DNA from: a virus
Direction: 5' to 3' (one strand)
Length of the DNA: 30,109 nt
Virus record (IMG/VR): IMGVR_UViG_3300019093_000041
Location: 1-30,109 of that record
Both the position numbers and the translations under genes were made by a program. Below the pieces are notes generated by a model. It was not told the origin of the DNA and did not search any database. It saw nothing but the letters and a program-made list of their open reading frames with translations. Positions within the stretch are counted from its first letter, which is position 1; each line of letters starts with the position of its first letter. Positions 1-30,109 of the stretch are shown in pieces.

Positions 1-2
1 AG

Positions 3-25
3 CCTAAACACTGCTTAGGGTTTTT
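3..25 (+). terminator. Possible weak terminator at left edge
   Basis: CCTAA at 3-7 can pair with TTAGG at 15-19 around a 7-nt loop, and a run of five T (21-25) follows after one or two bases. The stem is short and AU-rich, so this is only a candidate. It would end a gene lying to the left of the window. Confidence 0.35.
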
Positions 26-26
26 G

Positions 27-64
27 GTAGTTTATCCTCGTAACAGAATTAAACTACTTTTTTT
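27..64 (+). terminator. Rho-independent terminator upstream of the first gene
   Basis: GTAGTTTA (27-34) and TAAACTAC (50-57) form a perfect 8-bp inverted repeat with a 15-nt loop, followed directly by seven T residues (58-64). This is the layout of an intrinsic terminator, though the stem is AU-rich. It should insulate the genes starting at 92 from transcription entering from the left. Confidence 0.65.
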
Positions 65-91
65 AACACTCATACACACAAGGAGATTATT

Positions 92-364
92 ATGAGTAAC
101 ATGACACCTTTCGAGATTCGTCTCGAACTTCTCAAGATGGCCAAAGATATGCTTGGCGACGATTATTATGGTAAGCGTGAAGTAATATCAAACGACTGGT
201 CCACAAAGGTAGAGACGGCTAAACACGCCGGTCAAACACCTCCAGAGCACCCAGGCTACCCAGCCTATCCCTCCGAAACTGATATCATTGCAAAGGCGCA
301 AGTCTTGAATGGTTTTGTTTCTAACATACCTACAGACATTAAACCAACTTCGACCAAGAAGTAA
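92..364 (+). CDS. Small conserved T4-like phage protein of unknown function
   Basis: A 90-residue soluble protein with no signal peptide or membrane segment. The N-terminal third (MTPFEIRLELLKMAKDML) is a predicted amphipathic helix, and the middle is Pro- and Tyr-rich. I remember similar small proteins in T4-like cyanophages but know no function. The start at 92 is supported by AAGGAG at about 80-85, 6 nt before the ATG. The gene follows a terminator, and a hairpin (375-400) separates it from the cell wall hydrolase gene. The short CA-rich leader with its strong Shine-Dalgarno resembles that of gp32 and differs from the SD-poor late genes, suggesting early or middle expression. Function unassigned. 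Confidence 0.75.
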   Translation: MSNMTPFEIRLELLKMAKDMLGDDYYGKREVISNDWSTKVETAKHAGQTPPEHPGYPAYPSETDIIAKAQVLNGFVSNIPTDIKPTSTKK

Positions 365-374
365 TCTGAAGGCA

Positions 375-400
375 GAGGCTCTTGTTAACTCGAGAGCCTC
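375..400 (+). other. Intergenic hairpin, possible terminator or RNA-stability element
   Basis: GAGGCTCT (375-382) and AGAGCCTC (393-400) form a perfect 8-bp stem with a 10-nt loop just after the stop at 364. No T-run follows (the next bases are CTTAATAAGG), so it is a poor terminator. It may instead be a processing or mRNA-stabilising hairpin between two genes with separate ribosome binding sites. Confidence 0.5.
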
Positions 401-417
401 CTTAATAAGGAAAACCA

Positions 418-960
418 ATGGTAAAAACTTTTAATCTATTTTTGAAAATAGGTCTAGTTGTATTAACGTTATATCTTGTAACTAAATTCACAACTAACAG
501 AATTGATTATTATAACAGTAATCAATATTACGGTACTCCAATCACAATGCTTGAAAGAGAAAAGCAGTTAACCTGTCTTGCAAAGAATATCTATCATGAG
601 GCAGCTACAGAGCCCTTTGAAGGAAAGGTCGCAGTTGCGCAGGTAACGTTAAATAGAGCAGCATCTGGTAAGTTCCCTTCAGATATATGCGATGTAGTAT
701 TTCAGAAAAATGTTTTTTATGGTAAGGTTGTCTGTCAGTTCTCATGGTACTGTGAGTCCGGACCAAAGGTACAATCTGGCGTACATTACAAAGAGTCAAT
801 GGAGGTAGCTAAGAAAGTATTACTAGAAAACTTTAGATTACCATCGATGTATAAGGCAATGTATTATCATGCCGATTATGTAAACCCTAATTGGAACCTT
901 CCAAAGATTAGTCAAATTGGTCGTCATATATTTTACGGAGAGAAAAATGGAAAAATTTAA
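418..960 (+). CDS. SleB/CwlJ-type cell wall hydrolase (Hydrolase_2 family), membrane-anchored
   Basis: A 180-residue peptidoglycan hydrolase, probably the phage endolysin. Residues about 7-25 form one hydrophobic segment behind a single Lys, so the protein probably enters the membrane as a signal-anchor. The catalytic domain starts near residue 50 with the family signature CLAKNIYHEA, in which Glu61 is the expected catalytic acid. GKVAVAQVTLNR and the CQFSWYC region follow, as in SleB/CwlJ hydrolases (Pfam Hydrolase_2), which cleave the glycan strand. AAGGA at 407-411 lies 6 nt before the ATG. The next gene starts inside its last 14 bases and encodes a multi-pass membrane protein, so the two may act together in lysis. 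The signal-anchor-release type of export is inference. Confidence 0.85.
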   Translation: MVKTFNLFLKIGLVVLTLYLVTKFTTNRIDYYNSNQYYGTPITMLEREKQLTCLAKNIYHEAATEPFEGKVAVAQVTLNRAASGKFPSDICDVVFQKNVFYGKVVCQFSWYCESGPKVQSGVHYKESMEVAKKVLLENFRLPSMYKAMYYHADYVNPNWNLPKISQIGRHIFYGEKNGKI

Positions 961-1255
961 CGAATTTAAAGATAGTGTATTTACATATTTTGAGGGCTTT
1001 ACCAAGGCAACAGCAGACACGTTTGCATGGATAAGTATTGTAACGCTAATTTGCGCAACTATTCCTGGCTTTATTGCTGTCATGGCAGGTGCTACCGATA
1101 AGATGCCCCCCCTCGATGTATCATTAATACTGTGGGCGGGTCTGTTGCTTTATTTTGTAAAGTCAGCTATAATTAAAGACATGCTGATGGTAGTAACAAT
1201 TGGTTTTGGTTTCGCCATTCAAGCAGTAATGCTAGGCCTTATATTCTTTGTATGA
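947..1255 (+). CDS. Small multi-pass membrane protein, unknown function
   Basis: A 102-residue protein with about three predicted transmembrane segments (residues about 24-45, 57-71 and 78-101) and an amphipathic N-terminus. I chose the ATG at 947 over an upstream in-frame ATG at 917 because GGAG (937-940) sits 6 nt before it and the 917 start has no ribosome binding site. It overlaps the end of the SleB-type hydrolase gene by 14 bases and ends ATGA-overlapped with gp33. Similar small membrane proteins occur at this place in T4-like cyanophages. Position after a hydrolase makes a holin or antiholin-like role possible, but the sequence does not establish this. Confidence 0.7.
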   Translation: MEKFNEFKDSVFTYFEGFTKATADTFAWISIVTLICATIPGFIAVMAGATDKMPPLDVSLILWAGLLLYFVKSAIIKDMLMVVTIGFGFAIQAVMLGLIFFV

Positions 1256-1515
1256 TTGACGAAAACGAACAACTAACAGATGCATTGGTAATAACTAAGC
1301 GATTTAGATCTCCTAATGAGTTTAGTTTGTATATAGATGAGATAGTAGCTAACTTTAATACAACTTATATGGATGCTGTTATTAGTTATTGTCATGAAAA
1401 AGATATTGAAATTGATAGTATTGGTTCATTGATTAATCAGAAACTTCGGGAGAAGATTCAAATGGAGGCTGAGATAGCTAATATGATTAAACCACGGGGT
1501 CATCTACCTTTATGA
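1252..1515 (+). CDS. 33: gp33-like late-transcription co-activator
   Basis: An 87-residue protein matching the T4 gp33 family (late promoter transcription accessory protein). The core contains FSLYIDEIVANF, then YMDAVISYCHEKDIEIDSIG and LINQKLREKIQMEAE. T4 gp33 binds the beta-flap of host RNA polymerase and links it to the sliding clamp gp45 for late transcription from TATAAATA-type promoters; such boxes are present in this window. The protein is shorter than T4 gp33 (112 residues). The ATG at 1252 overlaps the previous stop as ATGA, and its own end overlaps gp59 in the same way, indicating translational coupling. Identification rests on remembered family pattern and on gp59 being the neighbour. 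Confidence 0.8.
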   Translation: MIDENEQLTDALVITKRFRSPNEFSLYIDEIVANFNTTYMDAVISYCHEKDIEIDSIGSLINQKLREKIQMEAEIANMIKPRGHLPL

Positions 1516-2120
1516 TTATGGCTCCTTTTGAAGTCTATCGTTATTACTTGGCCTTGCGCCTACATTTTACGACAGATAATTATGATGTGATTAAACAGCA
1601 GGGGCGAGTTCGCGCTACTAGGAATTCATTTCTTAAACGCAAAGATCTTTTATCAATTAATCGAGTAGCAGAAACTTATTCGGATAAAGATATAGTGAAC
1701 TTCTTAGTAGCAAATTTTGTGTCCGGAGATAGATGGGGCGGTGTATTTGATGTAGAAGCTAAAGACCGTTACCACGGATGGAAAAAGCGTATAGAATCTA
1801 TCTCATATACGTTTAAAAAAGAGTTAGATAAGGCTGTATTGTTTGCCGATAAGAACAATATATCCTTTAATCAACTCTTCAGTTGCAATAATGGGCAGCA
1901 CCCACCTATTGTAAAGATGTATCTTCGGAATGATATCTCAATTGAAACTCTTGTAATCCTGAATAAGCTAAATAATTTTACTGATCAATTAGATCAGGAT
2001 TTAAAAGAGGATCTAGTTTGGCCAGACACCTCAAGAATTATTAAGAAGTATTCACCTTTTCTAGAGATTAAAAAAGACAAGTACAATGAAATTTACCGAA
2101 GAGCAATTGGATCTTTCTGA
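1512..2120 (+). CDS. 59: gp59-like loader of the replicative helicase
   Basis: A 202-residue protein of the T4 gp59 family (T4: 217 residues), which binds fork DNA and gp32 and loads the gp41 helicase during replication and recombination. The start PFEVYRYYLALRLHF and the central VNFLVANFVSGDRWGGVF are characteristic of the family. The ATG at 1512 overlaps the gp33 stop as ATGA; an alternative ATG lies at 1518, which gives the usual MAPFEVY start. No strong Shine-Dalgarno is visible, so coupled translation from gp33 is likely. gp32, its functional partner, lies just downstream, as in other T4-like phages. Confidence 0.85.
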   Translation: MIMAPFEVYRYYLALRLHFTTDNYDVIKQQGRVRATRNSFLKRKDLLSINRVAETYSDKDIVNFLVANFVSGDRWGGVFDVEAKDRYHGWKKRIESISYTFKKELDKAVLFADKNNISFNQLFSCNNGQHPPIVKMYLRNDISIETLVILNKLNNFTDQLDQDLKEDLVWPDTSRIIKKYSPFLEIKKDKYNEIYRRAIGSF

Positions 2121-2304
2121 CGCCCGTATGATACAAATTGAAAAGTCTATTTGTATTCTGCAGGGTAATATGACAGAGTTATCCGAACATATTAGAGAAA
2201 CACAACGATATTTGATTAAGCTTGCACATCACCAATCGGAAATTACGAAACGTATTTCTTCATGGCCGTTTATTGCAGTAAGTAGTGATAGAGATGAAGC
2301 ATAA
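2086..2304 (+). CDS. Small conserved protein between gp59 and gp32
   Basis: A 72-residue, mostly helical protein, probably a short coiled coil: regularly spaced hydrophobic residues run from about 15 to 55 (ARMIQIEKSICILQGNMTE onwards), followed by a conserved-looking EITKRISSWPFIAV end. It starts inside the last 35 bases of gp59. Small proteins of this type sit between gp59 and gp32 in T4-like cyanophages, but I know no function. It has no membrane segment. Its location among replication genes suggests a replication or recombination role, by inference only. Confidence 0.7.
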   Translation: MKFTEEQLDLSDARMIQIEKSICILQGNMTELSEHIRETQRYLIKLAHHQSEITKRISSWPFIAVSSDRDEA

Positions 2305-2473
2305 AAATTTTGAAATTGATCACGAGAAAAAAACTCGTAGGATTACCAAAGGTGTAGATAAGAGTGGCAAATATCGAAAAAGTATATATAATATGTTAGA
2401 AGAGGAAGACGAAGGTCTCGATCTAGATGACGGTGATGTAGACGATTATGATGATCTTGATGATAGTAAATAA
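2294..2473 (+). CDS. Small protein with a highly acidic C-terminus
   Basis: A 59-residue protein. The first half is basic (HEKKTRRITKGVDKSGKYRK) and the last 20 residues are almost all Asp and Glu. I chose the ATG at 2294 over a GTG at 2285; neither has a good Shine-Dalgarno, and the ATG overlaps the end of the previous gene by 11 bases, which suits coupling. The basic and acidic halves suggest a nucleic-acid or SSB-contacting protein, or a DNA mimic, but no family is recognised. It is the last gene before the gp32 leader. Confidence 0.6.
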   Translation: MKHKNFEIDHEKKTRRITKGVDKSGKYRKSIYNMLEEEDEGLDLDDGDVDDYDDLDDSK

Positions 2474-2478
2474 TAAAA

Positions 2479-2516
2479 TACAACACAAATACAACGCTTA
2501 TACAACGCATACAAGG
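2479..2516 (+). promoter_or_regulatory. Candidate gp32 autoregulatory leader: tandem ATACAA repeats
   Basis: ATACAACAC (2479), ATACAACGC (2489), ATACAACGC (2500) and ATACAAGGAG (2509) occur at 9-11-base spacing, and the last one contains the gp32 Shine-Dalgarno. The leader has few G residues and should be single-stranded. In T4, gp32 represses its own translation by binding cooperatively to an unstructured leader. This repeat could play that role here; that is inference. Confidence 0.45.
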
Positions 2517-2524
2517 AGAAAATT

Positions 2525-3417
2525 ATGGCATTAGATTTTAGTTCTATGAAGAAGAGTTCAGGTGGTTTCGACAAATTGATGAAAGAAGTCGAAAAGATTG
2601 CAACGCCTCAGACTCAAGACAACGCAAAAGATGACCGCTTCTGGCAACCAGAGGTAGATAAGGCTGGTAACGGCTACGCAGTCATTCGATTCCTACCACC
2701 ATCAGCAGGCGAAGAGCTACCATGGGTTCGTATTTGGAACCATGGCTTTCAAGGTCCTTCAGGTAAGTGGTATATCGAGAACTCTCTCACAACCCTAGGT
2801 AAAGCAGATCCCGTTTCTGAATTCAATACTGAATATGGAACTCTGGTATCGAGGCTAACAAAGATCTGGTACGTAAGCAAAAACGTCGCCTGACCTATGT
2901 TGCTAATATCTACGTGGTTAAAGATCCAGCACATCCCGAGAATGAAGGTCAAGTCAGACTGTATAAGTTTGGTAAGAAGATCTTTGATAAGATTAAGGAT
3001 GTGATGCAACCTCAGTTTGAGGACGAGGATCCAGTTAATCCTTTCGACTTCTGGAAGGGTGCTAACTTCAAGTTGAAGATTCGTAATGTTGAAGGGTATC
3101 GTAACTACGATAAGTCTGAATTCGATTCAGCTACGCCTTTAGCAGAAGACGAAAAAATGGAGTCGATCTGGAAAAAGCAACACTCACTAGCTGAGTTTGT
3201 TGATCCTAAAAACTTTAAGTCATATGACGAGTTGAAGACTAAGCTTACTATGGTACTTTCTGCTACAGGTGCTGCTGCTCCTCGTGCTGAAGTTACAAGC
3301 TTAGATGAAGATATGCCAAAGCCGGTTGCTGCTAAACCAGCCGCCAAGCCTAAAGCAGACTTCGACGATGCAGATGATTCCCTATCCTATTTTGCCAAGC
3401 TGGCAAATGACGATTAA
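2525..3417 (+). CDS. 32: gp32 single-stranded DNA-binding protein, frame broken by an apparent one-base deletion
   Basis: The T4 gp32 homologue, which coats single-stranded DNA in replication, recombination and repair. The first part (2525 to about 2833) gives the N-terminal cooperativity region and OB-fold start. After TGG at 2836 the homology continues in the -1 frame (LWNSGIEANKDLVRKQ, then KRRLTYVANIYVVKDP, then KKIFDKIKD and the acidic tail DFDDADDSLSYFAKLANDD). Adding one T near 2834 restores a continuous protein of about 297 residues (T4: 301). As it stands, the N-terminal frame stops at 2893. No slippery heptamer lies at the junction, so a sequencing or assembly error is the most likely cause. 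The four zinc ligands of T4 gp32 are absent. AAGGAG precedes the ATG. Confidence 0.9.
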
Positions 3418-3437
3418 TTAGGTAGTCTTAGCCCGAT

Positions 3438-3473
3438 CCTGGATACTCGCTACCTAAGTAACTTAGGTCCAGG
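3438..3473 (+). other. Nested inverted repeat after gp32
   Basis: ACCTAAGT (3452-3459) and ACTTAGGT (3461-3468) form a near-perfect palindrome around one base. Outside it CCTGGA (3438-3443) can pair with TCCAGG (3468-3473), giving a two-level stem. GGTAG (3421-3425) could alternatively pair with CTACC (3450-3454). A T-rich stretch begins only at about 3490, so this is a weak terminator at best; it may stabilise or process the gp32 mRNA. Confidence 0.45.
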
Positions 3474-3538
3474 TAAGGTGACGAGCTAGTTTATTTTAGT
3501 GTAACTTTAATTTAATTTTTTATATATTGGAGAAATTC

Positions 3539-3739
3539 ATGAAACAATTTATCGCTATCATTGCTTCTATGTTCGCTTTGACCGCCTTTGCTGCCGATCC
3601 AGCTAAGAAAGAAGAAGCCAAGCCCGCTGCTAAGACTGCTGCGGCTCCCGCTGCTAAGGCTGCGTCTGCTCCAGCCCCAGCTGCTCCTGCAGCACCTGCG
3701 GCTAAGAAAGACGAAAAGAAGCCCGAAGCAAAAAAGTAA
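3539..3739 (+). CDS. Small exported Ala/Lys/Pro-rich protein (zero-frame product)
   Basis: A 66-residue protein. Residues 1-18 (MKQFIAIIASMFALTAFA) form a typical Sec signal peptide with an Ala-x-Ala cleavage site after residue 18. The rest is low-complexity Ala, Lys, Pro and Glu. The ATG at 3539 is chosen over an upstream TTG at 3527 because GGAG (3529-3532) lies 6 nt before it. Comparable Ala/Lys-rich secreted proteins are common in Betaproteobacteria, which hints at host-derived origin. The last codons before the stop are gcA AAA AAG TAA, an ideal -1 slippery site, and the -1 frame stays open for 36 more codons (see next features). Periplasmic location is likely; function is unknown. Confidence 0.8.
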   Translation: MKQFIAIIASMFALTAFAADPAKKEEAKPAAKTAAAPAAKAASAPAPAAPAAPAAKKDEKKPEAKK

Positions 3740-3846
3740 AACGGCCTTGTAAAGCTGGGCAGACTGCGGCAGATGGCTGTAGGGTTGTCAAAAAGGCCGT
3801 TAATAAACCAGCTACAAAAAAGCCTGCGAAAGCAGAGAAGAAGTAA
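3730..3846 (+). CDS. -1 frame extension of the exported Ala/Lys-rich protein
   Basis: The heptamer A AAA AAG at 3730-3736 is in the X XXY YYZ register of the upstream frame, immediately before its stop. Slipping back one base gives GTA AAA CGG and 36 further codons ending at 3846, five bases before the terminator. The added part keeps the Ala/Lys/Pro composition and contains two Cys (PCKAGQTAADGC), so the full product would be 102 residues. Without slippage this frame has no evident start. The alternative is a lost A in the homopolymer, which would fuse both parts constitutively. Either way the 36 codons seem to be coding. Confidence 0.65.
   Translation, partial: KKVKRPCKAGQTAADGCRVVKKAVNKPATKKPAKAEKK
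3740..3801 (+). promoter_or_regulatory. Long-loop stem downstream of the A AAA AAG slippery site
   Basis: AACGGCCTT (3740-3748) pairs perfectly with AAGGCCGTT (3793-3801), giving a 9-bp GC-containing stem 3 nt after the slippery heptamer, with a 44-nt loop that can fold further (for example CTG/CAG around 3770). A stem at this distance is what stimulates -1 frameshifting in dnaX-type sites. A pseudoknot is possible but not shown. Confidence 0.55.
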
Positions 3847-3850
3847 GATC

Positions 3851-3870
3851 GGGGCCCTAGGGCCCCTTTC
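3851..3870 (+). terminator. Palindromic terminator between convergent genes
   Basis: GGGGCCCTAGGGCCCC (3851-3866) is a perfect 16-base palindrome, followed on the plus strand by TTTCT. It lies between the plus-strand reading frame ending at 3846 and the minus-strand gene ending at 3874. The plus-strand T-tract is short; on the minus strand only GATC follows, so it should work best for plus-strand transcription. Confidence 0.75.
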
Positions 3871-3873
3871 TCA

Positions 3874-6800
3874 TTAGTAAACCGAAATACGGTTGGTATA
3901 TCGATCTAGAGAAGATCCTGTATATTCTGGTCTAGGATTTGCCTTCATTGGAACAATCTTAGTAGTATTGTTGCTACTTACATTGTTAGATACAACGGTA
4001 TTATTAGCACCTCCCCTACCGGCTTCTCTACCCATATCGGCATTTTCGGTAGAAGTCTTTGCAACTTCTTTTCCTGTTAGAATAGGGGAGCCTCTGCCAA
4101 CACTTCCCTCAACATCTAAAGCTGATGGTACAAGCGCTTGAGCTCTTTCTTCTTTTATATCTGCTAATTTTTTTCTAGCACCTTCAACATCACCTTTGGC
4201 ATTTAGTTCTTGGAGTTGTTTATATTCCTGTTTAGTTACCTGAGTATCATATTCTGCGCTATCGCCGCCTGTACCACTTACTTCACTAGTGACACTGTAC
4301 TTATCTCTACTAAATAGACCACCAGAGACTCTTTTGCCTAACATTCGTCCATACTGGGACTCCGACTTATCAATCGACTTACCTTCGATCTTACCAGATA
4401 CTAGACTGTCTTTACTATCCGTCCCTAGGAAGCTCCCTGACTCTTTTCCTTTTGCAGTAAATAAGCCCCCAAGGAATGTACTACCAAGTACAGATTTTTC
4501 AGCTGTTACACCTTCTTTTATCGTCCTTTCAGACGATGATATATTATCTCTTGGGCCTTGGTACATTTGACTATCTTTAGAGTCCACAGATGTAACACTA
4601 CCTATTTTTTGATCAGCCATAGCCGTACCCACTGGCTGATCATCCATACCTATACCGCTATTGTATACACCTTTAACCTTATCACCTATACCACCAAAGA
4701 AGCTAGATACAGATTTAGCCTTATCACCGATAAAATTACTTACCTTATTAGCAACACTATTTTCTTTAGCAGCTTTTATTTCTTCTAGTTTTTTCTTAGC
4801 GCCTTCAACATCACCTGTGGCATTAAGTTCTTGAAGCTGTTTGTATTCACTTTTAGTTACCGCGGTGTCATATTCTGCACTATCTCCTTTTGTACCACTT
4901 ACTTGACTAGTGACACTGTACTTATCTCTACCAAATAGCCCACCAGATACTCTTTTACCTAGCATACGACTGTCTTCTTGTTCTAACTTATCAATCGACT
5001 TACCTTCAATCTTACCAGACACTAGACTGTCTTTACTCTCTGATCCTAGGAAACTTCCGGATTCTTTACCCTTTGCAGTAAAAAATCCACCGAGAGTAGC
5101 GCTGCCAAGTATCGATTTTTCAGCTGTAATCCCTTCCTTTATTGACCTTTGAGATGATGATATATTGTCTCTGGGACTCTGGTACATTTGACTATCTTTA
5201 GAGTCCACAGATGTAACACTACCTATAAGCTGATCTGCCATGGCTGTACCCATTGGCTGATCACGTAGACCTATCCCTTTATCATAGTCATTATAGATAG
5301 TTTTAGCATCTCCATAAGCCCCTTTAACCTTATCACCTATACCACCAAAAAAGCCCGAAACAGAACTACCTAGCTTACCTGCTTTTTCTTTAACGTAGTC
5401 TATTCCTTCACCAGCTGCATTAATAGCTTTACCACCGTATTCACCAACTACCTTACCAGCTTTGGATCCTGCAAAAGCACCTATTGCACCTCCTGCTAAA
5501 CCCCCTATCGCAGTACCAACGGGACCACCGATAAACGTACCAGCCATTGCACCCAATTTAGCGCCAGCAATAGCGCCAGCAGCCATACCAGTACCTTCAC
5601 CAATAGCACCACTTTTCTCAACTGTTGCAGTATTACCTATCTCTTTTCTTGCAGCTGCAGCTTCCTCGGGTTTCATTTCACCAGAGTCAACCTTAGCCTG
5701 GACCTCCTCCATTTTAGCTTGCTTACTATCTTCGGCTGCTGTAAAGCCTTCGTAAGCAGTATATGCGCCAAGGCCAACTGCAGCAACTGAACCTAGTAAC
5801 TTACCCGCACCAGAATTAGCAAAGCCAACAGCTTTACTACCTAGGACTTTGGCTCCACCTAATAATTTACCACCAATCCCTGCTGCTTTACCTGCAACTT
5901 TTCCAGCAGCTTTTTTACCGCCGCCTAATAAATCCATTGCTCCAGAAGCAAGATCTCCTAGAAGTGAACCACCGCCTTCAGATTCTTTTTCTTTTTCAGT
6001 CGTTGGACCGCCTTTTTGTTCAGTTAATTCTTTTGGTGTTTTAGGAGCTAGAGCTTCTCTGATTGCTTTAAGTTCTACAAGTTGTGCTTTAGTTGTATCC
6101 AGCATTTGCTTAGATAACTCAAGATCACTCTTAGCTGTATCAGCCAGTATTTCACCAGTTGATGCAACGTTATCTGCTTCAGGATTTTCCTGCCTTGGGC
6201 TTGAAACATCAGCTTCTCTATCTTTCTTTTCTACATCTTTTGAGGGGGTTTGAAAAATACCTTGACCTGGTTTTTCAGACAAACCATCGGTCATAAAGAA
6301 CTTAAACCCACTCTCAAGCTCGTTAAAGAACCCTTGATACTTAGATTTATCTTCTTTCTCAGTATCAGCGGTAGGGTTATTTTTACCCCCTCTTACAGCA
6401 GCAGCAGCAGCTTTACCGGGGGTATAGTTTATTGGTTTTAATTTAAGAGCAGGTTCTGTTAAATCTGAACCTCTATCAGGTCCAGCAGATCCCCTTGCAG
6501 CAGCTATATCTTCAATACTTGCGTCTTCAGAAACCTTACCTTGTATTTTTAAATCTTTACTATTAACTGGTCCTCTATTTCTTGTTGCTACAGGAGCCAC
6601 CATGGCATCTTTAGTCGATGTAGTACGTACATCGGCTTCTTTTACCATCTTGTTCTTAGCTTCCTTGCCTTCTAAGTGATACCGTTGAGTATCAGCATCA
6701 AACTTAACTCTACCTTCACTTATCTTGCGCAATACTGAATGTTCTTCTAACGATTTTAAAAGTACTTCAGTAACGTTAGCTAAAGAATCTACTACAGGAG

Positions 6801-7032
6801 TAAAATCAATGGCAGGAGAATCAAGCTTTATCCCTGTAACAGCTTCCTTTAAAGTTTTTAAAGTTTCATTAATTTCATGCAATTGCTCCTCTCTCTTATC
6901 ACCGTCTTTACCTGCAATCTCTCTTTCAGCTTTTAACTGAAAGATTTGAGTAACAAAACTTTGATTGTTTTGCTTTTGCAGGTCTTCAAGAAACGCTTTG
7001 AAGCTAGGATCTGATGCTGATGGGGTTTGCAT
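3874..7032 (-). CDS. Large repeat-bearing structural protein, candidate tape-measure protein
   Basis: A 1052-residue protein ending in tandem stops (TAA TGA). Residues 1-100 are helical and probably coiled coil. A long low-complexity linker follows, then from about 355 to 580 Ala/Gly-rich hydrophobic stretches with GxxxG-type spacing (AGAIAGAKLGAMAGTFIGGP). The C-terminal half holds two tandem copies of a roughly 200-residue unit (GTAMADQ.IGSVTSVDSKDS, then GKRVSGGLF, then EYKQLQELNA). It is last in an operon after gp54, gp26, gp51 and a holin-like gene. A large protein downstream of a frameshifting chaperone pair is the classic place for a tape measure, and the hydrophobic glycine-rich middle fits. 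No direct match to T4 gp29 (590 residues) is recognised. The start overlaps the upstream stop as TAATG. Confidence 0.8.
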   Translation of the reverse strand: MQTPSASDPSFKAFLEDLQKQNNQSFVTQIFQLKAEREIAGKDGDKREEQLHEINETLKTLKEAVTGIKLDSPAIDFTPVVDSLANVTEVLLKSLEEHSVLRKISEGRVKFDADTQRYHLEGKEAKNKMVKEADVRTTSTKDAMVAPVATRNRGPVNSKDLKIQGKVSEDASIEDIAAARGSAGPDRGSDLTEPALKLKPINYTPGKAAAAAVRGGKNNPTADTEKEDKSKYQGFFNELESGFKFFMTDGLSEKPGQGIFQTPSKDVEKKDREADVSSPRQENPEADNVASTGEILADTAKSDLELSKQMLDTTKAQLVELKAIREALAPKTPKELTEQKGGPTTEKEKESEGGGSLLGDLASGAMDLLGGGKKAAGKVAGKAAGIGGKLLGGAKVLGSKAVGFANSGAGKLLGSVAAVGLGAYTAYEGFTAAEDSKQAKMEEVQAKVDSGEMKPEEAAAARKEIGNTATVEKSGAIGEGTGMAAGAIAGAKLGAMAGTFIGGPVGTAIGGLAGGAIGAFAGSKAGKVVGEYGGKAINAAGEGIDYVKEKAGKLGSSVSGFFGGIGDKVKGAYGDAKTIYNDYDKGIGLRDQPMGTAMADQLIGSVTSVDSKDSQMYQSPRDNISSSQRSIKEGITAEKSILGSATLGGFFTAKGKESGSFLGSESKDSLVSGKIEGKSIDKLEQEDSRMLGKRVSGGLFGRDKYSVTSQVSGTKGDSAEYDTAVTKSEYKQLQELNATGDVEGAKKKLEEIKAAKENSVANKVSNFIGDKAKSVSSFFGGIGDKVKGVYNSGIGMDDQPVGTAMADQKIGSVTSVDSKDSQMYQGPRDNISSSERTIKEGVTAEKSVLGSTFLGGLFTAKGKESGSFLGTDSKDSLVSGKIEGKSIDKSESQYGRMLGKRVSGGLFSRDKYSVTSEVSGTGGDSAEYDTQVTKQEYKQLQELNAKGDVEGARKKLADIKEERAQALVPSALDVEGSVGRGSPILTGKEVAKTSTENADMGREAGRGGANNTVVSNNVSSNNTTKIVPMKANPRPEYTGSSLDRYTNRISVY
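4150..5350 (-). repeat. Two tandem copies of a ~0.55-kb coding repeat
   Basis: Inside the 1052-residue gene, roughly 4150-4700 and 4771-5350 encode two versions of the same unit. Shared blocks include GTAMADQ, IGSVTSVDSKDSQMYQ, KESGSFLG, DSLVSGKIEGKSIDK, GKRVSGGLF, RDKYSVTS and EYKQLQELNA. Both DNA copies also carry near-identical runs, for example around 4671 and 5321. An intragenic duplication followed by divergence is the simplest explanation. Confidence 0.85.
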
Positions 7033-7496
7033 TATGCGCTAAAGTTAGGAGTTACAGGTCTTCTTCCACCAGGAGCTGTTATTGCTGCTTCAAAGCTTGG
7101 GGTTGGACCTGCAGCTGCAAATGGTGGTGTAAAACTCGGAGCGCCAAATGGTGCTGCAGCTGGAACTGGGTCTTCAAAACTCTGAGATTGAAATGCAGGA
7201 GCTGATAATGCGGGTTGTAGCGGTGGTGTGTAGTTAGATGCAGTACCAGCGACTTTTTCTTGGGTTCTACCCCATGCAGCAATACCTAAAACAGCACCCA
7301 TGGCGAGGTGAAATAACCCTGCACCCTGCAGAGTCAAAGGACTCCATTGCGTAACGGGCTGCTTGGTAAATACTTGTAGCATACTCCAGAGCACTGGAAA
7401 TATAGCCATATCAAGCATACAGATAGCCATGTACATCCAACCCATTGCCGGACGCCATTTCTTCTGCATCCAATCTTCGTCTTTTTTTTCTTCCAT
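7032..7496 (-). CDS. Holin-like membrane protein with Pro/Ala-rich tail
   Basis: A 154-residue protein. A charged N-terminus (EEKKDEDWMQKKWRPAMGW) leads into a first hydrophobic helix (about 18-41) and a second (about 53-75, LTLQGAGLFHLAMGAVLGIA), followed by WGRTQEK. This resembles phage holin-like proteins of the KWRP.MGW...PLTLQ type that I remember from T4-like and other marine phages. Residues from 86 on are Pro-, Ala- and Phe-rich with repeated P.F motifs and probably disordered. The ATG follows the gp51 stop directly (TAA ATG), and its stop overlaps the next start as TAATG. Being inside the tail-hub operon is unusual for a lysis gene, so a structural membrane protein is the alternative. 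Confidence 0.65.
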   Translation of the reverse strand: MEEKKDEDWMQKKWRPAMGWMYMAICMLDMAIFPVLWSMLQVFTKQPVTQWSPLTLQGAGLFHLAMGAVLGIAAWGRTQEKVAGTASNYTPPLQPALSAPAFQSQSFEDPVPAAAPFGAPSFTPPFAAAGPTPSFEAAITAPGGRRPVTPNFSA

Positions 7497-7703
7497 TTAC
7501 ATATTCCTTGCCGTCTGTTTAAGCATTTTCAGCTTTTCGTTTTCTTGTTTAATATAATCTATTAATAACGAAACATAAACCTCCCTCTCCCACGGCATCA
7601 TATTTTCAATTTCAGTCAAACTATACTTATGATGATGCATTAATGAAAAATTTAGCGTAAAGTAATTAGCTAAATTATCCGAGGAAAGGGTTATACGAAA
7701 AAA
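7497..7703 (-). CDS. 51: gp51-like hub assembly protein, probably made as a gp26-gp51 frameshift fusion
   Basis: The -1 frame relative to gp26 encodes FFRITLSSDNLANYFTLNF, then HKYSLTEIENMMPWEREVYV and a charged helix, about 68 residues. The block ending in PWEREVYVSLL is typical of the gp51 baseplate hub assembly family. This frame is open from 7721 but contains no ATG, GTG or TTG before the conserved FFRITLSSD; the first ATG (7640) would leave a 47-residue truncated protein. The frame meets gp26 at T TTT TTC (plus-strand 7697-7703), in the correct X XXY YYZ register. Slippage there would give a fusion of about 296 residues. The stop touches the holin-like start. Confidence 0.75.
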   Translation of the reverse strand, partial: FFRITLSSDNLANYFTLNFSLMHHHKYSLTEIENMMPWEREVYVSLLIDYIKQENEKLKMLKQTARNM

Positions 7704-8386
7704 TTCTGTAAACCTTCTAGCTTAGAAACATTATGCTTACCGCACTTAGGACAATCACATTCAATTGTTTGAACAATCTTTGGCGCAGTTACAAAAAACT
7801 GCTCTAACTTATCAAACTGTACTTTGGTTAAAGAAAATATAAACTCTTCTAATTCTTCTTTTGTCTGATCTGCTGCAGACCAATATTCGGTCTGGTTATA
7901 AATTGCATTAACACTCTTTACAATAAGATCGATAACTTTCTGGTTATCGTTGGTAGCAAAGATATCTACTACTTCATCGATGTTAGGGTATTTTAATTCG
8001 ATCCCTATTTCATCATTAATCATAATTTTATTAGAATGACCTTCTGGTTTAACAACCTTGAGGTCTTCAATATTAAAACTAGTATCGATCTTCTCACCGC
8101 ATTCACAATTAACAACTACGTCAACAGTCTCACTTATAGATTTAGCTCTTAGATGCATAAAGATATATTCAATATCAAAATGCGGCAATTCACTAATTTT
8201 AATAGTATTAAACGTACATACATCTACTAACTCTCTAATAATTCTAGCTACTTCACTGTTTTCTGCTTCTGACATAGTTAAAAGAATTTTATGTTCCTTA
8301 ACTAAGAACGGTCTAAATCTTAATTTAGCTCCCGTTGAAGGTAATGTCAATTCATACGTTGGTGTTTCTAATTTTGGTAAAGCCAT
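7691..8386 (-). CDS. 26: gp26 baseplate hub protein / tail assembly chaperone
   Basis: A 231-residue homologue of T4 gp26 (208 residues), needed to assemble the baseplate hub. The start MALPKLETPTYELTLPSTGA, then FRPFLVKEHKILL and FDIEYIFMHLRAKSI are family hallmarks. Cys94/Cys96 and Cys210/Cys212/Cys215 form two clusters that may bind one zinc together; this is inference. The protein ends KLEGLQNFFV. AAGGAAG lies 5-6 nt before the ATG, one of the clearer ribosome sites in the operon. The last codons AAT TTT TTC GTA TAA contain a -1 slippery heptamer, and the conserved gp51 sequence begins exactly there, so the protein may be produced both alone and as a longer fusion. Confidence 0.9.
   Translation of the reverse strand: MALPKLETPTYELTLPSTGAKLRFRPFLVKEHKILLTMSEAENSEVARIIRELVDVCTFNTIKISELPHFDIEYIFMHLRAKSISETVDVVVNCECGEKIDTSFNIEDLKVVKPEGHSNKIMINDEIGIELKYPNIDEVVDIFATNDNQKVIDLIVKSVNAIYNQTEYWSAADQTKEELEEFIFSLTKVQFDKLEQFFVTAPKIVQTIECDCPKCGKHNVSKLEGLQNFFV
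7697..7703 (-). promoter_or_regulatory. -1 slippery heptamer T TTT TTC at the gp26/gp51 junction
   Basis: Read on the minus strand, gp26 ends AA[T TTT TTC] GTA TAA. Re-pairing both tRNAs one base back gives TTT TTT CGT and continues into the gp51 frame. The heptamer fits X XXY YYZ. No strong downstream structure is seen; TAATT/AATTA with a 5-nt loop lies about 20 nt downstream and is weak. Confidence 0.65.
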
Positions 8387-8401
8387 AATATCTTCCTTTA
8401 A

Positions 8402-9052
8402 TTAATCAATTCGTCTTGGGTCTCTTATTGCAAAATCTGCGCGGGCCTGCTGTGCTTGTAATAACTCTCTACTTTTTGGTGTATCCATCGGCATAGGTTG
8501 GAATTCGCGACCTATATCTTTCCAGTATCGGTATGCAAACAATACATTGAGCCGGTGGGTTTGGTTTTGAGCTGAGTTATTTAATTCTAAAGGATTAACA
8601 CTTCTTGGAAATGCTTCATATAATTCTAACTCGTATGTAACATTCTCTTGTTCATCTAACTGTCTTAATGTTATCGTTGAAGTATAATTTTCTTGGTAGT
8701 TTACTAATCCAGAGTCAGGATCAACTACTACAGCAGACCACTCGTCGAAAAACTTCTTTACATTCATATCTCTATCTACGTGAAATGTCAAAGATACTCC
8801 CTCCCCACCATACTCAGCCCCAAATGGTCTTTGATACGTAGGTCCGAAGATCTTAAAGGATTTAGTTGAAATATTAACCGGTGGCAGGCTTGCCATTTCA
8901 CAATAAAGGCTTGAAAAATCTGCATAGGATCTATTTACATTACTCATGCCTGTAGGTGCCGGAATCATAACTTCAAACCGGTTTACTCTTGCCAGGCTAT
9001 CTTCTCTAATAGCAGCAATAAATAAACTTAAATTAAAATTAGCTTTTGCCAT
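8402..9052 (-). CDS. 54: gp54-like baseplate tail-tube initiator (gp19 fold)
   Basis: A 216-residue protein of the T4 tail-tube fold family (gp19/gp48/gp54). The order of motifs is LARVNRFEVMIPAP (first strand), LYCEMASLPPVNI, FKIFGPTYQRPFG, LTFHVDRDMNVKKFFDEW and the terminal block RYWKDIG. gp54 sits on the baseplate hub and nucleates polymerisation of the gp19 tube. It is shorter than T4 gp54 (about 320 residues), as in cyanophage-type relatives. gp48, the other tube-fold baseplate protein, is recognised separately at 10127, which leaves gp54 as the best assignment. The ATG overlaps the upstream stop as TAATG; the gap to gp26 is 15 nt. Confidence 0.8.
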   Translation of the reverse strand: MAKANFNLSLFIAAIREDSLARVNRFEVMIPAPTGMSNVNRSYADFSSLYCEMASLPPVNISTKSFKIFGPTYQRPFGAEYGGEGVSLTFHVDRDMNVKKFFDEWSAVVVDPDSGLVNYQENYTSTITLRQLDEQENVTYELELYEAFPRSVNPLELNNSAQNQTHRLNVLFAYRYWKDIGREFQPMPMDTPKSRELLQAQQARADFAIRDPRRID

Positions 9053-9624
9053 TAGTATTTCTTTCTGGAGTCTCTCCAGACCTCTAGTTTATTAGCTCCA
9101 ATAAACCTCTCCACAGGAAGCTGAGAGGCAGTAACCCAATCGGGGTAATGTATTTTTAAAAATCTAGATTGAAGCTGTTCATAAAGGTAGTGCTTTACAC
9201 AAGCTTTAATTGGTGCATATCTAGTAGAAGCATTCAATATTCTCCAGTTCAATTGAAGTCTTGTATTCTCTGTAACTTTAGCATCATAAGCTAAATCATG
9301 CATTGCTGCAAGTAATTTAAATCTCACAGGGTAGGGAATATAGTGTAAATTTAGACCGTAAAACCCACCCTGTACTTTTCTAAATGGTAATACTAATGGA
9401 AACATATCCCAGTATGGTAATGTATCTTTTAACTTAGCGTCGTAAAAGAACATATACATATTACCAGGTAGAATGGTAGTCGTCAATTCAGGTGTATTTG
9501 CCATCAGCTGATTAGGTCTGACGTTCTTAAGGTTCTTTGTTTGAACCTGATACCAGTTTAGAGAGCGATCTACATCGCCTGCCTTCATTCTAATATCTTT
9601 AAAGGGGTTAACTGCTGTAGCCAT
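9052..9624 (-). CDS. Conserved T4-like phage protein, probably structural, function unknown
   Basis: A 190-residue soluble protein rich in aromatic residues. Striking segments are ILPGNMYMFFYDAKLKDTLP, FPLVLPFRKVQGGFYGLNLH, and a C-terminal LPVERFIGANKLEVWRDSRK. I remember similar proteins among T4-like marine phages, near gp4 and gp54, without a firm function. Its position between gp4 and gp54 suggests a hub or tail-completion component. The start is supported by the conserved-looking N-terminus and by a NATAAATA late box (9630-9637) exactly 5 nt before the ATG, which leaves no room for a Shine-Dalgarno on a transcript from that promoter. The stop overlaps gp54 as TAATG. Confidence 0.7.
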   Translation of the reverse strand: MATAVNPFKDIRMKAGDVDRSLNWYQVQTKNLKNVRPNQLMANTPELTTTILPGNMYMFFYDAKLKDTLPYWDMFPLVLPFRKVQGGFYGLNLHYIPYPVRFKLLAAMHDLAYDAKVTENTRLQLNWRILNASTRYAPIKACVKHYLYEQLQSRFLKIHYPDWVTASQLPVERFIGANKLEVWRDSRKKY

Positions 9625-9629
9625 AACTA

Positions 9630-9637
9630 TATTTATC
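9630..9637 (-). promoter_or_regulatory. Late promoter box GATAAATA, leaderless geometry
   Basis: On the minus strand GATAAATA lies 5 nt before the ATG of the 190-residue gene (start 9624). Placing the T4 late -10 element at about -13 to -6 puts +1 on the A of that ATG. NATAAATA is the reported late motif in T4-like cyanophages. Confidence 0.55.
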
Positions 9638-9639
9638 TG

Positions 9640-10083
9640 TTATACACCAAGATCTTTCTCAGTTAAAACCAAGAACTGCATTCCTCTATTAACACAATAT
9701 TCGTCTGCAGCCTTCCATTTTGATTGGTTTACCCCATATTGAAACACCTCGTCAATAAATCTCTTAGTCTGACGTTTAGGAATAGCAGGGGGTCTAGTAA
9801 ATTTTTCTGGTTTAATTTCAATTAAATATTTGGTAATTATACCGTTTCTATCCTTTACTCTAATATAAAAATCTACAAAGTAACGATGTACTTTACTATC
9901 AACAGGGGATTTATATGGTATAATCATAGTCTCAGACCCCCATTCAAGTACCGATGCGTTATTATCACACCACTTCATAAACTTCAACTCCCAAGATGAT
10001 CTATAAATGACGTCATGAATGTCACCTCTATACTTAGAAGGATTAGCGACCCTGTAGCGGCCTTTATGAGTTGCTTTGTACAT
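9640..10083 (-). CDS. 4: gp4 head completion protein (PD-(D/E)xK nuclease fold)
   Basis: A 147-residue homologue of T4 gp4 (also called gp50/65; 150 residues), which completes filled heads before tail joining. The start MYKATHKGRYRVANPSKY and RSSWELKFMKWCD, VHRYFVDFYI and YLIEIKPEK are family signatures. These form a nuclease-like set: Glu32, Asp71, Glu89 and Lys91 (E...D...ExK), as in TnsA-like PD-(D/E)xK enzymes. All candidate active-site residues are present. It is the first gene of the minus operon, 22 nt downstream of the start site predicted from the CATAAATA box at 10111-10118. No clear Shine-Dalgarno is seen. Confidence 0.88.
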   Translation of the reverse strand: MYKATHKGRYRVANPSKYRGDIHDVIYRSSWELKFMKWCDNNASVLEWGSETMIIPYKSPVDSKVHRYFVDFYIRVKDRNGIITKYLIEIKPEKFTRPPAIPKRQTKRFIDEVFQYGVNQSKWKAADEYCVNRGMQFLVLTEKDLGV

Positions 10084-10088
10084 AACGG

Positions 10089-10096
10089 GATAAATA
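10089..10096 (+). promoter_or_regulatory. Late promoter box GATAAATA for the plus baseplate operon
   Basis: GATAAATA lies in the 43-bp divergent gap between gp4 and gp48. With +1 about 6 nt downstream (near 10102), the leader to the gp48 ATG is about 25 nt and includes GGGG 5 nt before the ATG. It matches the NATAAATA late motif of T4-like phages. Confidence 0.6.
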
Positions 10097-10110
10097 TAAT
10101 ATAATCCAAC

Positions 10111-10118
10111 TATTTATG
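10111..10118 (-). promoter_or_regulatory. Late promoter box CATAAATA for the minus hub operon
   Basis: TATTTATG on the plus strand reads CATAAATA on the minus strand, predicting a start near 10105 and a 22-nt leader to gp4. It faces away from, and interleaves with, the plus box at 10089, so the two late operons share one compact divergent promoter region. Confidence 0.6.
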
Positions 10119-10126
10119 GGGCCCTG

Positions 10127-11239
10127 ATGGCTGCAGATATAAAAGAACGTACGCGTACAGAAAAAGCACTAGATGCTTACAAAGAATCCCTCTTTGCCTC
10201 AACAGGTAAGATAGATAAAAACAAATTTAATGTTAAGGTAACTCAGTACCCATCGGATCTTCAAACAGCGCCTAACCTGCAACATTATGTTCTTTTTAAC
10301 ATTAACGTTAGAGGTAAGTCTAAATTTAACGAAGATAAGAGACAATTTGAAGTTAAAAGAGATCCTAATTCTGCTAATTTAACAAAAGAAGAAATAGGAA
10401 GTGATACAATAAGACTTGCTACTGAAGGCGCCGCAGTGGTTGCAACTGGTGTAGCAGTTACATCATTAGTAAGCTCTGCAGCAGGCGCTTTTGGTAAGAC
10501 AGGAGCCACAACAAAAGTCGTGTCTAAAGTAGTTGGTGCAGGTGTCGGGCTTGCAGTCGGCGCAACAATGGCTAGTGCTGATATACTTAAAAAAGATACT
10601 ACATATAGGATTTCTGATGCTATTGCACTCTATGTTGATGGTCCCCCTTCAATAAAATATAGTATGAATTATGCTAACAAAGAACTGGGTACCTTGTTAG
10701 GGGTGTTAAGCGGTAGTGTATTCGATGGTCAAGGGCTAGTAGGGGGGTCAGCAGAAGCTGTCTCAGCGATGGGAGCTTCTCTAGCTAAGTTACCAGGTGC
10801 ATTTGGTGCCGCAGATGTATCATCAGCACTAAGCGTGTCTTCAGGTACAGCGTTAAACCCATTTAAAGAAACCGTTTTTGAATCTGTTGACTTTAGGTCT
10901 TTTGCTTTTAAATATAAATTCTTCCCTAAGAATAAAAAAGAATCCGATGATGTTTATAATATAATAAACACCTTTAAATTTCATATGCACCCGGAAATGT
11001 CTGAAGGTAAATTATTCTTCATTTACCCATCCGAGTTTAACATATCATATTATTTTGGTAGTGAAGAAAATGGGTATTTTCATAAATTTGCAACTTGTGT
11101 ATTAGAAAATATGGATGTAAGCTATGGTGGGGAACAATTCTCATCTTTTAGAGATGGTTCTCCAACTGAGATAAATATGTCTCTTACGTTCCGTGAGCTA
11201 GAGATTCTTACTAAGAATATGATACAGGCGGGTTACTAA
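10127..11239 (+). CDS. 48: gp48 baseplate tail-tube cap
   Basis: A 370-residue homologue of T4 gp48 (364 residues), a tube-fold protein that caps the hub beneath gp54 and gp19. The C-terminal part carries the family pattern FESVDFRSFAFKYKFFPKNK, NIINTFKFHMHPEM, FFIYPSEFNISYYFG, CVLENMDVSYGG and TEINMSLTFRELEILTK. Residues about 100-155 are a hydrophobic Ala/Gly/Val-rich insertion that is probably membrane-like or buried in the hub. It is the first gene of the plus late operon, and its stop overlaps gp53 as TAATG. Confidence 0.9.
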   Translation: MAADIKERTRTEKALDAYKESLFASTGKIDKNKFNVKVTQYPSDLQTAPNLQHYVLFNINVRGKSKFNEDKRQFEVKRDPNSANLTKEEIGSDTIRLATEGAAVVATGVAVTSLVSSAAGAFGKTGATTKVVSKVVGAGVGLAVGATMASADILKKDTTYRISDAIALYVDGPPSIKYSMNYANKELGTLLGVLSGSVFDGQGLVGGSAEAVSAMGASLAKLPGAFGAADVSSALSVSSGTALNPFKETVFESVDFRSFAFKYKFFPKNKKESDDVYNIINTFKFHMHPEMSEGKLFFIYPSEFNISYYFGSEENGYFHKFATCVLENMDVSYGGEQFSSFRDGSPTEINMSLTFRELEILTKNMIQAGY

Positions 11240-11934
11240 TGTATTTTAAAAGCTTCCCCTATACGTATTATTCTTTAGATAATGCTACCACAGTTCAAGT
11301 AGTAACAAACATTACCAACCGAGCTACCCTATCAGAAGAAACAAAAACTAATTTAGGTCTCTTTGATGAGTATGATGTAAGAGATGGTGAAACGCCAGAG
11401 TTAGTCGCCGATAAGTTTTATGGTAACCCTGAGCTTCATTGGTTAATTTTGCATTACAACGATATCCTTGATCCAAGATTTGACTGGCCCTTAGATACAA
11501 ATAATCTCAATAGATATATTGCAGGTAAGTATAATGATGTAAACGCTGTAAATCATTATGAAGATGCAAATGGCAATTATACCAACGGCAATGTCTATCT
11601 TTTATCCTCTAATGCTTTTACTAATTTTAGTGTTAATGATGTCCTTACTAACAACACTAATATAGGAATTGGTTATATTACGAGTAAAATTAGTACATCT
11701 AATGTTATAGTAACTGTGACTTCAGGGGGATTTAAAACTGGTGATCAAATTTTAAAATCTTCTAATACGGCTGTTAGCGCTAATATTACAAGTACTACAG
11801 TTATATCTGGTACACCGATTACCAATTTTACACTTGAAGATGAAAATAATGAGGCAAAACGCAGAATTAAAATATTAAAGCCTGTGTATGTAGATGCTGT
11901 TGTACTTGACTTTAAACAGAAACTGGGTCAATAA
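11239..11934 (+). CDS. 53: gp53 baseplate wedge protein
   Basis: A 231-residue homologue of T4 gp53 (196 residues), which clamps wedges together around the hub. The N-terminal LysM-like part has FDEYDVRDGETPELVADKFY, NPELHWLILHYNDILDPRFD and WPL, typical of the family. The C-terminal block (NEAKRRIKILKPVYVDAVV) also fits. Between residues about 110 and 195 lies a Ser/Thr/Asn-rich, beta-prone insertion with alternating VTV-type strands, which explains the extra length. It is TAATG-coupled on both sides and has no obvious Shine-Dalgarno. Confidence 0.9.
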   Translation: MYFKSFPYTYYSLDNATTVQVVTNITNRATLSEETKTNLGLFDEYDVRDGETPELVADKFYGNPELHWLILHYNDILDPRFDWPLDTNNLNRYIAGKYNDVNAVNHYEDANGNYTNGNVYLLSSNAFTNFSVNDVLTNNTNIGIGYITSKISTSNVIVTVTSGGFKTGDQILKSSNTAVSANITSTTVISGTPITNFTLEDENNEAKRRIKILKPVYVDAVVLDFKQKLGQ

Positions 11935-13310
11935 TGATTGGTGAACAAGGTCTTCAACGTGCCGGTGAAGTACGAATTGAACAACTCAAACTTATAAACT
12001 CAGCTAATGAGATAATAGATCTTACAGAATTTATTGTTGAGTTAAATTTATTTGAAGATCTGTTTAAAAATTACCTGCACGGCAACTTAGTACTTACTGA
12101 TAGTAGAAATTTAATTGATCAGTTTAATATCCATGGGGAAGAATTTTTAAATGTTAAATTAAGAACCCCGTCTTTCCCAGATTCAGCAGTAATTGAAAAA
12201 ACATTCAGAGTATTTAAGCTTTCTGATAGAACAATAGTACGGGATAAAAATACTCAAAATTTTGTCTTACATTTTATTTCATTAGAATTCTTTTTAGATA
12301 TTTCGTTACCGTTATTTACACCTTTCGAGGGTACTATAACAGAGGTTGCAGGGACTATTTTTTCAGACTTTATAGCTTCATCCCGTAATTATAAAATATC
12401 TGAATTAGGTAATGAAATAAATGAAGACCCTAAGCCGACTGAACTAATAGTTATTAACGAAGCTTCAAATAAAGTAAAATTTATATCCCCTGGATGGTCA
12501 CCGTTCAAATGTATAAATTGGCTTGCCTCTAAAGCTATACCTAAAGATGGTACAGCTAAAAATTTTATATTCTTTGAGTCTAATAAAAATTTCTATTTTG
12601 GTACTTTAGAAAACCTGTTTAGAGATGCACATGAAAATAAAAATTATCTTGGAAGATATTTAATTTCAGTCTCTAATATTCGTGATGATAAGAACTCCCA
12701 GAATGTTAATAGAGAAATGTTTCTTGCAAAAGATGTTGAGATGATAGAAACAAGTGACTATGTTAAGAATTACACAAATGGGTACTTAGCTAATAGATTA
12801 GTATATCTAGACGTCTTTAATAAAGAGTACGAACTTGTAGATTATGATCATACATTAAATTATGAAAAACAATTTCACTCCTCTGGAAAGGGAGTTGAAG
12901 CTAAACCAATCTTTAGTAAAGACACCTATAAAAACTTTGCAACTAATATAAGCTTTTATCCTAAGAATCCAAAACTATTTACAGACTACCCTGACAACAT
13001 TAGCGAGAAGATGGGGGAAATATATGGTAATCGTTTATCTAGTATGTTAGAGCTAACGAATATTAAAATGAATATGACCGTACCAGGTAGAACAGATGCC
13101 GAAGTTGGTAGATTAATTTATTTTGAATACCCATCTTTAGGCGCTAAAGATGAAAAAGATACCGGGTCTTCTGCTCAAGATAAATTATATTCAGGATATT
13201 ATATTATTACAGCTATTCACCATAAAATAAATAAACTCGAACACTCTATGACAATGGAAGTAATTAAAGATTCCTTATATGTTGATAAAGAAAGTACTTA
13301 CAAGGCTTAA
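11934..13310 (+). CDS. 27: gp27-like baseplate hub protein
   Basis: A 458-residue hub protein. T4 gp27 (391 residues) forms the trimeric ring that joins the gp5 spike to the tube. Here the N-terminus (LKLINSANEIIDLTEFIVEL, then LFEDLFKNYLHGNLVLTDS) and the C-terminal block (MNMTVPGRTDAEVGRLIYFE, LYSGYYIITAIHHKI and MTMEVIKDSL) match the hub protein placed before gp5 in T4-like cyanophages. The gene symbol is by position and architecture; sequence similarity to T4 gp27 itself is weak. It is TAATG-coupled to gp53, and gp5 starts 3 nt after its stop behind an AAGG at about 13301. Confidence 0.75.
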   Translation: MIGEQGLQRAGEVRIEQLKLINSANEIIDLTEFIVELNLFEDLFKNYLHGNLVLTDSRNLIDQFNIHGEEFLNVKLRTPSFPDSAVIEKTFRVFKLSDRTIVRDKNTQNFVLHFISLEFFLDISLPLFTPFEGTITEVAGTIFSDFIASSRNYKISELGNEINEDPKPTELIVINEASNKVKFISPGWSPFKCINWLASKAIPKDGTAKNFIFFESNKNFYFGTLENLFRDAHENKNYLGRYLISVSNIRDDKNSQNVNREMFLAKDVEMIETSDYVKNYTNGYLANRLVYLDVFNKEYELVDYDHTLNYEKQFHSSGKGVEAKPIFSKDTYKNFATNISFYPKNPKLFTDYPDNISEKMGEIYGNRLSSMLELTNIKMNMTVPGRTDAEVGRLIYFEYPSLGAKDEKDTGSSAQDKLYSGYYIITAIHHKINKLEHSMTMEVIKDSLYVDKESTYKA

Positions 13311-13312
13311 TT

Positions 13313-14398
13313 ATGCAAAGAATTTTTAACAAAGACGGTTTTAATTGGTGGATTGGGGTTGTTGAAGACCGCATGGATCCAGAAAAAATGGGTAGATGCA
13401 GAGTCCGCATTTATGGTTATCATACCGACAGTAAGTTAATATTACCAACTAGAGATCTTCCTTGGGCTACTCCTATTCAGCCAATTACATCGGCAGCAAT
13501 ATCAGGCATTGGTACATCACCATTAGGTCCCGTTGACGGTACCTGGGTCGTAGGATTTTTTCTTGATGGTGAAGATATGCAACAACCTGCTATCTTCGGT
13601 ACAATTGCTACCAAGGCGGCAAAAAAAGCGTTCTCTGTACAAGAAGAAACCCCATCAGTATCTAATCCTAACGATGGTATCCTTAGAGATAGCTCTGGTA
13701 ACCCTGTAGTAGACAGCCAAGGTGAGCCAGTTCGTGCAGGTACTCCTTCCGTAGATGGGTGGGAACTAGGCCAAACATCTGAGAAGTATGAATCTGGTGG
13801 TAAAGGTCCTGGTACAATAAATGCCTATAATGGGGCTGCAGGTGGGGATCTTGGAGGAGCATCATATGGAACCTATCAACTAGCCTCTTTCTTGCCTGCT
13901 GTAATGACAACTGGTAGAGCAAGACCTTCAGCTAAAAATTCACCAGTAATTCAGTTCTTAAATACTTCTAAGTTTAAAGATAAATTTGCAGGTCTTGAGC
14001 CCGCAACCGCAGCCTTTGATGCCAAGTGGGTAGAAATTGCAAATACATTTAAAGCAGATTTTAATAAAGAACAACACGATTATATTCAAAAGAAATACTA
14101 TAATGTTGCAATAGCTAATTTGCAGCGTCAGGGTCTAGATATGACCAAGTATGGACCAGCCGTACAAGATCTAGTTTGGTCAGGAGCAGTACAATTCGGT
14201 CCTGCCAATACAAGCGCATTTACAGAATCATTAAGAGGTAAGAGTACCTTAACTGATAAAGATATTGTTACTTTAGTCAGTGAATGGAAAATTAACAATG
14301 TGGCCACGCTATTTAAATCTAGTTCAGCTTCTATTCAAGCTGGTGTTAAATCTCGTTACCAATCCGAAAAACAAGCCTTACAGAGTTTAATTACATAA
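13313..14398 (+). CDS. 5: gp5-like spike protein, part 1: OB domain plus VgrG3-like lysozyme domain
   Basis: A 361-residue protein. Residues 1-100 are the gp5 OB domain (WWIGVVEDRMDPEKMGRCRV, then GYHTDS and WVVGFFLDGEDMQQPAIFG), which joins the hub. After a linker (106-148) residues 150-361 form a lysozyme-like domain with YESGGKGPGTI, GGDLGG and SYGTYQL, the pattern of VgrG3-like C-terminal muramidases of type VI secretion. Glu160 and Asp179 are the likely catalytic pair. It lacks the beta-helix of T4 gp5; that lies in the next gene. Its length is close to that of mature T4 gp5* (351 residues), which T4 makes by proteolysis. The stop overlaps the next start as TAATG. Confidence 0.85.
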   Translation: MQRIFNKDGFNWWIGVVEDRMDPEKMGRCRVRIYGYHTDSKLILPTRDLPWATPIQPITSAAISGIGTSPLGPVDGTWVVGFFLDGEDMQQPAIFGTIATKAAKKAFSVQEETPSVSNPNDGILRDSSGNPVVDSQGEPVRAGTPSVDGWELGQTSEKYESGGKGPGTINAYNGAAGGDLGGASYGTYQLASFLPAVMTTGRARPSAKNSPVIQFLNTSKFKDKFAGLEPATAAFDAKWVEIANTFKADFNKEQHDYIQKKYYNVAIANLQRQGLDMTKYGPAVQDLVWSGAVQFGPANTSAFTESLRGKSTLTDKDIVTLVSEWKINNVATLFKSSSASIQAGVKSRYQSEKQALQSLIT

Positions 14399-16686
14399 TG
14401 GATCCGCTAATTACCAAACAAATTCAAGGTGTGCTTGAGAACAGTATCTTTAACAAGATAATTGCTCTTAACCTTAACATCCCTAGCCCTATCTTAAGAG
14501 CTATAGTCTCTAGAGTTGCAGAGGTAGGATCTGTAGATATTGTTAAGCAAGTTACACTGGGCTCAAACAAACAACTAACCGACATACCTAAGAATCTTAT
14601 TGGCCCTTTTAACCCTGTCAATATAGTTAACGCAAATAACGGACCTACCCAGATATCGAATAATATTGATGGTATTATTCAACAACAATTACTTTTACAG
14701 ACTACTGATAAAATAGTTTCTAAATTACAATCTCAATTAAGACTATCTTTACCAACAGATAAATTAGGTATTATAAATTTTGATTCTTTAGCTGCAACTC
14801 TTATTCAAAGCATTACCCCAACTGTTGGTAAGACCCTCTCTACAGCGGTTAGTGGTTTTGCCGACTCTATTTTTAATAAAGGTAAAGCACCAAGGGCAAC
14901 CACTACTAGTATTGAATCTTTATACAGTACTTTGTCTCCTGAAGAAGCACAGAATAAAACTGATGAGATATTTGACTCTTCTATTGCTAATACCGCATTA
15001 CTTGAAGCAAGGAACTTTAATATCAATTCAGCTCAGAATGCTGAAAAATTAGAGGTGCTTAATAGAGGTTTTACAGACCCTAACGCAAACTACCCTACAA
15101 AAGAATATGCAGGCATTTCTGAAACTAATAAACTTGCTCAGGGTGATTCAAGGGGTACGGTAGTTCAAGAGAAGAATAATAATCGTATGAAGGGAGCAAA
15201 GCTTCCAGGGGGTGAAGCTTGGGATGAACCAGAGTCAGCTTTTAATGGTGCGTACCCGTATAACAAAGTAACCCAGACAGAGTCTGGACATATTATTGAA
15301 ATTGACGACACACCAGGTTCCGAACGAATTCACCTATATCATAAGTCTGGTACCTACATTGAAATTGATTCAAATGGGTCAATGGTAAAAAGAACTAAAG
15401 GTTCTTCTTATGAAATTATTGATCGAAATGGAAAAATATCTATTGCAGGTCGCGCAGACATTTCTATCAACGGGGCTTGTAATATCTTTGTTGGTAATGA
15501 CGCAAATATCGAAGTCGAAGGTGATGTAAACCTTACTTGTCATAATGATATTACAGCAATGGCAGGCGGTACATTAAATCTTTCAGCAACTGAAGAAGTT
15601 AACATTACAAGTAATACTGTTAACATACAAGCATATAAGGATATGAATTTAAAGTCTAATGTAGATTTAAGACTATTTTCTGAAGAAATGCATCTTAAAG
15701 CTAATGTTGACATGTATGCATCAGCAACAACATTATATCAAAACACCAGCACCAGCTATCATCAGACAGGTGGTAGTTTGTATGAGAAGATTGGTGGTAG
15801 TAGATTTGCAGAAGTAGCAAGCGCTATTCACAATAAAGCTGGTGGTGATATTAATAACGATGGAAGTAGCTTCCATATGAACTCTGGTACTTCATCAGGT
15901 TCACAGCCAAGCAAAGCAGCTAACGTTGCAGCTATTTCCAACATTGGTATTATGTCTGGTCGTAAAGACATATCAGATAATGATAAAATTGATCCTGCAG
16001 TTCTTTCTCCTGCAGATACATCATCAATTGAAATAGAAGTAGATACTCATACTCCAGCTGAAAAATTGGAGCATAAAAATAAACTTATAAAAGAAGGTTT
16101 TGCAACTGCTGAAATATTAAATGAAAAACCATTAGGTACAGAAAACAAAACCGTACCCTCTGAGCAACAACTCTTTATTAAACCAGATGAAAAATTAAAA
16201 ACTGTTACTCAGTTACCAGGTAATTATAACCTATCTCCTAACTTTACAGTTGAGATGTTATCTAGTAAGGCTGCTGTAACTCGAGATCCGATACAGGCCC
16301 AATTGGGATTAACCTACGGTGAAATTGTATTTAATCTTCAAGCTGTTGCACTAAACGTTTTAGAGCCCGTGAAAAAACTATACCCTAATATGATAGTTAC
16401 CTCGGCATTTAGATCTGCAGGTAATAAATCTAATGCTGTAACGTCTCCACATCCTAAGGGGCAAGGGGTCGATATTCAATTTCCTGGTATTGATAAAAAG
16501 GAATACTACAATATAGCTTTAAAGCTTGCAAAAGTACTTAAGTATGATCAGATACTTTTAGAATATAAGTCTACAGGATCGGGGCTTCCATGGATACACG
16601 TAGGGTTTGCTGCAAATAATAGAGGTCAACTTTTAACGTTCTTTAATCAAGCCGTCCACTCTCAAGGCTTAACTCAGTTAGCATAA
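14398..16686 (+). CDS. gp5-like spike protein, part 2: beta-helix plus M15-type peptidase
   Basis: A 762-residue protein. Residues about 1-260 are helical and unassigned. Residues about 270-330 carry the gp5/VgrG linker (ESGHIIEIDDTPGSERIHLY, then HKSGTYIEIDSNGS), and about 330-480 form a beta-helix needle of short repeats (INGACNIFV, IEVEGDVNLTC, LNLSATEEVNITS). The C-terminal domain (about 605-750) is an M15-like peptidase or D-Ala-D-Ala carboxypeptidase: SAFRS, then His685, Asp692 and His734 (SPHPKGQGVDIQF ... WIHVGF) are the expected zinc ligands. It probably trimerises as the spike shaft while the peptidase cuts cross-links during injection. Starts as TAATG on the previous gene. Confidence 0.82.
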   Translation: MDPLITKQIQGVLENSIFNKIIALNLNIPSPILRAIVSRVAEVGSVDIVKQVTLGSNKQLTDIPKNLIGPFNPVNIVNANNGPTQISNNIDGIIQQQLLLQTTDKIVSKLQSQLRLSLPTDKLGIINFDSLAATLIQSITPTVGKTLSTAVSGFADSIFNKGKAPRATTTSIESLYSTLSPEEAQNKTDEIFDSSIANTALLEARNFNINSAQNAEKLEVLNRGFTDPNANYPTKEYAGISETNKLAQGDSRGTVVQEKNNNRMKGAKLPGGEAWDEPESAFNGAYPYNKVTQTESGHIIEIDDTPGSERIHLYHKSGTYIEIDSNGSMVKRTKGSSYEIIDRNGKISIAGRADISINGACNIFVGNDANIEVEGDVNLTCHNDITAMAGGTLNLSATEEVNITSNTVNIQAYKDMNLKSNVDLRLFSEEMHLKANVDMYASATTLYQNTSTSYHQTGGSLYEKIGGSRFAEVASAIHNKAGGDINNDGSSFHMNSGTSSGSQPSKAANVAAISNIGIMSGRKDISDNDKIDPAVLSPADTSSIEIEVDTHTPAEKLEHKNKLIKEGFATAEILNEKPLGTENKTVPSEQQLFIKPDEKLKTVTQLPGNYNLSPNFTVEMLSSKAAVTRDPIQAQLGLTYGEIVFNLQAVALNVLEPVKKLYPNMIVTSAFRSAGNKSNAVTSPHPKGQGVDIQFPGIDKKEYYNIALKLAKVLKYDQILLEYKSTGSGLPWIHVGFAANNRGQLLTFFNQAVHSQGLTQLA

Positions 16687-17255
16687 TGGCAAATGAATTT
16701 GTAAGAATAAATACCTCCAATGCTACTGGCTTTGTTACCGTTAGCCCGGACCCTTTAAACCTTTTAACAAATGATGGGGAGACCCCGTTACCTAATTTAT
16801 ACATACCAACAATATACGGGGGCCAAACCATCTCCATCGACATAGGGTTTAGTATTGCATACCCTATATTACCGGAAGGTAGCAACTCAGCCCCTGCCAC
16901 TTCGATAACCGCTTTATATGACTTTGCAGCTAAGGGTATAAATGTTAGTTATCTAGGTAATGTTGTTAGGCTCTCAGGTACCTTTTCAAGTACCTTTGAT
17001 GGTGAGTATTATGAGTTTGTGCTTAATGATGGTACACTAAAGGCACTTCCACCTGATACAACAGAAGATTTTAAAGCATTAGTTCGTTATGAAATGCCGA
17101 ACCCAGTAACCCAAAACAATCAATATGCGTTTAGTGTTACAGGGCCTGGAGAAACAGGAAACGTAACATTACAAGCTAATATTGGACAATGGATTGTTTG
17201 GCAATATCAAACAGCTGTAAACAATATTGACACCCTATTACAATTAGGACTATAA
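16686..17255 (+). CDS. Baseplate-associated structural protein of unknown function
   Basis: A 189-residue, beta-rich protein without signal peptide or membrane segment. It begins MANEFVRINTSNATGFVTVS; the middle has repeated short strands (VSYLGNVVRLSGTFSSTFDG) and the end is aromatic (GQWIVWQYQTAVNN). It lies between the split gp5 spike genes and the PAAR tip gene, TAATG-coupled upstream and directly abutting the next gene. Proteins at this place in T4-like cyanophages are called virion structural proteins; I recognise no domain. A role in spike or tip assembly is inference from position. Confidence 0.7.
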   Translation: MANEFVRINTSNATGFVTVSPDPLNLLTNDGETPLPNLYIPTIYGGQTISIDIGFSIAYPILPEGSNSAPATSITALYDFAAKGINVSYLGNVVRLSGTFSSTFDGEYYEFVLNDGTLKALPPDTTEDFKALVRYEMPNPVTQNNQYAFSVTGPGETGNVTLQANIGQWIVWQYQTAVNNIDTLLQLGL

Positions 17256-17567
17256 ATGCCAGCGATATCGAGACAGGGAGATTCTGTATTATCCCCAAAT
17301 GGATCTGGGTACAAATGTCGCATGCCTCTAAAGACGAGTGTTGGTGAAGTTAATAGCGTCAATGTATATGCAAATAATATCTTAGTCGTTATACAGGGTA
17401 ATAAGGTTACTCCGCATCCTTTACCAAATTGTACACCAATAGATGAATCTATTCTTTCTACATATTCAAGTAAAGTTTTTATCGGAGGTAAGGGGGTAGG
17501 TAGAATAGGTGATGCTTACAATGATAATATTATAACACAAGGGTCTTCAACTGTATTTGCAGGCTAG
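17256..17567 (+). CDS. 5.4: PAAR-domain spike tip protein (gp5.4-like)
   Basis: A 103-residue PAAR protein that should cap the tip of the beta-helix needle and sharpen it for membrane piercing, as gp5.4 does in T4. The start MPAISRQGDSV, the metal-site region VTPHPLPNC and the closing strand pattern FIGGKGVGRIGDAYND with STVFAG are typical; the His and Cys of PHPLPNC are probable zinc ligands. AGGA lies 6 nt before the ATG. A late promoter box (17576) follows its stop and drives gp25. Confidence 0.88.
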   Translation: MPAISRQGDSVLSPNGSGYKCRMPLKTSVGEVNSVNVYANNILVVIQGNKVTPHPLPNCTPIDESILSTYSSKVFIGGKGVGRIGDAYNDNIITQGSSTVFAG

Positions 17568-17575
17568 TTATCTAG

Positions 17576-17583
17576 CATAAATA
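17576..17583 (+). promoter_or_regulatory. Late promoter box CATAAATA, leaderless geometry for gp25
   Basis: CATAAATA ends 5 nt before the gp25 ATG at 17589, in the short gap after the PAAR gene. With the T4 late spacing the start site falls on the A of the ATG, the same geometry as at 9630-9637. No Shine-Dalgarno lies before this ATG. Confidence 0.6.
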
Positions 17584-17588
17584 TAAAC

Positions 17589-17984
17589 ATGGCCACCAGA
17601 AATACTAGACAATACTCAGATTTTAATCTTCTTTTTACATCTCACCCCGTAACGGGTGATGTGGCTAGAAAGAACGATGAAGAAGCTGTTAAGCAATCTC
17701 TTAGGAGTTTAATATCTACGAGACACTACGAGCGTCCCTTTCATCCGGAAATTGGCTGTCAAATACATGGTCTTTTATTTGAAAACTTTAATCCTGTAAC
17801 TGTTCAGGTTATGAAGAAGACTATCTTAGATACAATTAAAAAATATGAACCAAGGGTAACGGTGTTAGAAGTTAAATTATTCGAAAGAGCAGACGATAAT
17901 GAAGTAACGTGTGACATCATTTTTAGACTGAATAACTCTGATAGACCTATTACTTTAACAACACTAATAACAAGAGTAAGATAA
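17589..17984 (+). CDS. 25: gp25 baseplate wedge protein
   Basis: A 131-residue member of the gp25/GpW family (T4 gp25: 132 residues), the wedge component that starts sheath assembly. The DVARKNDEEAVKQSLRSLIS and ERPFHPEIGCQIHGLLFENF segments are the family core, with the conserved EIGCQI turn. The C-terminal half makes the usual strand set (VTVLEVKLFE, VTCDIIFRLN). Its ATG is preceded by a late box at leaderless distance and by no Shine-Dalgarno. The stop overlaps gp6 as TAATG. Confidence 0.93.
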   Translation: MATRNTRQYSDFNLLFTSHPVTGDVARKNDEEAVKQSLRSLISTRHYERPFHPEIGCQIHGLLFENFNPVTVQVMKKTILDTIKKYEPRVTVLEVKLFERADDNEVTCDIIFRLNNSDRPITLTTLITRVR

Positions 17985-19831
17985 TGTCAAATTTAAGAAT
18001 AGCAGAACTTGATTTTGATCAGATCAAGTCAAACTTGAAAACGTTTTTAAAGGCTCAAACCGAATTTACCGATTATGATTTTGAAGGGTCTGGTCTCTCT
18101 ATTCTTTTAGACGTTCTTGCATACAACACCCATTACAATGCGTACCTTGCCAATATGGTGGTAAATGAGATGTTTTTGGATTCAGCAGTTAAAAGATCTT
18201 CTGCCGTCTCTATTGCCAAGCATCTAGGATATACGCCTACATCCGTTAGAGGTTCTTCAGCTAATATTGATGTTGTTGTAACTAGCCCTACTGGATTGCC
18301 TAATACACTAACCATGGATAGGTATACCCAGTTTACATCTACAGTAGATGGTACAGCATATAATTTTCTAACAAATCAAGCTGTATCTGCTTCTAGAAGT
18401 GGAACATCGTATACTTTTACTGATATAGACGTCATAGAGGGAACCTTACTTAGCTTTCGACATGCGGTTTCAGATACCTCTCCAGATGCCAAGTATGAGA
18501 TACCTAGTCTTAATGTAGATACAACTACGTTAAAAATTTCCGTTCAAACTTCGTCTTCTGATACTACATCTAGTGTATATACTCTTGCTACAGATATTAC
18601 CGGGATTGATGATACCTCAAAGGTATTTTTCTTAGAAGAAAATACTAATAACAAATATCAAATATATTTTGGTGATGGTGTTATAGGTAAAAGTTTAGAA
18701 GCAGGTAATATTATTACAATCCAATACTTGGTATCCTCAGGCTCTGCAGTTAACGTTTCGAGTACCGTCTCACAATCTTTCACAGCAAGTAGTACCATTG
18801 GTGGTTCAAGTAGTGTTGCTATTACAGTTAATAGTAACTCTACAGGTGGTGCTAACGCTGAAACTATCACGTCTATTAAGTTTAATGCACCAAAAGTAAA
18901 TGCTTCCAGAAATCGCGCTGTAACATCTGTAGATTATGAGAGTCTAATTTTAGCTAATTATTCTGGAGCAGAGTCTGTTTCAGTATGGGGTGGTGAAGAT
19001 AATATACCCCCTTTTTATGGTAGAGTTATGATATCGTTAAAGCCATTTTCAGGCTTTACAATCTCAGATGCAGTTAAAGAAAATATTCAAAACGATATAC
19101 TAAAAACTAAACAGGTATTAGCGATTACTCCTGTATTTGTAGACCCAGAGTTTTTCTTTGTAAATATTACAGCTAGTGTAAGATACTATTCAGCGTTAAC
19201 AACCTTAACTTCTGGTGCCATTAAGACCCTTGTAGAAAATACAATTGCTAGTTACTTTAGTACTGAATTACAAAAATTTAATAAAACGTATAATAACTCT
19301 AAATTAATATCGTTAATCTTAGCTGCAAATTCAGCTATTAACAGTGTAATTATTACTATTAAATTACAAAAAAGAATAGTACCTGTTTTAAATACAGGTA
19401 ATACCTTTACAGGTGACGCTTCCATAAAATTTGTTAACCCTATAACACCTGGTGAAGTTGTTTCTAGTTATTTCTTTATTACTGTAAATGGAGATCAAAC
19501 CCTTGTAAAGATAGCTGATCTTCCTAATGAGACGCCGTCTAATAATCAAGGATCAGGTGTGCTTCGTCTGATTAACCCTGTAACAGGAGCTATTGTTTCT
19601 TCTAATATTGGTACGGTTAATTATGCAACTGGTGAGCTATTAATACAATCATTAACACCTGCAGCCCTGCCAGCTGGTACGACTGACATTCGTATAAATG
19701 CTGGGGTACAAGAATCATACTATAACTTGAATGTATATAAGAACCAAATACTAGTACAAGATGACACAGCTGTAAATTTAGCAAACGGTCTTGTAGCAGG
19801 TGTAACCGTAACTTCAACAGCTATCGTATAA
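17984..19831 (+). CDS. 6: gp6 baseplate wedge protein (baseplate_J-like)
   Basis: A 615-residue homologue of T4 gp6 (660 residues), which forms the inner iris ring of the baseplate. The N-terminal DFDQIKSNLKTFLKAQTEF, FEGSGLSILLDVLAYNTHYN and NEMFLDSAVKRSS are signature motifs. The central YQIYFGDGVIGKSLEAGN and ASRNRAVTSVDYESLI fit the baseplate J-like core. The C-terminal 120 residues are beta-rich and resemble a small added domain. It is TAATG-coupled to gp25 and is followed 1 nt later by the gp7-position gene. Confidence 0.92.
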   Translation: MSNLRIAELDFDQIKSNLKTFLKAQTEFTDYDFEGSGLSILLDVLAYNTHYNAYLANMVVNEMFLDSAVKRSSAVSIAKHLGYTPTSVRGSSANIDVVVTSPTGLPNTLTMDRYTQFTSTVDGTAYNFLTNQAVSASRSGTSYTFTDIDVIEGTLLSFRHAVSDTSPDAKYEIPSLNVDTTTLKISVQTSSSDTTSSVYTLATDITGIDDTSKVFFLEENTNNKYQIYFGDGVIGKSLEAGNIITIQYLVSSGSAVNVSSTVSQSFTASSTIGGSSSVAITVNSNSTGGANAETITSIKFNAPKVNASRNRAVTSVDYESLILANYSGAESVSVWGGEDNIPPFYGRVMISLKPFSGFTISDAVKENIQNDILKTKQVLAITPVFVDPEFFFVNITASVRYYSALTTLTSGAIKTLVENTIASYFSTELQKFNKTYNNSKLISLILAANSAINSVIITIKLQKRIVPVLNTGNTFTGDASIKFVNPITPGEVVSSYFFITVNGDQTLVKIADLPNETPSNNQGSGVLRLINPVTGAIVSSNIGTVNYATGELLIQSLTPAALPAGTTDIRINAGVQESYYNLNVYKNQILVQDDTAVNLANGLVAGVTVTSTAIV

Positions 19832-19832
19832 T

Positions 19833-21698
19833 ATGTCGACTACCAGAATAAAAGAAAAAATATCAAAGCTGGTAAGCGGGCACGTGCCTGAATTTGTTAA
19901 GAGTGATTTTACTACATTTGTTTCTTTTATTGAAGCTTACTATAGATTCTTAGAGCAAGATCAAGGAGCATTAGAGTTAGTACAAAATGCAAAAGAATAT
20001 GGTGATATTGATAGAACGGTAGATTCTTTTGTTAACTACTTTATTGCTAACTACGCTGAAGATATTGGCTACAATACCGTTGTAAATAAAAGACTCTTAG
20101 TTAAGAGAATAAAAGATCTATACGAGGCAAAAGGCAGTGAGATATCTTTTAAAATTTTATTTAAGTTATTGTATGATACTGTAGTTGATACAAGTCACCC
20201 GTATGATAACGTTTTAATTGCATCTGATGGTACGTGGGATCAAAAAGTATCTTTACGGATTGAAATAACTTCCGGAAGTGCTGAGAATATAGTAGATAGA
20301 TTTTTAACTATTACTAAGAATAATATCGTTTATACAGATGCTATTGTTAGAGTTAAATTATTAGATAATAATCTTTACGAGGTGTTCTTAAAATCTTCCT
20401 CAGTTACTCCTTTCGAAATTGGAGACATTGTCTCAGTAATTAGCAACAACAGCACAATTTTTACCGGAGTAGTAAGACCTACAACGGTTAGTGTAAATAT
20501 TTTATCTGCTGGTTCAGGGTTTAAAGCAGGTCAAATATTTACCGTACCGCTTGCAGGAGGAAATAACACATTAATTAGAATCTTAGAGGTTAATGATACT
20601 GGAGGTATAGTATCTTTACGTATTTTAAATTTTGGATATAATTACCCAAATGATAATGTTACAATTGATTTATATGGTGATTTAACGATTGCAACTAGAT
20701 CAAAGACATTTAATACAGTTTCTGGTGGGTTTAAGGAATCAATAGAGATTTCATCTCCACATACCGCAATATCAGCATCTAGATATTTCTTCTCAGATTA
20801 TATTGATAATTACGAGTATACTGGTACTCTACTTACCGCTTTAACATCTGATCAAACGGTAACCTCTACTACTACTGCAGGTGCTAGCTTAGATTCTACA
20901 GCTGTAATTACTGTAGTTATGGGTTCTCTAGCAAGATATCCAGGACAGTTTACAACTTCGCAAGGATTCATATCAGAACCAGAAGTAAGAATACAAGATG
21001 ATAAACTATACCAGCCGTTTGCATATCAATTAGCTTCTGATCTTGATATAAGTTTATTTTATGATACAGTTAAAAAATTAATACACCCTGCAGGTACAAA
21101 TTTATTTAACAATAGAATTTTAAGTACTACGGCTAATCTTCAGGCTAACGTTAGTGTAATTACGTCCTCTAATATATTCATTGAACTTAGGGATGCATTT
21201 GAAGCTATAGATACTTTTTCATTATCTACTTTGTATAAAAGAACATTTTCAGATAGTGCTAATGCCATACTAACTTCAAATGTATATACACTATATAAAA
21301 ATACAGATAACGCGGATAATGAAACAATTGTAACCGATACTACTATACGTAATTTTAACTTAGTTACATCAGATACTTCTAGTGTATTAGATAATGTTAT
21401 TACTGCTTCTAATATCTTTCTTACAGTATCAGATACTTCTAGTGTATTAGATGATGTTATTACTGCTTCTAATATCTTTCTTTCATTTAATGATATAGCA
21501 AATGCTATTTTAACCTCAAATGTAAGCACTCTATATAAGAATATTAATAGCAACAATGATCAAACCATTATAACAGACACTTCCAGTGGTGCAAGTATAA
21601 CATATGTAAATAACTACAGTAGCAATACGTATTTTTCACAATCTGGTACAAATTCATATGTAGCAGATCTTACCAGCAGCACAGTGTTTTCGGTATAA
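19833..21698 (+). CDS. Baseplate wedge structural protein at the gp7 position
   Basis: A 621-residue protein. The helical N-terminal domain (VPEFVKSDFTTFVSFIEAYY, then EQDQGALELV and YEAKGSEISFKILFKLLYDT) is shared with a family of structural proteins found directly after gp6 in T4-like cyanophages, where T4 has gp7 (1032 residues). Residues about 130-400 are beta-rich, with VNILSAGSGFKAGQIFTVP-like strand repeats. The last 200 residues are low-complexity, Ser/Thr/Asn/Asp-rich, with a 20-residue unit (SDTSSVLDNVITASNIFL) duplicated in tandem. Equivalence to gp7 is by position, not by recognisable sequence similarity. Confidence 0.75.
   Translation: MSTTRIKEKISKLVSGHVPEFVKSDFTTFVSFIEAYYRFLEQDQGALELVQNAKEYGDIDRTVDSFVNYFIANYAEDIGYNTVVNKRLLVKRIKDLYEAKGSEISFKILFKLLYDTVVDTSHPYDNVLIASDGTWDQKVSLRIEITSGSAENIVDRFLTITKNNIVYTDAIVRVKLLDNNLYEVFLKSSSVTPFEIGDIVSVISNNSTIFTGVVRPTTVSVNILSAGSGFKAGQIFTVPLAGGNNTLIRILEVNDTGGIVSLRILNFGYNYPNDNVTIDLYGDLTIATRSKTFNTVSGGFKESIEISSPHTAISASRYFFSDYIDNYEYTGTLLTALTSDQTVTSTTTAGASLDSTAVITVVMGSLARYPGQFTTSQGFISEPEVRIQDDKLYQPFAYQLASDLDISLFYDTVKKLIHPAGTNLFNNRILSTTANLQANVSVITSSNIFIELRDAFEAIDTFSLSTLYKRTFSDSANAILTSNVYTLYKNTDNADNETIVTDTTIRNFNLVTSDTSSVLDNVITASNIFLTVSDTSSVLDDVITASNIFLSFNDIANAILTSNVSTLYKNINSNNDQTIITDTSSGASITYVNNYSSNTYFSQSGTNSYVADLTSSTVFSV
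21361..21480 (+). repeat. 60-bp tandem duplication in the gp7-position gene
   Basis: Two adjacent 60-bp units (21361-21420 and 21421-21480) are almost identical; between 21368-21422 and 21428-21482 I find one difference (AATGTT against GATGTT). The unit keeps the reading frame and encodes SDTSSVLD(N/D)VITASNIFL. Degenerate relatives flank it (SNVYTLYKN, SNVSTLYKN). The near-identity suggests a recent duplication. Confidence 0.9.
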
Positions 21699-21712
21699 AT
21701 AATATATAAATA
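21694..21712 (+). promoter_or_regulatory. Two tandem perfect T4 late promoter boxes (TATAAATA)
   Basis: TATAAATA occurs at 21694-21701 and again at 21705-21712, overlapping the end of the preceding gene and upstream of the 146-residue gene at 21753. Both match the T4 late consensus fully. Predicted starts lie near 21707 and 21718. Confidence 0.7.
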
Positions 21713-21752
21713 ATAATGCACTTATTTACAAATAAATTTTAAAGGAAATAGA

Positions 21753-22193
21753 ATGTTTACAGAAACAGTAAATGTAACAGGTAGGCTTAAAATCTCTCGT
21801 CTTAGTGAAAGCGGAGATGAATTAGAAGTAAGAGAAGTAAAAAATCTAATTGTAGCTGTAGGTAAGAATGTAATTACCTCCAGGCTTGTAGGCAATACTA
21901 CGGCTATACCTAGTCACATGGCCGTAGGTTCATCAAATACCGCTGCAACCACAGCTCAGACAGCGCTAGGTACAGAGCTTGGTAGAGTTGTTTTAGATTC
22001 ATCTACAAGAACTAACAATACTATTGCCTATGTTGCTACGTTCCCAGCAGGTACAGGTACTGGCTCTCTTACTGAAGCAGCTATTTTAAATGCAAGTTCT
22101 ACCGGTGATATGCTTTGTAGAACCAATTTTAATGCAGTAAATAAAGGTGCTGCTGACGTTATCGTTATTACTTGGAATGTAACCATATCATAA
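21753..22193 (+). CDS. Fibre-like phage structural protein
   Basis: A 146-residue beta-rich protein. The pattern LGTELGRVVLDSSTRTNNTI, then YVATFPAGTGTGSLTEAAIL and a MLCRTNF...ITWNVTIS ending belongs to a widespread group of small tail or fibre-associated proteins in unrelated tailed phages. I know no precise function; a collar, fibre or surface decoration role is likely. It lies between the gp7-position gene and gp8, where T4 has no such gene. It has its own late boxes (21694, 21705) and an AAAGGA 6 nt before the ATG, unlike most neighbours, which suggests insertion as a separate expression unit. Confidence 0.7.
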   Translation: MFTETVNVTGRLKISRLSESGDELEVREVKNLIVAVGKNVITSRLVGNTTAIPSHMAVGSSNTAATTAQTALGTELGRVVLDSSTRTNNTIAYVATFPAGTGTGSLTEAAILNASSTGDMLCRTNFNAVNKGAADVIVITWNVTIS

Positions 22194-22194
22194 C

Positions 22195-24321
22195 ATGCCA
22201 TTTCTTCTAAAAGACACGATTCACCAATCATTGGCTGAGACTGTCTATAATGAGATATTATCTCGTAGATCAAATTATTATTACTTTATTGGTAATGTAA
22301 TAGAGTGGGCAGATGAAAATAACCCGCCCACTCCAGAGGTAACTCAAGACTATGAATACAATACCCGTAATAGTATTATAGCGGTAAAGAAAATAAATAT
22401 TAAGGATGCTTCTTTATTAGTAACTAGAAGAAATTGGTCGACTGGTACAGTTTACGATCAATTTGATGGTAATTATTCAGCCTCTTACCCTGCTACTTCA
22501 GGTGCTACCAAATTAAAAGATGCTACTTTTTATGTTTTATCTAGCAATTTTAATGTTTATGTGTGCTTGTTTAATAAAAACGGAGCAGCTTCAACTGTTG
22601 AGCCATCCTTTACAGATGCAACCCCTAATACAACTGCGGATGGTTATATTTGGAAGTACTTATATTCCATTCCGTTATCGCTAAGAAATAGGTTTCTTAC
22701 AAGTACCCTTATGCCCGTTCAACGGGCCGTTACAAATACGTTTTATTCTAACGGTCAAATTAGTAGCGTAGTTATTAATAATGCAGGCACTGGGTATCTA
22801 GGGAATGCATTAGTTACTCTAACAGTTAATGGTGAGTTTTTAGGTCTATCTGGAAATACAGTTGCTACTCTAAGACCTGCGTTTAATACAAGCGGTAAAT
22901 TTATTGATGTTATTATTGATAACCCAGGTGTTAACTATAAGACAGCTACTATCAGTATTACAGATTCACTAGGATCTGGTGAAAGTTTTTACAAAGGTGT
23001 AAGTAATGTTAAAATAATTACACCTGGTACCTTATATCTTACTAATGTTGTGGCTAATACCAGCGTTACTATATCTACTACCGGGAATAGTCAACCTACT
23101 GCCAACGCTGCAGCTAACTTAATTTTTAGTAGTAATGCTCTAGTAGATATTGTTTTAACAAATTCAGGTAGCGGTTATACAACAGCTGCTCAGGCTAATA
23201 CCACAATTAGTATTAGTACATCTGGAAGCAGACAGCCAACTGCTAACGCGTCAGCTAATCTATTCTTTAGCTCTGCTGCAATTTTAAGACCGGTATTATA
23301 TAACGGTACAATAGATAGAGTCTTAATTGAGGATCCAGGTACCGCTTATAGCGCTAATATACAAACCACTATTTCCTTAATAGGGGATGGGACAGGTGCA
23401 GTTTTAACACCATTTATTAATGCTGCGGGTCAATTAGAGGATGTAATTATTGAAGACCCGGGTTCAGGTTATTCTTATGCAGATATTGATATTGTAGGAG
23501 ATGGTACTGGTGCTAATGCCTATACAAACTTATCAATTGGAGATGCTGATACTATACAAAATATAGTAGAGTTATCTGCCGTAGATGGTGCGATATATGC
23601 TTTTAGAGTACATAATGCTGGCAATGGATATTCTTACGCTAACGTATCCGTATCTGGAGACGGAACCGGGTTCTTAGGTAATGTAGTTTTAGCTAACAAT
23701 ACTGTAAGTTATATTACGGTTACCACTCCTGGACTAGGGTATACTCATGCAAATGTTGTCATTACCGGTAATGGTGCAAATGCCAACGTTTCTGCAATCT
23801 TATCTCCCTATAACGGTCATGGGTTTGATCCAGTAAAGCAATTATTTGCCGATACCATCCTATTGTACTCTACGATAAATAATGAAGCCAATCAAGGTGT
23901 AGTAGTTAATAATGACTATAGACAATTTGGTATTATTAAAGATGTTAAGAAATTTGCAAGTGATGATGTTTATTCTAATATTATCGGAAGCAGCTGCTAC
24001 CTAGTTACTGTTAATAGTATTGGTAGTTTAGCTAGAGACACAGTGCTATCATTAAGTGATAATACTTCTAAGAAATTTGAAGTAATAGAAACAGTTCCGG
24101 CTACTAATCAAATATTAATTAATAACAAAAATAACTATTCTATAGTAGCAACTAATGTATTAGTAGATGCTCTATCAAATACCAATTATACTATTACAAC
24201 AGTTAATAATACACCGAGTATAAATAAATTCAGCGGCGATCTTTTATATATTGATAACAGAACGACGGTCAGTTACAGTGACCAACAATTAGTAACTCTT
24301 AAAACAATTATAAGATTATAA
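22195..24321 (+). CDS. 8: gp8 baseplate wedge protein with an inserted repeat array
   Basis: A 708-residue protein, about twice T4 gp8 (334 residues). Residues 1-185 match gp8 (YYYFIGNVIEWADE, then RRNWSTGTVYDQFDGNY and DGYIWKYLYSIPLSLRNRF). Residues about 190-540 hold around seven beta repeats of the form pGxGY..A.v.i.GdGtGA (DPGSGYSYADIDIVGDGTGA is a clear one). From about 540 the gp8 pattern resumes (NGHGFDPVKQLFADTILLYS, then DYRQFGIIKDVKKFASDDVY). The array therefore seems inserted in the middle of the wedge protein. No Shine-Dalgarno is seen; the ATG lies 1 nt after the previous stop, and the end is TAATG-coupled to the next gene. Confidence 0.82.
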   Translation: MPFLLKDTIHQSLAETVYNEILSRRSNYYYFIGNVIEWADENNPPTPEVTQDYEYNTRNSIIAVKKINIKDASLLVTRRNWSTGTVYDQFDGNYSASYPATSGATKLKDATFYVLSSNFNVYVCLFNKNGAASTVEPSFTDATPNTTADGYIWKYLYSIPLSLRNRFLTSTLMPVQRAVTNTFYSNGQISSVVINNAGTGYLGNALVTLTVNGEFLGLSGNTVATLRPAFNTSGKFIDVIIDNPGVNYKTATISITDSLGSGESFYKGVSNVKIITPGTLYLTNVVANTSVTISTTGNSQPTANAAANLIFSSNALVDIVLTNSGSGYTTAAQANTTISISTSGSRQPTANASANLFFSSAAILRPVLYNGTIDRVLIEDPGTAYSANIQTTISLIGDGTGAVLTPFINAAGQLEDVIIEDPGSGYSYADIDIVGDGTGANAYTNLSIGDADTIQNIVELSAVDGAIYAFRVHNAGNGYSYANVSVSGDGTGFLGNVVLANNTVSYITVTTPGLGYTHANVVITGNGANANVSAILSPYNGHGFDPVKQLFADTILLYSTINNEANQGVVVNNDYRQFGIIKDVKKFASDDVYSNIIGSSCYLVTVNSIGSLARDTVLSLSDNTSKKFEVIETVPATNQILINNKNNYSIVATNVLVDALSNTNYTITTVNNTPSINKFSGDLLYIDNRTTVSYSDQQLVTLKTIIRL
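24219..24226 (+). promoter_or_regulatory. Internal late promoter box TATAAATA
   Basis: A perfect TATAAATA lies inside gp8, about 95 bp before the ATG of the 1444-residue gene. It may be a secondary late promoter for that gene, or a chance match in AT-rich coding DNA. Confidence 0.35.
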
Positions 24322-27300
24322 TGAAAACCTACCCTACTACCCCCTATTATGATGATTACGATGAAACTAAAAACTTCTATCGTGTTCTGTTTAAACCAGG
24401 TCGTGCGGTTCAAGCTCGTGAATTAACTCAGATGCAGACCCTTATTCAGGGGCAAATTGAGCGGTTTGGTAAGAATATATTTAAAGAAGGTTCTATAGTT
24501 ATTCCTGGTGAGCAGGTGTATGATACTAGATACAAATTTGTTAAGCTTGCTACAAGCTACAACTCAGTTATTGCAGATGATGTTATTGATGGGCTAGTAG
24601 ATTCTATTGTTGTCGGTCAGACGACAGGGGTTAGGGCATTAGTAATTAATTATGAATTTGCTACTGATACCGACTCACCTACAATCTACGTTAAATATTT
24701 AAATTCAGGTACAGATGGTACAACAACAACATTCAGTAGTTCAGAAGTTTTAATTACAGAAGATGGTTTAACTTCTGTACAAGCAATTGCAGCTTCGTCA
24801 ACTGGTACAGGAACTGCCTTCTCTACAACAAGCGGAGCTTTATTTGTTAAAGGTTCATTTGTATACTACCCCGAACAAACTCTAATCGTTGAAAAATACG
24901 CAGTACCATCTAATGTTATTATTGGATTTGAAATTACTGAAAGCATAGTTACAAGTGATATTGATGAATCTTTATTAGACCCTGCAATCGAAACTTATAA
25001 TTATTTTGCTCCAGGAGCTGATCGCTATAAAATAGCATTAACTTTAGCTAAAAGAAATTTTACCGTTACAGATACTGATGAGGCTAATTTTGTTGAGGTT
25101 GTAAGAGTACAAGATAATGAAATTATAAGACAAACTATAAATTCTAGTTATAATGTTTTAAATGATACATTAGCTAGAAGAACTTTCGATGAGTCTGGAG
25201 ACTACACAGTAACCCCATATCGGGTTCAGCTTAAAGAGCATTTAAGAACTACTAATGCAAATACCCAGATCACGGTAGTTGATGGCATGTATACTGCCAG
25301 TCAAGGTGGTAATGCTTCTCTATTTTTTAATGTAGTAGCTCCAGGCAAAGCATATGTTAAAGGCTATGAGATTGATTCAATTCGTACTAAATATGTTTCA
25401 CAAGAAAAAGCTCGTGATTTTGTCTCCGTAACTAATAGTACAATTGCAACACCATTTGGTAATTATGTACTTGCTACTAATATCAACAGTATTCCAGACC
25501 TTGCTAATTTAGCTACTTTAAGTCTGTTTAATCAATATACAAGCGTTGTAGCCTCTCCTGCTGGAACAAAAATTGGTACGGCTAAGATTAGATCTATTGA
25601 GTTTGATTCAGGCACCATTGGTACAGCTACAGCAGTCTATAAGTTATATTTGTTTGATATCATAATGGAATCAGGGTTCTCTTTTACCCATGATGTTAAA
25701 CAGCTGTACTTTGATAATGCTAGTTATGAAGACTTCACGGCAGATATTGTTCCTACAGCCACCGCTTTAGTTGGAACTGTAACGTCTAATTCTCTAAGTA
25801 ATACTATTATTGGGGTAGGTACATCGTTTACAACTCAATTAGCTACAGGGGATTATATTACTCTCGGTACTCAGAGTTTAAGAATTATGAATGTTGCGAG
25901 TGCGTATTCAGCAAACGTTACACCTAGACCTTCTAGTAATCTAGCAGGTGTAACTTATAGCTATCAAACAGCTACAATACAAGATTCGGCTCTTAATTCT
26001 TATATATTCCCATTACCATACAGTGTAATAAAATCGGTAGATACGGGAGGTACGGCAACAACCTATACCTCACGCCGTGTTTACTCAAGAACTCTGTCAG
26101 GAGGTAATGTATCGATTACTGCAGGTACAGACGAAGTTTTTAATGGGTTCTCTACAGACAATTATCAACTGGTAATTACATCTGGGGGTAATGCAGGTAG
26201 TTATATTAATCTTACAAGTGCAAATATTACAAGATCGGGTTCCCCTACTGGTAAAACCCTTACTGTAACATTGTATCCAACATATACTAATGAAGATGTC
26301 GTAATTGTAACTACGTTACAAAAGTCTAATTCGGCAGCAGATAAAAAAGTTAAAACTATTGTATCTAATGCAACTGTAGATTATACAACTGAAAATACTT
26401 GTACAGCAGCTACTATCACTTTAGGTAAAGCAGACATATATCAGCTTTCTAACGTTAAAATGTCTTCTAATGCTTTTGGAACTGCATATTTTTCAACGGG
26501 TGAAATTGATATTACAGATAGATTTATTTTTGATAATGGCCAAAGAAATACTTATTATGATGTTGGTACAATCAAAATTAAACCAGAAGCTGCAAAGCCC
26601 ACCGGTCCTATTAGAATTACATTTAATTATTTTACCCATGGAGCTGGGGACTACTTTTCAGTAGAGTCTTACAACGGTATTGATTATAAAGACATACCTA
26701 GCTTTACATCTGGGGGGATAACTTATAGTCTAAGAGATTGTTTAGATTTTAGGTCAAGAATAAATGATGCTGGTACAGGGTTTACAGGTACAGGTGCTAG
26801 TGTAACAGAATTTCCAGACTTTGAAAATGATGTTATTACTAATTTTGAATATTTCCTACCTAGAATTGATAAACTTGTATTAGATAGAACTGGTCGAATT
26901 AGAGTTGTAAAGGGTATAAGCTCGCTTAATCCTGTAGAGCCTCTTACGCCAAGCGATGCTATGGTGTTATATATTCATAAGCAAAAAGCCTATGTTTTTG
27001 ATATAACTAAAGACATTACTATATTCCCTGTAGATAATAAACGATTTACCATGCGGGATATTGGACGTATTGAAAATAGAGTTAAAAATCTCGAATACTA
27101 TACATCGTTAAGTTTAGCTGAAAAAGATACACAGATCTTTCAAATTAAAGATGCACAGGGGTTTGATAGATTTAAAAATGGATTTGTAGTTGATTCCTTT
27201 ACTGGGCATGGTATTGGAGACCCTACTAATATTGATTACGCTACAGCTATTGACTTTAACAAGAAAGAAGCTAGACCGTTATGTGAAACTAGATTTATTA

Positions 27301-28655
27301 AACTAAAAGAACAGACTACTGCTGCAGCAGATAGAACGGCTAATAATTATGTTTTAGTTGGAGATCTATATACTTTACCATATACAGAAGAAGCATTTAT
27401 TACTAATGCTAAGTCTAGTAAAACAGTTAATTTGAACCCATTCAATGTAGTCTTGTTTAGCGGCCGCGTAACTTTAGATCCTCCTTCTGATATTTGGTTT
27501 GATGATAAAAGAATACCTGATGTTTATAGGAATGTACAGGGGGATTATGATTCTTTGTTAGCTGATGCTAAAGCCAAGGGTAAGTATGGTACTGTATGGG
27601 GTAACTGGAGAGATTTGCGCTTTGGTAATTCAGGTAATGAATTAGTACAGCAACAAGATGGTATTAACTATACGGTAGCAGAAACTATTAATACTACAGT
27701 AAATAATGATATTGTAGTTTCAAAGACCGTTATACCTAAGATGCGAAATGCTGTTATTAAATTTAACGCCGAAGGTATGAAGCCTAATACAAGATTATAT
27801 GCATATTTTAATTCTATTGATGTAACGCCATATTTGAATAGGGAAACTAACACTATTAGTATAAATGATCCTAATTTTTATGCCAATGCAGCCAGCAGCT
27901 ATGAATTTATTGCTAGCCCGATCCTAACCAATGCATCTGGTAATGCAAGTGGTTACTTTAGCTATATAGCAGATATTCATAATTTTAATACAGGAGCTTA
28001 TACATTTAGATTAACTGACTCTTCAATTAATACGGTAGCTGATCAAGAGACTTTTGCAGAAGCTGCATTTAATAGTTCAGGTGAGGTAAGAAGTATAGCT
28101 AATGAAATTGTGTCTACCAGAAACGCTAAACTAGATTCCACGATTGTAACACAAGAAAGAACTGTGGTTATAGCTAGCAGTGGAGGCGGCGGCGGCGGCG
28201 GCGGCGGCGGTAATGATAGTAATGATAGTCCTCCAGTAGCAGCGGTATATAATGTGGTTGGAGGCTATTTAACTCAAGTGTATGTTAATGCTTTTGGAAG
28301 GCAGCCAGATGCTGGTGGGTTAACATATTGGTCAGGTAAATTTGCTGAACAAGGCATTACAGCTGCAACATTGAGTAACATGACAATTAGTACCGGTTCT
28401 GGAGGGGCTCTTTCGGGAGTTTTAACCAATGTGAATACTAATGCAGCCCTTGTTTTAAAGGCAACGGCTGACATAATATCTGCTGGGGTCGCTAAAAATG
28501 AAAACAGCGCAAACGGATTACTTGGGCACCTTACAACAGAAAATAACTTTCTTACTTCTGCTCAAGCTGTTAACAGTATATCAGCTACACTTGTCGCTTC
28601 GACAGCCAATGGATCCAGCGCTGGAGCACTAACAGCAAGAGCAATTTTAAAATAA
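24321..28655 (+). CDS. Large baseplate/fibre protein with DUF4815-like start and DUF4214 domain
   Basis: A 1444-residue protein. The N-terminal block (YYDDYDETKNFYRVLFKPGR, then AVQARELTQMQTLIQGQIER and FGKNIFKEGSIVIPGE) matches the DUF4815 family of T4-like cyanophage structural proteins that occupy the gp9/gp10 place. The middle is beta-rich. Near residues 1288-1297 ten consecutive Gly residues, encoded by GGA, eight GGC and GGT, form a hinge. After it, residues about 1313-1440 carry a DUF4214 domain (YVNAFGRQPDAGGLTYW), known from bacterial surface adhesins and S-layer-type proteins. This end may contact the host surface. TAATG-coupled to gp8. The function as fibre anchor plus adhesin is inference. 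Confidence 0.8.
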   Translation: MKTYPTTPYYDDYDETKNFYRVLFKPGRAVQARELTQMQTLIQGQIERFGKNIFKEGSIVIPGEQVYDTRYKFVKLATSYNSVIADDVIDGLVDSIVVGQTTGVRALVINYEFATDTDSPTIYVKYLNSGTDGTTTTFSSSEVLITEDGLTSVQAIAASSTGTGTAFSTTSGALFVKGSFVYYPEQTLIVEKYAVPSNVIIGFEITESIVTSDIDESLLDPAIETYNYFAPGADRYKIALTLAKRNFTVTDTDEANFVEVVRVQDNEIIRQTINSSYNVLNDTLARRTFDESGDYTVTPYRVQLKEHLRTTNANTQITVVDGMYTASQGGNASLFFNVVAPGKAYVKGYEIDSIRTKYVSQEKARDFVSVTNSTIATPFGNYVLATNINSIPDLANLATLSLFNQYTSVVASPAGTKIGTAKIRSIEFDSGTIGTATAVYKLYLFDIIMESGFSFTHDVKQLYFDNASYEDFTADIVPTATALVGTVTSNSLSNTIIGVGTSFTTQLATGDYITLGTQSLRIMNVASAYSANVTPRPSSNLAGVTYSYQTATIQDSALNSYIFPLPYSVIKSVDTGGTATTYTSRRVYSRTLSGGNVSITAGTDEVFNGFSTDNYQLVITSGGNAGSYINLTSANITRSGSPTGKTLTVTLYPTYTNEDVVIVTTLQKSNSAADKKVKTIVSNATVDYTTENTCTAATITLGKADIYQLSNVKMSSNAFGTAYFSTGEIDITDRFIFDNGQRNTYYDVGTIKIKPEAAKPTGPIRITFNYFTHGAGDYFSVESYNGIDYKDIPSFTSGGITYSLRDCLDFRSRINDAGTGFTGTGASVTEFPDFENDVITNFEYFLPRIDKLVLDRTGRIRVVKGISSLNPVEPLTPSDAMVLYIHKQKAYVFDITKDITIFPVDNKRFTMRDIGRIENRVKNLEYYTSLSLAEKDTQIFQIKDAQGFDRFKNGFVVDSFTGHGIGDPTNIDYATAIDFNKKEARPLCETRFIKLKEQTTAAADRTANNYVLVGDLYTLPYTEEAFITNAKSSKTVNLNPFNVVLFSGRVTLDPPSDIWFDDKRIPDVYRNVQGDYDSLLADAKAKGKYGTVWGNWRDLRFGNSGNELVQQQDGINYTVAETINTTVNNDIVVSKTVIPKMRNAVIKFNAEGMKPNTRLYAYFNSIDVTPYLNRETNTISINDPNFYANAASSYEFIASPILTNASGNASGYFSYIADIHNFNTGAYTFRLTDSSINTVADQETFAEAAFNSSGEVRSIANEIVSTRNAKLDSTIVTQERTVVIASSGGGGGGGGGGNDSNDSPPVAAVYNVVGGYLTQVYVNAFGRQPDAGGLTYWSGKFAEQGITAATLSNMTISTGSGGALSGVLTNVNTNAALVLKATADIISAGVAKNENSANGLLGHLTTENNFLTSAQAVNSISATLVASTANGSSAGALTARAILK
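28185..28208 (+). repeat. (GGC)8 microsatellite encoding a polyglycine hinge
   Basis: Eight uninterrupted GGC codons (28185-28208) follow GGA and precede GGT, giving ten Gly. This is a GC-rich island in AT-rich DNA. Gain or loss of units would keep the reading frame and change only linker length before the DUF4214 domain. Confidence 0.9.
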
Positions 28656-28662
28656 AAAAAAT

Positions 28663-30109
28663 ATGGCATATACTTTATTAGACCCATTAGCACAAACTTT
28701 TCTTATTGATACCCCGAGTATTGTTACAAAAGTTGATTTGTATTTTTCAGCAAAAGACACCTCTTTACCTGCGCATATTGCTATTAGAAAAAATGTAAAT
28801 GGGGATCCCGGTCCCTATGTAGTACCTTTTTCTCAAGCCTATCTATATCCTAGTACTGTAAATGTTACTAGTAATGCTAATGTAGCAACTACTGTAACTT
28901 TTTCAAGCCCTATATTTTTAGATATTGGTGAGTATTCTTTAACTCTAGGTTCAGACTCCAAAAACTATAGGGTGTGGGTATCTGAGCTAGATGGTATTGA
29001 TACGGTAACAACAAAAAGAATTACCGAGCAACCGTATGTAGGTACACTTTATCAATCCCAGAACGCTTCTTCTTGGACACCTAAGCAGGCAGAAGACTTA
29101 AAGTTTAAGTTGTATCGAGCAGTATTTAATACTGGTGCAACTGGTTCTATTAATTTTCTTCCATTGTTAAATGAATATGAACTTGGGGCTTTAGAAGAAG
29201 ACCCGTTAGAAGTTTTTCCATCTAGTGCCACTCTCCGGGTAAAACATTTTAATCACGGTTTAGCTGATGGTGGCTATGTTATTTTAGGGGGATTATCTAA
29301 TGCTACATCAGTATTAGGTAATGTTAATGCCTTCTTTGGTGTAAATTCTAACACGTTTATAGATGTAGGTCTAGCGGTTTCTAACGTTACATTATCTTCT
29401 TATACAGTTACCCTTCCAACACCTGTTACTGGGGTAACAAAAGCAACTCGGTTTGGGGGTACCAGTATGTTTGCCACCCAAGACACTCAATTTGATACTA
29501 TATTCCCTGTCTTATCTACTATTACTCAGGGTGTAAGCACTGTTACCCCAAGCTATAAAGCTACATCTAAAAGTTATAGTGTGGATTCAGCTTTTACAAA
29601 AATGTCAGTAGATGATAATGATTTAACAGACACTAGGTTGATAGCAGGTAATGCTACTACTCGGTTTAACCTCTCAAATGCAGCTTCCTTTATTTACAAA
29701 GTTGAATTAAATACTACAAATTCTTATATAGCCCCGTTGGTTGACAGTAAGCAAATTGGCCTTATTTTAGCTAAAAATCTAGTTGATACACCGACTTATG
29801 CTAATAAAAATTTATCTTACGATATTAAAACTATAGTAACTGCTAATACCACTGCTAATGTAACCGTACTATCTGGCAACATTAATGGTGCTAATATAGG
29901 TATGATTAATTTTGTAACTACAAACGATATTTCTAATGCTTCTGCAATTGTTAATGGTACATTTATCAATATTACAGGCACAAATCCTAATAACGGTCAG
30001 TTCAGAGTAATTGATGTAATAGACAGTGGTTCAAATGTTAAGATTGTTGAATTAAGCGGTAATGCTCTGACTACTGACTTAAGTGTAAGTAATACCTACA
30101 CTATTACTA
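28663..30109 (+). CDS. Partial baseplate/tail-fibre structural protein, runs off the right edge
   Basis: An open frame of 482 codons with no stop to the window end. The start AYTLLDPLAQTFLIDTPSIV, then TKVDLYFSAKDTSLPAHIAI and IFLDIGEYSLTLGSDSKNYR is a pattern I know from cyanophage fibre or baseplate-periphery proteins (receptor-contact side of the wedge). The rest is beta-rich and Ser/Thr/Asn-rich (TVTLPTPVTGVTKATRFGGT and similar). The ATG is 7 nt after the previous stop, behind a poly-A stretch and without a Shine-Dalgarno. An approximate gp10/gp12-type role is inferred from position only. Confidence 0.75.
   Translation, partial: MAYTLLDPLAQTFLIDTPSIVTKVDLYFSAKDTSLPAHIAIRKNVNGDPGPYVVPFSQAYLYPSTVNVTSNANVATTVTFSSPIFLDIGEYSLTLGSDSKNYRVWVSELDGIDTVTTKRITEQPYVGTLYQSQNASSWTPKQAEDLKFKLYRAVFNTGATGSINFLPLLNEYELGALEEDPLEVFPSSATLRVKHFNHGLADGGYVILGGLSNATSVLGNVNAFFGVNSNTFIDVGLAVSNVTLSSYTVTLPTPVTGVTKATRFGGTSMFATQDTQFDTIFPVLSTITQGVSTVTPSYKATSKSYSVDSAFTKMSVDDNDLTDTRLIAGNATTRFNLSNAASFIYKVELNTTNSYIAPLVDSKQIGLILAKNLVDTPTYANKNLSYDIKTIVTANTTANVTVLSGNINGANIGMINFVTTNDISNASAIVNGTFINITGTNPNNGQFRVIDVIDSGSNVKIVELSGNALTTDLSVSNTYTIT

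What the first reader, a model, noticed from the sequence alone, without database searches (positions are those of the whole stretch)
7691..7721. gp26 and gp51 linked by a -1 frameshift (T TTT TTC)
The conserved gp51 sequence (FFRITLSSDNLANYFTLNF onward) has no start codon of its own, overlaps the last codons of gp26 in the -1 frame, and joins gp26 exactly at an X XXY YYZ heptamer two codons before the gp26 stop. Lambda-type phages make G and G-T tail chaperones in this way just before the tape-measure gene; here a 1052-residue tape-measure candidate follows after one small gene. In T4 itself, genes 26 and 51 are separate, so this would connect the T4 hub proteins to the general tail-chaperone scheme.
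Basis: partly seen in the sequence, partly recalled or inferred. Interest (0 to 1): 0.8.

Follow-up and report, generated by a model that had tools for sequence, protein, structure and literature searches.

The report
T4-like tail chaperone made by frameshift
A T4-like phage uses one gene and a built-in ribosome slip to make a short and a long version of its tail-assembly chaperone, whereas T4 itself spreads the two versions over two genes; the sequence evidence is very strong, but the scheme was already published for T4-like phages in 2022.

Summary
The gp26 ORF (8386-7691, minus) ends AA T TTT TTC GTA TAA. A -1 shift at 7703-7697 joins it to a 68-codon stretch (stop 7499-7497) that encodes the gp51 domain and has no start codon ahead of its conserved beginning. 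In-frame TTTTTT[C/T/A] sits there in all 79 readable window-group sequences, 84 of 85 Kyanoviridae-type and 8 of 8 other T4-like sequences. Its two slippage-only wobble bases never vary among 101 divergent sequences. A Shine-Dalgarno-like GARGG lies 9 nt upstream; Kyanoviridae add a covarying hairpin 5 nt downstream. The interpretation also holds, with a refinement: T4 gp51 is a whole gp26-like protein plus the extension, in one frame. So T4 gp26 is the short form and gp51 the long form. Phages with the overlapping -1 frame carry one PF12322 gene; T4-type phages carry two. This is a lambda G/GT-type tail-assembly chaperone before a tape-measure candidate. The scheme is not new: Vladimirov et al. 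(Virology 2022) is cited for T4-like chaperone genes, their poly-T shift signals and the two-gene solution. Frameshifting and chaperone function were not tested here.

The parts
7691..8386 (-). gp26 ORF, 231 aa: short form (TAC-N-like)
   Evidence: PF12322 T4_baseplate E 8e-61; phrog_150 baseplate hub E 2e-64
7697..7703 (-). slippery heptamer T_TTT_TTC
   Evidence: same place and frame in 171 of 172 sequences of the window, Kyanoviridae-type and other T4-like groups (last base C, rarely T or A)
7713..7717 (-). Shine-Dalgarno-like GAAGG, 9 nt before the heptamer
   Evidence: anti-SD pairing of -4 kcal/mol or better in 91% of 101 relatives against 17% at random gp26 sites; the Glu codon there is GAG in 53 of 63 Kyanoviridae-type sequences against 31% usage
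7497..7703 (-). -1 frame extension: gp51 domain, 68 codons counted from the slip site, with stop TAA 7499-7497
   Evidence: phrog_634 'baseplate hub assembly catalyst' E 1.4e-27 and columns 231-276 of phrog_150; third-position-biased substitution in this frame, also before its first ATG
7649..7676 (-). possible weak AU-rich hairpin (8 bp, AAUUUAGC/GCUAAAUU) 20 nt after the heptamer; role uncertain
   Evidence: z -1.66, 12 of 200 shuffles as stable; similar stem in several close relatives; not at the usual 5-8 nt spacing
7032..7496 (-). small ORF between the chaperone and the tape-measure candidate; resembles a 3-TM holin family; missing in some relatives
   Evidence: PF11351 E 7e-6, phrog_3427 E 2e-8; absent in L056, L064, L069, L071, L073, L074
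3874..7032 (-). tape-measure candidate, 1052 aa
   Evidence: weak phrog_167 tape measure match E 3.5e-4; similar long ORF after the chaperone in 12 of 13 relatives checked
8402..9052 (-). tail-tube-like gene directly upstream of gp26
   Evidence: phrog_45 tail tube E 1e-35

Best explanation
The locus encodes a tail-assembly chaperone in two forms. Most ribosomes stop at the gp26 stop codon and make the 231-residue short form. A minority slip back one base when tRNA-Phe sits in both P and A sites on T_TTT_TTC, read into the -1 frame, and make a 296-residue long form carrying the gp51 domain. An internal Shine-Dalgarno-like sequence 9 nt upstream probably stimulates the slip; in Kyanoviridae a hairpin 5 nt downstream adds to it. 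By analogy with lambda G/GT, the common part would bind the tape-measure protein and the gp51 domain would recruit tail-tube subunits; neither form would be in the virion. In T4 and its closest relatives the same two forms come from two diverged gene copies: gene 26 (short) and gene 51 (long, one frame). Shown here: the anatomy, its conservation, the 1-versus-2 gene pattern and the homology. Inferred: frameshifting itself, its rate, chaperone activity and binding partners.
For: Frame-exact heptamer in 171/172 sequences, with slippage-only wobble bases fixed. In L053, L054, L056, L057, L062, L064, L066, L069 and L070 a -1 frame stop ends right before the heptamer, so the heptamer is the first place a ribosome can enter that frame (minimum overlap 10 nt). 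The extension evolves as coding sequence before its first ATG too (differences by codon position 0.20/0.15/0.43). 76 of 79 window-group sequences have no ATG/GTG/TTG in that frame before +35. SD-like element. Kyanoviridae hairpin: 85% of cells paired against 24-47% when slid, 27 double-change cells against 9.4 in shuffles. Exactly 1 PF12322 gene in all 21 surveyed records that have gp26 overlapped by a -1 frame gp51 domain, and in L152; exactly 2 in 7/7 T4-type phages and in Campylobacter CPt10. T4-type gp26 proteins match the fused profile only up to about column 238 of 297; T4-type gp51 proteins match through to 283-289. A long, tape-measure-like ORF follows in relatives. Prior work on T4-like chaperone genes agrees.
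Against: No expression data. No solved structure matches either predicted model, so a shared fold with lambda or HK97 chaperones is not shown. The window's own downstream hairpin is weak and badly spaced. The T4 gp26+gp51 joint clade has support 92/89, not decisive, with long branches. The tape-measure assignment of the 1052-aa ORF is weak by profile (E 3.5e-4).
Confidence: 0.93

Rival explanations
1. gp51 is a separate small protein started by reinitiation or translational coupling near the gp26 stop, as many cyanophage annotations assume.
For: An ATG lies 5 nt after the gp26 stop in 60 of 85 Kyanoviridae-type sequences, and at 2 nt in ValKK3, BUCT608 and Vibrio D533/K444.
Against: The window group has no such ATG and 14 of 58 Kyanoviridae-type representatives have none before +45. 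Where ATG+5 exists it lies in the 5' arm of the conserved hairpin. The model does not explain the fixed wobble bases of the heptamer. T4 gp51 and the natural fusion L152 carry the domain attached to a gp26 body.
Confidence: 0.04
2. Slippage by RNA polymerase on the run of six T makes mRNAs with a base more or less, which joins the frames without ribosomal frameshifting.
For: The site is a homopolymer run.
Against: Six T is shorter than usual transcriptional slippage runs (general knowledge). The conserved final C, the SD-like element 9 nt upstream and the hairpin 5 nt downstream are ribosomal frameshift signals. Rhizobium RHph_I1_18 keeps the phase with T_TTT_TTA.
Confidence: 0.02
3. The two reading frames are a sequencing or assembly error in one continuous gene.
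For: One relative, L152, does have one continuous frame.
Against: More than 170 contigs and phage records show the split with the same heptamer. L152 itself may be the error.
Confidence: 0.01

Closest known systems
[quoted passage not shown]
   Same: As cited by others: short and long chaperone forms, poly-T -1 shift signals in the short-form genes of T4-like phages, and a two-gene solution (short gene plus longer fused gene) in some T4-like phages (PMC10885494, PMC12846349)
   Different: The paper could not be read here. The uncultured phage group of the window, the SD-like element and the covarying hairpin are measured here; whether that paper reports any of them is not known.
Phage lambda G / G-T
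   Same: Short form plus a -1 frameshift long form encoded before the tape measure gene; [quoted passage not shown]
   Different: Lambda uses G_GGA_AAG (general knowledge), here T_TTT_TTC; fold similarity not shown
T4 gp26 and gp51
   Same: Both are PF12322 proteins; gp51 aligns end to end with the predicted fusion
   Different: Two genes on opposite strands, no frameshift needed; short and long bodies have diverged
dnaX-type bacterial -1 frameshift cassette
   Same: SD-like element about 10 nt upstream, heptamer, hairpin downstream (the Kyanoviridae version here)
   Different: Poly-T instead of poly-A heptamer; the window lacks a good hairpin

Membership tests
T4 baseplate hub gp26 family (PF12322) | match above curated cut-off over the whole domain | tested here: met
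   205.9 bits against cut-off 24.5, profile 1-218 of 219
gp51 / baseplate hub assembly catalyst (phrog_634) | profile match of the -1 frame peptide | tested here: met
   E 1.4e-27
Programmed -1 ribosomal frameshift | X_XXY_YYZ in phase with frame 0, inside the overlap | tested here: met
Programmed -1 ribosomal frameshift | nucleotide-level conservation of the site beyond protein needs | tested here: met
Programmed -1 ribosomal frameshift | stimulatory elements (SD-like upstream, structure downstream) | tested here: met
   SD-like in window and relatives; covarying hairpin in Kyanoviridae; window's own hairpin weak
Programmed -1 ribosomal frameshift | both products made | not testable with these tools
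   needs reporter or mass spectrometry
Tail-assembly chaperone (lambda G/GT type) | short and long forms that share an N-terminal body | tested here: met
   at sequence level; T4 gp26/gp51 show the same split as two genes
Tail-assembly chaperone (lambda G/GT type) | encoded just before the tape measure gene | tested here: met
   one small gene or none in between; tape-measure identity rests on a weak profile match and position
Tail-assembly chaperone (lambda G/GT type) | fold shared with solved chaperones | tested here: inconclusive
   no PDB match for either model
Tail-assembly chaperone (lambda G/GT type) | binds tape measure and tube protein, absent from virion | not testable with these tools
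   T4 gp51 is required for assembly but absent from the particle (PMC3004832); not tested for the window

The most novel reading that the evidence does not exclude
The T4-superfamily chaperone frameshift is tuned by lineage. Kyanoviridae use a full SD + heptamer + hairpin cassette whose stem also covers a spurious ATG; the window's group keeps only the SD and heptamer; Ackermannviridae and a Vibrio phage clade have one gene whose -1 extension begins at ATT_TTC or CTT_TTY, which is not an X_XXY_YYZ site and so implies a different kind of -1 entry (A-site-only slippage or non-standard reinitiation). Two lineages (T4-type and Campylobacter phages) escaped by duplication.
Probability: 0.45. Interest if true: 0.45.

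Novelty: new member of a known kind. Interest (0 to 1): 0.3.

Why it matters
It gives a well-sampled case of how a recoded gene and a duplicated gene pair solve the same problem, and says what T4 gp51, long listed as an essential hub protein of unknown function, probably is: the long tail-assembly chaperone. That step is already in print, so the added value is practical. Cyanophage 'gp51' genes drawn from ATG+5 and the unannotated gaps after gp26 in Ackermannviridae should be reconsidered as extensions of gp26.

Tried and rejected
Separate initiation of gp51: rejected for the window group (no start codon). Sequencing error: rejected by independent contigs. Chance heptamer: the motif itself is common, its phase-exact conservation is not. 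A conserved downstream hairpin in the window group: only a weak, far-spaced stem. Fold match to solved chaperones: none. An alignment with the gp51 peptides as separate fragments (A2) placed them wrongly and was not used. RNAalifold over raw positions returned no common fold; the pair count on the Kyanoviridae stem was used instead. First literature searches missed the prior paper because it is not held; it surfaced through a citing paper.

Full report
What is there. On the minus strand the gp26 ORF (8386-7691, 231 aa) ends AAT TTT TTC GTA TAA. The heptamer T_TTT_TTC occupies 7703-7697 and is in phase for a -1 slip. After the slip the frame runs to TAA at 7499-7497 and encodes FFRITLSSDNLANYF...QTARNM. 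gp26 is PF12322 (E 8e-61). The -1 peptide matches phrog_634, the gp51 family (E 1e-27), and also the last columns of phrog_150, whose profile spans both parts.

Is it more than chance. The heptamer is not rare in this AT-rich DNA (13 copies, 9.9 expected). Its placement is. 80 loci were fetched; gp26 and its stop codon could be read in 78, which with the window makes 79. A frame-correct TTTTTT[C/T/A] is present at the gp26 end in 79 of 79, in 84 of 85 Kyanoviridae-type loci, and in 8 of 8 others, including Schizotequatrovirus ValKK3, Aeromonas Asswx_1, Stenotrophomonas BUCT608 (locus 53.8% GC) and Rhizobium IC12; RHph_I1_18 has T_TTT_TTA further upstream. Among 101 representatives below 85% identity the codon before the two Phe codons encodes N, S, A or D yet always ends in T, and the first Phe is always TTT. 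These two wobble positions are not read as protein in the -1 product, so slippage is the best explanation for their constancy. The naive probabilities from codon usage are 7e-19 and 1e-12; the sequences are related, so they are indicative only. T TTT TTC occurs at 1 of 98 other Phe-Phe pairs. In nine or more relatives a -1 frame stop lies directly before the heptamer, so a ribosome can enter the extension frame only from there on.

Signals around it. GAAGG or GAGGG lies 9 nt before the heptamer: 91% of representatives pair with the anti-SD at -4 kcal/mol or better, against 17% at random gp26 sites. In Kyanoviridae the Glu codon in it is GAG in 53 of 63, against 31% usage. Kyanoviridae also carry an 11-bp stem that starts 5 nt after the heptamer. 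On 51 distinct sequences 85% of cells pair, against 24-47% when slid by 1-3 columns, with 27 double-change cells against 9.4 in shuffles. Most of the covariation is in one pair (UA/GC/AU), so it is support, not proof. The window's group shows only a weak AU stem 20 nt downstream.

No separate start. 76 of 79 window-group sequences have no ATG, GTG or TTG in the -1 frame before +35. The stretch before the first ATG evolves like coding sequence in that frame (0.20/0.15/0.43 by codon position). Many cyanophage records annotate gp51 from an ATG near the gp26 stop, but at +5 that ATG lies in the hairpin's 5' arm, and it is absent in other members.

Link to T4. T4 gp26 (208 aa) and gp51 (249 aa) both match PF12322 over the full profile (216 and 186 bits), so they are paralogues. 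gp51 aligns end to end with the window's predicted fusion (BLASTP 2e-8), through the junction ([22 protein letters not shown] against LEGLTSFWLGMAHVDLASYYK in the natural fusion L152). A profile of 99 predicted fusions is matched by T4-type gp26 proteins up to about column 238 of 297, near the shift point, and by T4-type gp51 proteins to columns 283-289. Whole-record counts of PF12322 give exactly one gene in all 21 surveyed records with gp26 and an overlapping -1 frame gp51 domain and one in L152; exactly two in seven of seven T4-type phages, and two in Campylobacter CPt10. A tree of the shared body puts T4 gp26 and gp51 together (92/89) apart from the rest, consistent with one duplication in the T4 stem; long branches limit this, and the Campylobacter pair may be a second duplication. 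AlphaFold models of T4-type gp51 and of L152 (pLDDT 90) have a similar order of elements; no PDB structure matches. In the viral model library L152 matches proteins named baseplate hub in many myoviruses.

What it is. The arrangement (short form, -1 shift, long form, then a tape-measure candidate) is the tail-assembly chaperone scheme of lambda G/GT. A long tape-measure-like ORF follows in 12 of 13 relatives checked, with or without the small holin-like gene between. In T4, gp51 is essential for assembly and absent from the particle (PMC3004832). A 2016 review still listed T4 as the exception to G-T frameshifting (PMC5009743).

Prior work. [quoted passage not shown] I could not read it. Two citing papers state that some T4-like phages carry a short gene plus a longer fused gene (PMC10885494) and that poly-T shift signals are known in the short-form genes of T4-like phages (PMC12846349). 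From memory, its abstract names T4 genes 26 and 51 and says frameshifting is conserved in several T4-like groups. So the finding is right but not new; the window is a new member.

Open points. Ackermannviridae (GAR ATT TTC ATT TAA) and a Vibrio clade (CTT TTY) have one gene and a -1 frame extension, without a start codon near its beginning in the Ackermannviridae and in VPALA, but no X_XXY_YYZ site. L152 has one continuous frame through a 2-nt deletion; this could be real or an assembly error. No step here measured frameshifting or chaperone activity.

Noticed in passing
L085, L095, L096, L192-L206 (Ackermannviridae); L086, L094, L099 (Vibrio phages): One PF12322 gene followed by a -1 frame gp51-like extension (no start codon near its beginning in the Ackermannviridae and L099; L086 and L094 have an ATG at the gp26 stop), but the junction is ATT TTC or CTT TTY instead of an X_XXY_YYZ heptamer; how the -1 frame is entered is unexplained, and the extension is mostly unannotated in the public records seen.
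   Followed up: partly
L152:1501-2391: Natural in-frame gp26-gp51 fusion of 297 aa: TTTTTTCGG of the nearest relative (L160) reads TTTTTGG, a 2-nt deletion. Either a phage that has lost the short form or an assembly error.
   Followed up: partly
L097:2326-3060 and L208 (Campylobacter phage CPt10): Two PF12322 genes, one long (244 aa, with a gp51-like end) and one short (225 aa), grouping with each other rather than with T4 copies (92/62, long branches): possibly a second, independent duplication.
   Followed up: partly
window 7032-7496 (minus): Holin-like 3-TM small gene between the chaperone and tape-measure genes; present in some relatives and missing in others.
   Followed up: partly
window 3874-7032 (minus): The tape-measure candidate holds a long internal repeat (two copies of a block around QPxGTAMADQxIGSVTSVDSKDSQMYQ).
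   Followed up: no
L084:5971-6597 (T4 gp26): T4 gp26 gives a weak match (E 9e-4) to phrog_1140, the baseplate hub distal subunit (gp28) family; an Acinetobacter phage record (L093) names gp26, gp51 and gp28 all as tape measure protein assembly chaperones.
   Followed up: no
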